Assembly: GCF_030348945.1 (NCBI RefSeq)
Contig: NZ_JAUCEN010000002.1
Coordinates: forward strand, 4,898,001 to 4,962,000
DNA from: Peribacillus sp. ACCC06369
GTDB taxonomy: Bacteria > Bacillota > Bacilli > Bacillales > DSM-1321
Length of the DNA: 64,000 nt
Direction: 5' to 3'
This document shows, in pieces, positions 1-64,000 of this stretch. The position numbers and the translations under genes are program-made. The notes below the pieces were generated by a model that was given only the letters and a program-made list of their open reading frames with translations, ran no database searches and was not told the origin of the DNA. Every line of letters begins with the position of its first letter. Position 1 is the stretch's first letter.

Positions 1-47
1 TCGGCATATATAATTACATTTATGCTTAAAAGAAAGGATGTTTTTAT

Positions 48-533
48 TTGCCTAGTAATAAAAAGGAAGGCATAATCTTTGGACTTTTTATGTGTTTTGG
101 AATGGTTCTTATTATGTCAGTTTACAACACAGCTTTACACGGGGTTTCATCGTTTACAATAGGGGCTGCAGTGATTCAATTTGTGGTAACATTTATCGTC
201 GCTTTTATTGCAGAGTCAATAGTTGAACCGAAGGCGCGTAAACTTGCATTATCACTGCCTTATGATAAATCGAAAGAAACCAACTTTATTATTGCAATCG
301 CCTTTTGTATGGTCCCTATAATGGTCCTTATTATGTCAGTATATGGGGTTATTTTAACGAGGCTAATGATAGGAATCGAGGGTTCAATTGTCACAGCTTA
401 CCTTAAAACAGTTGGTCTAAACTTTATCGTGGCGCTACCATCACAGTTACTGATTGTTGGACCAATCTCACGCCGGTTATTAACTACATACATTAAACCA
501 GCGACACATAAGCCAAAATTAACAAAAATTTGA
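48..533 (+). CDS. DUF2798 family integral membrane protein
   Basis: A 161-residue hydrophobic protein made of two similar halves, each opening with a short basic segment followed by a motif such as GLFMCFGMVLIMSVY (about residues 12-26), repeated as CMVPIMVLIMSVYG near residue 87. This tandem four-helix layout is typical of DUF2798 proteins, whose function is not established. I chose the TTG start because an AGAAAGGA ribosome-binding site lies 9 bases upstream and no ATG fits. It is followed directly by a terminator, so it ends its transcription unit. Its upstream context lies outside the window. Family assignment is from motif recall; the biochemical role is unknown. Confidence 0.75.
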   Translation: MPSNKKEGIIFGLFMCFGMVLIMSVYNTALHGVSSFTIGAAVIQFVVTFIVAFIAESIVEPKARKLALSLPYDKSKETNFIIAIAFCMVPIMVLIMSVYGVILTRLMIGIEGSIVTAYLKTVGLNFIVALPSQLLIVGPISRRLLTTYIKPATHKPKLTKI

Positions 534-566
534 GTGCGTAAATATTAATGTATATGACAAATAAAT

Positions 567-599
567 AAAAAGGATTAAGCTAATACGCTAATCCTTTTT
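567..599 (+). terminator. Rho-independent terminator after the DUF2798 gene
   Basis: An 11-bp perfect stem (AAAAAGGATTA paired with TAATCCTTTTT) with an 11-nt loop, followed by a T-rich run. It lies 33 nt after the stop codon. Confidence 0.8.
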
Positions 600-812
600 A
601 TTTAATATGTTATAACTCTACTGCGTTAAGACGAAAAATTTCTTATATTAGGAATTAACCTGTCCCATCCAGACCAAGGCGTGCCGGTGAAACGACCATT
701 ATACCCAATATGGATTCCCCGATTTGTCCTCCCTCCATAATCCCCTTTTTTGAATAAACCTGCAGAATTCCTTTCAAAAAAAACTGGTAACCAGTTATTA
801 AAACATGAAAAC

Positions 813-1271
813 CTATAAATCCCGATTTAATAAACTGGCGGAAACCGGTTCGATTCCCATCTCCCTCGACCAGATGGACAACTGGCCTATATGATGAATT
901 TCGTGTGCTATGAGATGGCGCAGTATCCTGCCTTTTTGGTATGTCCCCTCCATCCAGGATGGCTGAATCATTTCTTCCTTCCCATCAATTGAATGCGAGT
1001 TCAAATAGTCCAAAATCTCTGAATGATAACGTCCGGATAATTCCTCCACTTTCTCGATCGTATTATAAGCGTCTAAATCAATCCCGACATCCGGCTTCCC
1101 TTGTATGGCCCTGATCCAGCTGCATTCGACATCGATTATATGGGCGAGCGTCCTTAAAATATTGCCCATCCCGCCAGTACGCTGTCGTTTCAGTTCCTCA
1201 CTCGGTACGGATCTGCACCACTTGAACCACTCATTTCGCACCTGCCAGTTATAAGTGAATAATGTCAACAT
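813..1271 (-). CDS. DinB/YfiT-like metal-binding protein
   Basis: A 152-residue DinB-superfamily four-helix protein. The metal-site histidines typical of the fold are visible: His44 in the TLAHIIDVE helix, and His123 and His127 in AHEIHHIGQ. Many Bacillus paralogues are thiol-dependent transferases (bacillithiol-linked) or are uncharacterised, so the substrate here is unknown. I set the start at the internal ATG (MLTLFTYNW), which is preceded by a GGGGG-rich site. The longer reading frame would run into the acetyltransferase gene. It lies 16 nt downstream of the double-GNAT gene and is probably co-transcribed with it. Confidence 0.8.
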   Translation of the reverse strand: MLTLFTYNWQVRNEWFKWCRSVPSEELKRQRTGGMGNILRTLAHIIDVECSWIRAIQGKPDVGIDLDAYNTIEKVEELSGRYHSEILDYLNSHSIDGKEEMIQPSWMEGTYQKGRILRHLIAHEIHHIGQLSIWSREMGIEPVSASLLNRDL

Positions 1272-1287
1272 CCCTTTTCCCCCAACA

Positions 1288-2127
1288 CTATTTGACGTTA
1301 AAGCACCGCTTCCCTTTATATAGATAATAATCCTGTCTTTGAATGGTTTTGAATCCACAAGATTCATAGAGTCTTAAAGCATGCTCATTAGTCGCCTCGA
1401 CCTCGAGAAAAATATCATATCCCAGCTGGCATTGTTCGGCTACAACCTTTTTCAATGCCTTTCTGCCAAGTCCGTTTCCCTGGTATTCCGGCAAAATGGA
1501 AAATCCATAAATCCACGCTTCCCGGTCTGAATGATCAACACGGATCTTACCGACCGCGCGGCCATCCTTTTCAATCATCATGGTTTTCAGAGTATCCTCA
1601 TATAGGATGCGCTGATAATAATCCTTCGCCTCTTGTTTCGTAAATTGGAAACACTGAATATCCAGCTGAATTTCCGTTTCCTCATCATCTCTCCGTGAAG
1701 GGCGAACGACTGCATCCTCATAATCATCCAGTTCCGTTTGAGACCATTTCATTTGAAACTCAGAAAAAGAAAACTCACATGGGAGCTGTTTCAAGAATCC
1801 TGTCCCTGAATGGGATTGGGAAGGTGCGTTCAAGATGATCAACTTATAGTTGCGCTCCACGGCACTCCTTATAGCTTCGTCCATCAGCTTTGTAAAAATG
1901 CCTTGCCTCCGAAAATCAGGGTGTACCATCCCACACATCTCCACTTTGTTTCCAAAATCGTAAAGACCAAGAAAACCAACAAGTTTTACTCCATCGTAGT
2001 GAAGAAAGTCATTCTTATTCACACCATTTCGACTGCGAAGTGTTTCCCAGTTCAGCTTTAATGTAAAATCCTCCCGTTCACATTCATGCTGTAGAATCCG
2101 AATATCTTCTAGCTGTATTTCATTCAA
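1288..2127 (-). CDS. Tandem-domain GNAT N-acetyltransferase
   Basis: A 279-residue protein with two GNAT folds. The N-terminal half carries RRQGIFTKL (acetyl-CoA-binding motif A, about residues 73-81) after a VHPDFR strand. The C-terminal half carries QGNGLGRKAL (about residue 215) and a typical end, NEHALRLYESCGF. The TTG start is preferred because AAAGGGGTGA sits about 6 nt upstream; longer starts lack such a site. Double-GNAT proteins often keep one catalytic and one regulatory or acceptor-binding domain. The acceptor cannot be predicted. It heads a two-gene unit with the DinB-like gene. Confidence 0.85.
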   Translation of the reverse strand: MNEIQLEDIRILQHECEREDFTLKLNWETLRSRNGVNKNDFLHYDGVKLVGFLGLYDFGNKVEMCGMVHPDFRRQGIFTKLMDEAIRSAVERNYKLIILNAPSQSHSGTGFLKQLPCEFSFSEFQMKWSQTELDDYEDAVVRPSRRDDEETEIQLDIQCFQFTKQEAKDYYQRILYEDTLKTMMIEKDGRAVGKIRVDHSDREAWIYGFSILPEYQGNGLGRKALKKVVAEQCQLGYDIFLEVEATNEHALRLYESCGFKTIQRQDYYLYKGKRCFNVK

Positions 2128-2163
2128 AATTGTCACCCCTTTCCATACTATCAGTTTATTACC

Positions 2164-2203
2164 AAAAAATAAGAAAAGCAGCATCCTTTTACTTGGATGC
2201 CGC
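2164..2203 (-). terminator. Terminator upstream of the GNAT gene (minus strand)
   Basis: On the minus strand, GCGGCATCC and GGATGCTGC form a 9-bp stem (one G-U pair) followed by TTTTCTTATTTTTT. It separates the GNAT-DinB unit from the upstream yvrJ transcript. Confidence 0.65.
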
Positions 2204-2526
2204 TTATTTACATAAGTTTATATATGAATGTTGTTTTTTTAAAAGTATTTTCACTTTAATCCATAAAACTAAAATCGTATGAGGGGAGGATTTCCTATCT
2301 AATTCCATTGACGGATGAATTATAGCAGTAAAATGATTCCAATTGAGGATTATTTTTTACCCATTTTGTGCTATATTCCAAATAATGGTTTATTATTTTT
2401 TTATTTGACTTTAAAGGAGGAATTTAATGGTCCAATGTACCGGTTTCTTTATACCCGAATTCCGGACCCTTTATTGAACAGAACCCGAAATTCGGTTTTT
2501 ACTACCTAGCACATTACGTCCTGAGG
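2204..2526. other. AT-rich gap between GNAT unit and yvrJ
   Basis: About 320 nt with no convincing long gene. A 64-codon frame at 2315-2509 (plus) has no family features and no ribosome-binding site at its start. The one notable element is the micropeptide frame at 2427-2477, described separately. Confidence 0.5.
2427..2477 (+). CDS. Candidate 16-residue micropeptide
   Basis: ATG is preceded by AAAGGAGG with 6-nt spacing, close to an ideal Bacillus translation start, but the frame closes after 16 codons (MVQCTGFFIPEFRTLY). A short CCGA-loop-TCGG-TTTTT element follows near 2490-2503. No homology is claimed. It could be a leader peptide, a decayed gene start or chance. Confidence 0.2.
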   Translation: MVQCTGFFIPEFRTLY

Positions 2527-2691
2527 TTATCGTTTTTTCGTTTTGTGAGCGGACTTTTTTAAGTTCTCTACGTCCGTTGTCAGTTCTTTTAATTGTTTAC
2601 CGAAGCGGAAGAGCAAAAACATAGAAACGACGAATGGATAGCCAAATTCGCTAACTAATGACACCCACATAGTAGCATCCTCAATCATCAT
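2527..2691 (-). CDS. yvrJ: YvrJ family small membrane protein
   Basis: A 54-residue protein with one predicted transmembrane helix (about residues 9-30) containing the family signature EFGYPFVVSMFLLFRFGKQL, followed by a charged tail. The first ATG is chosen because GGGGTG lies 6 nt upstream. In B. subtilis yvrJ is co-transcribed with oxdC and controlled by the SigO-RsoA sigma factor; its function is unknown. Here it is divergent from sigO-rsoA with about 156 nt between starts, and no oxalate decarboxylase gene is nearby. That neighbourhood strongly supports the call. Confidence 0.75.
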   Translation of the reverse strand: MMIEDATMWVSLVSEFGYPFVVSMFLLFRFGKQLKELTTDVENLKKSAHKTKKR

Positions 2692-2777
2692 CCTCTTCAC
2701 CCCTTTTCTTGTATCTGATATCTAAAGTGAAACTTGTTTTAAAAAAACAATCTAGCACTATTGATTTATGGATAAAA

Positions 2778-2790
2778 GAACGAATGTTCG
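2778..2790. promoter_or_regulatory. LexA/SOS-like dyad in the sigO promoter region
   Basis: GAACGAATGTTCG matches 12 of 14 positions of the Bacillus LexA consensus CGAACRNRYGTTYC on either strand. It lies just upstream of a TATAAT hexamer (2793-2798), 58 nt before the sigO start. Regulation by LexA is inference. Confidence 0.4.
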
Positions 2791-2847
2791 TATATAATTG
2801 ATTTATTCCCCTTGTCCATCACTTTATTAATTAAAGGAGGGATAGCG

Positions 2848-3471
2848 ATGAACCAATTAACTTCTCATTTTTTTTCTCATTCATTGGAATTTCTGCAACA
2901 ACAGTACTCATCTTTCTTTGAACAACCGATCATTCAAGTATTTTTACAGAACCCAGAGCATTTAAAGATTTTTACCGAAACTCTTGATTCCCCTTCTTCA
3001 CACAACATTTGCCAACTCAACGAGACTTTCAAAATTTTCTATTACCGGGCTAAGGTATACAAATACATGTGCTCCTTAATTTACTTTTTCTCCGTTGACT
3101 TTGATAAAAGGGCACGGAAGCAGCGGGAACGCTATCGAATGGTACTTGATGCGACACCAAGGGATACTGGCGGAATGATCGATCGAATCGGCACTTTGGA
3201 CGTTCAACTTGAAAAGATGGGAGAAACGAATGATCTAACTTCACACATAAGTGATGAAGAGATGATAAAAGCCTTGAAGACGTTAACATCCAAACAAACC
3301 CTGGTGCTGACCATGATTTTTTCCTACGGCCTATCCAACAAGGAAATTGCTGCCTATTTCCATGAGTCGCCACAGAATATCTCAAGCATCCGTAAACAAG
3401 CTCTAAAAAAACTTCGAAAGCACTATATGGATGAGGTATATAATAGAAAGGAGAAAAGCCATTGTGGATAA
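2848..3471 (+). CDS. sigO: SigO-like sigma factor subunit (region 4)
   Basis: A 207-residue protein with a sigma-70 region 4 helix-turn-helix at the C-terminus (LTSKQTLVLTMIFSYGLSNK onward, about residues 147-195). It lacks an obvious region 2. This matches YvrI/SigO of B. subtilis, a sigma factor that needs the separate region-2-like protein RsoA to work and that drives oxalate decarboxylase (oxdC-yvrJ) expression. The ATG start has AAAGGAGG 9 nt upstream; an earlier in-frame ATG has none. The stop codon overlaps the start of the rsoA-like gene by 8 nt, implying translational coupling and stoichiometric production. Confidence 0.75.
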   Translation: MNQLTSHFFSHSLEFLQQQYSSFFEQPIIQVFLQNPEHLKIFTETLDSPSSHNICQLNETFKIFYYRAKVYKYMCSLIYFFSVDFDKRARKQRERYRMVLDATPRDTGGMIDRIGTLDVQLEKMGETNDLTSHISDEEMIKALKTLTSKQTLVLTMIFSYGLSNKEIAAYFHESPQNISSIRKQALKKLRKHYMDEVYNRKEKSHCG

Positions 3472-3682
3472 AAAACTCTCAAAAGAAGAATTGGTGAATC
3501 TTATCGATTCTTTGAATCCTAAAATAAAAAAATCGTTAAAAAACACAAACTATCAAGACCGGAATGATCTGGAACAAGAGATTAAACTCAAGATCATTGA
3601 GTCATATGAAAAAATTGCAGCAATCGAGGCACCTAATTTCGAGGAATTCCTTGCAGAATTCCTGACTAAGCAAAAACAATGA
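3464..3682 (+). CDS. rsoA: RsoA-like sigma-O accessory subunit (region 2-like)
   Basis: A 72-residue protein resembling the core-binding part of sigma region 2: a first helix around LNPKIKKSLKNTNYQDRNDL followed by EQEIKLKIIESY. The pattern NPxIKKSLxxTxYQxRxDLEQEIKLKI is the part I recognise from RsoA-type proteins. The GTG start (AAAGGAG 10 nt upstream, overlapping the sigO stop) is preferred over the longer ATG frame that sits inside sigO. In B. subtilis RsoA binds the beta-prime coiled coil of RNA polymerase while SigO contacts the -35 element. A strong terminator follows, so the unit is bicistronic. Confidence 0.75.
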   Translation: MDKKLSKEELVNLIDSLNPKIKKSLKNTNYQDRNDLEQEIKLKIIESYEKIAAIEAPNFEEFLAEFLTKQKQ

Positions 3683-3683
3683 A

Positions 3684-3729
3684 AAATTACCAAGTCCAGA
3701 GCAGCATGCTGGACTTGGTAATTTTTTTC
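3684..3729 (+). terminator. Bidirectional terminator between rsoA and the acylase gene
   Basis: A 14-bp stem (ATTACCAAGTCCAG with CTGGACTTGGTAAT) flanked by A5 on the left and T7 on the right, placed between two convergent genes. Confidence 0.85.
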
Positions 3730-3735
3730 TGAATA

Positions 3736-6111
3736 TCAGTATGATGGATTCAATGTCAGTCTATCACCTTTTGGATCGTCTAATGCCGTTTTGTGATAAG
3801 TACCTTCTGCCCAATCATCAAGCTGATCGTGGTACCACTCACTTTTAACGTTACCTGATTGCCCCGGGCCAACGAGGTGATACCCCTGGTTCATGTCGGA
3901 TAGGTCGATGACAAACCTCCAGGAGCCACCATGATTAACAGTTCCGTCATCTAAAAATGCCGCTGCCTGTACAGTTACACTGCTGCCGCCGACCGGCAAT
4001 CCGCCGCCGCTGTTAAATAAATAATTTAACGGGGCAACACTTGATAGCGGGTGGTTAAACCTTACCTGATGATAGTCACCCCATTCCCAATCAGCTATAT
4101 CGTCACCTTGTGATTCTTCCAGCTCCTTTAACGTCTCCTGTAACGACTTGGCGAGTACCTGCTCCAGTCCGCCTGCCTCTTCAATCCAAGGACCCGGCTT
4201 ACCGTCCAGTGCCCGCCGCAGCAGTTCATCAATGGCTGAACGCCTTCCATTAAAGAGGTTGAGGGTTTCCTCCGGTATTTCTTCCGTAAGCAGAACTTCC
4301 CCTATTTTTTTCATCCAGACATTAAAAATCAGTGGCGCTGCTTCATCAACGGAATCAATTTGATTCCATTTCTTAAGAATCCTGAGTGCCTGTTCTTCCT
4401 GTTTTCCCGAAGGACCTTTCAATACCTCTAGAAATTGAGGGACAAACTCTCTAGCTTGCAGATTCAGCTGATCCATTTGCAGGCTTTGCATATCCTCGGT
4501 CGTAAGCTTTTTATTGGCTTTTAAAAACTCCTGTATCCTCATCTGACGGTAGGGCTGTGCCCAGTTATTGCTGATGTGGTAAGGATAGTCATCCGAGATG
4601 ACTTTATTATTCGCTGTCGAAATGAATCCCTCTTCCGGATTGACCGTTTTTGGAAGTTCATCAAACGGAATGTAGCCTTTCCACTCAAATTCATCCGTCC
4701 AGCCAGGTACTGGCAGCATACTATCGCCTTTTTTCCGGATTGGGATTCTCCCATTCGCCTTATAGGCAATGGTCCCATCGACTGAGGCAAAGACGAAATT
4801 CTGTGCCGGGGTTTCGAACTTCAAAAGGGCCTTTTCGAATTCTTTCCAGTTTCCGGCTTTATTCATATTCAGCACCGCTTCAAGCTCGGCAGAAGGATCA
4901 AGTGCCGTCCACCTTAATGCAAGGACGGTATCTTTTCCGCTTTTCCCGGCAAACTCGGAAACAACCGGTCCATGGCGGGTAACAGTCACCTTATAGTCAA
5001 GTGTCTTACCATCCTTCACCCTGATCGGTTCGTCCAAGATTTGTGCTTTTTCCCATTTACCTTTGAAGGCGAATTCTTTCAGGTTTTCCGGGTTTCTCTT
5101 CTCAATATACAGATCCTGAACATCCGGACCTGCATTGGTCACACCCCAAGCGACCTTTTCGTTATGACCGAGAATGATTCCCGGAATCCCGGCAAAAATA
5201 ACACCGCTCACATTGACTGACGGGGCCTCTAAATGCATTTGATACCAAACGGACGGTGTAGCTAATCCCAGATGGGGATCATCCGCCAATAACGGCTGAC
5301 CGGAATCCGTTTTCTTGCCTGAAACGACCCAGTTATTGCTGCCGTTGAATTCATAAGGAATAACAGCCCCTGCAAAACTTTTTTCAATATCCAGCTCTTC
5401 CTTACTGATGATATATGGAGCGCCCTTTGGATAATCAGGAAATAAATCATACGCTTTTTCCTTTGGGAACGTTTGCAGTAAATACTGTCTAAACGCCTGA
5501 TCTTCCCAGTTCCCGCCTAAATCAAAGGCCATATATTTACCGATGGTCAGCGAATCGACTGGTGTCCACGGCTCTGGTTTGTATCCAAGTAAAGTGAACT
5601 CGGCCGGCCATTTCCCATTCTGCTTCAGTTCATCGATATAAAGATTCACCCCTTCGGCAAACACATCCAGGGCTTCTTTCCCGTTACTTGTATATGCAGC
5701 ATAAGAGGCTTCAGCCGCCCGTCTCAACCCCAGTGTACGAAAATATTTATCATTTTTGACGGTTTTCTCACCAATCACTTCACTCAATCTTCCTGAGGCC
5801 TGACGCCTGCTTAAATCCATTTGAAATAAACGGTCCTGTGCTTGGATATACCCTTGGGCTAAATACAAATCATGTTCATTCGCTGCTTTGATATGCGGTA
5901 CCCCACTGGAATCCCTCACTACCGTAACCGGTTTCAAAAGGCCTGGAAGCGATATTTCCCCCTTTGTTTCGGGCAAGGATCTTGAAAGAAATACATTTGC
6001 AGCAATCAAAACAGACAGCAAAAGTAAAATCAGGATTCCAAAACTCCATAGCGCCCGTCTTTTCCATTTCGATTTTGGCTTTTGCTGAGGTACGGCAACT
6101 TCCATCGACAC
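3736..6111 (-). CDS. Penicillin acylase family Ntn hydrolase, membrane-anchored
   Basis: A 791-residue penicillin amidase-family protein, extracellular. A basic N-terminus and one hydrophobic segment (about residues 20-42) suggest a membrane anchor or uncleaved signal. The autoproteolytic site is visible at Gly257-Ser258-Asn-Asn-Trp: Ser258 would become the N-terminal nucleophile of the beta subunit. The downstream block with LADDPHL is typical. These enzymes cleave amide bonds of penicillins, acyl-homoserine lactones or other N-acyl compounds; which applies cannot be read from sequence. The start is ambiguous between GTG at 6111 and the ATG two codons later. The gene is monocistronic, with phased repeats upstream. 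Confidence 0.9.
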   Translation of the reverse strand: MSMEVAVPQQKPKSKWKRRALWSFGILILLLLSVLIAANVFLSRSLPETKGEISLPGLLKPVTVVRDSSGVPHIKAANEHDLYLAQGYIQAQDRLFQMDLSRRQASGRLSEVIGEKTVKNDKYFRTLGLRRAAEASYAAYTSNGKEALDVFAEGVNLYIDELKQNGKWPAEFTLLGYKPEPWTPVDSLTIGKYMAFDLGGNWEDQAFRQYLLQTFPKEKAYDLFPDYPKGAPYIISKEELDIEKSFAGAVIPYEFNGSNNWVVSGKKTDSGQPLLADDPHLGLATPSVWYQMHLEAPSVNVSGVIFAGIPGIILGHNEKVAWGVTNAGPDVQDLYIEKRNPENLKEFAFKGKWEKAQILDEPIRVKDGKTLDYKVTVTRHGPVVSEFAGKSGKDTVLALRWTALDPSAELEAVLNMNKAGNWKEFEKALLKFETPAQNFVFASVDGTIAYKANGRIPIRKKGDSMLPVPGWTDEFEWKGYIPFDELPKTVNPEEGFISTANNKVISDDYPYHISNNWAQPYRQMRIQEFLKANKKLTTEDMQSLQMDQLNLQAREFVPQFLEVLKGPSGKQEEQALRILKKWNQIDSVDEAAPLIFNVWMKKIGEVLLTEEIPEETLNLFNGRRSAIDELLRRALDGKPGPWIEEAGGLEQVLAKSLQETLKELEESQGDDIADWEWGDYHQVRFNHPLSSVAPLNYLFNSGGGLPVGGSSVTVQAAAFLDDGTVNHGGSWRFVIDLSDMNQGYHLVGPGQSGNVKSEWYHDQLDDWAEGTYHKTALDDPKGDRLTLNPSY

Positions 6112-6231
6112 ATCTCCCTCTCCCCTTAAAACTCTCTTTCTTTCTATTTAAGATATTCCGCGTTTCCACCCACCTTTCCTACCATCTTCCTGACATTCTC
6201 TCTTTTTATTTCCAGAAGGTTGGAAAGGGGC

Positions 6232-6396
6232 AAGGACGAATTACTACCGCGTAAGGTCAGATTATTCCGAGGAAGGTCGAATTACTACGCACGAGGTCGA
6301 ATTATTACACCACGTAGGTCGAATTATCCCGCCTAATGACCGATTATCTCGCAAAAGGGCGAATTATTACCTGTCAAGGTCGATTTACTACCGCGA
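6232..6396. repeat. Eight degenerate direct repeats, about 20.6-bp period
   Basis: Units resembling GGTCGAATTAYTACCGCG begin at 6234, 6255, 6275, 6295, 6317, 6337, 6357 and 6378 (intervals 21, 20, 20, 22, 20, 20, 21). The period is close to two helical turns. The array is intergenic, upstream of the acylase gene and just beyond the terminator of the next minus-strand gene. It is too short-period and too degenerate for CRISPR. Confidence 0.85.
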
Positions 6397-6423
6397 TATG
6401 CTCCGATAAACATTGTCAAATCC

Positions 6424-6449
6424 AAAAACACCGATACAAAGTATCGGTG
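6424..6449 (-). terminator. Terminator of the 144-residue hypothetical gene
   Basis: A perfect 9-bp stem (CACCGATAC/GTATCGGTG) with an AAA/TTT loop, followed by T5 on the minus strand, 13 nt after the stop codon. Confidence 0.85.
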
Positions 6450-6461
6450 CGTCAGGGGATT

Positions 6462-6896
6462 CTAGCTATTTGCAATTATGTATTCAATCACTTTATCCGC
6501 ATCATCCGTATAAAAGAGTGCCTTATCGAAGTCATGGGCTGCCTTCGTCTCGGCTTCCATGTATTCAAAGGAGAGGAAACCAAAGAGCCGCTTCCATTTA
6601 TTGTTTTTCTCAAGAAGTTTTCTTGCCCTTTTTATATCCTCAGGTATGAATTCATTAATGATAAAACATGGGTCAGAAAATGAATGGTCCTGAAAACGTT
6701 CGTTCAAGGCCTGCAATTTTTCCCGATCCCATTCCAGCCTTATCAAATCCGATATGACCGTCACATTTTGAACCGAGTCGAGGATGCGTTTTGACAAAAC
6801 ATCATATTCTTCATCCTCCAACCCATTATCCGTCATGATTCCTATACAATACCATTTTTCATTATGATCCAGTTCTTCATTTTTCTTGAAAAACAC
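6462..6896 (-). CDS. Hypothetical acidic soluble protein
   Basis: A 144-residue protein that I do not recognise. It opens with MFFKKNEELDHNEKWYCIGI and has no signal peptide or membrane segment. It alternates short hydrophobic strands with charged helices (for example PEDIKRARKLLEKNNKWK at about 95-112), which suggests a compact alpha/beta fold. It has its own terminator and no close co-directional neighbour, so it is likely monocistronic. Coding potential is supported by length, a GGAGG-type site (GGAGGGTGGATGAATAG on the minus strand) before the ATG, and the well-placed terminator. Confidence 0.65.
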   Translation of the reverse strand: MFFKKNEELDHNEKWYCIGIMTDNGLEDEEYDVLSKRILDSVQNVTVISDLIRLEWDREKLQALNERFQDHSFSDPCFIINEFIPEDIKRARKLLEKNNKWKRLFGFLSFEYMEAETKAAHDFDKALFYTDDADKVIEYIIANS

Positions 6897-7099
6897 TATT
6901 CATCCACCCTCCTTTTACGCTTTACATGTCCTATTTCTTTTTCTTGTATATTAAATCCATTCATTATCTAAATGGCAAATGCAACATGTCCGTCCTCAGC
7001 CATTTCACTATACCATGAAGGTATATCCACAGGATTCGCTAATTTTTTTTGGGAACTTCATTACATACAAAAAAGATACCCTGAAAAGGATACCCCCCA

Positions 7100-7963
7100 T
7101 CATACCGGCTGAAGAGCCAGCCCTCTTTGTTTAAACAGATATTCCATAGCCTCCCTGAACGATAGAAAAGCTTTTACCTGATTAGTGAAATCGAGTTTGA
7201 TTATCTCTTTCACCACATCAGGGGTAAAACCGACAAACATCGTTTCCGTACCCATCAACGCCAGTGCCCCCACTAGTTTATCTAAAAGGGAGAGCATATT
7301 GCTTTCCTTCGTAAAGGTAATCCCGGAGAGATCGATAATCAATACTTCCGCATTCAAATCTGCACATTTTTGCAGTACAGTCGATTGCATCGGCTCCATT
7401 CTCCAATCATCAATGCGCCCGATCAATGGTAAGAGCAGGACATCCTTTAAAACGGTCTGTACGATCGGAGTGGCCAATTCTTCCATGACTTCCTGGTTCT
7501 CTTTTATCTTCTGCAAAGAATCGTTTGCCATTCTTGCCATTTCTTTATAATGATTCACATAACTTATACTCACACAGTGTATGAATTGGTCCAGGATCGC
7601 ATCAATTATCGAGCTTGCCTTTAGCAAAATTTCAATGGAGTAGTAGCGGTTGCTTACTTCTTCTTCAATGAAACTCCAGAAAAGATTACGTACCAGCTGA
7701 GCTTCCTCAATATTCTTATCTAAAGGAATACCCATATCCACGACGCGCTTTCCTATTTCCATCCCCGTTATTTTCATACGTTCCATCGCTTGTGACTTTC
7801 CATGGATTAGGGCATCTGCATGGATTTGAATAAGCTCTGACCTTACCTTTTTACTGGTTTCAAAATCATAGAGCGGGCCATCTTCTTCGAACAACTCGAT
7901 ATGCTCCACCAAGATATATTTAAATTTTTCAATTTTTTCACCGATCATTCTTAATTCTTCCAT
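7100..7963 (-). CDS. RsbR-like STAS domain protein (stressosome type)
   Basis: A 287-residue protein with an N-terminal all-helical region (about 1-150) and a C-terminal STAS domain (about 165-280). In B. subtilis, RsbR paralogues form the stressosome that releases RsbT to activate sigma-B. The phosphorylatable segment here is IDLSGITFTKES, where RsbRA has a Thr in the DITGV context, so Ser replaces Thr. The second RsbRA site (Thr in the RPEIAQT segment) aligns with VVKE and is Glu here. The start is the ATG with GGAGGT 4 nt upstream. There are no rsb genes beside it, as is usual for dispersed RsbR paralogues. Confidence 0.75.
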   Translation of the reverse strand: MEELRMIGEKIEKFKYILVEHIELFEEDGPLYDFETSKKVRSELIQIHADALIHGKSQAMERMKITGMEIGKRVVDMGIPLDKNIEEAQLVRNLFWSFIEEEVSNRYYSIEILLKASSIIDAILDQFIHCVSISYVNHYKEMARMANDSLQKIKENQEVMEELATPIVQTVLKDVLLLPLIGRIDDWRMEPMQSTVLQKCADLNAEVLIIDLSGITFTKESNMLSLLDKLVGALALMGTETMFVGFTPDVVKEIIKLDFTNQVKAFLSFREAMEYLFKQRGLALQPV

Positions 7964-8107
7964 GTAGACCTCCCATAAAGGGCTTTTATCACATTTTATC
8001 AAATAGTTAATGGTTGTGGGTATAAAACCTTCTATTACCAATATGATAATAGACGTTTACCCTTTTCTGAATAAGGGTATTATGATATATGACTTGGAGG
8101 GATTACC

Positions 8108-8251
8108 ATGAAAAAGGATCAAAAAGACTTTGAATCTGAAAACATGAGCGATTTAGTCGAACTCATAAACAGTAAAAATAACAGCCGCAGAATATTGGAT
8201 GTAATTCGGCGTAACAAAAAGGATAAAAGTAAAAACAAAGATACAAAATGA
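8108..8251 (+). CDS. Small highly charged hypothetical protein
   Basis: A 47-residue frame (MKKDQKDFESENMSDLVELI, then a Lys/Arg/Asn-rich tail) with GGAGGG about 7 nt upstream of the ATG and a textbook terminator starting at the stop codon. The layout, a divergent neighbour upstream and a private terminator, makes it very likely a real gene. The basic C-terminus could bind nucleic acid, but no family is recognised. Confidence 0.6.
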   Translation: MKKDQKDFESENMSDLVELINSKNNSRRILDVIRRNKKDKSKNKDTK

Positions 8252-8281
8252 AAAACCCAGTCCAATGTGGTCTGGGTTTTT
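8252..8281 (+). terminator. Terminator of the 47-residue gene
   Basis: AAAACCCAG pairs with CTGGGTTTT and runs into T5. It begins directly after the stop codon. Confidence 0.85.
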
Positions 8282-8295
8282 GAATGGATAAATAA

Positions 8296-8327
8296 AAGAG
8301 CTGAGTTTGTTATTTAAGCAAACTCAG
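8296..8327 (-). terminator. Terminator of the 109-residue membrane protein gene
   Basis: CTGAGTTTG pairs with CAAACTCAG; on the minus strand the stem is followed by CTCTTTTATTT. Confidence 0.7.
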
Positions 8328-8339
8328 TTCTTCCTGTCA

Positions 8340-8669
8340 CTATCTTTTTCTCCGAATCTCCTTCACATGGTTCCCTTCAGTGGTAATATAGACTGTTTCA
8401 TCAATTTTGTATGTTAAATAACGGTCACAATCAATTTCCAACGTTTTCCCATTGTCGAATTTCATTGCACAATTGGATCCCTCTTCGGTCTCCGTCACAT
8501 CAATGACTTCGTTCGTCTTAAAACCGACTGCCTTGCCATCGGAGAAATGAGGATAGTATTTTTCAACAATCTCCACCTTTTCCAATCTGCCAGGACTTGT
8601 TAAGTATACAACGAATAAAATAATTAATACGGCTATTAACCCAATGAGAATTACTACTTTTCGTTTCAC
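8340..8669 (-). CDS. Hypothetical single-pass membrane/secreted protein
   Basis: A 109-residue protein with an N-terminal basic start and one transmembrane segment (about residues 4-24, VVILIGLIAVLIILFVVYL), then an extracytoplasmic beta-rich domain with two cysteines (in GSNCAMKF and EIDCDRYL) that could form a disulphide. I do not recognise the family. It may be an uncleaved anchor or a secreted protein. It is flanked by its own terminator and stands alone. Confidence 0.65.
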   Translation of the reverse strand: MKRKVVILIGLIAVLIILFVVYLTSPGRLEKVEIVEKYYPHFSDGKAVGFKTNEVIDVTETEEGSNCAMKFDNGKTLEIDCDRYLTYKIDETVYITTEGNHVKEIRRKR

Positions 8670-8768
8670 TCTATCTATTACCCTCTTCTCTTATCAATCT
8701 ATTATTCAATATCCTTTTTCACTAGATTATATTCAGGATTCCGGAAAATCATGATAGAAAAGATCATT

Positions 8769-9962
8769 TTATTTAACGATTTTCACTTTTTCAACCATCA
8801 TGGCACAAGCAGCAGCCAGGAGGATTAAAATGGATACTGCCGAGATGACCCCTACCCAACCGAACTTCATCAGGAATAAACCGCCTGATGCCCCCACTAC
8901 ACTTGATCCGGCATAGTAAAACAGGAGATATAATGCGGATGCTTGTGCTTTTTCACTTTTATCGGCTAAACTTCCAACCCAACTGCTCGCAATTGAATGA
9001 GCTCCAAAAAAGCCAAATGTTAACAGGGCAAGCCCCATTATTTTCAGCAATAGTGGATCCAATAGGGTTAAAAGGGCCCCCATCAGCATGATTGCGATTC
9101 CGATAAGAAGTACAAGCCTCCGACTATATTGATCGGCAAGCTTCCCCATCCATGTAGAACTAAATGTCCCCACAAGATAGATGATGAAAATGAAGCCAAT
9201 CAATGTTTGTGATAAATGATATGGCGGTCCCATTAAAGGTATACCCACAAAGTTATAAACGGTAACAAACGAGCCCATTAATAGGAAGGCCATACCGAAT
9301 AAGAGTACTAGTCTGCCATTCCTTAAGTTATTAATGAGGGAGGTTTTTATTCTCGACAATGAGACTCGTACGCGGACTGCATGCTGCGAAGGCGGGAGCA
9401 TCCACCAAAAAGCCAGACTGATGATCAAACTTAAAGCTCCAAGGCTGCCAATCGCTATGTTCCATGAGAAATGATCGGTCAGCACCCCGACAATCAACCT
9501 GCCAGCCAATCCGCCGATACTCGAACCGCTCACATAGATACCCATCACATAGCCCAGGCTTTTCGGATGAAATTCTTCATTGATATAAGCCATCGCAATT
9601 GCCGGGAAGCCTGCAAGCACGGCTCCTTGAATCGCCCGTATCGCGATAAGGATGTATAGGTCATCCTGGATGAAGCTGACACATATGGATAACAATGCAG
9701 ACAAAGTGAGCGCCGTCCCCATTATTTTTTTCCTATCGATATTTTCTGAAAAAAAGGAAACTAGCAATAAACAAATGGCAAGCGTCCCCGTTGCGAAAGA
9801 TAATGTAAGACTTGCCATAGCAGGAGAGACTCCGAATTGCTTTGCGAATACCGGAATGACCGGTTGGGTACTATATAGATCGGCAAACGTTACAAAGCTA
9901 CCAAGAAATAAAGCCAAGATTGTTTTCCTGAATGATTTACCAGCAGGCTCGATATAATTCAC
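8769..9962 (-). CDS. MFS transporter, YnfM-like exporter
   Basis: A 397-residue major facilitator with about 12 hydrophobic helices. The first helix contains FADLYSTQPVIPVFAKQFGV and the loop after helix 2 carries ENIDRKKIMG, the MFS motif-A position. The first-helix pattern resembles YnfM and related drug-type exporters. The substrate is unknown. The GTG start at 9962 has only a distant AAGGG site, so the start is the weakest part of the call. It is monocistronic. Confidence 0.8.
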   Translation of the reverse strand: MNYIEPAGKSFRKTILALFLGSFVTFADLYSTQPVIPVFAKQFGVSPAMASLTLSFATGTLAICLLLVSFFSENIDRKKIMGTALTLSALLSICVSFIQDDLYILIAIRAIQGAVLAGFPAIAMAYINEEFHPKSLGYVMGIYVSGSSIGGLAGRLIVGVLTDHFSWNIAIGSLGALSLIISLAFWWMLPPSQHAVRVRVSLSRIKTSLINNLRNGRLVLLFGMAFLLMGSFVTVYNFVGIPLMGPPYHLSQTLIGFIFIIYLVGTFSSTWMGKLADQYSRRLVLLIGIAIMLMGALLTLLDPLLLKIMGLALLTFGFFGAHSIASSWVGSLADKSEKAQASALYLLFYYAGSSVVGASGGLFLMKFGWVGVISAVSILILLAAACAMMVEKVKIVK

Positions 9963-10072
9963 TTATGTTCAGACCCTTCACTTTTAAACTTTCCCCCTAT
10001 GTTAATACGAACTTCCTGAGTTGTCTATTTCGCCACTTATGGCCAAAGGGAAAGTTCAGTTCCAGCAATCCT

Positions 10073-10109
10073 AAAAAAAACCCTTCACTGCACTGAGTGA
10101 AGGGTTTTT
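10073..10109 (-). terminator. Terminator of the steT-like gene
   Basis: AAACCCTTCACT pairs with AGTGAAGGGTTT around a 6-nt loop, with T8 on the minus strand, immediately after the stop codon. Confidence 0.9.
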
Positions 10110-10111
10110 CA

Positions 10112-11434
10112 TTAATATGACCGTTTATCATTCCGCTCACTTTTTTTAAGCAGCCAGTACACAGGCATTCCTATAATGAGGATGATCACCGAGTACAGGG
10201 CATTTAAAGGTGTTTGGATTAATGTGCTTAAAACAATATATATTGCGCCAGCAATCGCTACAATGGGAATCAATGGGTAAAATGGAACTTTATAAGTTTT
10301 CGCTTCCGGATCTTTTCTGCGTAAGATGAAGACCGCAAAGAAGGCTAATCCATAAAAACAGAAGACAGAGAATACGGCCATATTGGTAAGTTTGTCAGGG
10401 TCTGCTGCAACCATCATGATGATTGCAATGAACACTTGTAATATCGTTGCATTTACAGGCGTTTTAAACTTGGGCGATATTTTCCCGATTTGTTTATGGC
10501 CAGGCATCATTTTATCAGTCGCCATCGCCAAGGTTATGCGCGGAAAGGTCAGGAGTTTTCCGTTCAAGCAACCGAAAATGGAAATCGCTATTCCGATTGA
10601 TATCAATTTCCCGCCCAATTCACCAAATAGAAGCGTTGCCGCAACATTCGCTGCATTCGTTCCATGAGCTATGACTCCCTCTGCTCCCAATACATGAAGC
10701 ATGGCAAGGTTCACAGCTAAGTATGAGACCATGACCACGACTAATCCCGTTATGATCGCTCGCGGCAACGTTTTCTGCGGGTTTTTCATTTCCCCTGCCA
10801 TGAAGCCGACATTCATCCAGCCATCATACGCCCAGAGCGTAGCCAAAATCGCACCGGCCATACTGATTTTCATTGAACCTTCACTATTGATATTGAATAC
10901 AGGCATATCACCTTGTGCGATACCGAACACGGCTATGAAAATGATGGGGATCAATTTAGCAACGGTCGATAAGGTTTGTATCATACCGCCGTATTTTGTC
11001 CCCAGCAGATTCATGCCTGCTATAAATACGATCGTCAGAATCCCTATTGCCAAAGTGTAATCTGAAGCGATATTAAATATTCCTGCGATTAATATTCCGA
11101 AGTATAAACTGAGGGCACCCATGACTGCAGGTCCATATACCAATGTTTGAACCCAGCCGCATAGGAATCCCCATGCTTTTCCGTACACTTCTTCCATATA
11201 AACATATAAGCCACCCGTTTTAGGTATCCGTGTACTCACTTCCGCAATCGTCAATCCGCTTGCCAGGGTAATCAGACCGCCTATCAGCCAAGCTAATAAG
11301 GCCATAGTTGAGTTACCACTTAACTCAAGCACGTCACCAGGTCTCATGAAAATACCAGAACCGATAACTGTACCAACTACAATAGATGTTCCAACCCAAA
11401 AGCCAATCGTTTTCTTCAATTGGTCATTTCCCAT
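10112..11434 (-). CDS. steT: APC-family amino-acid exchanger, SteT-like
   Basis: A 440-residue, 12-helix amino acid-polyamine-organocation permease. The substrate-binding helix-1 motif VVGTVIGSGIFMRPG is clear near residues 19-33, and the length and N-terminus match B. subtilis SteT (438 residues), a Ser/Thr exchanger of the LAT type. The ATG start has GGGGAGG 6 nt upstream; a longer frame lacks a site. Exchange specificity for serine and threonine is by family resemblance only. It is monocistronic, with a 376-nt gap upstream. Confidence 0.75.
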   Translation of the reverse strand: MGNDQLKKTIGFWVGTSIVVGTVIGSGIFMRPGDVLELSGNSTMALLAWLIGGLITLASGLTIAEVSTRIPKTGGLYVYMEEVYGKAWGFLCGWVQTLVYGPAVMGALSLYFGILIAGIFNIASDYTLAIGILTIVFIAGMNLLGTKYGGMIQTLSTVAKLIPIIFIAVFGIAQGDMPVFNINSEGSMKISMAGAILATLWAYDGWMNVGFMAGEMKNPQKTLPRAIITGLVVVMVSYLAVNLAMLHVLGAEGVIAHGTNAANVAATLLFGELGGKLISIGIAISIFGCLNGKLLTFPRITLAMATDKMMPGHKQIGKISPKFKTPVNATILQVFIAIIMMVAADPDKLTNMAVFSVFCFYGLAFFAVFILRRKDPEAKTYKVPFYPLIPIVAIAGAIYIVLSTLIQTPLNALYSVIILIIGMPVYWLLKKSERNDKRSY

Positions 11435-11751
11435 GATGTCCTCCCCAGGTGTACACATGTACTTATTTTATACTAAAATTATATCATATAAATTATACGA
11501 AAATAGTTTATGTAATCATTTGAATATTCCAATAAAAACTCAGACACATTGGTATTACTACGCTCAGGGCGCTTTATTACATTTATATTTTTTTTACTAA
11601 ATATGACTGAAACTACGCTAAAAGCCGAATATTTTTTTATTCACAAAAGATTATTCGTTATTTATCTCAATAATCACGAATTAAAAATCACAAAACACAA
11701 TTATCATTCGTTATATATTTTTGTGGGATTCCAGCATTTTTCTAGGAACGC
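11435..11751. other. Gap upstream of steT with two decayed repeat units
   Basis: An AT-rich gap. GGTATTACTACGC at 11551 and GGGCGCTTTATTAC at 11567 resemble units of the array near 6.3 kb. Frames on the plus strand here (for example 11549-11821) lack family features and run through the uppP terminator. Confidence 0.45.
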
Positions 11752-11782
11752 AAAAAAACCACCCCAAATCAACGGGGTGGTT
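11752..11782 (-). terminator. Terminator of uppP
   Basis: A 9-bp stem AACCACCCC/GGGGTGGTT, followed by T7 on the minus strand. Confidence 0.9.
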
Positions 11783-11810
11783 CCACTCCACTTTCAAGCT
11801 TCATTTCGCA

Positions 11811-12638
11811 TTACCAAATAATGAATAGAAGCACAATCGCCAAGACAATCCGGTAGATGGCAAAAGGAGTCAATTTAACTTTATTGATTAAAATCAAGAA
11901 AAAGCGGATACAGAATAACGCAAAGATAAATGCACTGATGAAACCTGCAATAAAGAATGGCAGAACTTCAGGCGTGAAATTATCCCAGTACTTCACGATT
12001 TTCAACAAACTGGCCCCAGCCATGATCGGCACTGCCATGATGAACGTGAAATCGGAAGCAGCCCGATAGCTCATCCCTAATAGCACACCGCCTGATATCG
12101 TTGAACCTGAACGGGAGAATCCCGGCCATAGAGATAAACATTGGATTAACCCTACACCGAAAGCTTGTTTATAAGTGATTTGGTCAACCGTTTCTGCAGT
12201 CAGCTTTGGACGGAATTTATCCGCAGCAATCATCAAAAATGCGCCCAAGAACAACCCGACGATAACCGTCTTCATGGTAAATAGATTTTCATCAATGTAA
12301 TCTTCGAATAATAGACCTAAGACGCCCGCCGGTAGCAATCCGACAAGGATCTGCAATAGATTAAGCCTTGGGCCCTTCACAGCGGATGTCCCTTTCAGCT
12401 TCCTTAAACCAAGCAAGTCCATGAATCGTCCCCAGAAGAGCACGACTACCGCGAGTATCGAACCAAGCTGGATGACCACCTTGAACGCATTGGCCACTTC
12501 ACTCCCGAAAAGCTCTTTCGAATTCAGCCATAAATCATCGACGATAATCATATGCCCTGTAGACGATACAGGAGCAAATTCAGTTAATCCTTCTACAAGA
12601 CCAAGAATAACTGCAACAAAAATTTCCCACATATTCAT
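11811..12638 (-). CDS. uppP: Undecaprenyl-diphosphatase UppP (BacA)
   Basis: A 275-residue polytopic membrane enzyme that dephosphorylates undecaprenyl pyrophosphate to recycle the lipid carrier for peptidoglycan and teichoic acids; it also gives bacitracin tolerance. Both family motifs are intact: EGLTEFAPVSSTGH (Glu16, Glu20, His29) and PGFSRSGST near residue 155. The ATG with GAGGTG 6 nt upstream is preferred over the GTG three codons earlier. It is monocistronic with its own terminator. Confidence 0.92.
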   Translation of the reverse strand: MNMWEIFVAVILGLVEGLTEFAPVSSTGHMIIVDDLWLNSKELFGSEVANAFKVVIQLGSILAVVVLFWGRFMDLLGLRKLKGTSAVKGPRLNLLQILVGLLPAGVLGLLFEDYIDENLFTMKTVIVGLFLGAFLMIAADKFRPKLTAETVDQITYKQAFGVGLIQCLSLWPGFSRSGSTISGGVLLGMSYRAASDFTFIMAVPIMAGASLLKIVKYWDNFTPEVLPFFIAGFISAFIFALFCIRFFLILINKVKLTPFAIYRIVLAIVLLFIIW

Positions 12639-12785
12639 TTTATTCACCTCATAATTCGAACACCTATTTATGGAAATATCATTTGTATTTTACTCGTTGT
12701 TTAAAATATTGTCTATTAAACATTGCTGAAACAATTTACGGGTACATGTATGATAGGGTTCAAGATTAAGTTTAAAGGGGAAGTG

Positions 12786-13535
12786 ATGATTTTGCAAAAC
12801 ATACTGATTTTCGCTCATAGGGGTTCCAAGGGGACGCATCCTGAAAATACCATGGCAGCATTTCAAAAGGCGGCAGAAATCGGTGCCGAGGGGATCGAGT
12901 TCGATGTCCACCTCAGTTCTGACGGGGAATTGGTCATCATCCATGACGAAACACTTGATCGAACGACCACCCTTAGTGGTTATGTAAAAGATCATTCGTC
13001 ACAACAGCTGAAAACGGCAGATGCCGGGAGCAAATTTTCCAAGGAATTCCTTGGGGAACGGATTCCTTTTTTAATGGAAGTTTTCGACTGGGCAAAGGGA
13101 AATGCTTTATTGATGAATATCGAAATAAAAACGGATAAGCTCGCTTACGAAGGGATTGAACAGAAGATCATTGATTTAATTCGGCAATATCGAATGGAAA
13201 ATCGGGTGATCCTCTCTTCCTTCAACCATCAATCCATTGAAAAAGTGAAGGTGCTTGCCCCGGAACTTGAACGTGCATTATTGTTCGAGGGGCTTCCTGA
13301 AAATTTCGAAGAAATCTTACGTGATAAAAAAGAATCTGGGTTTCATCCAGATAAAAACAGCCTGACCCCGGCAGTTAGTGAAAAAGCGAAAAAACTTGGA
13401 TACAAAGTCCGGCCATGGGTCGCCAATGATGAAGCTGACATCGTCAAGCTTGCAGAATTGGATGTCGATGTTATCATGACCGATTTCCCTGAAAAGGCAA
13501 TCAAGATTTTAAAGGCTTGGCAGGCAACTAGCTGA
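12786..13535 (+). CDS. Glycerophosphodiester phosphodiesterase
   Basis: A 249-residue GDPD of the cytoplasmic UgpQ type. It hydrolyses glycerophosphodiesters to sn-glycerol-3-phosphate and an alcohol. Catalytic motifs are visible: FAHRG (His11, Arg12), ENT (20-22), EFDVHLSSDG (Glu38, Asp40) and HDETLDRTT (His53). There is no signal peptide, so it acts inside the cell. The ATG at 12786 follows AAAGGGG; upstream in-frame codons have no ribosome-binding site. Confidence 0.9.
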   Translation: MILQNILIFAHRGSKGTHPENTMAAFQKAAEIGAEGIEFDVHLSSDGELVIIHDETLDRTTTLSGYVKDHSSQQLKTADAGSKFSKEFLGERIPFLMEVFDWAKGNALLMNIEIKTDKLAYEGIEQKIIDLIRQYRMENRVILSSFNHQSIEKVKVLAPELERALLFEGLPENFEEILRDKKESGFHPDKNSLTPAVSEKAKKLGYKVRPWVANDEADIVKLAELDVDVIMTDFPEKAIKILKAWQATS

Positions 13536-13542
13536 ACAATGC

Positions 13543-13573
13543 GAAAGAGAAGGAGCGATGCCCCTTCTCTTTC
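13543..13573. terminator. Hairpin between convergent GDPD and SASP genes
   Basis: An 11-bp stem GAAAGAGAAGG/CCTTCTCTTTC with a 9-nt loop but weak T-tracts. It probably insulates the two converging transcripts. Confidence 0.55.
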
Positions 13574-13594
13574 AATCCATATTTATTCAATTAA

Positions 13595-13804
13595 TTAACG
13601 AGAAAAGTTTGAACCGCCTAATTGTTGTTCAGCCATTTGAACCAAACGTTTTGTGATTTCCCCACCAACAGATCCGTTAGCGCGAGAAGTAGTGTCAGCA
13701 CCTAGGTTTACACCAAATTCACTAGCGATTTCATTCTTCATTTGTTGTAGAGCTTGTTCTGCACCAGATACTAAAAGTTGATTGCTGTTATTGTTGTTTG
13801 CCAT
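13595..13804 (-). CDS. Alpha/beta-type small acid-soluble spore protein
   Basis: A 69-residue spore core protein that coats DNA and protects it from UV and heat; after germination it is degraded as an amino-acid source. The germination protease site is present in [10 protein letters not shown] (cleavage expected between Glu25 and Ile26), as is the conserved C-terminal DNA-binding segment [25 protein letters not shown] precedes the ATG. This class is normally made in the forespore under sigma-G. This gene is the clearest evidence that the organism forms spores. Confidence 0.95.
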
Positions 13805-13908
13805 GTGTTTTCACCTCCTACTAATATTAATTAGCATTTTAGGCTTAAATTATTATTGCCAATTTATTGTATTTTTTTCTTTACGGCCCTTCAATCCAAA
13901 GCTCTTTA

Positions 13909-13937
13909 TCATGATTTTCTTTTTATGTTCATAAACT
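13909..13937 (+). promoter_or_regulatory. Candidate sigma-E promoter for the YaaH/SleL-like gene
   Basis: TCATGAT (13909-13915) and CATAAACT (13930-13937) are separated by 14 nt, close to the sigma-E pattern (-35 like KMATATT, -10 like CATACAHT). The position suits transcription of the gene starting at 13974. Assignment by eye. Confidence 0.4.
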
Positions 13938-13973
13938 GTTAGGAAACTTTCAGTACAGTAGGAGGGAAAAGAA

Positions 13974-15257
13974 TTGCAAATACATGTGGTTAGGCCAGGC
14001 CAGACGTTATATGGCATCGCCCAGACGTACAGCGTAACCGTTGACAGGCTCGTGGAAACGAATAAGATTCCTAACCCAACTAACCTTGTTTCGGGGCAGG
14101 CCCTTGTCATTCCAATAGTCGGCAGCTATTATTTCGTTCAACCGGGTGATAGTCTTTATTCCATTTCCCAAAAGGTTGATGTCCCTTTTCAAGAGTTGGC
14201 AAAAATAAATGGCATTCCTGAAAATCAAGTCTTATCAGTTGGATATCGGCTCTATATTCCGGCACGGAAGAAAAAGACCGCCGAATTCAACGGTTATGTC
14301 GAGCCTAGGGGTACGACGGTCGCACCGGCCCTTGTAACGGCTGCAAGGGAAGCTGGGCCCTATTTAACCTATTTAGCCCCATTCAGCTTCCAGTCGCTTC
14401 GTGACGGCTCTTTAAAAGAGCCTTTGCTCGATGACTTCCCTGCCATCGCCAGAGAAAATAAAAATGTTTTAATGATGGTGATCACGAATCAGGAAAATGA
14501 CCAATTCAGCGATGAGCTCGGGCAAATCATCTTGACGAATACTTCCGTTCAGAATAAGTTCCTGAACAATATCGTTACAACGGCAAAGAAATATGGATTC
14601 CGGGATATTCACTTTGACTTTGAGTTTTTAAGGCCGGCCGATAAAGAGGCCTATAATCAATTTCTCCGAAAAGCCAGGGATCGATTCAAGAAAGAAGGCT
14701 GGTTCATTTCCACGGCACTTGCCCCTAAAACAAGTGCTGAGCAAAAAGGCCGTTGGTATGAGGCACATGACTATAAAGCACATGGTGAAATCGTCGACTT
14801 CGTTATCATCATGACTTATGAATGGGGATATAGCGGAGGACCTGCAATGGCCGTGTCCCCTATTGGACCGGTTCGGGATGTTCTCGAATATGCCGTCACC
14901 GATATTCCCTCCAATAAGATCCTGATGGGGCAGAATCTATATGGCTATGATTGGACCCTGCCTTTTGTACAGGGATCCACCGCCAAGGCCGTGAGTCCGC
15001 AGCAGGCCATCCAGATTGCGGCGGCCAATAATGTTTCCATCGAGTATGATGAAACCGCACAGGCCCCGCACTTCAACTATACTATTGAGGATAAACAGCA
15101 TGAGGTGTGGTTTGAGGATGCCAGATCCATTCAGGCAAAATTCGATTTAATCAAAGAGCTGAACCTAAGGGGGATGAGTTATTGGAAGCTCGGCTTGGCC
15201 TTCCCTCAAAACTGGCTGCTCATCAGTGATAATTTTAACGTACGGAGAAGGGTCTAA
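13974..15257 (+). CDS. Spore cortex-lytic/germination enzyme, YaaH/SleL family
   Basis: A 427-residue protein with two N-terminal LysM domains (about 2-47 and 52-96) that bind peptidoglycan, then a GH18-fold glucosaminidase domain (about 105-420). The catalytic signature reads DIHFDFEF with Glu217 as the expected acid. YaaH/SleL enzymes are made in the mother cell, sit in the coat-cortex region and cleave muramic-lactam cortex fragments during germination. The lack of a signal peptide fits that route. The TTG start has GGAGGG 6 nt upstream. A sigma-E-like promoter lies ahead and a terminator follows. YaaH versus SleL cannot be settled here. Confidence 0.88.
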   Translation: MQIHVVRPGQTLYGIAQTYSVTVDRLVETNKIPNPTNLVSGQALVIPIVGSYYFVQPGDSLYSISQKVDVPFQELAKINGIPENQVLSVGYRLYIPARKKKTAEFNGYVEPRGTTVAPALVTAAREAGPYLTYLAPFSFQSLRDGSLKEPLLDDFPAIARENKNVLMMVITNQENDQFSDELGQIILTNTSVQNKFLNNIVTTAKKYGFRDIHFDFEFLRPADKEAYNQFLRKARDRFKKEGWFISTALAPKTSAEQKGRWYEAHDYKAHGEIVDFVIIMTYEWGYSGGPAMAVSPIGPVRDVLEYAVTDIPSNKILMGQNLYGYDWTLPFVQGSTAKAVSPQQAIQIAAANNVSIEYDETAQAPHFNYTIEDKQHEVWFEDARSIQAKFDLIKELNLRGMSYWKLGLAFPQNWLLISDNFNVRRRV

Positions 15258-15360
15258 GAACAGATTGAGCCTATCGTTAAACTTTTGGAATACCAAAACG
15301 CAAACGGACATATAATCAAATATCGAGCATGAAGTCCAGTTCTGGATACGTGACTCAGCC

Positions 15361-15393
15361 AAAAAGCCTTCCGGCATTGTCCGGAAGGCTTTT
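15361..15393 (+). terminator. Terminator after the YaaH/SleL-like gene
   Basis: A 9-bp GC-rich stem (GCCTTCCGG/CCGGAAGGC) with flanking A5 and T4, 104 nt after the stop codon. Confidence 0.75.
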
Positions 15394-15521
15394 ATCATTT
15401 CAGCCGCAACTTTCCAGGTAATCTGCCGAAATTCATCATTCAAAGTTTGTCTCTCCGCTCCCTTATGAGCCAAGCCTTTTTTGACCATACTAAAAGGAAC
15501 AGTTAAGGGGGTGTGAGAAAC

Positions 15522-16514
15522 ATGATTCGAATCGGCCCATACATCAGCGCCGTGCCCAGAATTCCGCGTTTCATCAGATTGCTTTCTATCATCGCATTAT
15601 TTTTACTCTCATTCGGGGTCTTGATCCACATTGTGGAGCCGAAGAGATTCCCTACTTTACTTGATGGCATCTGGTGGGCAATCGTCACTATGTCAACGGT
15701 GGGTTACGGAGATTTCACTCCCGTTACAAATATTGGGAAAATCATTGGAATGGTCCTCATTTTGTCGGGAGCCGGCCTGATCACCTCTTATTTTGCGTAC
15801 ATTGCTAAAATGTCCATTTCCAATGAACAGCAGTTTCTTACAGGAAAGAAAGTATTCGGCGGCGGCGGTCATATCATCATTGTAGGCTGGAATGGCCGTT
15901 CCAAGAGAATCATCCAAAACATTCATGATCGTAAACATCATCAATCCATCGTCCTTATAGATGATACACTGCAAAAGCATCCGCTTCCAAGAACGAATAT
16001 CCACTTTGTCCAAGGAAAAGCTACATTGGATTCCGTTTTGCAGAAAGCTAATATAAAACAAGCCATACGCGTACTTATCACAGCTGACCTCAAGCAAGAC
16101 GAGCTGCAAACGGATATGTTCTCGATATTAACATTATTGGCCGTGAAGGGGCTGAATCCGCATGTGTATTGCCTTGTGGAGATATTAACGCATGAACAAA
16201 AGGAAAATGCTTTACGAGCAGGAGCGGACGGTATAGTGGAAACGAATAAATTCGCGAGTGAATATATGCAGGATTGCTTATCGAAAGGGATCATTGCGGA
16301 TGCAGAAGAGCAAAATGATTGGGATGGATTGAACATCAAACAGCTGCCCATCCGGAATGACTGGGTGGAAATGTCGTTCAAACAGCTGGGCGTCAAGCTA
16401 TTTGATCAGGACATTTTATTGATTGGCATCATTTCAGGGGGCAAGACTTTCATCAAGCCCCCTGCAGATGTAATCATACATCTTAATGACACTCTGCTCA
16501 TCATTGAAGATTAA
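15522..16514 (+). CDS. yugO: Potassium channel with RCK domain, YugO-like
   Basis: A 330-residue two-helix K+ channel. Helix 1 spans about 17-37, the selectivity filter TVGYGD is at 59-64, helix 2 spans about 72-95, and a cytoplasmic RCK/TrkA-N domain starts near 111 with the nucleotide-binding strand HIIIVGWNGRSKRII. A second C-terminal RCK lobe follows. In B. subtilis YugO carries the K+ efflux behind electrical signalling in biofilms. The ATG at 15522 fits GGGGG about 10 nt upstream; the GTG three codons earlier is too close to it. The gene ends tail-to-tail with yugN. Confidence 0.88.
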   Translation: MIRIGPYISAVPRIPRFIRLLSIIALFLLSFGVLIHIVEPKRFPTLLDGIWWAIVTMSTVGYGDFTPVTNIGKIIGMVLILSGAGLITSYFAYIAKMSISNEQQFLTGKKVFGGGGHIIIVGWNGRSKRIIQNIHDRKHHQSIVLIDDTLQKHPLPRTNIHFVQGKATLDSVLQKANIKQAIRVLITADLKQDELQTDMFSILTLLAVKGLNPHVYCLVEILTHEQKENALRAGADGIVETNKFASEYMQDCLSKGIIADAEEQNDWDGLNIKQLPIRNDWVEMSFKQLGVKLFDQDILLIGIISGGKTFIKPPADVIIHLNDTLLIIED

Positions 16515-16915
16515 TGTAATAAAAGCTTTTCCAAATCACGGACAAGCGTTTTTCCATATGAGATATAGTTTTCCGGAAATTCGGCATCCGGATTTTCCGG
16601 CTCAGCAAACTGGTTGAAGGAAGCGGAGAGGTTTCCGATATTTCCTTCACCGTCAATACCGTCCTCGTACTTATGAGATAACAAAAACGGCTGTAAAAAT
16701 TCGACCATTACCCCATCCTTATCGAGTGAACCATCAACAGCCTTGAAAGGGACTCGCAAGAACTGGTATCCATCACTGTCATCTATCTTATAATCAAAAG
16801 TCCCGTGGTCATAATCCCATCCTCCGCCTATCACATAGCCTTCGGGTTTTAACTTCGTCTCCAAATCGAACAAACCGAATGTTTTCCCTTCCAACTCAGA
16901 AGAAATTTTAATCAT
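16511..16915 (-). CDS. yugN: YugN-like family protein
   Basis: A 134-residue soluble protein matching the YugN family (start MIKISSELEGKTFGLFDLET). The function is unknown. Neighbourhood is the same as in B. subtilis (yugO next to yugN). Its stop codon overlaps that of yugO: the four bases TTAA at 16511-16514 serve both strands, so no terminator fits between them. Confidence 0.82.
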   Translation of the reverse strand: MIKISSELEGKTFGLFDLETKLKPEGYVIGGGWDYDHGTFDYKIDDSDGYQFLRVPFKAVDGSLDKDGVMVEFLQPFLLSHKYEDGIDGEGNIGNLSASFNQFAEPENPDAEFPENYISYGKTLVRDLEKLLLH

Positions 16916-17057
16916 TGTAAAAAACCTCTTTCGCTAATTTTCTATTAGCTTAACCAAAAGGCCTTTAAAAAAACCCCTGGAATGCCTCTATTGTTCCCTT
17001 GATCAGGCATAAAGGAAGATTGGCTTCCTCACTGATTTCCAAGCTTTCCTTACGCTT

Positions 17058-17207
17058 TTATTTCAGCTTCGCCGCTCCCTTCTCCTCCTCCAGTCGTAAT
17101 TTCCGGATCTTCTGCTGCTCTTCTTTCCATCCGGCAGGCAGGCTTCTTGCGGACCGGGGAACCGTTCTCGGTTTCTCTAGCTCCTCGATACTACTTAGCC
17201 CCCACTT
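17058..17207 (-). pseudogene. Coding-like fragment without a start codon
   Basis: In one minus-strand frame, 49 codons run from just after a TGA to a TAA with the composition of a real protein tail (SIEELEKPRTVPRSARSLPA, then GWKEEQQKIRKLRLEEEKGA) but no ATG, GTG or TTG start. A short ATG frame at the upstream edge (M-K-V-G-A-K-stop) lies in another frame, so a single frameshift could have broken a small gene here. B. subtilis has yugM in this slot, but I cannot show homology. The rest of the 16916-17311 gap is otherwise empty apart from the pgi terminator. Confidence 0.35.
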
Positions 17208-17261
17208 TCATTTTCGATGCCAGTATCGAATATGTTTATTTTTACCCTTTGGCGTTCAACC

Positions 17262-17307
17262 AAAAAAAAGGCATCAAGTTGGATGTATTCCAGCTTGATG
17301 CCTTTTT
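17262..17307 (-). terminator. Terminator of pgi
   Basis: A 14-bp stem (AAAAAGGCATCAAG/CTTGATGCCTTTTT) with T8 on the minus strand, directly after the stop codon. Confidence 0.92.
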
Positions 17308-17311
17308 ATTA

Positions 17312-18658
17312 TTATAAGCGCTTTTCGAGCTCCGCTTTTTTCTCTTCATAACCCGGTTTGCCTAAAAGTGCAAACATGTTCACCTTATATGCTTCCACTC
17401 CAGGCTGATCAAATGGATTTACCCCTAGTAAGTAACCGCTCATTGCACAAGCTTTCTCGAAGAAATATACAAGGTAGCCAAATGTATAAGCATCGAGCTG
17501 AGGCACCGATAGGATCAGATTGGGAACGCCGCCGTCCGTATGGGCTAACAAAGTACCCTCAAATGCTTTATTATTTACGAATTGCACCGTTTCACCTGAA
17601 AGGTAATTCAGACCATCCAAATCATTTCCCGCTTTTTCAATTGAAATTTCATGACGGGCTTTCTCCACTTTGATGACCGTTTCAAAAAGATCACGTCGCC
17701 CTTCCTGAACATACTGCCCTAATGAATGCAGGTCAGTCGAAAAGTTAGCGGATGAAGGGAAGATCCCTTTTTGATCCTTTCCTTCACTTTCTCCAAATAA
17801 TTGTTTCCACCACTCAGAGAAGTATTGAAGTCCAGGCTCATAGTTTATCAGCATTTCAATGGTTTTCCCTTTATTGTAAAGGATATTTCGAACCGCCGCA
17901 TATTGGTATGCCTGATTATCCGCTAGCTCGGAAGAACTGAATTCCACCCTGGCTTGCTCGGCTCCCTCCATGATTTGATCGATATCCGCCCCGCTGACCG
18001 CAATCGGAAGCAGCCCTACTGCCGTTAAGACCGAGTAACGTCCGCCAACATCATCAGGAATGACGAAAGTTTGGAAACCTTCCTCCGTTGCTACCGTTTT
18101 TAATGCGCCCTTTTCTTTATCAGTGGTCGCATAAATGCGGCCTTTAGCTTCTTCAACCCCATATTTTTGTTCCAGCAATTTCCGGAAAATCCTGAAGGCA
18201 AGTGCAGGTTCAGTGGTCGTACCGGATTTAGAGATGACGTTGATCGAGAAATCCCTATTTTCCAATAGGTCCATTACGTCCTGCATATATGTAGAGCTTA
18301 TATTATTACCCACAAATAAAATTTGCGGTGTATTTCTTTTGTCCGATGGCAAAATGTTATAAAAACTATGTTGAAGCATCTCGACTGCCGCACGTGCTCC
18401 CAGGTATGATCCACCGATTCCGATAACCAGCAACACATCTGAATCTTCTTTTATTTTTCCGGCTGCTTTTTTGATTCTTGAGAACTCTTCTTTATCATAA
18501 TTGGCGGGTAAATCAAGCCAGCCAAGATATTCATTGCCTGCCCCTGTCTGCTCATGCAGAGAATGGTGTGCCACTTTTACAGCATCCTGTAAATAGGTAA
18601 TTTCATGCTCCCCGAAAAACGGTAGGGCTTTTGAATAATCGAAACGAATATGGGCCAT
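17312..18658 (-). CDS. pgi: Glucose-6-phosphate isomerase
   Basis: A 448-residue cytoplasmic glycolytic enzyme interconverting glucose-6-phosphate and fructose-6-phosphate. Family features include [17 protein letters not shown] (sugar-phosphate binding, about 79-95), [14 protein letters not shown] (about 144-157) and the catalytic Glu region [15 protein letters not shown]. The length matches the Bacillus form (about 450). AAAGGAGG precedes the ATG. The yugN-pgi-yugJ order is as in B. subtilis. Confidence 0.97.
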
Positions 18659-18805
18659 TCAAATTCCTCCTTTAATTTTAAGTTTCCCTTTCACTTTATC
18701 TGATGTAATTCTCATAATCAAGACATCGATCAAGTAAATAACGAATAATGCGTTCAAAGCAATCTCCCACCTGACAAGATGGGAGAAATGATCATTTCAC
18801 TTGAT

Positions 18806-19969
18806 TTATAATGAAGCCCGTAAAATGGCAAGGACATCCTCGCGGTTCAGGATTTTGAATCGTCCAAATTCCCCTCTGCTCATCGCTTTATCAGCCATGA
18901 CTTCCAATTGTGAGTCATCGATGCCATAATCCGAAAGATTGGTCGGCGCCCCTAAGCTGCTCCAAAACGCCCTAAGCCTTTCAATGCCCTCAAGTGCAGC
19001 TTCCTCATCCGTTTTACCTTCCGGGTCCACATGGAACACTCGGACTGCAACCTGTTTAAAGCGTGCGACGTTTTCATGGAGCACATGTTTCATCCAATTT
19101 GGGAATAAGATGGCCAATCCTCCGGCATGCGGGATGTCATAAACGGCTGAAACGGCATGTTCAATGTTATGAGTTGCCCAATCACCACTGTAGCCAACCC
19201 CAAGCGAACCATTCAAGGCTAGATTTCCTGCATATAGGATAGTAGCCCGGTGCTCATAATTCTCTAGGTCTTCCAATAGTTTAGGTGCCGTTTCAATCAC
19301 GGTCAATAACAGCGATTCACAGAAACGGTCTTGAAGGGGTGCATGCGTTTCCGGATGGAAATACGTTTCGAACACATGTGACATCATATCGACCATTCCG
19401 TATACCGTTTGATCTTTAGGCACCGAAAAAGTATTTTCGGGATCTAAAATCGAGAATTGAGGAAATACCAATGGACTTCCCCATCCATATTTCTCTTTCG
19501 TTTCCCAGTTTGTTATGACTGAGCCCGAATTTGCCTCGGAGCCGGTTGCAGCTAAAGTCAGCACCGTTCCAAATGGAAGCGCCTCTACCACTGGTGCCTT
19601 CTTAATGACAAGATCCCATGGATCCCCCTCATATTTAGCACCTGCAACAATTGCCTTTGTAGCATCAATAACGCTTCCGCCTCCAACAGCAAGGACAAAG
19701 TCGATACCCTGTTCTTTACAAAGATCCACACCTTTCCGGACTGTTGAGATGCGTGGATTCGGTTCAACTCCGGAAAGTTCGTGTACCTCTGCATCAATCA
19801 CCTTCAATGCGTTGACCACTTTATCATATAGGCCATTTTTCTTTATGCTTCCTCCACCGTAAACAAGTAAAACTTTATGACCATAAGCAGGAATTTCAGT
19901 TTTTAAACTTTCAAGCTGATTTTTCCCGAAAATTACTTTAGTAGGATTTTTATAAGTGAAATTTTCCAA
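18806..19969 (-). CDS. yugJ: Iron-containing (butanol-type) alcohol dehydrogenase
   Basis: A 387-residue group III NADH-dependent alcohol dehydrogenase. It has a [12 protein letters not shown] nucleotide loop and the metal ligands spread over [22 protein letters not shown] and [10 protein letters not shown]. The TTG start ([15 protein letters not shown]) has AAAGGAG 8 nt upstream, and this length equals B. subtilis YugJ; the longer frame from a GTG has no site. Likely role is reduction of aldehydes to alcohols during redox imbalance. The physiological substrate is not known. Confidence 0.88.
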
Positions 19970-20176
19970 TGGATTTCTCTCCTTTAGTGCCTCATTGACC
20001 CCATCTGTGGCCATAAAATTGCCCACTTGGCCAATGGCTGGTTTTTCTTTTCATTATGACCAATGTTCCATATAAATACAAAATATCCGCCCGGATCTTT
20101 TATAAGGATGTATATTTACATGTTGAAAAAGCATGATAAGTAAAGAACTGATTTTCTCAAAAAAGGAGGCTGTACA

Positions 20177-20410
20177 ATGAGTGGAATACAAAGAACTGCA
20201 CTTGTTCTTACTATAATCGGGGCAATCAACTGGGGATTAATAGGTTTTTTCCAATTTGACTTGGTCGCTTCAATTTTCGGAGGGCAAGATGCAGGAATGG
20301 CCCGCATCGTTTATGGATTGGTTGGAATTGCCGGTCTCATTAATCTTGGTCTTCTCTTTAAACCAAGTCCTGAAATTTCCAGGGAGCCTGAAACCAAACC
20401 TACTCGTTGA
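20177..20410 (+). CDS. yuzA: DUF378 small membrane protein YuzA
   Basis: A 77-residue protein with two predicted transmembrane helices and the DUF378 motif GAINWGLIGFFQFDLVASIF at about residues 15-34. AAAGGAGG lies 8 nt before the ATG. The function is unknown. It is monocistronic with its own terminator, and divergent from yugJ as in B. subtilis. Confidence 0.88.
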   Translation: MSGIQRTALVLTIIGAINWGLIGFFQFDLVASIFGGQDAGMARIVYGLVGIAGLINLGLLFKPSPEISREPETKPTR

Positions 20411-20446
20411 AAGTCTAAGTCCATGAACATTTGTTTAAGTTCTATA

Positions 20447-20489
20447 AAATAAAGCCGGACCATGGTAAACACATGACCCGGCTTTATTT
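20447..20489 (+). terminator. Terminator after yuzA
   Basis: A 12-bp stem AAATAAAGCCGG/CCGGCTTTATTT with a 19-nt loop. Confidence 0.75.
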
Positions 20490-20562
20490 AATTCATATGC
20501 CTGTCTACCATCAATAAGCGGCAAGATAGGTCTGGACATCTTCATGCGATCATGAAAATGGA

Positions 20563-20597
20563 CAAAAAAAACCGGCTGATCGAAGGATCTGCCGGTT
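20563..20597 (-). terminator. Terminator of yugI
   Basis: AACCGGC pairs with GCCGGTT, with T8 following on the minus strand. Confidence 0.85.
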
Positions 20598-20604
20598 CAC
20601 AAAA

Positions 20605-21009
20605 TTATTTTTTGATTAAGTCTTCGCGTTGAGATTGTTCAATCCACTCTTGAAGTTTGTCTTTCAATGTGTTGAAACCTTCAGTAGATTCGATGTGAGA
20701 TGTCGCTTTAACAGATGCTTGGCGTTTTTTCGGAGCTTTTTTCGGAGCTTCAGTACGCTCAGGAGCTTCTTCTGTAGCGCGGATCGATAAGCCGATTTTT
20801 CCAGCAGCTGAATCGATGGAAAGCACTTTAACTTTTACTTCATCGCCCACTTTTAAATGTTCGTTGATATCTTTAACGAATCCGTGAGTAATTTCAGAAA
20901 TATGAACTAAACCTTGAGTTGAATCATCTAGAGCAACAAAAGCACCGTATGGTTGAATACCAGTAACTTTACCAGTAACTACCGCACCAATTTCGAATTT
21001 TTCAGACAT
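20605..21009 (-). CDS. yugI: S1 RNA-binding general stress protein 13 (YugI)
   Basis: A 134-residue protein with one S1 domain (about 6-76: GAVVTGKVTGIQPYGAFVAL, HISEITHGFV, VKVKVLSID) and a lysine-rich linker before an acidic C-terminal helix. B. subtilis YugI is a ribosome- or RNA-associated general stress protein. A consensus-like sigma-A promoter is present at 21061-21089 on the minus strand. A CxC-free, single-domain S1 protein of this size is typical of the family. Confidence 0.9.
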   Translation of the reverse strand: MSEKFEIGAVVTGKVTGIQPYGAFVALDDSTQGLVHISEITHGFVKDINEHLKVGDEVKVKVLSIDSAAGKIGLSIRATEEAPERTEAPKKAPKKRQASVKATSHIESTEGFNTLKDKLQEWIEQSQREDLIKK

Positions 21010-21060
21010 GGTAACACTCCTATTTTATATATATTTTTTCGTCTTTTCACGCAATAAAAA

Positions 21061-21089
21061 ATTATATCACATAATTGGAAAATAATCAA
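21061..21089 (-). promoter_or_regulatory. Sigma-A promoter of yugI
   Basis: TTGATT, a 17-nt spacer and TATAAT read on the minus strand, about 52 nt upstream of the start codon. The rest of the 21010-21355 gap is AT-rich and I see nothing else in it. Confidence 0.75.
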
Positions 21090-21355
21090 AGTTAAGTATA
21101 CCATACTTTTTGGGATTTTACTCATTAAATATGTTTATTTTTTGGAAATAATAAATATCATAAGATCGTTATTAATAACTTATCCTAAAAATTTGCAAAT
21201 AACCTCATTTCCCCTTAAGATATTTACTCATTTTTCTAAAGATTGTAATATTGAAACACTATCCAATCCCTCATAAACATAGTAAGATGGGAAAATGTTT
21301 TAAAGAAAGTAATTTACAGCTAGATATTTTTTACATCTAAAGGAGTTTTTCCATC

Positions 21356-22699
21356 ATGTCAAAACAAGATCAATGGACTTCAAAACTTGGGTTTATCCTG
21401 GCAGCCGCGGGATCCGCTATTGGATTGGGTGCTATCTGGAAGCTCCCATATATGACTGGGGAAAATGGTGGAGGGGTCTTTTTCCTGCTCTTCATTTTGT
21501 TCACCCTGCTTATCGGTGCACCCATATTAATTGCAGAATTCACAATTGGCCGCAATGCACAGAAAGATGCCATCAGCGCATATAAACATATCGCCCCAGG
21601 AAAGCCTTGGGTTTTGATTGGGTACGGCGGTGTCGTCGCTTCCATCATTCTGCTTTCATTCTTCAGTGTGGTTGGAGGCTGGATCATCTCTTATTTAGCA
21701 AGAAGCTTTACAGGTTCCCTCTCAAACTTAACCCAAGAGGAATATGGAAACTTCTTTAATGCGATAATCAGCAATCCTTATGAAACGGTAATCGCTCAAT
21801 TATTATTCATGGTCTTTACCATTTGGGTCGTGCAAGGTGGCGTATCCAAGGGAATTGAAAAAGCGAATAAATATATGATGCCTTCATTGTTCATTCTTTT
21901 CATCATTCTTCTAATCCGTTCCTTGACTCTGGATGGAGCAATGGAGGGTGTGAAATTCTTCTTGAAGCCCGACTTTTCCGCTTTAACAGGGGAAACGATC
22001 CTATTGGCACTTGGCCAATCCTTCTTTGCGCTAAGTGTTGGTGTTTCAGTGATGGTAACCTACGCATCCTATTTAAGTAAAAATGAGGATATTACAAAAT
22101 CGGCCTTTTCGGTAGTCGGACTGAATATCTTCATTTCCTTGTTGGCAGGTTTAGTCATCTTCCCGGCTGTTTTCGCACTAGGCTTCAGCCCATCAAGCGG
22201 GCCTGGACTGGTATTTGTCGTATTGCCTGCCGTCTTTAATGAAATGGCGCTTGGCGGGATCTTCATGGCCATTTTCTTCATTTTATTATTATTTGCCACC
22301 CTTACAACGTCATTCTCGATACTTGAAATCGTTGTGGCAGCCATGATCAAAGGTGATACTGCAAAGCGGAAGAAGGCTTCTTGGATAGCTGGTATCCTCG
22401 TGTTCCTGATTGGGATTCCAAGCGCATTATCATTTGGGGTGCTTTCGGATGTGAAGATTTTCAATTTATCCATATTCGATTTCGCTGATTATCTGACAAG
22501 CAATATCGCGCTGCCAGTCGGCGCCTTGTTCATATCCCTTTTCATCGGCTATCAAATGAAAAGGATCGAGGTCCAAAGGGAGTTCGAATCTGGCGCAGAT
22601 TCCAGCCGATCACTTTTTAAACTTTGGTACTTCCTGATTCGCTACATCGTGCCGATCATGATCATACTCGTATTCCTTAAGTCAATCAATCTCATTTAA
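21356..22699 (+). CDS. Sodium-dependent SNF/NSS family transporter
   Basis: A 447-residue neurotransmitter:sodium symporter-family permease with 11-12 helices. The helix-1 hallmark GFILAAAGSAIGLGAIWKLP (about 11-30) includes the Na+ and substrate-binding unwound segment. It probably imports amino acids (bacterial relatives such as LeuT, TnaT and MhsT do). YocR and YhdH are the B. subtilis counterparts. The ATG follows AAAGGAG. The unit ends in a strong terminator. Confidence 0.9.
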   Translation: MSKQDQWTSKLGFILAAAGSAIGLGAIWKLPYMTGENGGGVFFLLFILFTLLIGAPILIAEFTIGRNAQKDAISAYKHIAPGKPWVLIGYGGVVASIILLSFFSVVGGWIISYLARSFTGSLSNLTQEEYGNFFNAIISNPYETVIAQLLFMVFTIWVVQGGVSKGIEKANKYMMPSLFILFIILLIRSLTLDGAMEGVKFFLKPDFSALTGETILLALGQSFFALSVGVSVMVTYASYLSKNEDITKSAFSVVGLNIFISLLAGLVIFPAVFALGFSPSSGPGLVFVVLPAVFNEMALGGIFMAIFFILLLFATLTTSFSILEIVVAAMIKGDTAKRKKASWIAGILVFLIGIPSALSFGVLSDVKIFNLSIFDFADYLTSNIALPVGALFISLFIGYQMKRIEVQREFESGADSSRSLFKLWYFLIRYIVPIMIILVFLKSINLI

Positions 22700-22704
22700 C
22701 ATCC

Positions 22705-22743
22705 AAAATGCCGTCTCGATATATCTCGAGACGGCATTTTTTT
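22705..22743 (+). terminator. Terminator of the SNF transporter gene
   Basis: A 15-bp stem, AAAATGCCGTCTCGA with TCGAGACGGCATTTT, followed by a T-run. Confidence 0.95.
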
Positions 22744-22838
22744 CACAAAACCTACATAATCAATTACTTCTCTTTAAGTTATAATATGGTAAAATAATTA
22801 CATTACTAAAATATTTCCTGAAAAAGGAGTGCCTGACT

Positions 22839-23192
22839 ATGTCAAATATCGCGAAGAATATCCGGCAATACCGAGAAAATCATAACCTCACTCAACAGGA
22901 ACTGGCTTTAAAATTACGAATCGGCACCAAGAAGATAGAAAAGTATGAATCCGGTGAATCGATTCCTGATACACAAACCATTTTACGGCTTTCCACCGTT
23001 CTTGACATTCCAGCTTCAGAATTCCTGGAGGATACCCCAACCGGGAACGCTTCTGATGTGGACGAGGACATCAAAAAGCTCATTGAAGAAATTGGAACAA
23101 AAAAAACAAAGCTCATTCTAAGAACAGCTAAAGATTTTAGCGAAGAACAAATTCTGAATGTTATGCATACTTTATATAATACAAAAGCCTAA
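22839..23192 (+). CDS. XRE-family DNA-binding regulator
   Basis: A 117-residue protein with a lambda-repressor-type helix-turn-helix at about 6-60 (NIRQYRENHNLTQQELALKL, then KIEKYESGESIPDTQTI) and a C-terminal helical extension without a ligand-binding domain. AAAAGGAG precedes the ATG. It is monocistronic between the transporter and alaT. The target is unknown; small regulators of this build in Bacillus include SinR- and SlrR-like and phage-type proteins, but no antirepressor gene is adjacent. Confidence 0.85.
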   Translation: MSNIAKNIRQYRENHNLTQQELALKLRIGTKKIEKYESGESIPDTQTILRLSTVLDIPASEFLEDTPTGNASDVDEDIKKLIEEIGTKKTKLILRTAKDFSEEQILNVMHTLYNTKA

Positions 23193-23309
23193 TTCAAAAA
23201 AATGGTCGTAGTATGTGTATTTTTTTTCAGAGTGCTGGATATACTATGATTAACACTTTCTATGTTAATCCATTAGATTAACTCTTTTTTCTAATTCCCC
23301 CTATGGAAA

Positions 23310-23349
23310 GGGATCCGGCTGCTTGAAAAGGCCGGATCCCTATTTTTTT
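23310..23349 (+). terminator. Terminator downstream of the XRE regulator
   Basis: A 10-bp perfect stem (GGGATCCGGC/GCCGGATCCC) followed by TATTTTTTT on the plus strand, 117 nt after the gene. Confidence 0.85.
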
Positions 23350-23353
23350 GCTT

Positions 23354-24523
23354 TTATTGGCAATGGTTCTTCATGAAACGTTCCATCCTACTAAGCGCTT
23401 CTTGAAGTTGTTCCATGGAAGATGCATAGGAACAGCGGATATGACCTTCACCGCTTTCCCCGAACACATCTCCCGGTACAACGGCTACAAGTTCTTCCGT
23501 CAGAAGTTTTTCAGCAAATTCCATCGAAGTCATCCCCGTTTTCTCGATGGACGGAAAAGCATAAAAAGCCCCGCCAGGATTATGGCAATCCAAACCCATA
23601 TCGTTAAATGATTTCACGATATAATTTCGTCTTCTCCGATAACTCCGACGCATTTCTTCCACATCCTGCATTCCGTGCTTTAAAGCTTCCAAGGCAGCAT
23701 GCTGTGCAATGGTCGGCGCACACATCATCGCATATTGATGAAGCTTAAGCATCGCTTCAGAAATTTCCTTAGGTGCACAAACGAACCCAAGACGCCATCC
23801 AGTCATCGCAAACCCTTTCGAAAACCCATTGATGACAATTGTCCTCTCAAGCATGCCGTCAATGGCAGCAAAGGAGGTGAATTTCTCATCATAAGCAAGT
23901 TCGGCATAGATTTCATCGGAAATGACCAATAAATCATGCTTTTTGACGATGTCAGCAAGCATCACTAATTCTTCCTGCCCAAGCTGGGTGCCCGTTGGGT
24001 TATTCGGCGAACAGATTAAAACGGCCTTCGTTTTAGGGGTGATCGCCGCTTCGAGTTGCTCGGGAGTCAGCTTAAAGTCATCTTCCTTTGAAGTTTGGAC
24101 CGTCACCGGTATTCCCCCGGCCATGGTCACAAGCGGTGCATAAGCGACGAAACAAGGTTCAACGACTATGACTTCCTCGCCTGGATTCAGGATGGTCCTC
24201 AAAGCAATGTCGAGAGCCTGGCTTGCCCCGACCGTGACAATGATTTGATCCTCTGGTCTATACGAAACATGGAACTGCTTTTCCATATACCAGCTGATTT
24301 CCGACCTTAATTCAAATAATCCGGCATTAGCCGTATAAGAGGTATACCCTTCCTCCAAGGAATTGATCGCTGCTTCCCTTACAGCCCAAGATGTAACGAA
24401 ATCCGGTTCACCCACACCAAGTGAGACGACCCCTTCCAAATTGGCTGCCAGGTCGAAAAAGCGGCGGATACCCGATGGCTTAAGCTCTGCAATCGTTCTT
24501 GAAACATAACTCGTTTTAATCAT
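23354..24523 (-). CDS. alaT: PLP-dependent aminotransferase, alanine transaminase AlaT
   Basis: A 389-residue fold-type I aminotransferase. The PLP lysine is in INGFSKGFAMTGWRLG, and NNPTG and SDEIYAELAY are intact. In B. subtilis alaT (yugH) with alaR makes L-alanine from pyruvate. Its start overlaps the alaR stop by 4 nt, so the two are translationally coupled. Other aminotransferases of this subgroup (PatA, AspC) look similar, so the name rests on the alaR linkage and synteny. Confidence 0.88.
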   Translation of the reverse strand: MIKTSYVSRTIAELKPSGIRRFFDLAANLEGVVSLGVGEPDFVTSWAVREAAINSLEEGYTSYTANAGLFELRSEISWYMEKQFHVSYRPEDQIIVTVGASQALDIALRTILNPGEEVIVVEPCFVAYAPLVTMAGGIPVTVQTSKEDDFKLTPEQLEAAITPKTKAVLICSPNNPTGTQLGQEELVMLADIVKKHDLLVISDEIYAELAYDEKFTSFAAIDGMLERTIVINGFSKGFAMTGWRLGFVCAPKEISEAMLKLHQYAMMCAPTIAQHAALEALKHGMQDVEEMRRSYRRRRNYIVKSFNDMGLDCHNPGGAFYAFPSIEKTGMTSMEFAEKLLTEELVAVVPGDVFGESGEGHIRCSYASSMEQLQEALSRMERFMKNHCQ

Positions 24524-25020
24524 GGTGACACCACTATCCGCTTATCTTCTTCAGTTTGATCAAAAATCGTGCCATCGTGCTTGTATTTTTTCATAATGAA
24601 GTGAGTCGTCGTAGAAATGACGGAATCCAGTGTCGAAAGTTTTTCTGAAACAAAGCTTGCCACTTCGTTCATCGAACGTCCTTCGACAATGACTGAAAGA
24701 TCATAGGCCCCTGACATTAGATAAACGGACTGGACTTCTTTGAATTTGTAAATCCTTTTTGCGACCTCATCGAAACCGACACCGCGTTTTGGAGTGACTT
24801 TTACATCAATCATGGCTGTGACACCATGGTATTCATCTACTTTTGCCCAGTTAATGACGGTTAAATAACGTACAATAACCCGCATATCTTCTAATTTCTT
24901 CAATGTGATTTCAATGTCCACTTCTGATAGATCGGTCATTTTAGCCAAATCCTTCAGATCAATCCGGCTGTTATTTTCAATGATTCTCAAGACTTCCAAT
25001 TCCTCTTCATTCAAGTGCAT
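24520..25020 (-). CDS. alaR: Lrp/AsnC-family regulator AlaR
   Basis: A 166-residue Lrp/AsnC protein: an N-terminal winged helix-turn-helix (LNEEELEVLRIIENNSRIDL onward) and a C-terminal RAM effector domain. In B. subtilis AlaR activates alaT. It is first in a two-gene operon with a 4-nt overlap. Only a ribosome-binding site like GGGGG is seen before the ATG; the operator was not identified. Confidence 0.88.
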   Translation of the reverse strand: MHLNEEELEVLRIIENNSRIDLKDLAKMTDLSEVDIEITLKKLEDMRVIVRYLTVINWAKVDEYHGVTAMIDVKVTPKRGVGFDEVAKRIYKFKEVQSVYLMSGAYDLSVIVEGRSMNEVASFVSEKLSTLDSVISTTTHFIMKKYKHDGTIFDQTEEDKRIVVSP

Positions 25021-25314
25021 TGGAAAAACCCCCTTTTGGAATTCACTAATTTAGATGTGATGTTTGGCTGGCAGATAGTCTCACGAATTACCTTATTAGA
25101 CTTTTTTACAATCCTATATGACAATATAAATTAATAAGTCCTATTCTGTCAGGATAAACTTACACTATTATATCAAAATTGGTTGGTGACCTGTTATAGT
25201 AATTGTCTTTTTTCATCGTTATTATTACAATTACTGTTATGCAACAGTATTAAAGGACCTTTTTTGGGATATTCAGGTTAACATGGACTTTCATTTTAAC
25301 GGAGGAGGATCTAT

Positions 25315-26157
25315 ATGGAAAGTCATACAATCAAAGGCGTGGAACGGGTGGATGATATGCAAATCTATTTTGAATATGACCGAATGGATGATTCACTCCC
25401 CACCCTTGTACTACTTCATGGTTTTTTGTCATCCAGCTTCAGTTTCCGTAAATTAGTACCCTATTTGATCAAGGAATTCAATGTGATTTCAATAGACCTC
25501 CCTCCCTTCGGTCAAAGCGGAAAAGATTATCGATATACATATTCATTCCGGAACATTGCTAAATCCGTCGTTCTGTTCTTAGAGGGGAAAAATATCAGGA
25601 AATTCAGTCTCATCGGCCATTCCATGGGCGGGCAGATTTCCCTGCAGCTCATCAAATCATATCCTGATCTTGTCGACCACGCCATTCTGCTTGCCGGTTC
25701 AGGCTATCAGCCCGGCTATTCGGAAAAAATGAAAATGGTCAGTTACCTGCCTTTCTTTTCATTCGGGATAAAACGGTATTTACAAAAATCAGGTATCGAA
25801 AAGAACTTGAAAAATGTCGTCCATGACCCGACCATGATTGACGATGAAATGCGGCAGGGTTATCTGGGGCCATTCATAAAGAATCATGATATTTTCCGTG
25901 CCTTGGGGAGAATGCTTCGAGATAAGGAAGTCGATTTGCTGAAGGAGGACCTTAGTGATATCCATACACCTTGCCTGCTTATTTGGGGAAGGCATGACAG
26001 AGTGGTGCCATTGAATATTGGCCAAAGGCTCCATGATGACCTGCCTAATTCCGAGCTTGTTGTCATTGAGGATACTGGGCACCTCCTCCCAGAGGAGAAA
26101 CCGGAAGAAGTGTATCAATTAATTAAGGGGTTTCTTGGAGTAGCCACCCCATCTTAA
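25315..26157 (+). CDS. yugF: Alpha/beta hydrolase YugF
   Basis: A 280-residue alpha/beta-hydrolase. The nucleophile is Ser103 in GHSMGG, the oxyanion motif is LLHGFLSSSFSF (about 33-44), the acid is in WGRHDRVVP and the histidine in EDTGHLLPEE near the C-terminus. It is cytoplasmic. The substrate is unknown; relatives include haloperoxidases and carboxylesterases. GGAGGAGG precedes the ATG. Synteny with B. subtilis yugF supports the symbol. Confidence 0.88.
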   Translation: MESHTIKGVERVDDMQIYFEYDRMDDSLPTLVLLHGFLSSSFSFRKLVPYLIKEFNVISIDLPPFGQSGKDYRYTYSFRNIAKSVVLFLEGKNIRKFSLIGHSMGGQISLQLIKSYPDLVDHAILLAGSGYQPGYSEKMKMVSYLPFFSFGIKRYLQKSGIEKNLKNVVHDPTMIDDEMRQGYLGPFIKNHDIFRALGRMLRDKEVDLLKEDLSDIHTPCLLIWGRHDRVVPLNIGQRLHDDLPNSELVVIEDTGHLLPEEKPEEVYQLIKGFLGVATPS

Positions 26158-26196
26158 AAAAGGTGACCCTTATTCGGGTACACCCTATCCACCTTT
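26155..26196 (-). terminator. Terminator of yugE
   Basis: On the minus strand, a stem with a bulge (outer GGTG/CACC, inner ACCC/GGGT) followed by T6. It overlaps the 3' ends of the convergent yugF and yugE genes. Confidence 0.5.
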
Positions 26197-26455
26197 AGAT
26201 CGAACAGCTGGCATCATTTTTTATGATGAGCAGCTTCTGTGCAACTTCCAGGCATTTTTCCATCTGAACGGATTCATCAAACGCGAACTCGTAAATGGAT
26301 TTTATTTTTTCCGCCAGTTCCTTTGGGTCATCTATATCCCGGATTGCCACGACTGTATCTGCAATTTCCGGTTCATATAAATCCCAACCTATTTGGAAGG
26401 GATCCCACTCTTGCAAAACGGCAACCAACGCTAAATTCATTTGCTGTGTATCCAT
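26195..26455 (-). CDS. yugE: DUF1871 family protein YugE
   Basis: An 86-residue acidic helical protein (NLALVAVLQEWDPFQIGWDL, then EPEIADTVVAI), matching YugE/DUF1871. The function is unknown. It is divergent from patB and convergent with yugF, as in B. subtilis. Confidence 0.82.
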   Translation of the reverse strand: MDTQQMNLALVAVLQEWDPFQIGWDLYEPEIADTVVAIRDIDDPKELAEKIKSIYEFAFDESVQMEKCLEVAQKLLIIKNDASCSI

Positions 26456-26557
26456 ATCTTCATCACCTGCTCAATATTTTCACAGAACATGATATCATAG
26501 TATCATAACAACAGGCTTTTCGCGAAGACGACAAATTATTATTCGGTGGTGTATATT

Positions 26558-27733
26558 TTGAACAAGTCAATTTTTGAAGAACACATAAACAGGGAAAATT
26601 CAGGGTCAGCAAAATGGGATAAAAACTCGCTCAAATCATTGTATGGGCGCGAGGATATTCTACCAATGTGGGTTGCCGATATGGACTTCCCATCTCCTGA
26701 GGGCATTCAAAAGGCGTTAATGGAACGCTTGAATCATCCAATTTTCGGCTATACCGTCCCTTCAGAAACGGTTTTCACCGAAATTCAAAGCTGGCTTAGA
26801 GACCGGCACTCCTGGCAAATCGAAAAAGAGTGGATTTCATTCAGCTCTGGCGTCGTTTCAGCGATCGGTACAACGATCCAAGCATTCACGAACCCGGGCG
26901 ATAAAATATTGTTACAATCTCCCGTCTATACTCCATTTTTTGATATGATCAAAAATAATGATCGGGAAGTGGTCAATAGTCCCCTTATCATAGAAAAGGA
27001 TCGCTTTGAGATTGATTTCACGGATTTTGAGGACAAACTGAAAGGCGGAGTGAAACTATTCCTTTTTTGCAGTCCACATAACCCTGGCGGACGCGTTTGG
27101 ACTAAGGACGAACTCTTGCGAATCGGGGAGCTATGTGAAAAATATGATGTAGTCATCGTCAGTGATGAGATACATGCTGACTTATTCCATAAAACTTCGA
27201 GGCATTATCCGATCGGCTCGCTTTCGGAAAAATTAGCGGACATAACCGTTACGTTAATGGCCCCAAGTAAAACATTCAATATTGCCGGCCTTCAAGCTTC
27301 ATTCCTGATCGCCAGTAATGAAAAATTGCAGAAGCAATTGCAAAAGGCCCAAACGAAGCTTGCCTTCCATGGTCTTAACATCTTTGCCTTAACAGCTATG
27401 GAAGCCGCGTATCGAGAGGGCTTGAATTGGCTGGAAGACATGATTGGCTACATTGAGGAGAATATAAAAGTGGCAGAGGAATTCATTGCTGCTGAAATTC
27501 CTTCACTGCATGTCATGCATCCAGAAGCTTCTTACCTATTATGGATTGATTGCCGTGACCTTGGATTGACCGACAAGGAAATTAAGGAACGGCTGATTCA
27601 TCAAGGGAAGCTCGCATTGGAGCCCGGTTCAAAATATGGACCTGGCGGAGAAGGTTTCGTCCGAATGAATCTCGGTTGTTCACGCAGCATGATGATGGAA
27701 GGGCTAAACCGTTTGAAATTGGCTTTTCCATAA
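26558..27733 (+). CDS. patB: Cystathionine beta-lyase / C-S lyase PatB
   Basis: A 391-residue PLP enzyme of the MalY/PatB group that cleaves C-S bonds of cystathionine and cysteine conjugates, releasing the thiol, pyruvate and ammonia. Typical features: ILPMWVADMDFPSPE near the N-terminus, NPGGRVW, VSDEIHADL and the PLP lysine in APSKTFNIAGLQAS. The TTG start has GGTGG about 8 nt upstream, and the alignment with B. subtilis PatB starts there; the GTG codons upstream would place the site inside the gene. Confidence 0.9.
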   Translation: MNKSIFEEHINRENSGSAKWDKNSLKSLYGREDILPMWVADMDFPSPEGIQKALMERLNHPIFGYTVPSETVFTEIQSWLRDRHSWQIEKEWISFSSGVVSAIGTTIQAFTNPGDKILLQSPVYTPFFDMIKNNDREVVNSPLIIEKDRFEIDFTDFEDKLKGGVKLFLFCSPHNPGGRVWTKDELLRIGELCEKYDVVIVSDEIHADLFHKTSRHYPIGSLSEKLADITVTLMAPSKTFNIAGLQASFLIASNEKLQKQLQKAQTKLAFHGLNIFALTAMEAAYREGLNWLEDMIGYIEENIKVAEEFIAAEIPSLHVMHPEASYLLWIDCRDLGLTDKEIKERLIHQGKLALEPGSKYGPGGEGFVRMNLGCSRSMMMEGLNRLKLAFP

Positions 27734-27773
27734 ATAAAAAAGGAACCAGGTTTAGAAACCTGGTTCTTTTTTT
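27734..27773. terminator. Bidirectional terminator between patB and yteA
   Basis: GAACCAGGTT/AACCTGGTTC with a 5-nt loop, A-run left and T7 right, between convergent genes. Confidence 0.92.
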
Positions 27774-28528
27774 CATTCTTTCTCTTCATCTACATAAGGA
27801 TCATGCTCATAACGTGGCAAATCCCCAAACGGGGTTTGAATATTTTCTTCAAAAAGTTCTTCCTTCAATTCTTCATATTGCGAGTTAGGGTAAACGGTTA
27901 TCTCTTTACCGTATATATCCACACCAACGAAATTTTCATAATCTTCGACATATCCGATATTTTCTTCGGACTCGACATACATATCTTCGTAATCATTTGG
28001 TGGATTCACAAAATCGGAAGGCGTTTCAGATGTTCCAAAGCTGGCAACGTCCTGCCATGAATCTTCCGCATCATATGCAACCGATTCGTGCCGGTCATCA
28101 TAATCAAACTTTCCGAATGGGGGTCCCAGCACTTCCTCTTCCACCGGCCGATTGTCCGAAGTTTCTTGTGACGGGGTATGCTCGACACAATAAGTAGTGG
28201 TAGGGATGGCATTCAACCGTTCAAGAGGTATTTCTTTTGAACAAACCTCGCATTTTCCATACTCACCTGCCTCGATGGCAGAAAGCGCTCTTTCAATATC
28301 CCTTATTTCATCCCGATCATGCTCGGTAAGGGCCAAATCCTTTTCCCGTTCATATAACTCGGTTCCCTGATCGCCGGGATGATTATCGTAATTCGATAAC
28401 TCACCTGTCGAATCCTCCATGCTTCTTCTTAAATCGTGGTCGCCTTGATCATTTAATCGCTCTTTCAACTCTTGCTTCGTTTGCTGCAATTGCTGTTGAA
28501 ATTCTTTAAGCTGCTGATTGGATAGCAT
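27773..28528 (-). CDS. yteA: TraR/DksA-type zinc-finger protein, YteA-like
   Basis: A 251-residue protein: an N-terminal coiled coil rich in Gln and Glu (LKEFQQQLQQTKQELKERLN), a DksA/TraR-like finger starting CEVCSKEIPLERL, and a long acidic C-terminal tail containing GPPFG. In B. subtilis YteA is sporulation-associated. The finger reads CxxC ... CxxH, so the fourth ligand is His rather than Cys. The start is the ATG with AAAGGA 8 nt upstream; an ATG three codons earlier lies within that site. A DksA-like effect on RNA polymerase is possible but unproven. Confidence 0.78.
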   Translation of the reverse strand: MLSNQQLKEFQQQLQQTKQELKERLNDQGDHDLRRSMEDSTGELSNYDNHPGDQGTELYEREKDLALTEHDRDEIRDIERALSAIEAGEYGKCEVCSKEIPLERLNAIPTTTYCVEHTPSQETSDNRPVEEEVLGPPFGKFDYDDRHESVAYDAEDSWQDVASFGTSETPSDFVNPPNDYEDMYVESEENIGYVEDYENFVGVDIYGKEITVYPNSQYEELKEELFEENIQTPFGDLPRYEHDPYVDEEKE

Positions 28529-28671
28529 GTGCAACATCCTTTCAAAATCGTTCTTCCCTCTAGTATTTCTCTCTTCCCGCCATTCCATAAAGGTATTTTT
28601 TACCTTAGGAATAATTTAATTCAGATAACAGAAGCTAAATTAGAAATATTTATTTTTAGGAGGGCTTTTAT

Positions 28672-29529
28672 TTGTATTTCTATAAAGAAGATTTAATAAA
28701 TATGATCGTTCCCGATAAGCCTGATCCGAATGCAGCAAAAGTACTTCAGGAAACACTAGGAGGGCAATTCGGTGAAATGCGGACGATGATGCAGTATTCT
28801 TTCCAAAGCGCCAACTTCCGCGGCAAGGCTAAACAATATCGTGATTTAATCCGTGGTGTTTTCTTAGAGGAACTAAGCCATGTTGAACTTGTCCAATCAA
28901 CCATTAACCAGCTGCTAAATGATGCTGGCGGGGATATGCCCGGAAATGCCGGTATCGATGGTGCCCCATTGGATGATGTCATCCGGGGTGGCGCAAACCC
29001 CCATCATTTCATCATCGGTGCGAAAGCTTCCCTCCCCGTCGATGCTGGCGGCAATCCATGGAATGGTTCATGGGTTTATGATCACGGTAATCTTGTGGCG
29101 AACCTTTTGAATAATGTCATGCTTGAATCCACTGGGGTCCTGCAAAAGTCGAGGATTTATGAAATGAGTTCCAATAAAACAATGCGTGAAACATTGGCAT
29201 TTTTAATGGTTCGTGACAATGCCCATCAAAATGCATTTGCCAAAGCATTGGAAACCCTCGGGGTGGACTGGGGGAAAATCTTCCCCGTACCTAATTATGA
29301 TTTGAACAAATATCCTGAATGCCGCAAATATGTGGATTTAGGCTACCATAATGCCCAATTCAATTTCAGGCTGGATCAAACTCAAATCAGCGAAGTTTTC
29401 CAAGGGGAAACACCGAGTCGAAATGGCGGAAAACTTGCTGTTACCGAGCCGCCAAATGGATCCCCGGTCCCAGAAATGCCAGATATGCCAAATGAACACA
29501 GTCCTGGATTGAGTGATTTGAACAATTAA
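28672..29529 (+). CDS. Manganese (non-haem) catalase
   Basis: A 285-residue dimanganese catalase, YdbD-like, that disproportionates hydrogen peroxide. The ligands expected for the di-Mn site are visible: Glu35 (GEMRTMMQY), Glu67 and His70 (EELSHVE), Glu152 (MLESTG) and His185 (DNAHQNAF). The TTG start is supported by AGGAGGG 8 nt upstream. The proline-rich tail (NGSPVPEMPDMPNEHSP) is typical. It is divergent from yteA, which is sporulation-linked, so a role in spores or stationary phase is plausible. No PerR box was found in the 143-nt gap. Confidence 0.92.
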   Translation: MYFYKEDLINMIVPDKPDPNAAKVLQETLGGQFGEMRTMMQYSFQSANFRGKAKQYRDLIRGVFLEELSHVELVQSTINQLLNDAGGDMPGNAGIDGAPLDDVIRGGANPHHFIIGAKASLPVDAGGNPWNGSWVYDHGNLVANLLNNVMLESTGVLQKSRIYEMSSNKTMRETLAFLMVRDNAHQNAFAKALETLGVDWGKIFPVPNYDLNKYPECRKYVDLGYHNAQFNFRLDQTQISEVFQGETPSRNGGKLAVTEPPNGSPVPEMPDMPNEHSPGLSDLNN

Positions 29530-29570
29530 AAAAGAAGGCGGACACATCATTCTGTGTTCGCCTTCTTGTT
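29530..29570. terminator. Bidirectional terminator between Mn-catalase and yvbH
   Basis: A 15-bp stem with one mismatch (AAGAAGGCGGACACA/TGTGTTCGCCTTCTT) flanked by A- and T-rich runs. Confidence 0.88.
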
Positions 29571-30185
29571 TTAATTATTGATATATTTCTCAAAAACATA
29601 GCCAAAATCTTTCACATGGTACTTTTTCCGGCTATCCATCAACCATTCGAAAGCTGCGGAATTAATGTCCTTGAAACTTGCAGCCATTTGGCTTCCTTCA
29701 GTACGAACCTGGTTCAAAGTGGAAGAAGCAAGGTTTACACTTTGCTGTGCATATTGAAGGGCAAATTCATTCTCATGGCAAATTTCCGATATTTTCACGA
29801 GTGTTTTGAACAAATCCTTTAATTCTTCAATGAATTTCTTATGGACATCAATGGAGAAACTCTTTGCACCGATCGAAAATTTAATTTCCACATCCAAATC
29901 AACAGTCCCTGCCGTTTCAAGCGTTACGTTGGAAATATTATACTGGCTGTAGCTATATCTAGTAAGTGTACGCTTTTTGCTTATGGCACTCGTGCCATCC
30001 AAATGTATGAACGCTTGATTCGTGAAACAGTACTCATCGGTTTTCGATTTAATCAGGAAATAAATTTTTTCCTCATCTTCATGCATGATATAATCATCTG
30101 CATCCACCTTGTCATAATCGGCAGGGCTAATCACACTCCCAATATCACTAAGACCAAGGGCATCAGCCGCAATTTTCTTGAACAT
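29571..30185 (-). CDS. yvbH: PH-domain protein YvbH
   Basis: A 204-residue cytoplasmic protein with a bacterial PH-like domain (about 1-125, start MFKKIAADALGLSDIG) and a C-terminal helical oligomerisation segment ending in YHVKDFGYVFEKYINN. The whole sequence tracks B. subtilis YvbH closely. The function is unknown. The ATG at 30185 follows AGGGGG; a longer frame adds six residues without a better site. It is likely co-transcribed with the acetyltransferase gene 39 nt upstream. Confidence 0.85.
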   Translation of the reverse strand: MFKKIAADALGLSDIGSVISPADYDKVDADDYIMHEDEEKIYFLIKSKTDEYCFTNQAFIHLDGTSAISKKRTLTRYSYSQYNISNVTLETAGTVDLDVEIKFSIGAKSFSIDVHKKFIEELKDLFKTLVKISEICHENEFALQYAQQSVNLASSTLNQVRTEGSQMAASFKDINSAAFEWLMDSRKKYHVKDFGYVFEKYINN

Positions 30186-30224
30186 TCCCATTCCCCCTAT
30201 CAAATTTCAGGTAATTACACCCTA

Positions 30225-30701
30225 TCATAAGTATTTCTCCAGTATTATCTCATCTCGGATCGGAATTCCTTCAAAACTGTAAAATGGTATTTCAGGTTTT
30301 ATTTTCCGTGATTCTTCAACTGCATTTTTAACGATTTCCGAAATGACATAACCACGCTTTTGAAAAAACTTCAATGCCTGTAAATTATCGTTCGTTGTAA
30401 TCGCTTTAATAGTATGGCAATTTTTTTCCTTAGCGATATTTTCCATCACATAAAGCAACGATGAGCCCACTCCTTGATTCTCATGCTCACTGTTCAAAGA
30501 AATGATCTGACATACATGGTCGGATAATTTGTATGTTCCCAACCCCGTGATTTTTTCATTCTCGTCCATCACTCCAAAACCCTCAAGTTCCGCATAATGA
30601 AACAAGCCTCTTGAAAAAACGACTTGAGTCGTCTCCCAGTGCTGAATGAAAAAACTCTTGACCGTATCTGTCGCAATCATTCTTTTCGCTACGATTTGCA
30701 T
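30225..30701 (-). CDS. GNAT N-acetyltransferase
   Basis: A 158-residue single-domain GNAT protein. Acetyl-CoA motif A is seen at ENQGVGSSLL, preceded by the strand IISLNSEH and followed by NDNLQALKFFQKRGY. It resembles B. subtilis YvbK, which also lies near yvbH, but the acceptor is unknown. It probably heads a yvbK-yvbH transcript. Confidence 0.8.
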   Translation of the reverse strand: MQIVAKRMIATDTVKSFFIQHWETTQVVFSRGLFHYAELEGFGVMDENEKITGLGTYKLSDHVCQIISLNSEHENQGVGSSLLYVMENIAKEKNCHTIKAITTNDNLQALKFFQKRGYVISEIVKNAVEESRKIKPEIPFYSFEGIPIRDEIILEKYL

Positions 30702-30854
30702 AACTATTTACGCCCCCAAAATTTCTCTCTCTCTGCTTATAGTATAAAATGCTTATGCTGATAAGGGAACATTTTATTCTTCATCCAGGTCCTTTACAAC
30801 CTTCTAACAAAACATAATACCATTCATATTCAGATAATCAATAATCATGGAATA

Positions 30855-30892
30855 AAAAAACGGCAGGACCTCTCGCGATGCACCCGCCTCTT
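30855..30892 (-). terminator. Possible terminator of the 74-residue membrane protein gene
   Basis: On the minus strand GGCGGG pairs with CCTGCC (one G-U pair) and is followed by T7. Confidence 0.5.
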
Positions 30893-30898
30893 CCGGGA

Positions 30899-31123
30899 TC
30901 AAGTAATGGTATCATCCTTTATACGCCGGTTCCTTTTAGTGACTTCATCTTCAAATTGCTTGGTTTTCATTTCTTCCTTCTTTGAATATCTTATAATTGC
31001 CCTCATCGTAAAAACCGCTGCAACCAAAAAGATGAAGCAAGTTATGCCAGCCGAGATATATTCAGTCTTGTCTTCTGGAAAGTAAAGAAACAAACCTAGT
31101 AAAGTATGATTGAGAAAGTCCAT
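30899..31123 (-). CDS. Small hypothetical membrane protein
   Basis: A 74-residue frame with one or two hydrophobic helices (about 5-17 and 26-46: ISAGITCFIFLVAAVFTMRA) and a charged C-terminal tail (KKEEMKTKQFEDEVTKRNRR). The start with AGGAAGG 9 nt upstream is preferred over the longer frame. No family is recognised. It may be a sporulation-type small membrane protein, which is speculation. Confidence 0.6.
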   Translation of the reverse strand: MDFLNHTLLGLFLYFPEDKTEYISAGITCFIFLVAAVFTMRAIIRYSKKEEMKTKQFEDEVTKRNRRIKDDTIT

Positions 31124-31217
31124 CCGATACATCCTTCCTGATAGGGAATTAAACTGCATTATCCCATTATATCAATTACCAGAACAATCCACTAGTGGGC
31201 CTTATCCACTAAAACCT

Positions 31218-31246
31218 AAAAAAAACGAGAGGCCATTAGCCCCTCG
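31218..31246 (-). terminator. Terminator of ppiB
   Basis: CGAGgGGC and GCcTCTCG pair with one mismatch around a 5-nt loop, with T8 on the minus strand. Confidence 0.75.
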
Positions 31247-31258
31247 CTTCCCTTTAAT

Positions 31259-31849
31259 TTATAAAATGGTGATCCCTTTAATGACCACATCCACTGCTGG
31301 TTTATCTCCCGCAACTGTCTCTACGTTAGCAATCGTATCAACAACGTCCATGCCTTCAACCACTTGACCAAAAACAGAGTGTTTATGATCCAACCATGGT
31401 GTGCCACCTTGTTCCATATAAGCGCTGATGATTTCTTCCGGATAACCGGCTTGCTTCATTTGCTCACCCATTCTGCTGTCTACATGCTGGGCTTGTACGA
31501 CGAAGAATTGGCTGCCGTTTGTTCCCGGGCCTGCATTTGCCATGGAAAGAGCTCCACGCAAATTGAATAATTGCATAGAGAACTCATCCTCGAATGGAGT
31601 TCCCCAGATACTTTCTCCACCCATTCCAGTTCCTGTCGGATCTCCGCCTTGAAGCATGAAATCCTTGATGACACGGTGGAAGATGATTCCTTCGTAGTAG
31701 CCGTTTTCAGCATGGGTCAAGAAATTTTCCACTGTCTTCGGAGCCAGCTCAGGGAATAGTTTAATTTTAATATCGCCCATCGTCGTTTGCATGATGACCG
31801 CTTTTTCATTTTCCAAAACTTCACTTGTTAATTGTGGAAAGTTTGTCAT
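31259..31849 (-). CDS. ppiB: Peptidyl-prolyl cis-trans isomerase, cyclophilin type
   Basis: A 196-residue cyclophilin. Catalytic and binding residues are in [19 protein letters not shown] and NGSQFFVV. It is longer than B. subtilis PpiB (143) by an N-terminal extension of about 20 residues and an insertion of about 26 residues after QFFVVQAQ ([17 protein letters not shown], then [10 protein letters not shown]). There is no signal peptide, so it acts in the cytoplasm. The insertion is seen in a subset of Firmicute cyclophilins and does not touch the active site. Confidence 0.93.
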
Positions 31850-32027
31850 TGTACATACCCTCTTTCTGTTTTAAATAAAATGGCCTTAACTGCCATTTTC
31901 CATCTTCATTTGTACACTTTACACGATTTTCGTGAAAAAAGCATCTTTGCGAAGTTGAACAAAATCGCTGTAAAAAATCGTTGTTCTTATGTATCATGAA
32001 GGAAGTTAAAAGAAGGGTGGTAGGGAA

Positions 32028-32414
32028 ATGTCAGAACAGGATTTTAAAATCGGCGATAAGGTTACCGCCATATATAAAACTGGAAAATACATCGGGGAAA
32101 TTACCGATATCAGACCTGCTGCATATCTTGTTAAAGTGTTGGCTGTCTTAAAGCATCCCATGCAGGGAGATCTTCATAACCCGAAGCAAACGGAAGTGTC
32201 CATGTTCCATCAGCGGCGCGCTCTTGCATTCCGGGAGCAAACCAATGTACCGAAGAATATGGTAAGGATCTTTGAAGAGGAGATTCCTGAGTATAAGGAG
32301 TCCTTAAGAGAAGCTGTCGAGAAAATGAAACGCACCTTAAGCGAAGCACACACAGAGTGGAATGATAAAAGCTTACAGTTGCTTGAGGATTTAGCGGCGG
32401 ACTATTTCAAATAA
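32028..32414 (+). CDS. kapB: Kinase-associated protein KapB
   Basis: A 128-residue protein matching KapB, an accessory of the KinB sporulation kinase pathway in B. subtilis. Diagnostic stretches are YKTGKYIGEITDIRP, MQGDLHNPKQ and EIPEYKESLREA. It has no lipobox cysteine near the N-terminus, so despite the historical lipoprotein name it looks cytoplasmic. GGGTGG precedes the ATG. It is convergent with kapD. Confidence 0.9.
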   Translation: MSEQDFKIGDKVTAIYKTGKYIGEITDIRPAAYLVKVLAVLKHPMQGDLHNPKQTEVSMFHQRRALAFREQTNVPKNMVRIFEEEIPEYKESLREAVEKMKRTLSEAHTEWNDKSLQLLEDLAADYFK

Positions 32415-32420
32415 AGCATG

Positions 32421-32458
32421 ATAAAAGCCAAATCAGTAGTAGATGATTTGGCTTTTAT
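32421..32458. terminator. Bidirectional terminator between kapB and kapD
   Basis: A 15-bp perfect inverted repeat ATAAAAGCCAAATCA/TGATTTGGCTTTTAT with an 8-nt loop; its right arm includes the kapD stop codon. Confidence 0.88.
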
Positions 32459-33078
32459 AACGCTAAATGATTCAAAACCTTTGATAAATCAATGCGCTCG
32501 CCAATTGTCGTCGGTTCATGATTTTGCATATAACTTTTATCTTTCTCTACTAACTTAAAGATATTATATGTCGTGATTGCATCATCCAGCGCCCTGTGAT
32601 GCTTGCCTGTCCCTTCTTTGCCATAGGCCTGTACAGCCTTCCAAAGTCCGGTTTGGTTTTGATCTCCGAAAAAGCGTTTATACTCCATGCAAAGATCCGT
32701 TTGTTTCCCTGAAAAAGGGAAATCAAGTCCTGATTTCTGACAGTTCTGGCGAAGTACCTTCATGTCCATATTTCCCCAGGTCACAATCGTCGTCGGGTGC
32801 TGCTCATCAATTTTCTTCAATAAAGAAACCAACTCTTCAAATGAAATCCCACGGTCCACCTGATCTTGGGTAATGTTCAAGAACTTCTTGCATCTTCCCG
32901 TTAGGACTGGAAATTTCAATGGGTTAACAAAAGATGAGTATTGTTCCTGAATACTCTCATTAATGACTGTGACTAAACCAACCTCAATGATTTCTGGATA
33001 AAATCCTGATGGATTGGCTTTTCCTTCCGGCATCGTAAATTCAAAATCAATGAATACATATTGCTGTTGTTCCTCCAT
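32455..33078 (-). CDS. kapD: DEDDh exonuclease-like sporulation inhibitor KapD
   Basis: A 207-residue RNase T/DnaQ-type exonuclease. Active-site motifs are FIDFEFTMPEG (Asp-Glu), NMDMKVLRQNC and HHRALDDA (His-Asp). In B. subtilis KapD inhibits the KinA/KinB route into sporulation. The ATG with GGGGG 8 nt upstream is chosen; the longer frame begins inside the leader. Here kapB and kapD are convergent with one terminator, so they are not co-transcribed. Confidence 0.88.
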   Translation of the reverse strand: MEEQQQYVFIDFEFTMPEGKANPSGFYPEIIEVGLVTVINESIQEQYSSFVNPLKFPVLTGRCKKFLNITQDQVDRGISFEELVSLLKKIDEQHPTTIVTWGNMDMKVLRQNCQKSGLDFPFSGKQTDLCMEYKRFFGDQNQTGLWKAVQAYGKEGTGKHHRALDDAITTYNIFKLVEKDKSYMQNHEPTTIGERIDLSKVLNHLAL

Positions 33079-33363
33079 TTTTATGACCCCCTTCTTTTTC
33101 ATGACATCACGTATAAACAAAAATTGGATTTAATTTTCTCATGAGAATATTATAACAGAAGATTTAGAAAGTTTTTAATTGGATCGTAATACACCATTCA
33201 GATAGGAATTTTGCCGTCATACCTAATTTACCCAAAACTCTTTATTGTCTACCTTAATTGGATTATGATGGATGGATGAATGAACCAAAAGTACCATTCT
33301 TTCTTTCATCCAGTCATTTTTCCCTAGAACATACTAAAAATATATTAGTTAGGAAGTTGATCT

Positions 33364-35223
33364 ATGCGCAAGTGCCTTGGTTATATCACGATTTCCCTCT
33401 TAGTTCCCGTATTGATCCTTTTCATTTTCCTTTCCTATCAGGAATGGTCCTTAGCGCAATCTCCCTATCATGTACTTGACGAGCGAATTCCCATTGATTC
33501 GGTAGAACTGTCTCAGACCAGTTACATGAAGGCTGCAAATGGAAAGGTCATCAGTGAAATTTCCACTGGTGAAAAAAGGACCTACCTAAAACTTGAAGAC
33601 ATCCCCCTTTTCCTGGAAAACCTGTTCATCGTTACAGAGGATCAGAAATTTTATGATCATGCAGGCGTTGACCTATCCGGCATAAGCAGGGCGCTTCTTA
33701 TCAATTCACAAAATAAAACAATCGAACAAGGCGGCAGTACCATTACCCAGCAACTGGCCAGGAATGCTTACCTTTCACATGATAGGACGTATAACCGAAA
33801 ACTTAGTGAAATCCTTTACGCCTATCAGTTAGAGCGAAAAAAATCAAAACCGGAAATCATGGAGCTATATTTGAATGCCATATATTTCAGTAATGGAGCC
33901 TATGGAATTGAAGCTGCCTCCCAGTATTATTTCAGTAAACCGACTGGGGAGTTGTCCAAAGCGGAACTTGCCTTCCTTGCAGCGATCCCTAATAATCCCG
34001 AAAACTACAATCCTCTTAAACATTTTGATGAGACGAAAAAGAGGCAGGAGAGATTACTGAAACAAATGGTAGCCGAAGGTGATTTAGAACAGACCGAGTA
34101 TGAAAAACTCATCAAAACTACGATTAAATTAGACTTGTCCACCTCGGTCGACTTATATCCCGATTACGTGACGTATGTTCATCAGGAATTGAAAAACCTG
34201 GTGGCATCCTCTGAAGGTCTCACCAAATCTCTGCAAAGTCCTGATGTCGATATACGTCAGCAGGCGGAAGTAGAACTGAATAAAAAGGTCGAAAAGCTTT
34301 TGAATTCCGGTGTAACCATCCATACCGCACTCGATACCAAGCTGCAAACCCAGTCCAAGACTGCTGTACAATCAAAAATCGGTGTCAATGATATCGAAGG
34401 AGCTTTAGTGGTTATACAGCATCATACGCACGAGCTTGTCTCTTTGATTGGGGGAAAGGATTATAAAAAAAATTCTTTCAATCGGGCATACCAAAGTTAT
34501 AGGCAGCCAGGTTCAGCCATAAAGCCACTTCTCGATTATGCTCCCTATATTGAAGAAACGGGTGCTGACATCAATCAGCTTGTAAGTGGAGCGAGCTATT
34601 GCAGCAATAGCTATTGCCCAAAGAATTATAGCGGTGACAGTTATGGGATGGTCACACTAAGGACAGCCTTCGCTCAATCCTATAATACACCCGCCATAAG
34701 GCTTTTTGAAAAGACGGGTATGGAGACTAGTTTCAAGTACCTGGAAGCTTTCGACTTTAAAAAAGTGAGCAAAAAAGACCACCATACGAGTTCGGCCATA
34801 GGCGGGTTCGAATATGGCATGAGTCCCCTTGAACTGACAAATGCCTATACTTCCTTCAATGACGGAAACTATCAGCCAGCGCGGGCCATTATTAAAATCA
34901 CTGATCAAAAAGGTGAAGTCCTTTATAAATGGAACGACAACTCCAAGGAGATATGGAACAAAAGCACCGTAGCCAAGATGCGGCAACTTCTCCATGAAAC
35001 AACGCTTTCCGGGACAGCCCGCAAAGCCTACTTTCCCACAGATTATATCGGCGGGAAAACCGGTACGACCAATGATGTGAAAGACATGTGGTTTGTCGGC
35101 CTGACAGCAAACTATACAACAGGCGTTTGGATTGGGAGGGACAAGCCATCCAATCTGCAATCCATTTATTCACATACACCCCATGTACTGATTTGGAAAG
35201 ATATCAGCCAGACTGCCGAGTGA
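33364..35223 (+). CDS. pbpD: Class A penicillin-binding protein 4
   Basis: A 619-residue bifunctional peptidoglycan synthase. A membrane anchor spans about 5-25. The GT51 glycosyltransferase domain has EDQKFYDHAGVD (catalytic Glu92) and QGGSTITQQLARN (122-134). The transpeptidase has Ser384 in GSAIK, SYN at 439-441 and KTGT at 565-568. The outward-facing product polymerises and cross-links glycan strands. Synteny (kapD-pbpD-yufK-mrp) fits B. subtilis pbpD. The ATG has a weak upstream AGGAAG site. A strong terminator follows. Confidence 0.93.
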   Translation: MRKCLGYITISLLVPVLILFIFLSYQEWSLAQSPYHVLDERIPIDSVELSQTSYMKAANGKVISEISTGEKRTYLKLEDIPLFLENLFIVTEDQKFYDHAGVDLSGISRALLINSQNKTIEQGGSTITQQLARNAYLSHDRTYNRKLSEILYAYQLERKKSKPEIMELYLNAIYFSNGAYGIEAASQYYFSKPTGELSKAELAFLAAIPNNPENYNPLKHFDETKKRQERLLKQMVAEGDLEQTEYEKLIKTTIKLDLSTSVDLYPDYVTYVHQELKNLVASSEGLTKSLQSPDVDIRQQAEVELNKKVEKLLNSGVTIHTALDTKLQTQSKTAVQSKIGVNDIEGALVVIQHHTHELVSLIGGKDYKKNSFNRAYQSYRQPGSAIKPLLDYAPYIEETGADINQLVSGASYCSNSYCPKNYSGDSYGMVTLRTAFAQSYNTPAIRLFEKTGMETSFKYLEAFDFKKVSKKDHHTSSAIGGFEYGMSPLELTNAYTSFNDGNYQPARAIIKITDQKGEVLYKWNDNSKEIWNKSTVAKMRQLLHETTLSGTARKAYFPTDYIGGKTGTTNDVKDMWFVGLTANYTTGVWIGRDKPSNLQSIYSHTPHVLIWKDISQTAE

Positions 35224-35260
35224 AAAAAAGAAGGTGCCATGATGGCACCTTCTTTTTTTT
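35224..35260. terminator. Bidirectional terminator between pbpD and yufK
   Basis: A 10-bp stem AGAAGGTGCC/GGCACCTTCT with A7 left and T8 right. Confidence 0.93.
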
Positions 35261-35818
35261 CTATATGGGAAGACTTGCAATAACGCTGTTATAAAGCTTC
35301 AATCCCGCATAAGCGACTATTGAAATCAAGGCAGCCCAAACGAAGATTGGAAAGAAAACCAATCCGACAAGCCTGGACAAATTCAGGCTCGGGCTTAACT
35401 TATTGACAAAATAAATTAAGGCCACGACATTCGTTGCGATAAAGATAGAACCAAGCCCGATGATGAATTGGACACTGAACAATGAACAGGCACCGCCAAT
35501 GACATAAATGACAGACCCCCTTCTTACACTGTTCAGTGCTTTACCTTCCGAATCTTTGGAAAAGAATAATAAGGACAGCTCCAATATAGTATCGGAAATC
35601 AACTTCAATGCGGCAAAAACCATAAAGAATAATAGCAGCAATACGATCAGCAGCGCCAGCTTAATGCCCGCTTCAGAAAAAAACTCCAGCATCCCTTGGT
35701 AGATTCCCAAATTCCCAAATAACTTGAGCATCTGCATTTCCCCATAAATGGCAAAGGAGAGGCTGAACAATAGGATTGAAATGATTGGAAGGTAGCTAAG
35801 TAAATATGTGTTTTTCAT
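35261..35818 (-). CDS. yufK: DUF5366 membrane protein YufK
   Basis: A 185-residue polytopic membrane protein with about five hydrophobic segments and no catalytic motifs. The length equals B. subtilis YufK and the position next to pbpD and mrp is conserved. The ATG has GGAG 6 nt upstream; an upstream in-frame ATG is less well placed. The function is unknown; conserved proximity to mrp suggests, but does not show, an envelope role. Confidence 0.82.
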   Translation of the reverse strand: MKNTYLLSYLPIISILLFSLSFAIYGEMQMLKLFGNLGIYQGMLEFFSEAGIKLALLIVLLLLFFMVFAALKLISDTILELSLLFFSKDSEGKALNSVRRGSVIYVIGGACSLFSVQFIIGLGSIFIATNVVALIYFVNKLSPSLNLSRLVGLVFFPIFVWAALISIVAYAGLKLYNSVIASLPI

Positions 35819-36148
35819 GATTTCTCCATCCATGTATCTTTTATCCTATATTATGCTAGATAATCCACCATTTCACAATGGATACTCTACTAATTCACCC
35901 TTGAAAAACTTTTAAATTAAATTTTTCAGGTCGATTTCCTCTCCTTTTCTACCTATATATAAAACTCCATTTTAGTCGGCCTTCACTGTTTTTAAAGCCA
36001 TGCAAACCCACAAAAATTGCGTTATACTTTTAAGCGAGACAAGTATTCGATAAAAAAATTCATAATCAACGAAGATTTCCTAACGTCTAGGATTGCGTGA
36101 AAAAAGCATAATAAGACGAATGACTTCGTTTTAAAAAGGGGGGAGTTT
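35819..36148. other. Promoter-bearing gap between yufK and mrpA
   Basis: 330 nt, AT-rich. A TATACT hexamer near 36025 with a poor -35 is the best promoter guess for mrp. A GGGGGGAG site precedes the mrpA ATG. I see no riboswitch-like hairpin or small gene. Confidence 0.4.
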
Positions 36149-38554
36149 ATGTCTTTACTTCATTGGGCGGTATTATCACCGTTTCTATTAGCACTTATTG
36201 TACCAATATTATACAAACTATTTCGACAAATACATACAGGTTGGTTTGTATTGATTTTACCGATTCTCCTTTTCACCTATTTTTCAAGTTTCATTTCCTT
36301 GACCAAACGAGGGGATATCATTACAGAAAGGGCTGCATGGATTCCTTCTCTCGGAATTCATGTTGATTTCTATGTGGATGGACTAGGGCTTTTGTTCGCC
36401 TTGCTTATCACAGGGATAGGTTCACTCGTCGTTCTGTATTCGGTTTTCTATTTATCGAAAGAGAAAGAAAAGCTGAACCAATTTTACGTCTTCCTTTTGC
36501 TTTTCATGGGAGCGATGCTGGGCGTCGTCCTTTCCGATAATCTGATTGTCCTTTATTCGTTTTGGGAATTCACGAGTTTATCCTCATTTTTATTGATAGG
36601 ATATTGGAATGAAAGGGAGCGTTCACGTTATGGGGCGCAGAAATCCCTGTTGATCACTGTGTTTGGAGGCTTAAGCCTGCTTGGAGGCATCATTCTCCTT
36701 GCCATTATGGGGAACACATTCAGCATACGTGAATTGATAGCACAAAGTGGGGAACTTATGGACCACCCGCTCTTCACTCCTGCCCTTTTGCTTGTGCTGC
36801 TTGGTGCGTTCACTAAATCCGCACAGTTCCCGTTCCATATCTGGCTACCTGACGCGATGGAAGCTCCGACACCAGTCAGCGCTTACCTTCATTCCGCTAC
36901 AATGGTCAAGGCCGGAATTTATTTGGTTGCCCGATTAAGCCCTGTTTTTGCAGAATCCGGAATATGGTTCTGGCTAGTTTCGATTGCCGGATTGATCACC
37001 CTGTTCTGGGGCTCATTCTCTGCAATCAAACAGACAGATTTAAAGGGGATTCTCGCTTTTTCCACCATCAGTCAGCTCGGATTGATCATGTCGCTTTTGG
37101 GGCTTGGAGCGGCGGCACTCCACTATGAATCTTTAGGGGAAAATATATACTTGGCAGCCACGGTTGCAGCTGTATTCCACTTGATTAATCATGCGACCTT
37201 TAAAGGCAGCCTTTTCATGGTTGCAGGCATCATTGATCATGAAACCGGTACGCGTGATATCAGAAAGCTTGGCGGATTAATGCAGTTGATGCCGATTACT
37301 TTCACCGTCGCCGTCATAGGTGCTTTCTCAATGGCTGGCCTTCCACCCTTCAATGGTTTTTTAAGCAAGGAAATGTTCTTGGCCAGCATGGTGGATGTAT
37401 TGGAACTGAATATCTTCAATATGGAGACATGGGGGACGCTGTTTCCTGTGCTGGCATGGGTCGCCAGTGTATTCACTTTTATATACAGCATGATTGTCGT
37501 GCTCAAACCCTTCACAGGCAAACTTCAGTTAAACCTATTGGACAAGAAACCCCATGAGGCACCGATCGGGATGTTGATTTCTCCAATAATCCTTGCTTCG
37601 TTGGTGATCATTTTCGGCATTTTTCCAAACTTGCTATCTTCGTCAATCATTGAACCGGCGGTAGCTGGCATTCAGCCAAGCTTGGTGGGTCCGGATTTCC
37701 AAGTCCATATCGCCTTCTGGCATGGATTCCAACCCGAATTATGGATGACGGTCGGCATCATTGCATTTGGAATCATTTTATACAAGACGTTTCCGAAGTG
37801 GCAAAAGATCCATCAGTGGATGCCTGAACGTTTATCCCTGAATGCTCTGTATGATAACGGGCTAAGAGGGCTCGAACGCTCGGCATCCTCCGTCATGAAA
37901 TTTTTAATGACAGGTTCGATCCGTACATATTTGCTTTCGATATTCCTATTCTTCATTCTTTCATTGGGCTTTACGCTCTATTGGAAGGATGCATTTAAAT
38001 TGGATACAGGAAATTTAGCTCCGATCGGCTTATATGAATGGGTATTAGCGGCGATTACCGTGATTGGCTCGATCGCCATTCTGTTTGCAAGATCCCGTTT
38101 GACTTCCATTATCATCTTAGGAGCGGTCGGTTATACGATTTCCCTATTTTTCGTTTTGTTGCGGGCACCGGATTTAGCCCTGACTCAACTTGTCATCGAA
38201 ACGATTTCTGTATCACTGTTTTTGCTCTGTTTCTTCCACCTTCCGTTAATGGCAAGCAGAAAGGAAGAACGGATGACATTCAGGTTGAATAATGCCCTGA
38301 TATCCATTGGTGTAGGAGTCATGGTTACATTGATTGCCTTATCGGCACATAGCAATAAACTATTCGACTCCATATCAAGTTACTACCTTGAAAATGCTTA
38401 TAAGGAAGCAGGCGGAAAGAACGTCGTAAATGTCATTCTCGTTGACTTCCGCGGACTTGATACGATGTTTGAAATCACTGTCCTTTCGATCGCTGCGCTT
38501 GGAATATTCGCGATGATCAAATTGCGTTTGACAGGGGGGAAAGATAAATCATGA
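36149..38554 (+). CDS. mrpA: Mrp Na+/H+ antiporter subunit A
   Basis: An 801-residue membrane subunit, the same length as B. subtilis MrpA. The NuoL/ND5-like core includes TKSAQFPFHIWLPDAMEAPT (about 227-246) and HLINHATFKGSLFM (about 340-353), which carry the charged residues of the proton path; a C-terminal MrpA-specific region follows. Mrp is a seven-subunit secondary antiporter that exports Na+ in exchange for protons, important for Na+ and alkali tolerance. The gene overlaps mrpB by 4 nt and starts a single operon of seven genes. Confidence 0.96.
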   Translation: MSLLHWAVLSPFLLALIVPILYKLFRQIHTGWFVLILPILLFTYFSSFISLTKRGDIITERAAWIPSLGIHVDFYVDGLGLLFALLITGIGSLVVLYSVFYLSKEKEKLNQFYVFLLLFMGAMLGVVLSDNLIVLYSFWEFTSLSSFLLIGYWNERERSRYGAQKSLLITVFGGLSLLGGIILLAIMGNTFSIRELIAQSGELMDHPLFTPALLLVLLGAFTKSAQFPFHIWLPDAMEAPTPVSAYLHSATMVKAGIYLVARLSPVFAESGIWFWLVSIAGLITLFWGSFSAIKQTDLKGILAFSTISQLGLIMSLLGLGAAALHYESLGENIYLAATVAAVFHLINHATFKGSLFMVAGIIDHETGTRDIRKLGGLMQLMPITFTVAVIGAFSMAGLPPFNGFLSKEMFLASMVDVLELNIFNMETWGTLFPVLAWVASVFTFIYSMIVVLKPFTGKLQLNLLDKKPHEAPIGMLISPIILASLVIIFGIFPNLLSSSIIEPAVAGIQPSLVGPDFQVHIAFWHGFQPELWMTVGIIAFGIILYKTFPKWQKIHQWMPERLSLNALYDNGLRGLERSASSVMKFLMTGSIRTYLLSIFLFFILSLGFTLYWKDAFKLDTGNLAPIGLYEWVLAAITVIGSIAILFARSRLTSIIILGAVGYTISLFFVLLRAPDLALTQLVIETISVSLFLLCFFHLPLMASRKEERMTFRLNNALISIGVGVMVTLIALSAHSNKLFDSISSYYLENAYKEAGGKNVVNVILVDFRGLDTMFEITVLSIAALGIFAMIKLRLTGGKDKS

Positions 38555-38973
38555 AGCAAAATGACCTGATTCTCCAAACGGTTACGAAGGTCGCCGCCTT
38601 TGTTATCCTGCTTTTTGCAGTAGCCATCTTTTTAGGGGGGCATTATTCGCCAGGAGGCGGGTTTGTCGGCGGCTTAATGACATCAGCCGCCATAGTCCTG
38701 CTGTTGCTCGCTTTCGACATTAAAACCGTCACAGGCATCCTGCCGATTGACTATAAGTTAATGATTGGTTCAGGCTTGTTCATATCAAGCCTGACTGTTG
38801 CCGGCGGGTTAGTGTTCGGGGTGCCGCTCATGACACATGTATATCAATATATCGATTTGCCTCTGCTTGGGCACATCTCGCTTCATACTGCGGTACTTTT
38901 TGATCTGGGTGTTTATCTTGTGGTTGTTGGTGTAACGATGACCATTATTCAAACGATAGGGGAGAGTGAATAA
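38551..38973 (+). CDS. mrpB: Mrp antiporter subunit B
   Basis: A 140-residue membrane subunit with the MnhB motif [18 protein letters not shown] at about 28-45. It is part of the Mrp complex, next to MrpA. It overlaps mrpA by 4 nt and mrpC by 1 nt. Confidence 0.95.
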
Positions 38974-39314
38974 TGGAACTTTTAATGGCCATTGTCATTG
39001 GAATACTATTTATGTGTGCGACCTATTTAATGCTTTCAAAAAGCATTTTAAGAATCATAATCGGTACTGGGCTGCTCAGTCACGGCGCCCATCTTTTGAT
39101 TTTGACGATGGGCGGTTTGAAAGGCGGTTCCGTTCCATTGCTAAGTGATGATGTTACAACCTATGTTGATCCGCTTCCGCAAGCGCTTATCTTGACGGCC
39201 ATCGTCATCAGTTTCGGAGTCACATCATTTCTGCTGGTTCTTGCTTATCGGACCTACCAGGAACTCGGAACTGATGATATGGAAGAAATGAGAGGTACGG
39301 AAGCGAATGAATAA
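38973..39314 (+). CDS. mrpC: Mrp antiporter subunit C (NuoK-like)
   Basis: A 113-residue, three-helix subunit homologous to NuoK of complex I. Features include [20 protein letters not shown] and [18 protein letters not shown] with the conserved DPLPQALxLTAIVI segment. The length equals that of B. subtilis MrpC. The start overlaps the mrpB stop, and its end overlaps mrpD by 8 nt. Confidence 0.95.
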
Positions 39315-40788
39315 TCTTACTTTCATGCCTGTTTTATGGCCGCTTTTCACAGGCATACTTCTCATTTTCTTTGTAAAAAAAATTAAGCTACAAAGAGGAA
39401 TCTCTCTTTTTTCCTCTCTTTTCGGAATCGTTATATCCCTTTATCTAGTGTTCTCGGTTCATACTCAAGGGATCTTGACTCTCGGTGTCGGTAGCTGGGA
39501 TGCCCCGTTCGGAATCGTGATCGTCGCAGACATGCTTTCTTCACTGTTGGTCCTGACCACGAATATCATTGGATTGGCCATACTGATTTACTCGTTTTAC
39601 TCCATAGGTGAAGAACGTGAAAGACACTATTATTATCCTGTATTTCAATTTTTGCTGATTGGTGTAAACGGTGCCTTCCTTACGGGGGATCTTTTCAATC
39701 TATTCGTCTTCTTTGAAGTCATGCTGATGGCTTCTTACGTGCTGCTTGTACTGGGAGGGACGAAAGTACAACTGAGGGAATCATTGAAGTATATCATCGT
39801 CAATGTGCTTTCCTCTTCCTTTTTCGTCATCATGGTGGCGTACCTTTATTCAGTTCTTGGCACATTGAACATGGCGGACATCAGCAAGAGGATAGCGGAA
39901 GTCAACCAGCCTGGAATCATCTCGGTGATAGCAATTGGCTTCTTGATCGTCTTCGGTTTGAAGGGAGCCATTTTCCCGCTCTTCCAATGGCTGCCTGGGT
40001 CCTATTATGCTCCACCCATCCCAGTGATCGCACTATTCGGGGCATTGCTGACAAAGGTAGGGATATACTCCATTTTCAGGACCTATACACTCATGTTTTA
40101 TCATGACCAGGATTTCACCCATACTTTCCTTGCGATACTTGCGATCTTGACCATCATCATCGGTGTCATAGGAGCGATAGCTTATTGGGATGTTAAAAAA
40201 ATCATCATTTACAATATCATCATCGCCGTCGGGGTTATCATTTTCGGCATCTCGATCATGAATGGGCAGGCATTATCAGGCTCCATTATATATATCATTC
40301 ATGACATGCTTATCAAGGCTGCGCTCTTCCTGCTGGTTGGCATCATGATCAAAATCAGCGGATCGGATGATTTACGTGATATGGGTGGCTTGATCAAGCA
40401 ATACCCTGCACTTGCATGGACCTTCTTCATAGCTGCCATATCATTGGCGGGAATTCCACCGTTCAGCGGATTTGCCGGCAAACTCCTGATTCTTCAGGGA
40501 GCTGCAGAAAAAGGTGCCTACTTTGGGATGGCCGTTGTCTTGATTTCAAGCTTGATGGTCCTATACTCGGTTATGAAAATATTCATGAATGGTTTCTGGG
40601 GAACTCCAAAAGCTGATTATGCCTTATCTAATAATACGGTAAATAAAATGCTGGTTCCTGCCGTCCTCCTTGTTATCATTTCCGTTTTATTCGGAGTAGG
40701 AACAGAATCGATTTACCCATTCATTACACAAGCTGCAGATACATTAATGAATCCCGATATATATATCAAAGCGGTTTTAAAGGAGTAG
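39307..40788 (+). CDS. mrpD: Mrp antiporter subunit D (NuoN/NuoM-like)
   Basis: A 493-residue subunit with about 14 helices, homologous to the antiporter-like subunits of complex I; the same length as B. subtilis MrpD. Motifs include [20 protein letters not shown] (Glu in helix 5) and [20 protein letters not shown] (Lys in helix 7), the paired charged residues needed for transport. Directly precedes mrpE with a 6-nt gap. Confidence 0.96.
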
Positions 40789-40794
40789 TGCCTG

Positions 40795-41271
40795 ATGTCA
40801 TTCCAAATTTTACTGAATGTGTTCCTTGCGGTTATCTGGATGTTTTTGAAAAATGAGTTTAACGGGAGCACTTTTATCATCGGATATGTATTGGGGCTCG
40901 GCATCATGTTCGTCTTCCGTCATTTTTTCAATGATCGTTTTTACCTGAACAGGGTGAATGCCGTCGTTCTATTACTGCTCATATTCGCAAGGGAACTCAT
41001 ACTTTCCAACGTTAGCGTCCTTAAGGTCGTGCTTAAACCGAGTCTGGATATGAGACCTGGCATATTCGCATTCGAGACTGTGCTGACTAAGGATTGGGAA
41101 ATTACGATACTATCGAATTTAATTACACTGACACCAGGAACACTTGTCGTTGAAGTATCGGAGGATAATCGGATTCTTTATATCCATGCGATGGATATTG
41201 CCGATAAGGATGAAGCCGTGGACAGCATTAGAAATACATTCGAAAAGGCGATCATGGAGGTGAGCAAATAA
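40795..41271 (+). CDS. mrpE: Mrp antiporter subunit E
   Basis: A 158-residue subunit with two or three N-terminal helices and a cytoplasmic C-terminal domain containing SNLITLTPGTLVVEVS. Needed for full antiport in other Bacillus. The length equals that of B. subtilis MrpE. Overlaps the mrpF start by 1 nt. Confidence 0.95.
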   Translation: MSFQILLNVFLAVIWMFLKNEFNGSTFIIGYVLGLGIMFVFRHFFNDRFYLNRVNAVVLLLLIFARELILSNVSVLKVVLKPSLDMRPGIFAFETVLTKDWEITILSNLITLTPGTLVVEVSEDNRILYIHAMDIADKDEAVDSIRNTFEKAIMEVSK

Positions 41272-41555
41272 TGTTCGATCTAATACTTAAAATCGCGTTG
41301 CTCGGTGTTTCGCTTTCCATGATTGGATTCTTATACCGTTTAATCAAAGGGCCTTCCGTACCGGATCGGGTCGTCGCACTCGATGCGATGGGAATAAACC
41401 TAATAGCAATCGTTGCACTTGCCTCCATTGTCATGGATACAAGCGCTTATCTGGAAGCCATTCTACTGCTCGGAATCCTATCTTTCATAGGAACGGTCGC
41501 GTTCGCCAAATTCCTTGAGAAAGGGGAGATTATCGAAGATGACCGCAATCGTTGA
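41271..41555 (+). CDS. mrpF: Mrp antiporter subunit F
   Basis: A 94-residue, three-helix subunit with the motif GPSVPDRVVALDAMGINLIA, whose aspartates are conserved in MnhF/PhaF. In B. subtilis MrpF also contributes to bile-salt (cholate) efflux. It overlaps mrpG by 17 nt. Confidence 0.95.
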   Translation: MFDLILKIALLGVSLSMIGFLYRLIKGPSVPDRVVALDAMGINLIAIVALASIVMDTSAYLEAILLLGILSFIGTVAFAKFLEKGEIIEDDRNR

Positions 41556-41877
41556 AATCCTATCAGCCCTATTCCTATTAATGGGGGTCTTTCTCTTTTT
41601 AGTCTCGGCTTTCGGAATCATCCGGCTGCCCGATGTCTATACAAGAAATCACGCTGCCTCAAAAAGCTCGACACTTGGGATCATGTTCATCCTGATTGGC
41701 ACCTTGTTATATTTCTATTATAAGCATAGCCATTTCGATTTCCGGGTCGTGCTCGCGATCATCTTCATCTTCATGACCAGCCCAGTTGCCGGGCATTTAA
41801 TCAATCGCTCGGCTTACCATTCAGGCGTTAAAATGTGGGATCGGAGTGTCCAGGATGATTTAAAGAAAATCCGGTGA
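41539..41877 (+). CDS. mrpG: Mrp antiporter subunit G
   Basis: A 112-residue, three-helix subunit with FGIIRLPDVYTRNHAASKSS, the MnhG/PhaG signature. The start is the ATG with GGGGAG 9 nt upstream, inside the mrpF end; the longer frame adds eight hydrophilic residues unlike the family. Last gene of the operon, followed by a terminator. Confidence 0.93.
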   Translation: MTAIVEILSALFLLMGVFLFLVSAFGIIRLPDVYTRNHAASKSSTLGIMFILIGTLLYFYYKHSHFDFRVVLAIIFIFMTSPVAGHLINRSAYHSGVKMWDRSVQDDLKKIR

Positions 41878-41889
41878 TTCCCTGCCATT

Positions 41890-41929
41890 GCAAAAGAGCT
41901 GCCCTGTTTAACAGGAGCAGCTCTTTTCT
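41890..41929. terminator. Bidirectional terminator between mrpG and the MOSC gene
   Basis: An 11-bp stem AAAAGAGCTGC/GCAGCTCTTTT with an inner CCTGTTTAACAGG hairpin and T-runs on both sides. Confidence 0.88.
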
Positions 41930-41932
41930 GTC

Positions 41933-42652
41933 TCAATCCTTTAAATATACCTGGTCCCCTAAACTGATTTCACCTGTTCGTATGACCGAGGCGTATACAC
42001 CAAAATGATTGTTCCTTTCCTTGACGACAGTTTTCAAGAGTGATGGATCTCTATGGGAATCGCTTGGATCAACTGTTATGATCATACAACGCTCACAATG
42101 CCTTTTGATTTCCAGTTCAACATCTTCCCCGATCAGAATCCTTTTTCCGAACCATCGCTCTTCTAAAAAGGGCGTTTTGTTCTCTAAAGATAGCACCAAA
42201 TTGGGCCTGAATCTTCTGCCATCCACTTCTCTTCCCCAAAGCTTCGACAATTCGCCAATCGAGGCATCACTGACTAGCAGGATGTTTTCTTCTTCAATCG
42301 CACCGAACGGGATATGTGCTGGCGGATAAACAACGGATGTTGCCTCCTGATTTAACAACCGTTCCATTTCCTCCCGAAAGGCTTCCTCTCCCCATGTCAG
42401 CACGTTTCCTGAAGGGGTCTTCACTTTTATTTCCGGATATTGGTCAAGTGTTTCCTCACCAGAAAAAACAGCTTGATAGCGGACCATCTCCGGGACTTGG
42501 GTTATCGTCAGGAACTTCCCATTTTTGTCTTTAAAGGCATGACTGCGATCTCCATATAGTCCATAATCCATCACCCTTGTTTTCTGTACCTGTTCACCAG
42601 TGAAAGATTTTACAGGATGACGGGTGATTTCCTGTATATGACCAACCAGCAT
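41933..42652 (-). CDS. MOSC domain protein
   Basis: A 239-residue protein with an N-terminal beta-barrel MOSC_N part (IQEITRHPVKSFTGEQVQKT) and a C-terminal MOSC domain containing RHCERCMIITVDPSD, in which the cysteine pair is the likely sulfur or Mo-cofactor contact. Relatives (YcbX, mARC) reduce N-hydroxylated bases with a molybdenum cofactor. A role in detoxifying such compounds is plausible. The ATG with AAAGGAG 7 nt upstream is chosen over a longer frame. It is monocistronic. Confidence 0.82.
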   Translation of the reverse strand: MLVGHIQEITRHPVKSFTGEQVQKTRVMDYGLYGDRSHAFKDKNGKFLTITQVPEMVRYQAVFSGEETLDQYPEIKVKTPSGNVLTWGEEAFREEMERLLNQEATSVVYPPAHIPFGAIEEENILLVSDASIGELSKLWGREVDGRRFRPNLVLSLENKTPFLEERWFGKRILIGEDVELEIKRHCERCMIITVDPSDSHRDPSLLKTVVKERNNHFGVYASVIRTGEISLGDQVYLKD

Positions 42653-42774
42653 AAAATAACTCCTTTTCATACAATAGTCTACTGCCATATTATACGTAAA
42701 CCGGAAACTGTAGAATCAAAATAGTGAACCGGCTGTAAAATCATTACGTCACCTCAAAGCGATCGTTCCCTGAT

Positions 42775-43167
42775 TCACTTCGGTAAGTCGATAACGGCCA
42801 ATGTACAGCGTGAAATGCAGATAAGATTATCCTCTTCATCACGGATTTTCACGTCCCATACCATCGTCGTCCTCCCGCGATGGATGATGTTCCCTTCGGC
42901 GGTAACAATACCGGAACGGACGCCCCTTACATGATTGGCATTGATTTCAAGGCCCACGACAGCTTGTTTTTCACTGTCTACAAGCTGCATCCCGCCAAAA
43001 CTTGCAACGGATTCCGCAAGGGCAACGGACGCTCCCCCATGCAATAAACCATATGGCTGCCTGGTACGTTCATCCACCGGCATCGTCGCAATGACTTTCC
43101 CGTCACCGCTTTCTTTCATGTCTATCCCAAGCGTGCCTATCAACGAATTTTCAATATTTCTCTCCAT
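42775..43167 (-). CDS. menI: Hotdog thioesterase, DHNA-CoA hydrolase MenI (YuxO)
   Basis: A 130-residue hotdog-fold (PaaI-type) thioesterase with the family helix GLLHGGASVALAESVAS, whose Glu is the catalytic base. In B. subtilis yuxO/menI sits directly after mrpG and hydrolyses 1,4-dihydroxy-2-naphthoyl-CoA in menaquinone synthesis. The position here is one gene away, with the MOSC gene between. The ATG at 43167 follows a G-run; a TTG five codons earlier is possible. Confidence 0.82.
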   Translation of the reverse strand: MERNIENSLIGTLGIDMKESGDGKVIATMPVDERTRQPYGLLHGGASVALAESVASFGGMQLVDSEKQAVVGLEINANHVRGVRSGIVTAEGNIIHRGRTTMVWDVKIRDEEDNLICISRCTLAVIDLPK

Positions 43168-43245
43168 CCCCAATACCCCCAACTCTTATGTTTTTTCCTA
43201 CAACGAATGATTCAGAAAAAGTGAATCACTATTCATAATAGTATA

Positions 43246-43282
43246 CAAAAAAAGGATGACCCAAGTCTATCAAGTCATCCTT
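43246..43282 (-). terminator. Terminator closing the ribA-ribD-monooxygenase-phosphatase operon
   Basis: AAGGATGAC/GTCATCCTT with a 13-nt loop and T7 on the minus strand, 17 nt after the phosphatase stop codon. It separates the operon from menI. Confidence 0.88.
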
Positions 43283-43299
43283 CAATAATGTGAATTGTA

Positions 43300-43863
43300 T
43301 TATTTCGAGAGAATTTCTTTTAATTCAAACCAGTTTGTCAGTCTTGGGATATCCAATTCCCTGTTATAGGAGTTATCAATTGCATACACTTTCGTTGGAA
43401 TATCCAATAAAGTTTCCAGGACTGCCGGTTTATCATCAAAATAATAATCCAATTCCAATTTGCGAATCGTATCAATTTTTTCATGATCCTTCATACCACA
43501 GTAAAAATGGTCATCCTTAACCGGAAAGCCGTTTTCAATCAACCATTTTTTCGTCCGTTCACCATGCTCCGATTTTCTAGCGGTGATGTAATAGATCTCA
43601 TGACCATCTCGTTCAAGCTCCTGCAGCGTTTCCACCGCTCCCTCGAAGGTTGGACAGGATGAATAATACACTTCCTCGGCAAGGCTGTTCCACATCTTGC
43701 CCCCAGCCTCTTTATCAAGCCCGAAAGCTTCATGGATCTCTATTGTCTTTAATGCTTTGAATTTCGTTAACTCTATGTTCTTATTAAGCTTTTCATTATA
43801 AAGATGGAACGCGAACTCCCTCAAATTAATAAGGGTATCGTCAATATCAAAACCGAATTTCAT
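43300..43863 (-). CDS. HAD-fold nucleotidase (NT5C type)
   Basis: A 187-residue HAD phosphatase. It opens MKFGFDIDDTLINL: Asp6 is the nucleophile and Asp8 the general acid. Motif II is YYITARKSE, and the motif III/IV acids are in DYYFDDKPAVLE. It resembles the 5'(3')-deoxyribonucleotidase NT5C group (YqfW-like). It is last in a four-gene operon, 15 nt after the monooxygenase gene. By context it could dephosphorylate a ribityl- or ribosyl-aminopyrimidine phosphate made by the upstream enzymes, the step filled in riboflavin synthesis by other HAD phosphatases. That role is inference. The ATG with GAGGAG 8 nt upstream is chosen over the GTG. Confidence 0.8.
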   Translation of the reverse strand: MKFGFDIDDTLINLREFAFHLYNEKLNKNIELTKFKALKTIEIHEAFGLDKEAGGKMWNSLAEEVYYSSCPTFEGAVETLQELERDGHEIYYITARKSEHGERTKKWLIENGFPVKDDHFYCGMKDHEKIDTIRKLELDYYFDDKPAVLETLLDIPTKVYAIDNSYNRELDIPRLTNWFELKEILSK

Positions 43864-43878
43864 ATCTTTCACTCCTCT

Positions 43879-44976
43879 TTAAACATAAGCGGCGGCAAAC
43901 TGTGATGCGAAGGAAATTTCCTTGTCCACCTGAATGGCCTGTAATCTTTCAATTTCGGCTCTTCTTTCCGGTTCAGCCATTTTTAATCCAAGGAATCCAA
44001 TATCCCCCTGCATGATGCATCGTTGAATAAGCTCGGCTAATATATCGGCATCTTTCATGGCACAATTGAGTCCGAATGCACCTGTAGGTGTCATCGTATG
44101 GGCTGCATCACCTAATAATGCAACACCATCCTTTGTCCACGTTTCACAGTAGCTGCTGTAAACATCCAATAAAATGAAGTCATGCCAAGAGCTGATATTT
44201 TCACACACGACCTTTTTTAATTCAGGAAATGCAAAAAGTAAATCTTCAATGAATGGATCAAATGGCTGTTTTCGCAAATGGGGAAATGACCCATGTTCTA
44301 TATTCCATCCAATTTGGATGAAACCTCCAGCCTGAGTGAAGAGGGCAACCTGGGAGCCATTGACCAATGCCATCTTGATCGATGGCTTCCATCCTTCTGG
44401 AGCAGGAATCTTTGCCCACAGTAAATCATAGCCATGATTTTTAATCACGACTGGTATCCCGGCTTTTTTTCGAACCATGGAAAATCTGCCATCCGCTCCG
44501 ATTACCAATGAACTTTGCACTTCCAGATCATTTCCGCCCTTTCGAGCCTTGACACCCGTAAACCGGCCCATTTCATTCTGAATCAGGTCCGTAACCCTCG
44601 TATTCATCATCAATTGAAAAGAATCCAGCTTTTCAGCTTCATTCAATATAGCTGTAAGCAGATGATTTTGAGGGACATGTATCCCAACATGGTCTATAGG
44701 AAATTCCGGGAAAATTCTTTTAAATAGTTGGCCGTCATTCCAATATTCAATTTGTTCCATCCTAAGCAAGCCAAGCCTTTCCACGTCCTCGAATAAACCG
44801 TGCTTTTTAAGAATGGCCTCTCCTTCATCGTTCAGGAACTCGCCCCGGAACTCCCTGGCAACTTCAGAATGCCTCTCAAGCAGGACGACTGAAATGTCCT
44901 GCTTGGCCAATAGGTAAGCTAGCAGCGCTCCTCCTGGTCCTGATCCGACTATGCATACATCTGATTTAACCAACAT
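43879..44976 (-). CDS. FAD-dependent monooxygenase (PHBH fold)
   Basis: A 365-residue class A flavoprotein hydroxylase. FAD contacts: CIVGSGPGGALLAYLLAK (GxGxxG at 11-16), ER at 34-35, GADGRFSMVRK near 160 (DG motif, FAD and NAD(P)H) and LLGDAAHTMTPTGAFG near 290 (GD motif). Class A enzymes hydroxylate electron-rich aromatic rings. No marR or catabolic gene is adjacent; instead it lies 17 nt behind ribD in the same operon, which points to a pyrimidine or flavin-like substrate. This is inference: annotated relatives act on phenols, tetracyclines and quinolones. Confidence 0.85.
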   Translation of the reverse strand: MLVKSDVCIVGSGPGGALLAYLLAKQDISVVLLERHSEVAREFRGEFLNDEGEAILKKHGLFEDVERLGLLRMEQIEYWNDGQLFKRIFPEFPIDHVGIHVPQNHLLTAILNEAEKLDSFQLMMNTRVTDLIQNEMGRFTGVKARKGGNDLEVQSSLVIGADGRFSMVRKKAGIPVVIKNHGYDLLWAKIPAPEGWKPSIKMALVNGSQVALFTQAGGFIQIGWNIEHGSFPHLRKQPFDPFIEDLLFAFPELKKVVCENISSWHDFILLDVYSSYCETWTKDGVALLGDAAHTMTPTGAFGLNCAMKDADILAELIQRCIMQGDIGFLGLKMAEPERRAEIERLQAIQVDKEISFASQFAAAYV

Positions 44977-44993
44977 GCCTCTTCACCTGTTGT

Positions 44994-46094
44994 CTATTTT
45001 AATTTAGGATAAGCCGTTATGCGTATGTCTTCACCAAACGTGTCCACGCCAGAGAAGGCAACATCCATCGCTTCATCCATAGTATCTACATTCATTCCAG
45101 TATACGGTGTTAGTGAGTTTCTCCCACCCAATAGTTTAGGAGCTATATAAATCAAGTATTTATCGATGAGCCCCGCCCTTAGGAAAGAGGCATTCACTTC
45201 ACTTCCACCTTCCAGCAAGACATCCGTAATCCCCTTTTTATACAGCTCTTCCATCAAGGTCCTTAAATTCAGGCCCGTATCGTTTTTGGGGACGAGAATG
45301 AATTCGACTCCTTTTTCACGTAAAGCCGCCATTTTTCCCGCAGGTGCTTGATCATGCGTTACGATCATGGTTTTCGCATCTGATACCTGGACAACATTGG
45401 CTTCCATCGGAACACGTAATTCACTGTCTAGAATGATTCGGATCGGATTTTCCCCTCCGCCCTCCGGAAGTCTTGTCGTCAGTGATGGATCATCGGCCAA
45501 AACAGTCCCAATACCAACGAGAATGGCATCCACCTCATCACGCAGCAAATGAACGGAATGACGGGATTCTTCTCCTGTTATCCATTTTGAATGGCCTGTG
45601 TGGGTTGCAAGTTTTCCGTCAAGGGTCATCGCATACTTCGAAATGACAAATGGACGGCTCGTCAACATATTGTGAATGAAACGCTCATTCAGTCTTTGCG
45701 CTTCCTTCTCCAGGACGCCAACTTCCACTTCAATGCCCGCATTCCTAATGATGGATATCCCTCTTCCTGCAACTTCCGGATTGGGATCTTGTGTAGCCAC
45801 CACAACCCGCCGGACACCTGATTCTTTCACTAAATTTGCACAAGGAGGTGTCTTACCATAATGGGAACACGGCTCAAGAGTCACGTATAGCGTTGCACCT
45901 TCTGCATACTCACCCGCCATTTTGAAAGCATGGACCTCAGCATGCGGCTCACCCGCTTTACGGTGGATTCCTGTACCGGCTATCACACCGTCCTTAACTA
46001 TGACTGCACCGACCACTGGATTTGGATTCGTCTTTCCTTTAGCACTGGCCGCCAAATCCAATGCCAGCTTCATGTAATATTGATCATCATTCAT
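44994..46094 (-). CDS. ribD: Bifunctional pyrimidine deaminase/reductase RibD
   Basis: A 366-residue two-domain enzyme that deaminates 2,5-diamino-6-ribosylaminopyrimidinone phosphate and reduces the ribosyl side chain. The deaminase zinc site is intact: HAE at 51-53, PCSHYGKTPPC with Cys76 and Cys85. The reductase part has DGKLATHTGHSKWITGEESR and VGIGTVLADDPSLTTR. Both halves look fully functional. AAGGAG precedes the ATG; a longer frame overlaps the upstream gene. It lies 13 nt after the GTP cyclohydrolase gene. No ribE or ribH accompanies it, unlike the usual Bacillus ribDEAH operon. Confidence 0.93.
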   Translation of the reverse strand: MNDDQYYMKLALDLAASAKGKTNPNPVVGAVIVKDGVIAGTGIHRKAGEPHAEVHAFKMAGEYAEGATLYVTLEPCSHYGKTPPCANLVKESGVRRVVVATQDPNPEVAGRGISIIRNAGIEVEVGVLEKEAQRLNERFIHNMLTSRPFVISKYAMTLDGKLATHTGHSKWITGEESRHSVHLLRDEVDAILVGIGTVLADDPSLTTRLPEGGGENPIRIILDSELRVPMEANVVQVSDAKTMIVTHDQAPAGKMAALREKGVEFILVPKNDTGLNLRTLMEELYKKGITDVLLEGGSEVNASFLRAGLIDKYLIYIAPKLLGGRNSLTPYTGMNVDTMDEAMDVAFSGVDTFGEDIRITAYPKLK

Positions 46095-46107
46095 ACTATG
46101 GCTCTCC

Positions 46108-46857
46108 TTATACAATCAAAGTTGGCTTCTTGTGGGGAATATGTCCTGACTTCTTAACCTTTGTATCCAGATAGAAGCTATTATCTTCCGTCAAACCGCC
46201 CCAAAGTGGGATATGGTCCTTTGCCGCAAGTCCATGCTTCATAAGGGCATCCAACTTTTTGGGGTTATTCGTAATTAAAGTAACCGGCTCCTCACGCAGT
46301 TCCCTCAACACTCGAATGGCTCCCTCGTAAGATCGCGTATCGTCTTCGAATCCTAACGCCTGATTCGCCTCTACCGTGTCATACCCTTCCTCCTGAAGCA
46401 AATATGCAAGAGATTTGGAAAACAGGCCGATCCCTCTTCCTTCATGGTCCGCAAGGTAAAAAATGGCCCCGCACCCATGCTCGGCTATCATCTTCATCGA
46501 TTGGTGGAGCTGGTAGCCGCAATCGCAGCGTTTACTGCCGAAGATATCACCTGTGTGACAGATGCTATGCATCCGGACGAGTGCATCCCCCGACTTTTCA
46601 AAATCTCCATACACCAATACGGAGGATTGCTGTCCAAAAGCAAGGTTAGCTTCCGAAAGCGATTCAAGCACCGCTTCCTTGTCATTATCCATGCCATCAA
46701 GCTGGAGCCACGTATACCATTGGAAAACCGTTGAGAAATCGCCTTGTTCGACAGGCAGGTTCACTGGCCCCACAAGGCAAATATCCGCCTTTCCCGGGGT
46801 TTTGAGGATTTTCATTTTATCTATTAAAAGGTCTTTTGTTTGCTGGGTTATTTTCAT
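46108..46857 (-). CDS. Stand-alone GTP cyclohydrolase II (RibA-like)
   Basis: A 249-residue GTP cyclohydrolase II without the DHBP synthase domain that is fused in Bacillus RibA (RibBA). Zinc ligands: Cys100, Cys111, Cys113 (CHTGDIFGSKRCDCG). The catalytic segment reads FYLADHEGRGIGL (133-145); riboflavin-pathway enzymes typically have YLRxxEGRGIGL, so the Arg after Tyr-Leu is Ala here. An N-terminal extension of about 75 residues exceeds the E. coli enzyme (196 residues). GGTGAT is 7 nt before the ATG. First gene of the operon. It opens GTP to a diaminopyrimidinone or a formylated variant; the exact product is uncertain. Confidence 0.88.
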   Translation of the reverse strand: MKITQQTKDLLIDKMKILKTPGKADICLVGPVNLPVEQGDFSTVFQWYTWLQLDGMDNDKEAVLESLSEANLAFGQQSSVLVYGDFEKSGDALVRMHSICHTGDIFGSKRCDCGYQLHQSMKMIAEHGCGAIFYLADHEGRGIGLFSKSLAYLLQEEGYDTVEANQALGFEDDTRSYEGAIRVLRELREEPVTLITNNPKKLDALMKHGLAAKDHIPLWGGLTEDNSFYLDTKVKKSGHIPHKKPTLIV

Positions 46858-46897
46858 GTTAACATCACCTATTTTATAATTTATAGTGTGCCTTCTC

Positions 46898-46916
46898 CTT
46901 ACTTTAGGTAAGTAAG
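46898..46916. promoter_or_regulatory. Perfect inverted repeat overlapping the operon start site
   Basis: CTTACTT-TAGGT-AAGTAAG: 7-bp arms with a 5-nt spacer, touching the -10 hexamer and covering the expected +1. The placement is that of a repressor operator. The TTAC/GTAA-rich arms recall sites bound by HxlR/DUF24-type regulators, but none is encoded nearby. Confidence 0.6.
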
Positions 46917-46943
46917 TATATTACTATACACTATACCTGTCAA
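46915..46943 (-). promoter_or_regulatory. Sigma-A promoter of the ribA-like operon
   Basis: On the minus strand TTGACA (46938-46943), a 17-nt spacer and TATACT (46915-46920). The leader to the ATG is about 50 nt, too short to hold an FMN (RFN) riboswitch. Confidence 0.85.
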
Positions 46944-47111
46944 TGAAGCAGTTTACAAATAATAGTGTGTCTTTGATCATAATTTTCAAGAAGTTTTTTT
47001 GCAAAAGAAAGTCATTCACAAACCGCTATCATATCGGCTGGCCTTTATACATATTTTAACGTATAACGAAAACGTGTCTATATACAGACTTAAGGAAAGG
47101 AAGGAAACCTT

Positions 47112-47507
47112 TTGGAGGATTTCCCTTATTTTTTGTATGACCCCATCCTATTTCCACCTCACGCCGGGGCAATGGATATGAATCGGGAGCGGGGAGGAAC
47201 ATTCCGTCCATACTCGGCAACCAATCCAGATCAGCTAGTTAAATCGGCAAAGACATCACAATCTTTAATGCTTGATGTAAAAAAAGTCATGGATACTTTA
47301 GCCACATCCAAGCCTTTTTCAAACCGGCTGATGACTGCTGCCCAAGCATCGAAAATGAGTGTCGTGATCGATATGATCCGAAAGTTAGGAATTAAGAACG
47401 AACCTGATATCACGTATAACCCCGATGGGATCCGTTTTGATTTCTATCCTAAAGCAGAGGAAGAAAATTGTCATATCATCGTCAGCTTGAAATGGAGGGA
47501 TGTATAA
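47112..47507 (+). CDS. Conserved hypothetical protein (YuzC-like position)
   Basis: A 131-residue soluble protein (starts MEDFPYFLYDPILFPPHAGA) with helical DQLVKSAKTSQSLMLDVKKV and a C-terminal beta part (YNPDGIRFDFYPK). I think it belongs to a Bacillus family of unknown function found near this locus (possibly yuzC), but I am not sure enough to name it. The TTG start has AAGGAAGG about 9 nt upstream. It is divergent from the ribA-like operon. Confidence 0.7.
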   Translation: MEDFPYFLYDPILFPPHAGAMDMNRERGGTFRPYSATNPDQLVKSAKTSQSLMLDVKKVMDTLATSKPFSNRLMTAAQASKMSVVIDMIRKLGIKNEPDITYNPDGIRFDFYPKAEEENCHIIVSLKWRDV

Positions 47508-47526
47508 CGTCCAACACCTTTTTGGT

Positions 47527-47556
47527 AAAAAAACCGAAGCCTTTTTTCGGCTTCGG
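47527..47556 (-). terminator. Terminator of pepA
   Basis: CCGAAGCC/GGCTTCGG with a 7-nt loop and T7 on the minus strand. Confidence 0.9.
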
Positions 47557-47567
47557 ATATTTTGGGT

Positions 47568-49073
47568 TCATCTCGTTTTCGTTTCAAAGGTCTCAACCAA
47601 TAGTGCAAGCGTTCGTGCCATGACACCGGTAGCCCCCGCCGTGCACAATTCGGAGCTGCTCGAGGTTGTGGATGTTCCGGCAATATCCAGATGGACCCAT
47701 GGAGTATCTTCGGCAAATTCGCCGATGAAGGCCCCACCCATGATCGCATGCCCTGCCCCGCCAGGTGAATTATTCAAATCGGCTATTTTACTATTGCGTA
47801 CCCGCTCTTTATCCTTTTCAGTAATCGGCAATCTCCAAATGGGCTCCCCGGCCTCCTCTGAGGCTTTGACCACTTGTTCATAGAATTCCGTGTCATTGGT
47901 CATCGCACCCGTCATATCCATGCCCAAAGCCGTTATGACACCACCCGTTAGAGTAGCAACGTCAATAAGATAGTCAGCACCATGATGTTTAGCGTAAGTC
48001 ATGGCGTCCGCCAAAACAAGCCGGCCTTCCGCATCCGTATTCAATACCTCTATCGTCTTGCCGCTCATGGCAGTGATCACATCATCTGGCTTGAATGCAT
48101 CACCGCTGATCATGTTATCAGTGGACGGAATGACAGCCACGACATTTTGATCCGGTCCTAATTCCCCGATAATTTCCATTGCACCTAAAACAGCTGCCGC
48201 ACCGCCCATATCCGTCTTCATTCCAACGATTCCGGCCTTCGTTTTCAATGAGTATCCACCTGTATCGAATGTGATGCCTTTACCGACCAACCCGATAACA
48301 TCCTTCCATTCATCTTTACCTTGATACTTCAGGACGATCATTTTCGGAGGCTCGACTGAACCTTGATTGACAGCAAGGAGGGCGCCCATACCCAACTTGA
48401 GCATATCTTCCTTCTCCAGGATCTCCACTTCAAAGCCATATCGTTCACCCAAGGCAGATGAATATTCCGCCATATCCGTGGAAGTCAACAAATTGCCTGG
48501 TGTGTTAACCAATGTTCTTGCTGAATTCGTCGCCCTTCCGAATATTCTGCCTACATGAAGTGCGGCCCCGACCTCTTCATTATCCGATTCACTGTAAACC
48601 GTAATCGATTCAATGTTTTTTTCGACCTGGTTCGATTTTTGCTTGTATCCGTCAAATTTATAGGAAGCAAGTTCAAAGGCCTCTGAACAAGCATGGGCTA
48701 CATCCAATGCATCCAGGTTTTCAGTCGTGAATGTATCCAAAGCAATCGAAAGCGTCGTAAGCTTGGATTCTTTAATCGTTTTACGGGCTTTCCCCAACGC
48801 TTCGCGCATCGTTTCAAAGGAAAGCTCCTTTTCCTTGCCCAACCCTACAAAAATCAATCTCTTTACGCCTAATTTACCTAATGTATGTATTTTAACTACT
48901 GATTTTTTCTTGGAAGAGATTTCTCCCGCTTTAACTAACTCTGTTAACTGACCGTCCAATCGTTCATCGGCTTCTTTCCCTATGCCTGTGAATTTTACGG
49001 GTTTGTCAAATATGCCTAGAATCAGGCATTCATCAATCAAATCTATATTCAAGGAATCTTTAACTGTAAACAT
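47568..49073 (-). CDS. pepA: Leucyl aminopeptidase (M17)
   Basis: A 501-residue cytosolic M17 aminopeptidase. The C-terminal catalytic domain carries [23 protein letters not shown] and the hallmark [13 protein letters not shown], giving the two-metal site. It releases N-terminal residues from peptides; relatives in E. coli (PepA) also bind DNA. It is YuiE in B. subtilis. GGAGG precedes the ATG. It is monocistronic. Confidence 0.96.
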
Positions 49074-49349
49074 TCTGCTACCTCCTTCATTCGATTACCT
49101 TCATTATAACGAAATTTTCCAAAATTTTCGAATAAGGCCCCTTAAAATAATAATAACAAGGGATATTGTTTAGAATGGGTGACTTTAGAGTAATAGTATA
49201 AGAAAGATCATATTTTACTTATAACCAGCAGGGAATCGACAGGACCGAATTGAACTAATAATAATAAGGGCCTTGTACCGAGCAGGATTTTTTATTTACC
49301 CATATATGGATTTCATCGTTACTCATAACTAGAAAGAAGGCTGATACTC

Positions 49350-49832
49350 TTGGAATTATTTCTCAACTTCCCTTTAATTGCAGCATTGATTGCCATTTTC
49401 TTTGCTCAATTCATTAAAGTGCCCATCCACTTCATAGCTTTTCGTAAGGTTAACTGGTCACTTCTTAACTCCACAGGCGGTATGCCCAGCTCCCACTCTG
49501 CGGCCGTGTCAGCTCTAACAGTAGCAGTAGGGATTGAAACCGGAATGGATTCTCCTGTATTTGCCGTTGCCGCGATCTTTGCCATCATCACGATGTTCGA
49601 TGCGACAGGAGTGAGACGGCAGGCAGGAGAACAGGCAGCCGTCTTGAACCAGCTCGTCACGGACTTCAATACATTTGTCGAGCAAGCAAAAAACTGGCAG
49701 AAAAAAGCAGAAAAGCAGAAACAGCAACAATTAAAGGAACTGTTGGGCCATAAGCCAATCGAGGTATTTTTCGGAGCCTTGACCGGAGTTTTCATTGCAC
49801 TGGCACTTCACTTTTTCATCTTTCAAGGGTAG
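49350..49832 (+). CDS. yuiD: Divergent PAP2 family membrane protein YuiD
   Basis: A 160-residue integral membrane protein of the DUF212/divergent PAP2 family. GGMPSSHSAAVSALT (about 48-62) corresponds to the phosphatase histidine motif, and FDATGVRRQAGEQA follows. Likely a phosphatase-like or lipid-interacting protein; the activity is undefined. The TTG start follows AAGAAGG. The next gene begins 9 nt later, indicating an operon. Confidence 0.87.
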   Translation: MELFLNFPLIAALIAIFFAQFIKVPIHFIAFRKVNWSLLNSTGGMPSSHSAAVSALTVAVGIETGMDSPVFAVAAIFAIITMFDATGVRRQAGEQAAVLNQLVTDFNTFVEQAKNWQKKAEKQKQQQLKELLGHKPIEVFFGALTGVFIALALHFFIFQG

Positions 49833-49841
49833 GTGGTCAAT

Positions 49842-50630
49842 TTGAAAATAATCTCTCTTTGCCCCAGCAATACGGAACTCTGCACATATCTAGGGATTGA
49901 AGATCAGCTGATTGCTATCGATGACTATTCCGATTGGCCCGAAACCATACAGCACCTTCCTAAGGTGGGGCCCGATTTATCGATTGATATCGATCATGTA
50001 GAATCACTGAAACCCGATTTGGTGCTCGCTTCCCTGAGTGTACCGGGTATGGAAAAAAATATTGAAGGATTAAAAGAACGGAACCTCCCTCATATCATCT
50101 TCAATCCGCAATCACTTGAAGATATAGCAAAAGATTTGCTGATCCTGGGCGAAGCCACGGATCTTAATGATAAAGCAGCAGAACAGGCTGCTAAATTCCG
50201 TGAGGCCATCCTTCAATATAAAAACGTCGCCGATAAAATCGAAACGAAGCCGTCCCTATATTGGGAATGGTGGCCAAATCCCTTATTCAGCCCTGGGGGA
50301 GTTAACTGGTTAACCGAGATCAGCCTTCTTGCGGGAGGATATAATCTTTTCGAAGATGTGGACATGGCAAGCATTCAAGTCACTTCCGAAGAGGTCCGGA
50401 AAAAGGATCCCGACCATATTTGCTTAGCTTGGGTCGGTGTACCTTTACGAAAAGTGAATCCGGCGCTTGTCAAGAAACGAAAAGGGTGGACCGATATGAA
50501 GGCAGTCCGGGATAACAATATCCACATCATGGAAGAACCCTTATACTGTCGGCCTTCCCCCCGTTTACTGGATGGTCTTTCAAAATTGGCAAAGACTCTT
50601 CACCCTGAAGCATACAACGGCTTGGGCTAA
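49842..50630 (+). CDS. Cytoplasmic BtuF/TroA-like binding protein
   Basis: A 262-residue protein with the fold of vitamin B12 or metal-chelate binding proteins: N-lobe SLCPSNTELCTYLGIEDQLI, the helix backbone SIDIDHVESLKPDLVLA, and C-lobe SPRLLDGLSKLAKTLHP. There is no signal peptide or lipobox, so it cannot be an exported ABC-transporter receptor. No permease or ATPase is adjacent. The TTG start has AGGTGG 5 nt upstream. Annotated relatives are called cobalamin-binding proteins; the ligand is unverified. It shares an operon with yuiD and ends in a terminator. Confidence 0.8.
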   Translation: MKIISLCPSNTELCTYLGIEDQLIAIDDYSDWPETIQHLPKVGPDLSIDIDHVESLKPDLVLASLSVPGMEKNIEGLKERNLPHIIFNPQSLEDIAKDLLILGEATDLNDKAAEQAAKFREAILQYKNVADKIETKPSLYWEWWPNPLFSPGGVNWLTEISLLAGGYNLFEDVDMASIQVTSEEVRKKDPDHICLAWVGVPLRKVNPALVKKRKGWTDMKAVRDNNIHIMEEPLYCRPSPRLLDGLSKLAKTLHPEAYNGLG

Positions 50631-50652
50631 GGGATTTCAAATGAACGTGATA

Positions 50653-50688
50653 TCAAAAAGGCTGCCACAATCTCGGGGCAGCCTTTTG
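50653..50688 (+). terminator. Terminator of the yuiD operon
   Basis: An 11-bp stem AAAGGCTGCC/GGCAGCCTTT with adjoining A5 and T4. Confidence 0.85.
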
Positions 50689-50717
50689 ACCTTCGCTGGA
50701 CTTTATCCATCATTTCA

Positions 50718-51410
50718 TTAAAAAGCAAAGGATGATACATTATCGTTCAATGTTTTTTCAGCGATTTTAGGCTTGAAAACCTGCCTGATCCTGGTTTCGT
50801 TCAGCTTTTTTAACTGTTCTTCAGATAATTCGCCGTTCCCTTTTTGCACAACATATACTTCAAGGGTTTTCTTTCCCCAGTTCTCGTACACGTCTTGTAC
50901 CGTTTCGTAGTATAGATCCAGGTGATTGCCTTTGATCGCGCCACCCTTGTCCGCTACAACCCCATATCCATAGCCCGGAATCCAAAGGATGGTTCCGAGA
51001 GGGAATACGGCAAGATCAGCTGCAATGGTGGAAAACAGATCCCTTTTCACCTTCACCCCTGAATAAGTGATTCCATAAGATGGGCTCTCCGGGAACTTTC
51101 CGGTTGATTCATACCCTGCTGTATATCCTGTAGCCAAAACTTCGTGCTTCGGGTATTTAGAGAGCTCGATTGCCTCCGCTATCGTAGTTGGACCATTGCT
51201 CATGGATGCGGATGCCACTAGCGTTGCCACTTGGCCACCACTATGGATGGCTTTGTATTCGAGACCAAGCATTCGATTTTGTCTCATCGCCTCTTCAAAG
51301 AGATGATTGTCAGACTCAGCTCCAAAAACATGATTTAAGGTTGATTCGATGGCCAAGATAAATAATATGATAATAGCAACCCTCAAAAATAATGCCTTTA
51401 CAATCTTCAT
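50718..51410 (-). CDS. yuiC: 3D-domain cell-wall protein YuiC
   Basis: A 230-residue secreted or anchored protein: an N-terminal signal/anchor helix (about 8-24), a linker, and a C-terminal 3D domain (named for three conserved Asp) with [40 protein letters not shown] and HLDLYY. Such domains are lytic transglycosylase-like (MltA, YabE, YuiC/Sps family). In B. subtilis YuiC is a stationary-phase murein enzyme. The start (ATG at 51410) has GGAG unusually far, 14 nt upstream, so a GTG a few codons earlier is possible. Confidence 0.85.
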
Positions 51411-51507
51411 ATGTAATAGTTCCACTCCTCTCACAAGGATATTTGTTCCCTTTCCCGAGTGAAAGTATTCATAAAGAATGAAAACAACCATTTTTTCTTA
51501 CAAATAA

Positions 51508-51533
51508 GGACCTCCATTAATGAAGGCCCTTCC
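51508..51533 (-). terminator. Imperfect hairpin after yuiB
   Basis: AAGG.CCT.CATTAATG.AGG.CCTT forms a stem with three mismatches and a weak T-run on the minus strand. It may attenuate rather than end transcription towards yuiC. Confidence 0.4.
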
Positions 51534-51537
51534 CAAT

Positions 51538-51855
51538 TCAAAACATTTGATATCCTTTATTCCTTAAAACCCTAATGACCACACCAGCTAAAATCGCGCC
51601 AAGAAGCCCACTCGATAAAATCATGATATCTGCCATATGTAAAGATGTTAGGTTCGTTCCAAGATGTGAAAATGATATTCCCGGATTTCTGAAATATTCT
51701 ATTAGCTTTGTTTCATTGACAATGATGATGAAGACGATTGGAAATAAGATGACCATGATCCACGAAGAACGAAAGAGCATATTCAGCAAAAAGCCAATTC
51801 CGAAAAACAGGATGAAAAATAAGAGTATTGAGATAATTAAAACAGGCAATGGCAT
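51538..51855 (-). CDS. yuiB: YuiB family membrane protein
   Basis: A 105-residue protein with three transmembrane helices (about 5-25, 28-48, 80-100); the same length as B. subtilis YuiB. The function is unknown. The ATG is preceded by AAGGAGGG; a longer frame would start inside that site. It lies between yuiC and the NUDIX gene. The tiny yuiA gene found beside it in B. subtilis is not seen. Confidence 0.82.
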   Translation of the reverse strand: MPLPVLIISILLFFILFFGIGFLLNMLFRSSWIMVILFPIVFIIIVNETKLIEYFRNPGISFSHLGTNLTSLHMADIMILSSGLLGAILAGVVIRVLRNKGYQMF

Positions 51856-51962
51856 GTTATTCTTGACCCTCCTTAAAAGCGACACCTTTAGTTTACTGAA
51901 AAAATAATTGCTACGTCAACGACTTATACCAAATAATACCGAAGAAAAGATAATTACCCAAA

Positions 51963-52445
51963 TCACATGAATAATTTATAGGATGTATAGCCAAATTGAT
52001 CTCCAGGATTCAACCCGTCAAGCATCGTCTGCATTCTTTCCTTTTTAAACGCTAAAAGCTGTTCCAATAGTAAAGATTGCTTCCCCTCCTGCACGAGTAA
52101 TTCAGGGTCATGAAATTTAGCTTCATATAATTCATCCAATTGAGCGGTGACCTCAAAACTGAGCGGTTTAAGTAAAAATACTAACATATTATCACTTATT
52201 TCCCCTTTGATGACTCCACTTCTCACTCCTACAATACCTTCGATTTCTGTATGAATACCCGTCTCCTCCAACACTTCCCTTACGACAGCTTCATCAACGG
52301 TTTCATCATTTTTGACAAAACCAGCCGGAAGCGACCACTGCCCTTTCAATCCGCCATACCTTTTGTTCACGACAAGCCACTCACCTTTATCAGATATCAC
52401 AAGGCCGGACACTGCCAGCCAAACATTTTTGCATCGTTCCACCAA
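51963..52445 (-). CDS. NUDIX hydrolase
   Basis: A 160-residue NUDIX hydrolase with a complete box: GFVKNDETVDEAVVREVLEE then TGI (about 42-64), which coordinates Mg2+ for cleavage of nucleoside diphosphate-linked compounds. The N-terminal barrel strand is NVWLAVSGLVISDKGEWLVV. The substrate is unknown; nearby NADH dehydrogenases make NADH or ADP-ribose conceivable, but this is a guess. It is monocistronic. Confidence 0.88.
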   Translation of the reverse strand: MVERCKNVWLAVSGLVISDKGEWLVVNKRYGGLKGQWSLPAGFVKNDETVDEAVVREVLEETGIHTEIEGIVGVRSGVIKGEISDNMLVFLLKPLSFEVTAQLDELYEAKFHDPELLVQEGKQSLLLEQLLAFKKERMQTMLDGLNPGDQFGYTSYKLFM

Positions 52446-52602
52446 AAGCCACTTCCCCTACATTCATTATAAGCAGTATAAACTCCAAACCGCATAAGAA
52501 CATACGATGATTTTAAAGCTGTCATCCTTATCCCCATTATATTCCACATACGAAAGGTGCATACTCCCCGCTTTCATGGCACACTCATCGAGAGAACCCA
52601 AG

Positions 52603-52632
52603 AAAAAGCCATTCAGGGAATCCCCAAATGGC
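52603..52632 (-). terminator. Terminator of yumB
   Basis: GCCATT/AATGGC with a 13-nt loop and T5 on the minus strand, 22 nt after the stop codon. Confidence 0.7.
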
Positions 52633-52653
52633 CATTATTTATGATTTAAAAAA

Positions 52654-53871
52654 TTAAAGGACGTTGAATTTACCTTTTTTAGCAACCAGGGAAGCTCCGC
52701 CAATCATTAACAATGCTCTGTTATCGACCATTTTCTTCATGAATGATGCCGTCTTACCTGTAACTTTCTTGCCGAATACAACACCGATCGCATTGTCTTC
52801 ACCAAGTGAACATACCGTTCCTTTGTTTTCGAAAGTGAACGTTTCAAGGTCGCTTTCGTTACGAACCAATTTAGTCAGGTTCTTCGCAATGACCTCACCT
52901 TGTTGCATGGCGATTTGTGCAGTTGGTGGATATGGACGATTAATTTCTTCGTTGATGATCAAAGCGCAATCCCCTACGATGAAAATATCGTCATGACCAG
53001 GTGCACGCATGTCAAGGTTCACTTTGATACGTCCACGCATAGCTTCAAAACCAGAAGCCTCAATCACGGAGTTACCACGTACGCCAGCTGCCCATACAAC
53101 GGTTCCCGCCTTGATTTCTTCCACTTCATCTTCGCCTTTTGCCACGATGATACCTTCAGGAGTTGCCCCCTTGATCGGTGTACCGATTTTGAATTCCACA
53201 CCTTTTTTCTCAAGGTAAGAAACTGCATAATCCACCAATTCCGGATCGAAGCCAGGAAGGACGGCTGGTGCTGCCTCCACACAGTACATACGAACCTTTT
53301 GGAAATCGATGTCATATTCTTTACAAAGTTCAGGAACACGATTAGCTAATTCGCCAAGGAACTCGATACCCGTAAATCCTGCTCCGCCAACAACGATCGT
53401 CAATCGGTCTTCATTCTTCTCGACTTCAGAACTGTACGTAGCAAATTGCAATTGGATATGGTCACGGATTTTACGTGCAGTGTTCACATTGGAGATGGAG
53501 AAAGCATATTCTTTTAGCCCTTGGATCCCGAATGTTTCCGATTCCGGTCCAAGTCCAATCACTAGGTAATCATAAGAAATTTCGCCGTTTTCAAGGATGA
53601 CTTTTTTGTCTTCTGTTTTCACTTCCAAAACAGAATCTTGGATGAATTTAACTTTGCTGCCGTTAATGACACTTTTGATTGGATAGCGCACACGATCATG
53701 ATGAAGCGTTCCAGCAGATGCTTCATGCAGCCATGTTGTTTCATAGTGGTAATCATTTTTGTTAACTAATACGATTTCTGCTTCATTTTGACCTAATGCC
53801 TTCTGTAAGCGAGTAACGGTCATCAATCCACCATAACCTGCTCCTAAAACAACGATAGTTGGCTTTTTCAA
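52654..53871 (-). CDS. yumB: Type II NADH dehydrogenase YumB
   Basis: A 405-residue membrane-associated flavoprotein that passes electrons from NADH to menaquinone without pumping protons. FAD-binding [10 protein letters not shown] is at about 6-15, NAD-binding [17 protein letters not shown] near 160, and the C-terminal FAD motif IFIVGDCA plus [12 protein letters not shown] near 300 are typical of NDH-2. The TTG start has AGGTGG 9 nt upstream, and this length equals B. subtilis YumB; the upstream ATG frame lacks support. A Rex-like box lies about 100 nt upstream. Confidence 0.92.
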
Positions 53872-53973
53872 AAGTATTCGTCCACCTTTACGATATTTTC
53901 TTGTGATGCTTTCCATAACTAAAATCTATTGTGTATCTTATTAATTTCCATTATAAAAAGCACTCTTATACAT

Positions 53974-53991
53974 TTGTGACGTATTTCACGT
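53974..53991. promoter_or_regulatory. Rex-like redox operator upstream of yumB
   Basis: TTGTGA-CGTATT-TCACGT matches the Rex consensus TTGTGA-N6-TCACAA at 10 of 12 defined positions. It lies upstream of the yumB -10 region. NADH-responsive repression is inferred. Confidence 0.5.
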
Positions 53992-54093
53992 AACAATTCG
54001 TAATTGTAATAAAAAATTCATAAAAATTTTACCAAATGATGTCTAAGTAAATATTAGTCTTTTTCCATACCTTTTTCAAGTAACAAACTGAAC

Positions 54094-54120
54094 TTTTTAG
54101 CGTTAAAATAAAGCTAAAAA
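54094..54120. repeat. AT-rich inverted repeat between yumB and yumC
   Basis: Perfect 8-bp arms TTTTTAGC and GCTAAAAA separated by 11 nt. It has the shape of an operator or a weak bidirectional terminator; no role is shown. Confidence 0.45.
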
Positions 54121-54347
54121 ACGTTACTTTTCACCCGGTTACTGACCATATTTTTTCTATATGTTCAATCATGGTAAAGAGTATTTTTACCCACTTATAA
54201 AAGAGGGTGAACAGTATTCATCATGTGACTGCTCATATATAGTCAAAACTTTCTCACTTTTCTAATCTTTCTCCGCTTTTTAAAAGATCATCTATGTTAA
54301 AATAAAAGAATAAATTTCAGCAAACCTAGTATATCGGAGGGATAACG

Positions 54348-55340
54348 TTGGAAGTTAATGAAAAAGTTTATGATATTACCATCATTGGCGGAGGCCCGGT
54401 TGGATTATTTACTGCATTTTATGGCGGTATGAGACAGGCATCCGTAAAAATCATCGAGAGCTTGCCACAATTAGGCGGACAATTGTCGGCCCTTTATCCT
54501 GAGAAATTCATCTATGATATCGCAGGTTTCCCAAAAGTGCGTGCTCAGGAGCTAGTGAATAATTTGAAAGAACAAATGGCAAAGTTTGAACAAGATGTTG
54601 TCTTGGAGCAAGCCGTTCAAGAAGTGGAAAAGCAAGCCGACGGAGTTTTCAAGTTAACGACGGATAAAGAAATCCATTACTCCAAAACCATTATCATCAC
54701 AGCTGGAAATGGGGCTTTCCAACCCCGCCGCATCGAAATTGATGATGCAAAAAAATATGAAAGCAGCAACCTTCATTATTTCATCGACGACCTCAATCAT
54801 TTTGCTGGCAAAAAAGTGGTGGTATTCGGAGGTGGGGATTCAGCAGTGGACTGGGCACTTATGCTGGAACCGATCGCCGAGAAAGTGAGCATCATTCATA
54901 GAAGAGATAAATTCCGTGCCCACGAACATAGTGTAGAAAACCTTAAACATTCAAAAGTTGAAATAAAGACTCCTTACATACCTTCAGAATTGATTGGTAC
55001 AGACGGCCGGATCAATACAGTTGTCATCAAGGATACAAACGGTGAAGATACAGAGACGATGGAGGTAGATGCAGTCATCGTCAACTACGGCTTCGTTTCC
55101 TCCCTTGGTCCCATCAAGGAATGGGGACTTGATATCCAGAAGAACAGTATTTTGGTGAATTCCAGAATGGAAACGAATATCCCAGGAATTTATGCAGCGG
55201 GTGATATCGCAACATATGATGGCAAGGTCAAATTGATTGCAAGTGGTTTTGGTGAGGCACCCACTGCCGTCAATCACGCCAAGCAATATATTGACCCAAA
55301 AGCAAAAGTCCAGCCAATGCACAGTTCTTCCATGTTTTAA
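54348..55340 (+). CDS. yumC: Ferredoxin-NADP+ reductase, YumC type
   Basis: A 330-residue thioredoxin-reductase-like ferredoxin/flavodoxin-NADP+ reductase. FAD site [25 protein letters not shown] site [17 protein letters not shown] near 160-176, and [20 protein letters not shown] near the C-terminus. It lacks the CxxC redox pair of thioredoxin reductase, which defines this subgroup. It supplies reduced ferredoxin or flavodoxin, for example to desaturases and nitric oxide synthase. The TTG start follows CGGAGGG. Confidence 0.93.
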
Positions 55341-55349
55341 AATTACGCA

Positions 55350-55382
55350 AAAAAACCCGGCTTTCGTAGCCGGGTTTTTTTG
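55350..55382 (+). terminator. Terminator of yumC
   Basis: AAAAAACCCGGCT/AGCCGGGTTTTTT with a 5-nt loop. Confidence 0.95.
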
Positions 55383-55398
55383 TCCCCAATTCCATGAT

Positions 55399-55430
55399 TG
55401 TGGATAACTGTTTTTCATTAGTTATCCACA
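55399..55430. promoter_or_regulatory. Two perfect DnaA boxes in inverted orientation
   Basis: TGTGGATAA (55399-55407) and TTATCCACA (55422-55430) are both exact DnaA 9-mers, facing each other 14 nt apart; the dyad extends to 10 bp each. They lie in the short gap between the yumC terminator and an NAD-binding protein gene. Confidence 0.75.
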
Positions 55431-55494
55431 GTGCTTAACCTTGTTATTCTAAGGGTAGAGAGTAGGAGAAGACTTGAAAGGAGAATGCACATAT

Positions 55495-56136
55495 ATGAAT
55501 ATTTTAGTTGCTGGAGCCAATGGAACGACCGGAAAGCAGATCATTGGGGAATTATCAAAAAATCCACAAATGAATGTATTCGGAATGATCCGGAAAGAGG
55601 AACAGGCTCAAACGATAAAAGAACTCGGTGGGCATCCAATTCTTGCAGATTTAGAGGGAAATGTGGATAAAGCAGTGGATAACATGGAAGCCATCATTTT
55701 CGCAGCCGGATCTGGACCAAAAACGGGACCGGATAAAACGACGGCTGTGGATAAGAATGGGGCGATTAAACTAGTTGATGCCGCCAAAAAGAAAGGGATC
55801 GAACGTTTTATCATGTTAAGCTCTGTAGGTACTGATGATCCGGAACAAGCCCAAGAAGGAATGCGCCATTATCTTGAAGCAAAACATGATGCCGATGAAC
55901 ATTTAAAAGCAAGCGGGCTGACATACACGATTGTCCGGCCGGTTGCATTGACAAATGAACAAGCTGTCGGAAAAATCTTTGCTGAAGAAAAAGTGGACCA
56001 TGCCAACAAATCCATTCCAAGAGCAGATGTCGCCTCCGTTCTTGCCCAATCAGTCACAGCGGAAAATACGTTCAATAAGACATTCGAGATTTTCAGCGGT
56101 ACCTTTCAAATCAAGGAAGCCCTTAACAATATTTAA
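55495..56136 (+). CDS. NAD(P)-binding SDR-like protein (YhfK type)
   Basis: A 213-residue atypical short-chain dehydrogenase/NmrA-like Rossmann protein. Nucleotide-binding NILVAGANGTTGKQI at 2-16, FAAGSG near 74, and SSVGTDDPE near 109. It is similar in build to B. subtilis YhfK, a putative NAD-dependent epimerase/flavin reductase-like protein. The ATG with GGAG 11 nt upstream aligns with the family start. It sits directly after two DnaA boxes and ends in a strong terminator. Confidence 0.82.
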   Translation: MNILVAGANGTTGKQIIGELSKNPQMNVFGMIRKEEQAQTIKELGGHPILADLEGNVDKAVDNMEAIIFAAGSGPKTGPDKTTAVDKNGAIKLVDAAKKKGIERFIMLSSVGTDDPEQAQEGMRHYLEAKHDADEHLKASGLTYTIVRPVALTNEQAVGKIFAEEKVDHANKSIPRADVASVLAQSVTAENTFNKTFEIFSGTFQIKEALNNI

Positions 56137-56155
56137 AATAGGAAATAAGCATGAA

Positions 56156-56186
56156 AAAGGGGGGCACTTGTTAAAGTGCCCCCCTT
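56156..56186. terminator. Bidirectional terminator before the IscA-like gene
   Basis: AAAGGGGGGCACTT pairs with AAGTGCCCCCCTTT around a 3-nt loop, between convergent genes. Confidence 0.9.
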
Positions 56187-56204
56187 TATAAATGAACCAG
56201 TTTG

Positions 56205-56567
56205 TTAGCAGTTCTCTGGCGTACCGGCGTTTTTTGCCGTTTTGAAGGAAGACCCGCAACCGCATGAAGCGATGGCATTTGGGTTTTCGATCGTAAAGCC
56301 TCCGCCCATCATCGTTTGTTTATAATCAATTACCGTTCCTTTTAATATATCGGCATCCCCGTTATCAACAAGGATTTTTATTTCAAACTGTTCCAGCTGG
56401 CTATCTTTTTCTCCGGGCTCTTCTTCAAAACCCATTCCGTAGGATAATCCACTGCAGCCCCCGCCTTTAACGGCCACTCTTAAAAAGGAACCCTCTTCAC
56501 CATTTTGTTTCATCATTTCTTTTATCTGAAAAGCAGCAGCTTCCGTTATTTGAACAACTTCACTCAC
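56205..56567 (-). CDS. IscA/HesB-type Fe-S assembly protein (YutM-like)
   Basis: A 120-residue A-type scaffold or carrier protein for Fe-S cluster assembly. The three ligand cysteines are present: Cys38 in GGGCSG and Cys102/Cys104 in SCGCGSSF. It resembles B. subtilis YutM (SufA-like). Nearby yutI (NifU-like) and several redox flavoenzymes fit a role in iron-sulfur supply. GGAGG precedes the ATG. Confidence 0.9.
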   Translation of the reverse strand: MSEVVQITEAAAFQIKEMMKQNGEEGSFLRVAVKGGGCSGLSYGMGFEEEPGEKDSQLEQFEIKILVDNGDADILKGTVIDYKQTMMGGGFTIENPNAIASCGCGSSFKTAKNAGTPENC

Positions 56568-56750
56568 AATAAACCCCTCCTTCTTAAGATATGTGAGATA
56601 GAACTATTTCTCTTTATAGTATATACCAAAGAATTTCCCACGCTCAATTTTCCAGCTTGAAAAAACTCATATTCCCGCACTTATTTTACCCATTTACGGA
56701 TTACCTGGCTATATAGAATCAACCAAACAAAGGAACAAGAAGGAGGATTC
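56568..56750. other. Gap upstream of the IscA-like gene
   Basis: 183 nt of the 354-nt gap between the IscA-like gene and yuzB. A TATATA hexamer near 56712 could be a -10 for the small plus-strand unit described next; no riboswitch is visible. Confidence 0.35.
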
Positions 56751-56825
56751 TTGAGATTCACACTTAAGGAATATGAAGCATCCTATTTAAAGGGGACTTG
56801 GACTTCAGCGTACTCAGGCATCTGA
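56751..56825 (+). CDS. Candidate 24-residue peptide
   Basis: A TTG with AGGAGG 4 nt upstream opens a 24-codon frame (MRFTLKEYEASYLKGTWTSA, then YSGI) that ends in TGA. A Rho-independent terminator follows at 56878-56909 on the same strand, so the stretch looks like a private transcription unit. It may be a small protein, a small RNA or a decayed gene. No homology claimed. Confidence 0.3.
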   Translation: MRFTLKEYEASYLKGTWTSAYSGI

Positions 56826-56877
56826 AGCCAGAATCCTCTAACTCGCTGGAGACATTTCAAAAAGGACAGGGAATGAC

Positions 56878-56909
56878 AAGGCTGTCCCAAGAGGAGCAGC
56901 CTTTTTATT
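56878..56909 (+). terminator. Terminator of the small plus-strand unit
   Basis: AAGGCTG/CAGCCTT with a 12-nt loop and T4-A-T2. No recognised plus-strand gene lies upstream of it for 740 nt. Confidence 0.7.
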
Positions 56910-56921
56910 CGCCGTTGATGA

Positions 56922-57155
56922 CTACATTTCAAATTCATCAATGAACTTATATATTTTATCTACCAATTCATCCGTTGTGTCGCCGGAAACCACTTCACCG
57001 TTTACTAGTGCATATAAGTTACTGGAGCATTTGCCGCAATATCCCAAACAACCATATTCTATGATATCTAAATTTGGATCCCTCTCCAATCTTTCCAGAG
57101 CCTCTTGAGCACCGCTGGCTAGATTGCTTACGCAAAATTCAATAATCGGGTACAT
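56922..57155 (-). CDS. yuzB: DUF1450 protein YuzB
   Basis: A 77-residue protein with the DUF1450 cysteine pattern [20 protein letters not shown], which could hold a metal or a redox disulphide (thioredoxin-like 2Fe-2S ferredoxin fold is likely from the spacing). The function is unknown. Synteny with yutJ and yuzD is conserved. Confidence 0.88.
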
Positions 57156-57461
57156 TGTTTCACCTCACAGTTACTAACAAATCATCTTATTACTTTTCCC
57201 AGTTACAGTCAATATTTACGCATAAAAAGTAAGCTGATTTCAAGATATCGGTTGTGATTTCCTTTTATATTCGTTATACTTTTGTCGGGGTACGTAAAAA
57301 AAGAAAATTATCTAATTTTTTATTCTTACTACTAATTGGGGTATATATATTTAATTAAACTTTAAAAGGGTTCATTTGGGGGAATCCTATAGTTGGATAC
57401 TTGTTATACAAGTGAAGCATTTTTCAAATTTTTCAAGAGATCAAATAAAGGGGAAAATCAT
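57156..57461. other. AT-rich gap between yuzB and yutJ
   Basis: 306 nt between divergent genes; it holds promoters presumably, but I cannot pick a clear pair of hexamers and see no other element. Confidence 0.4.
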
Positions 57462-58529
57462 ATGAAGAATTTAGTCATACTTGGTGGTGGGTATGGTGGT
57501 ATGCGCATGTTGCAAAGATTGCTGCCTAATCAGCTGCCTGAAAATGTGAGCATCACGCTTATCGACCGTAATCCTTATCACTGCTTAAAAACGGAATATT
57601 ATGCTTTAGCAGCAGGTACCATTCCTGATCAGCACATCCGTGTTGCATTTCCTGAACATCCTCGCTTGAAGAACGTATACGGAGAAGTACTTTCCATCGA
57701 TATGGAAAATAAACAGGTCATTATAGAAAACCAAGATCCTGTCGTTTATGATGATTTAGTCATTGGCCTTGGCTGTGAAGATAAATACCACAATATTCCT
57801 GGAGCAGACACACATACCTATAGTATCCAAACAATCGATAAATCACGCAGCACATATTCAGCTTTGAATAATTTGGGTGCAGGTGCAACCGTTTCTATCG
57901 TTGGTGGCGGACTTAGCGGTGTTGAGCTAGCAAGTGAATTAATTGAAAGCCGTTCAGATTTGAACGTTAAGCTATTTGACCGTGGACCGCATATACTATC
58001 TGCTTTCCCAGAAAGATTAAGTACCTTTGTCGAATCTTGGTTCGATAAACATACAATCGAAATCATCCATCATTCAAATATAACCAAAGTTGAGCCAAAC
58101 CTTCTTTATAATGGTGACGAAGCCGTTCAAAGTGACGTCATCGTCTGGACAGCGGGAATTCAGCCAAGCAAAATCATCCGCGATATGGATATTGAAAAAG
58201 ATCGTCAAGGAAGAGCCGTTCTGACTCCTCAGCATTTCCTTCCTAATAATGACAGCATCTTTGTGGTCGGCGACTGTGCGAGCCTGCCTCATGCACCTAG
58301 TGCTCAATTGGCGGAGTCCCAAGCTGAACAAATCGTCCAAGTCCTTGTGAAGAAATGGGCAAATGAACCACTTCCGGAAAGCTTCCCTACAATGAAATTA
58401 AAAGGAACATTAGGTTCCCTTGGGAAGAAACAAGGTTTTGGTCTTGTTGCAAATCGCCCAATCACCGGTAGAGTGGCACGCCTGATGAAATCAGGCATTC
58501 TCTGGATGTATAAATACCATAACGGTTGA
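57462..58529 (+). CDS. yutJ: NDH-2-like flavoprotein YutJ
   Basis: A 355-residue NAD(P)H-dependent flavoprotein of the type II NADH dehydrogenase family: FAD site LVILGGGYGGMRMLQRLL, NAD site VSIVGGGLSGVELASELIES near 145-165, and FVVGDCASLPHAPSAQLAES near 265. It is shorter than YumB and lacks its C-terminal membrane-binding extension, so the acceptor may differ. The start with AAGGGG 8 nt upstream matches B. subtilis YutJ (355); the longer frame is not supported. Confidence 0.87.
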   Translation: MKNLVILGGGYGGMRMLQRLLPNQLPENVSITLIDRNPYHCLKTEYYALAAGTIPDQHIRVAFPEHPRLKNVYGEVLSIDMENKQVIIENQDPVVYDDLVIGLGCEDKYHNIPGADTHTYSIQTIDKSRSTYSALNNLGAGATVSIVGGGLSGVELASELIESRSDLNVKLFDRGPHILSAFPERLSTFVESWFDKHTIEIIHHSNITKVEPNLLYNGDEAVQSDVIVWTAGIQPSKIIRDMDIEKDRQGRAVLTPQHFLPNNDSIFVVGDCASLPHAPSAQLAESQAEQIVQVLVKKWANEPLPESFPTMKLKGTLGSLGKKQGFGLVANRPITGRVARLMKSGILWMYKYHNG

Positions 58530-58557
58530 TTCCAACCCATCCATGCTACATTTCCAT

Positions 58558-58606
58558 AAACTGGCCCAATGAGCTGCATGCAGCTCATTCATGGGTCAGT
58601 TTTTCT
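58558..58606 (+). terminator. Terminator of yutJ with an internal 22-bp palindrome
   Basis: Outer stem AAACTGGCCCA/TGGGTCAGTTT (one mismatch) encloses a perfect palindrome centred on CTGCATGCAG (58568-58589), then T5. Confidence 0.88.
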
Positions 58607-58624
58607 TATTTCTTCCATTATATA

Positions 58625-58954
58625 TCACACTAGCATCGTATATCCGTATTTTTCCATCGTTTCCACCACTTTCTTGAGACGCACATTTCCTTCTGCAATG
58701 ATCTCACCTTCGATGAGGACCAGTGGATAAAATAAATCTTCTTCGATCATCTTCGCGGCAAAGTTCTTTTGCTTCAGCGTTTCTGGTGGATTATACATAT
58801 CTATATAGGATATTTTGAATTTCTGCTCAGGAAACTTTCTCGTTAAAGCGGCTTCAAGCCACTCACAGGTATCTTTTGAAGATGGGAGATTCACACAACT
58901 CGCACAAATTTGCTCCGCTCCATACACTTCTATCTCAATTTCTTTCATTACCAT
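58625..58954 (-). CDS. yuzD: DUF1462 thioredoxin-like protein YuzD
   Basis: A 109-residue protein of the YuzD/DUF1462 family. GAEQICASCVNLPSSKDTCE has a CxxC, and the rest fits a thioredoxin-like fold. In B. subtilis it lies beside yutI. A disulphide or metal function is possible. GGAGG is 6 nt before the ATG. Confidence 0.87.
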   Translation of the reverse strand: MVMKEIEIEVYGAEQICASCVNLPSSKDTCEWLEAALTRKFPEQKFKISYIDMYNPPETLKQKNFAAKMIEEDLFYPLVLIEGEIIAEGNVRLKKVVETMEKYGYTMLV

Positions 58955-59122
58955 ACTCTTCCTCCTTCATTTTAGTATATCTGCTTCATTTTAAATAATG
59001 TTTAAAAACTTCTCACCTGTTTCCATCATACCAGAATAATATAGATTATATTTCCGCAAAGTTACAGTTGGATTTTTTACTACCTTCGCTTTATAATATG
59101 AATAGGAAAGGAGTCGATTGCA

Positions 59123-59359
59123 ATGTCTGAACAAACAATGGAAGTTCAAGTTCAAGAAGTCCTAGATAAACTTCGTCCGTTTCTTCTTCGTGATGGCGGT
59201 GACTGTGAACTAGTTGACGTAGAAGATGGAATTGTAAAATTACGATTACTAGGAGCCTGCGGAAGCTGTCCTAGTTCGACCATTACGCTAAAAGCTGGGA
59301 TTGAGCGTGCCCTTCTTGAAGAAGTTCCTGGTGTAGTGGAAGTAGAACAAGTTTTCTAA
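59123..59359 (+). CDS. yutI: NifU-like Fe-S scaffold protein YutI
   Basis: A 78-residue protein equal to the C-terminal NifU domain. It has the cluster-binding [11 protein letters not shown] with Cys46 and Cys49. It acts as a carrier for 4Fe-4S clusters after the SufBCD scaffold. AAAGGAG precedes the ATG. It is monocistronic with a terminator shared with the threonine operon. Confidence 0.93.
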
Positions 59360-59461
59360 TAGCCCTTTAAATAACATGCAGCGTATGGATGAAGGATCAC
59401 TTCATCTATACACGTTCAACCTTTTTTCATGCAGGCCGGAACTTTTCCTGGACTGTAATAA

Positions 59462-59530
59462 AAAATAAAGCTGACTCGGCTTTTGCCCTATCAAATGAAT
59501 TGATACGGCTTGACGCGAGTCAGCTTTTTT
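59462..59530. terminator. Bidirectional terminator between yutI and thrB
   Basis: A 12-bp outer stem AAAGCTGACTCG/CGAGTCAGCTTT with an inner TATCAA/TTGATA hairpin, T6 on the right and A-run on the left. Confidence 0.88.
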
Positions 59531-59555
59531 ATATGGACAGTAAATGAAATGCGGC

Positions 59556-60500
59556 TCACGATTTCAAAAATTTCAATTCCTTTTTTTCCTGTTCTGAAAG
59601 GATTGCCGTATAACTGCCAACATTATCTATTTTCAATTCTTTCACAAGATATTCCGGAAATTTTTCCTTCAATCCAGTGAGCACACTTTCGCATTTTTCT
59701 GCGGATGCCAAGCATAAAACAGTGGGGCCTGCTCCGCTTAGGGCTGCACCAAATCCACCTTTTTGAAGGACGACCTCTTCTATAAGTGCTAAATGAAGGA
59801 CTAACCCCGCTCTAAAAGGTTGATGGAATCGATCGCTTTGCATCATTTCACCAACAAGCTTCCAATCTTTCGATAAGACTCCTGCAAGCAAAACATTTGC
59901 GGCTGCACTTCCGCTTATCGCATCTTTATAGGAAAGTGAATTAGGAAGAACATTTCTTGAATCCTCAGTAAGCAATTCAAAATTGGGAATGACAGCAATC
60001 ACCTTAACTCCCTCGATCGGAAACGACACGACATCCGTTCTCTCCTCTGTATGCAGGCCCACTACCAATCCACCATAAACAGATGCCCCTGCATTATCCG
60101 GATGCCCTTCAAAGAGGGAAGCATGCCTATTCTTTTCATCAACGGATAAATGGAGTTCACCAACGATGTTCGCTAATTCAATCCCAGCTACAATGGCGGA
60201 GGCACTGCTTCCAAGACCCCGTGCCAGTGGAATTTCACTAGAGACGAAAAGCCGGCATGGGGATAGTTCCTTTCCATAATAAGCCGCCGTTTCCTTGGCA
60301 ACTTTAACGATAAAATTACGATCATCTCTTGGAAAAACAGACATTTCCTCTGATAGTGGAACGACTTCCCAATGATCTGATGAAGATCCGTGTATTTCCA
60401 AGTAAAGTCCTAGCGCCAAGCCGATGGAATCGAATCCTGGTCCTAAGTTGGCCGTACTCGCCGGTACACGGATCAAGAACATCTCGGAATCTGCACTCAT
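59556..60500 (-). CDS. thrB: Homoserine kinase
   Basis: A 314-residue GHMP kinase that phosphorylates homoserine. The phosphate-binding motif is [16 protein letters not shown] (about 91-106), with [13 protein letters not shown] at the N-terminus and [10 protein letters not shown] near the C-terminus. The ATG overlaps the thrC stop by 4 nt. Last gene of the hom-thrC-thrB operon. Confidence 0.95.
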
Positions 60501-61558
60501 GCCTGTTTCACACCCTGCAGATGTTCTAATATGACCTCTTCGTCCATTGGCAACAATGTCGGTTGAATCGTGCTAGTATCGACTGCCACATTCGGATCTT
60601 TCAATCCATTTCCAGTCAGCACCGCAACAATCTTGCTTCCTTTTTTGATTTCACCGCTTTTTAATTGTTTATAGATGCCTGCAATGGAAGCACATGAGGC
60701 TGGCTCTGCAAATACCCCTTCTTTTTTAGCGAGGAAATGATAGGCTTCCAGAATTTCTTCGTCTGTCACCTCATCAATTTTACCTTGGGATTCTTTTGCC
60801 GCTTCGACAGCAAAGTTCCAACTGGCAGGATTCCCAATCCGGATGGCTGTTGCAATGGTTTCGGGATTTTCAATGATGGTATCCCTGACAATTGCGGCCG
60901 CACCCTCCGCTTCGAACCCTCTCATTTCAGGTAGGCCCGTTTGTTTCGAGTCATTATATTCTTTAAACCCTTTCCAGTAAGCAGTGATATTACCTGCATT
61001 CCCGACTGGAAGCGCCAAAATATCCGGTGCAGAGCCTAGAGCATCACAAATTTCGAAAGCCGCCGTCTTCTGCCCTTCGATCCGGTATGGGTTGACAGAA
61101 TTCACAAGGGTGATCGGTGAGCTCTCACTAAGTGAACGGACGATTTTTAAAGCCTGGTCGAAGTTCCCTTCGATAGAGATTATTTCTGCTCCGTACATAA
61201 CGGCTTGTGCAAGCTTACCCATGGCTATTTTACCTTCTGGAATGACAACGATACAGCGCAGGTTGGCACGGGCGGCATAAGCCGCTGCGGCTGCCGATGT
61301 GTTCCCAGTAGAAGCACAGATGATCGTGTCGCTACCCGCTTCGATCGCTTTTGCGACAGCCATTACCATTCCGCGATCTTTAAACGACCCAGTTGGATTA
61401 GCTCCTTCATATTTTACATGTAAGTCGATTCCCCACTCTTCGGATAATCGATTCAGTCTGATTAAAGGTGTATTCCCTTCCAACAGGGATAGTGCAGGTG
61501 TATTTTCATTGACAGGTAAAAAATCTTTATATGTGCTTATAAGTCCTTGCCAGCTCAT
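60497..61558 (-). CDS. thrC: Threonine synthase
   Basis: A 353-residue PLP enzyme converting O-phosphohomoserine to threonine. Lys60 in [10 protein letters not shown] binds [20 protein letters not shown] and [12 protein letters not shown] are family marks. It overlaps hom and thrB by 4 nt on each side, which implies coupled translation. Confidence 0.95.
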
Positions 61559-62853
61559 TTGATGTCCTCTCCTTCAACTCTATATGTGCTTTTCACTTCT
61601 CTTACCATATTGTAATCATTTAATTTCTGTATAATTTGCTCAAATGCTGCCAAAGTGGCTGTATGCGTAACTAATACGATTTCGGAAGATTCCTTTTCAT
61701 CCAGCGGCAATTGAAGGATTTTATCGAATCCTACCCCATGCTCGGCAAATAAATTCGTGATTCTGGCTAAAACGCCAACTTCATCCTGAACATGCAATCG
61801 AATGAAGAACTTAGCGAAAATCTCAGTGGCATCCTTTAATTGTTTCGGGTACTGCGGTGAAACGGCACTGCGGCCATTTACGCCCAGCCTCATATTCTTG
61901 ATGACCGTCACCATATCCGAAACGACTGCTGTCGCAGTCGGAAGACTTCCGGCTCCCGGTCCGTAAAACATCGTTTCCCCTACAGCTTCCCCATAAACGT
62001 ATACCGCATTATACTCATTATTTACCGAAGCTAACGGATGTGCTTCCGGAAGAAGTGCAGGCTGGACACTTACTTCGACCCTATCGCCTGCCCTGGAAGC
62101 GACGCCAATCAATTTCATCGTATATCCTAGCTTTTTACTATATCTCAAATCCTCTTCGGATATATCCGTTATTCCCTGTACCTCCACATCATTCAAGCCA
62201 ATGTTCATTGAGAACCCGAGTGTGGATAGTATCGCCATTTTGCGGGCTGCATCCAATCCCCCTACATCTGCTGTCGGATCCGCTTCAGCAAATCCCAGCT
62301 CCTGGGCTTCCTTCAATACGTCATCATAAGCTCTGCCTTCCTTGCTCATTTTCGTTAAAATGAAGTTTGTCGTCCCATTGACGATTCCCATCATTTTCGT
62401 GATACGGTCAGAAGATAATCCATCGACAAGACCTCTTAGAATCGGGATTCCCCCTGCAACACTTGCTTCATAGAACAAATCACATTGATTCTCGGTGGCC
62501 AATTCCAACAGTTCCGGTCCATATAGAGCCATTAGGTCTTTATTGGCCGTAACGATATGCTTTTTATTTTTTATTGCTTCTATCAGATAACCGCGTGTTT
62601 CTTCAATTCCACCCATAACTTCAATTACAACATCAATCTCGGGATTCGAAAGGATATCCTCAGGTTTGTCAGTTAACATATCTTTATCAACCTCGACAAG
62701 CCGCTCCTTAGTCGTGTCCTTGACTAGTATCTTCTTAATGGATATGGAACAGCCCACTTGATGCATGAGCTTGTCCTGATGACTTTCAATGATTTGTACG
62801 ACTCCTGATCCAACTGTACCTAACCCCAATAAACCGATCGAGATGGCTTTCAT
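61555..62853 (-). CDS. hom: Homoserine dehydrogenase
   Basis: A 432-residue enzyme reducing aspartate semialdehyde to homoserine. NAD(P)-binding [14 protein letters not shown] at 7-20, catalytic region near [19 protein letters not shown] (about 192-210), and a C-terminal ACT domain ([20 protein letters not shown]) for feedback by threonine. It opens the operon. AAGGGGG precedes the ATG, and a consensus-like promoter lies 61 nt upstream. No T-box or other leader element is visible. Confidence 0.95.
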
Positions 62854-62913
62854 ATTTGGTTCCCCCTTAAAAACTGTTTACCTGTAGAAAACATTTGTAT
62901 TTGTATAGTAGAC

Positions 62914-62942
62914 ATTATAAGTTTAATTCATATAATTATCAA
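62914..62942 (-). promoter_or_regulatory. Sigma-A promoter of the hom-thrCB operon
   Basis: On the minus strand TTGATA, a 17-nt spacer and TATAAT. Confidence 0.85.
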
Positions 62943-63042
62943 TAGTTAGAAAAGATGGATGAACGAACTTTTTTTGCCCATCCCTTGAACGAGTAAGAAC
63001 GGCTAAAGCTAAATTTTTATGGGAAAACCATTTTGAAGATTA

Positions 63043-63957
63043 TTACTCAACACTCTTTAATGAATCATTCGTTCCCATTACTACATGTGGCTTTTGCACG
63101 GGATCCATCCATTTCAGTAAGCTGAGGACATTCTTTTCGGCAGTGGCTGTACATCCTGCCGTCGGCTTTGTTTCCCCTCTCCATATATGAAGGAAGATTG
63201 CACTTCCCTTTCCTTTTATGATGGGATTCGTATTATAATTGATGACCGCCCCATACCTATAGAGTTCATGATTCATCCTTTCGAAAGACTTCCATTTACT
63301 TGAAGGATTTCCTTTATAGGTTATCCACTTGTTATAATCCTTGGATGTCCGATCATCAATCCAGTAGTCATATTTGGTAGTTTTCCTATAATTCATTTTC
63401 ACTCCGGGTGGCTTCTTTTTGCTTCCAAAGGCCGTACCAAATGAATAAATTCCAACCGGTGATTTTCCATCCCCCTCTTTTTTACTCTTCGTGAAGCCGT
63501 TCTTCCCAATGACGCCCTCCATCTTCTTTAATGCGCGTCGCCATTCACCTTGTTTCTTCTCGTAAGTTTGGATCGCGACCTTCGTATCACTCATGGATTT
63601 CCCTGTCACCGATACAACTTGATTAACACCTTTCCTCATATCGAATTTTTTCAGAAGGACTTTTTCACCTGAACTGAAAACCTCTTTTGCATCTACCATC
63701 TTGATATATGCAGTCTTTTTTGAATGACAGACCTTATACCAGTTTCCAGTTCTCCCACTTGCCGATAGTTCTTTATTTTTTTTATAAGTTTTTAATGTTT
63801 TACTCGCAGCCGACGCCTTTTCCTTCACATCCGTAGTAGTCTTCATGACAATCTTGAATTGAGTTGCTTCGCAGCTTGTTTTCGTTTCAGCTTTCGTAAG
63901 ATCTGTCGGTTGGATGATTAAAAGGGCTAAAAGGGTGGCCATCATCAATCTTTTCAT
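63043..63957 (-). CDS. Secreted L,D-transpeptidase-like protein with SH3 domain
   Basis: A 304-residue exported protein. The signal peptide spans about 1-23 (MKRLMMATLLALLIIQPTDL, then TKAET), then an SH3-like domain (about 30-92) and a YkuD-type catalytic domain (about 95-300) ending in IFLHIWRGETKPTAGCTATA, where His and Cys are the catalytic pair. Such enzymes form or edit 3-3 cross-links or attach proteins to peptidoglycan. The variant motif TAGC rather than SHGC marks the second YkuD subgroup. The target is unknown. A GGAAGG site precedes the ATG, near the window edge. Confidence 0.83.
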   Translation of the reverse strand: MKRLMMATLLALLIIQPTDLTKAETKTSCEATQFKIVMKTTTDVKEKASAASKTLKTYKKNKELSASGRTGNWYKVCHSKKTAYIKMVDAKEVFSSGEKVLLKKFDMRKGVNQVVSVTGKSMSDTKVAIQTYEKKQGEWRRALKKMEGVIGKNGFTKSKKEGDGKSPVGIYSFGTAFGSKKKPPGVKMNYRKTTKYDYWIDDRTSKDYNKWITYKGNPSSKWKSFERMNHELYRYGAVINYNTNPIIKGKGSAIFLHIWRGETKPTAGCTATAEKNVLSLLKWMDPVQKPHVVMGTNDSLKSVE

Positions 63958-64000
63958 GGACCCATCCTTCCGTAGTAATAACCAAATATCTAACTATTCG

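Follow-up and report, generated by a model that had tools for sequence, protein, structure and literature searches.

In Bacillales, riboflavin is commonly taken to be made by a single operon under an FMN riboswitch, and L123 is a case of such an operon, with the order ribD-ribE-ribBA-ribH of the B. subtilis type. Toxoflavin clusters combine GTP cyclohydrolase II (GCHII) and RibD with WD40, formylglycine-generating (FGE)-like and methyltransferase genes. In E. coli, ribA is presumably transcribed without a RibD, phosphatase or hydroxylase gene. The gene is a member of the SoxRS regulon (PMC6092379). In regard to catechol and quinone stress, B. subtilis catDE is described as repressed by CatR and YodB (PMC6212828), and YodB as preferring the pattern TACT-N7-AGTA (PMC8063818).

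The locus presented here is a minus-strand operon of four genes in the order GCHII-RibD-FMO-HAD, where FMO is a class A FAD monooxygenase, with one promoter and one terminator. It lies within a window of 64 kb, the whole stretch of DNA that was analysed, and consists of the following features:

46938..46943, minus strand: -35 element TTGACA, 17-nt spacer to the -10; identical hexamer in 11 relatives (L015-L025)
46915..46920, minus strand: -10 element TATACT; promoter TTGACA-N17-TATACT at 46943-46915
46895..46916, minus strand: operator-like palindrome CTTACTTACCTAAAGTAAGGAG directly after the -10, core TACT-N7-AGTA at 46900-46914; predicted CatR/YodB (HxlR/DUF24)-type repressor site
46108..46857, minus strand: GCHII, short stand-alone type, 249 aa (PF00925, PRK00393, alignment to 2bz0)
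44994..46094, minus strand: RibD, bifunctional deaminase/reductase (TIGR00326); ATG start, TTG frame open to 46115
43879..44976, minus strand: FMO, 365 aa, class A fold over the full length
43300..43863, minus strand: HAD phosphatase, NT5C-like (PF06941), GTG frame open to 43872; candidate dedicated ARAPDP (5-A-RU phosphate) phosphatase
about 43246..43282, minus strand: intrinsic terminator, stem-loop AAGGATGAC...GTCATCCTT plus T-run, read by eye

The first-pass annotation had described four tightly packed genes, and the recomputed coordinates and gaps (13, 17 and 15 nt) agree with it; the promoter (46915-46943) and the terminator (43246-43282) were also located where it had placed them. It correctly reported ribE, ribH and an FMN riboswitch as absent from the locus: no FMN riboswitch was detected in the window, where no Rfam family reached its gathering score, and ribE and ribH are located elsewhere in the genome. 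A role as an anti-phage system was ruled out, since GCHII, FMO and HAD gave no match in PADLOC.

The GCHII protein matched PF00925 (156 bits, cut-off 23.3) and PRK00393 (189.2 bits, cut-off 148), and scored 172.4 with TIGR00505 (ribA), below its cut-off of 205.85. In the alignment with the GCHII structure 2bz0 the C-TGD...RCDCG stretch is kept, with CHTGDIFGSKRCDCG pairing with CLTGDALFSLRCDCG of 2bz0, and the cysteines of this stretch are taken here to be the zinc site. RibD matched TIGR00326 with 401.1 bits (cut-off 156.35) over residues 8-359, covering both domains, and this is the single full RibD above that cut-off in the genome. The ribE, ribB and ribH genes are located elsewhere, behind an FMN riboswitch (RF00050, two copies in the genome, at C2:582999 and C2:3390413), and the DHBP synthase frame (ribB) is devoid of a GCHII domain. 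With the only full RibD in the operon and ribE, ribB and ribH elsewhere behind the riboswitch, the operon must feed riboflavin, and we hold with high confidence that it is the sole early arm (GTP to 5-A-RU) of the cell's own pathway, placed off the riboswitch. The first-pass annotation had instead proposed a dedicated pathway diverting the early riboflavin pyrimidine, a reading which it considered incompatible with the operon being the sole riboflavin route, and had suggested a search for a complete rib operon with an RFN element elsewhere. That search recovered ribE, ribB and ribH behind the FMN riboswitch but no second full RibD, so for this key step the operon is indeed the only route, and dedicated diversion is ruled out as the main reading.

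Compared with the riboswitch-controlled operon of the B. subtilis type, the pathway and the GCHII and RibD chemistry are the same. Here, however, GCHII stands alone and shares with RibD a separate operon without riboswitch, which also includes genes for a phosphatase and a monooxygenase, while ribE-ribB-ribH remain with the riboswitch. Of 36 examined genomes that carry short GCHII and lack the RibBA type, 35 have it beside their RibD, and among the loci chosen for a riboswitch scan, the FMN riboswitch was found in all 6 riboswitch-type rib loci and in none of the 9 GCHII-operon loci.

The HAD protein matched PF06941 with 40 bits (cut-off 24.8), and its DxDDT motif is invariant in 17/17 aligned sequences; a search of solved structures gave one weak, irrelevant chain. 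Among 20 homologues of at least 52% identity, RibD was found within 1.5 kb in 18, GCHII and FMO in one, and none of these in one, while at 40% identity or less a rib gene was nearby in 0/9. The protein thus combines the catalytic motif of an ARAPDP phosphatase with linkage to RibD, the latter being a criterion set in this analysis. The HAD ARAPDP phosphatases of B. subtilis, E. coli and Arabidopsis are described as nonspecific, and that of Aquifex belongs to the histidine family, with a fold other than HAD (PMC12051542). The proposed reaction is the same, but the NT5C-like subfamily found here is encoded together with GCHII-RibD. That it serves as the phosphatase of this route is likely, judged from the sequence and its neighbours, and it is a candidate for a dedicated ARAPDP phosphatase.

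Gene order in relatives bears out a real, conserved operon. The complete order is kept in 11 of 14 loci (L015-L025) at 81-97% identity, and again at 57-70% identity in L026, a Kurthia MAG; in L028 the order is unchanged but FMO is broken, and L027 holds GCHII and FMO only. The FMO is an accessory: GCHII-RibD-HAD without it is common among relatives, yet five arrangements place it beside short GCHII (GCHII-RibD-FMO-HAD, GCHII-RibD-HAD-FMO, FMO-GCHII, FMO-GCHII with a convergent HAD, and GCHII-FMO). The RibDs involved fall into two clades and the GCHIIs into several branches, which upholds a recurrent FMO-GCHII link. In G004, GCHII-RibD-HAD-FMO has genes for TenA and hydroxyethylthiazole kinase as neighbours, and FMO is followed by a TPP riboswitch; a thiamin link of the operon was set aside, as such a neighbourhood was found only once.

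Ordinary riboflavin synthesis with FMO as a passenger without functional tie could be considered. It would fit the 12 family genomes that retain short GCHII beside RibD and gave no FMO match, and the broken FMO of G015 (the L028 contig), an assembly 87% complete in which a sequencing error is possible. However, FMO has come to lie next to GCHII repeatedly, in arrangements that are unrelated, and it is under purifying selection (dN/dS 0.08-0.21 against 11 relatives), so that a passenger is very unlikely. The fold is that of class A flavin monooxygenases over the full length, and G11, G13, G16, D162-G163 and G289-D290, presumably the motifs of this class, are invariant in 44 rows. Among the 25 top-scoring rows of 78, no named NCBIfam monooxygenase subfamily exceeded its cut-off (highest, PRK06185, 209.7 against 500). 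The closest solved enzyme is a Bacillus niacini flavin monooxygenase (8uiu, 8urc, 8urd), at just 29-30% identity; among the papers listed from a limited library, none dealt with this enzyme (8UIU) or with the operon. One of its entries is titled with bound (2,6)DHP, read here as 2,6-dihydroxypyridine, a uracil-like N-heteroaromatic, and the next solved match is PqsL, with a structure containing 2-aminobenzoylacetate, the amine of which we take PqsL to oxidise.

Both structures, together with the five arrangements across RibD clades and GCHII branches, could speak for an FMO that hydroxylates or N-oxidises a pathway pyrimidine (DARPP, 5-A-RU or its phosphate), either discarding reactive excess or making an oxidised product. 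Such oxidation, which the first-pass annotation had placed in a dedicated pathway, falls in that form with the single RibD but could persist as a side branch of the shared arm. On the other hand, in 13 genomes (f12/g43) with RibBA next to RibD, FMO lies away from GCHII; in all 7 of these loci read it is near a MarR-type ORF (Pfam checked in 3), and in 3 of the 7 near an FMN-reductase-like ORF (Pfam checked in 1). In G212 it follows DoxX and an esterase, and GCHII is accompanied by catechol-type genes without FMO in L114, where a CatE-like enzyme is in line with GCHII-RibD, and in L117 (esterase-LigB-DoxX-GCHII). Co-regulation accounts for the FMO-GCHII adjacency equally well, and action on a pathway pyrimidine seems possible but doubtful. 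Most likely FMO oxidises a phenolic or N-heteroaromatic stressor, and we give roughly even chances to its acting on the stressor rather than on a pathway pyrimidine.

A toxoflavin-like azapteridine pathway, also raised earlier, draws on GCHIIs 49-52% identical to the operon GCHII in the plasmid clusters L134 and L135, which we assume to be toxoflavin-like. GCHII is shared, as is RibD in L135, but the WD40 and FGE-like genes observed in both clusters are missing from the operon, as is a methyltransferase gene, and no FMO-family gene was found in the stretches of the clusters that were read. With its four genes only, the operon is exceedingly improbable as such a cluster, and this candidate was ruled out.

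The regulation of the operon is the new element of our analysis, and the shared site was absent from the first-pass annotation. The palindrome TACTTACCTAAAGTAAG just after the -10 is common to the riboflavin arm and to the catDE-like promoter (DoxX and a VOC/extradiol-type dioxygenase) of the same genome, at the same place. Perfect TACTTAC-N5-GTAA occurs four times in the genome, twice within genes and twice in intergenic positions, which are those of this operon and the DoxX-dioxygenase operon. With a matrix trained on catD/E-like promoters from other genomes, 46895-46916 was the best site in the window (19.3, next 11.1). Across 43 family genomes ACTTACNTAAAGTAA gave 72 sites versus 6 for the reversed pattern, the pattern having been composed with both promoters already known and the genomes being close kin, so that counts are not independent. 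Among 57 sites read, 40 precede catD/E-like genes, one CatE-GCHII, nine GCHII-RibD and seven neither, and the remaining 15 stand upstream of short GCHII genes, 263-300 bp from the Pfam match; altogether 65/72 copies in these related genomes precede catD/E-like genes or this GCHII. The exact pattern stands before GCHII in 25 of the 43 genomes and is absent from G018 and G019, and TTAC-N4..6-GTAA was not found in the 230 bp upstream in L027, L081 and L082, nor in L026, where upstream DNA is short. Less favourably, in a wider set, from which the window and L015-L025 were left out, a matrix trained on catD/E-like sites placed only 13/43 GCHII upstreams and 0/22 FMO upstreams above all 613 control upstreams (maximum 15.4); in other families, the groups with FMO-GCHII or FMO stayed below this maximum (L085, 9.1; L089, at the pirin gene, 10.7; L093, at DoxX, 10.0).

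The site fits the YodB-preferred pattern. In relatives, HxlR regulators adjoin GCHII-RibD in L108 and L114, and the neighbourhoods of L114 and L117 described above, together with DoxX-esterase-FMO in L093, agree with catechol-type control. From the palindrome shared with the catDE-like promoter and the distribution of the motif, we infer that the operon quite probably belongs to a CatR/YodB (MarR/DUF24)-type catechol/quinone-stress regulon, with riboflavin genes among its members. As with E. coli ribA, GCHII would be under redox-stress control, through a different regulator. Among the papers listed from a limited library, none joined GCHII with CatR/catDE by title or opening abstract, and searches of it for a phosphatase-GCHII gene cluster in Planococcaceae and for an HxlR operator found no paper.

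Taken together, we lean towards a GTP arm of the normal riboflavin pathway now under catechol/quinone-sensing control, with FMO for the stressor. GCHII would make the diamino-pyrimidine phosphate, which the sole RibD would turn into 5-amino-6-ribitylaminouracil phosphate. Once the HAD protein has taken off the phosphate, 5-A-RU would join DHBP from the separate riboswitch-controlled ribE-ribB-ribH operon. Freed from FMN feedback, the arm would stand under an HxlR-family repressor, putatively of the CatR/YodB type, with an operator common to the catDE-like dioxygenase operon. Phenolic or quinone stress would lift repression, presumably by catechol-type inducers, and supply extra flavin precursor for FAD/FMN-dependent detoxifying enzymes, while FMO from the same transcript may hydroxylate the aromatic stressor, probably before ring cleavage. 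Against this explanation, a repressed sole RibD would require good basal expression.

Alternatively, the early pyrimidines could themselves be stress agents. In yeast, nitrosative stress tolerance is attributed to GCHII activity and not to riboflavin, and the product of the enzyme reportedly scavenges NO or NO derivatives (PMC7138843). Here that product and 5-A-RU, as electron-rich diamines, might trap electrophiles, the catechol-type repressor might sense quinonoid oxidation products, perhaps of these same pyrimidines, and FMO and the CatE-like dioxygenase might dispose of the spent compounds. This joint reading is rather improbable; if true, the first arm of riboflavin synthesis would at the same time be a chemical defence, equipped with a sensor and a means of disposal of its own.

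The analysis yields a substrate short-list for the FMO family, and the HAD subfamily is a concrete candidate for the phosphatase step, which a 2025 paper treats as unassigned. In those 25 of 43 family genomes, a predicted catechol/quinone-type operator, in its exact pattern, precedes the arm that contains the committed step from GTP, and if this control holds, flavin supply would be one element of defence against soil phenolics.

The four minus-strand genes (gaps of 13, 17 and 15 nt), the promoter and the terminator reported in the first-pass annotation were all confirmed on the sequence, and family profiles assign the products to GTP cyclohydrolase II (GCHII), RibD, a PF01494 monooxygenase (FMO) and an NT5C-like HAD protein, a putative phosphatase. 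Among 14 related loci, mainly from Peribacillus and mostly on contigs also present in the genome set considered below, 11 hold four intact genes in identical order at 81-97% identity. FMO is broken in L028, a Kurthia MAG (L026) has the same gene order at 57-70% identity, and Alkalihalobacillus deserti (L027) carries GCHII-FMO only. A thioesterase-superfamily gene (PF03061; 42775-43182) lies just downstream of the operon, and a similar ORF follows it in five genomes (G009, G010, G017, G018, G030).

In regard to riboflavin synthesis, a PF01872 search of the strain's own genome found one full RibD, located in the operon; the other four matches are ORFs of 145-193 aa, and the TIGR00326 cut-off is passed by the operon RibD only. 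The genome holds one DHBP synthase ORF (216-220 aa) and two GCHII copies, both short, that is, stand-alone and not fused with DHBP synthase as in RibBA. A complete riboswitch-controlled rib operon elsewhere, which the first pass proposed to look for, was found in part: one of two FMN riboswitches precedes ribE-ribB-ribH, with riboflavin and lumazine synthases confirmed by Pfam, while ribD and a GCHII domain are absent there. The second riboswitch precedes an ECF-type riboflavin transporter component. Since the only full RibD is in the operon and ribE-ribB-ribH lies behind a riboswitch, the GTP arm is encoded in the operon and the rest of the pathway elsewhere; the operon is thus part of the riboflavin pathway. 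The second short GCHII (contig C2:2154334-2154765; L012:7245-8003) stands alone, with an ABC-transporter gene on one side and a group II intron reverse transcriptase some kb off, and has no TTAC-N4..6-GTAA within 230 bp upstream.

The distribution of these genes was followed in 68 genomes (43 from the family search, 23 FMO bearers from the class search, and those of L026 and L027), a set FMO-enriched by design (49 with FMO, 19 without). Full RibD occurs once in each of 67, with an additional fragment in G037, while G001 lacks both GCHII and a full RibD. It adjoins short GCHII in 43 genomes and RibBA in 23, and lies elsewhere in G088. Short GCHII is present in 36 of the 37 genomes without RibBA-type GCHII, adjoining RibD in 35 of the 36; the RibBA-type count takes in a Kurthia MAG (G291) whose extra GCHII, a 204-aa ORF on a 5-kb contig (L131), looks like foreign contamination. 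In G004 (L127), ribD of the FMN-riboswitch operon is broken and an intact RibD lies in the FMO operon, while in G283 the riboswitch operon lacks ribD and RibBA is retained; together with the genome studied here, they look like stages of a pathway takeover. Other arrangements were also observed. In G004 (L079), a TPP riboswitch comes after GCHII-RibD-HAD-FMO, together with genes of the thiamin type (TenA, hydroxyethylthiazole kinase). In G180 (L089), two pirin genes stand directly upstream of FMO-GCHII, with HAD convergent; this genome also carries a rib operon that is under riboswitch control and includes ribD and RibBA. Plasmids from Halobacillus litoralis and Bacillus arachidis (L134, L135) bear toxoflavin-like clusters in which GCHII is accompanied by WD40 and formylglycine-generating-like genes.

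The HAD gene follows GCHII-RibD in 11 of 12 family genomes with short GCHII beside RibD and no FMO match, the exception at this locus being G007. Matches at E 1e-25 or better occur in 47 of 250 class genomes, and 30 of these loci, one being our own genome, were examined. Homologues of at least 52% identity (n=20) have RibD within 1.5 kb in 18 cases, GCHII and FMO in one and none of these in one, while at 40% identity or less no rib gene was nearby in any of nine loci. The DxDDT motif is invariant in all 17 aligned sequences. According to PMC12051542, a dedicated phosphatase of the riboflavin route was still to be identified before that work, the known HAD phosphatases being nonspecific; the enzyme proposed there, from Aquifex, has a fold other than HAD.

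The operon promoters are near-identical from -35 to the start codon in 12 Peribacillus loci, the window included, and carry an operator-like palindrome just after the -10. Of 55 short-GCHII genes, 28 have TTAC-N4..6-GTAA in the 230 bp upstream, against 1.42 expected from mononucleotide shuffles, 12 of the 28 being the window and its close kin. In our genome CTTAC-N5-GTAAG occurs in one place (reversed control, 10), and TACTTAC-N5-GTAA without mismatch in four:

Copy 1, own genome: within a sigma-54-activator-like gene
Copy 2, window: within the phosphoglucose-isomerase gene
Copy 3, window: at the operon
Copy 4, own genome: directly 5′ of a DoxX gene that precedes a gene of the VOC dioxygenase superfamily

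The palindrome has the identical position relative to the -10 at the operon and at the DoxX-dioxygenase promoter. The dioxygenase scores far below NCBIfam equivalog cut-offs (catechol_2_3, 42.5 vs 320), so "catDE-like", after B. subtilis catDE, is a label of this analysis. Among 86 one-mismatch sites, none of the three examined (L176, L178, L189) was catechol-type. When the 64 kb are scored with a matrix built from 25 distinct catD/E-like sites of other genomes, the operon site ranks first (19.3, next 11.1).

Across the family, ACTTACNTAAAGTAA has 72 sites in 41 of 43 genomes (reversed pattern, 6), and lies upstream of GCHII in 25 of the 43; the exact pattern is missing from two genomes of Peribacillus (G018, G019). 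The 57 sites read lie upstream of catD- plus catE-like genes (25), catE-like (13), catD-like (2), catE-like-GCHII (1, G007), GCHII-RibD (9) or neither (7), and the other 15 are 263-300 bp upstream of a short-GCHII Pfam match, placing 65 of 72 at catD/E-like or GCHII gene sets. In a wider matrix test leaving out the window and L015-L025, 13 of 43 GCHII and both CatE-like upstreams, and none of two DoxX or 22 FMO upstreams, exceeded all 613 controls (maximum 15.4); three FMO-less Peribacillus GCHII sites, at 12.6, fell below that maximum. The catE-like site is retained where RibD sits in the riboswitch operon (e.g. G012, G039, G040), and the operator-like site therefore looks older than its riboflavin link. 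In three genomes (L097-L099) a solitary short GCHII has a strong catechol-type site, though RibBA adjoins RibD; could this be a stress-only GCHII?

As to the regulator, B. subtilis catDE is controlled by CatR, YodB and Fur (PMC6212828). The operon site, TACT-TACCTAA-AGTA, fits the TACT-N7-AGTA preferred by YodB (PMC8063818) and differs from the TATCTCGAA-type sites of MhqR (PMC6798810), and we therefore favour CatR/YodB over MhqR as the predicted class. HxlR-family genes (PF01638) lie beside GCHII-RibD in G003 and G007; in the latter (L114/L206) the regulator, a CatE-like dioxygenase, GCHII and RibD adjoin, with the operator-like site upstream of the CatE-like gene. Groups resembling quinone-stress gene sets were also seen, DoxX-esterase-FMO in G212 (L093) and esterase-LigB dioxygenase-DoxX-GCHII in G292 (L117).

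The components of the operon are of known kinds; for either their combination or the proposed change of regulation, no report was seen among the papers listed in licence-limited literature searches (the operon, GCHII with phosphatase, GCHII with CatR/catDE). A bolder proposal than flavin supply, and in our view an improbable one, is that the early pyrimidines are themselves scavengers, for which there is a precedent in yeast (PMC7138843). The simplest joint reading is that catechol or quinone stress would trigger demand-driven flavin supply from the operon, with the hydroxylase (FMO) co-expressed; E. coli ribA, a member of the SoxRS regulon (PMC6092379), offers a parallel to such stress-linked supply.
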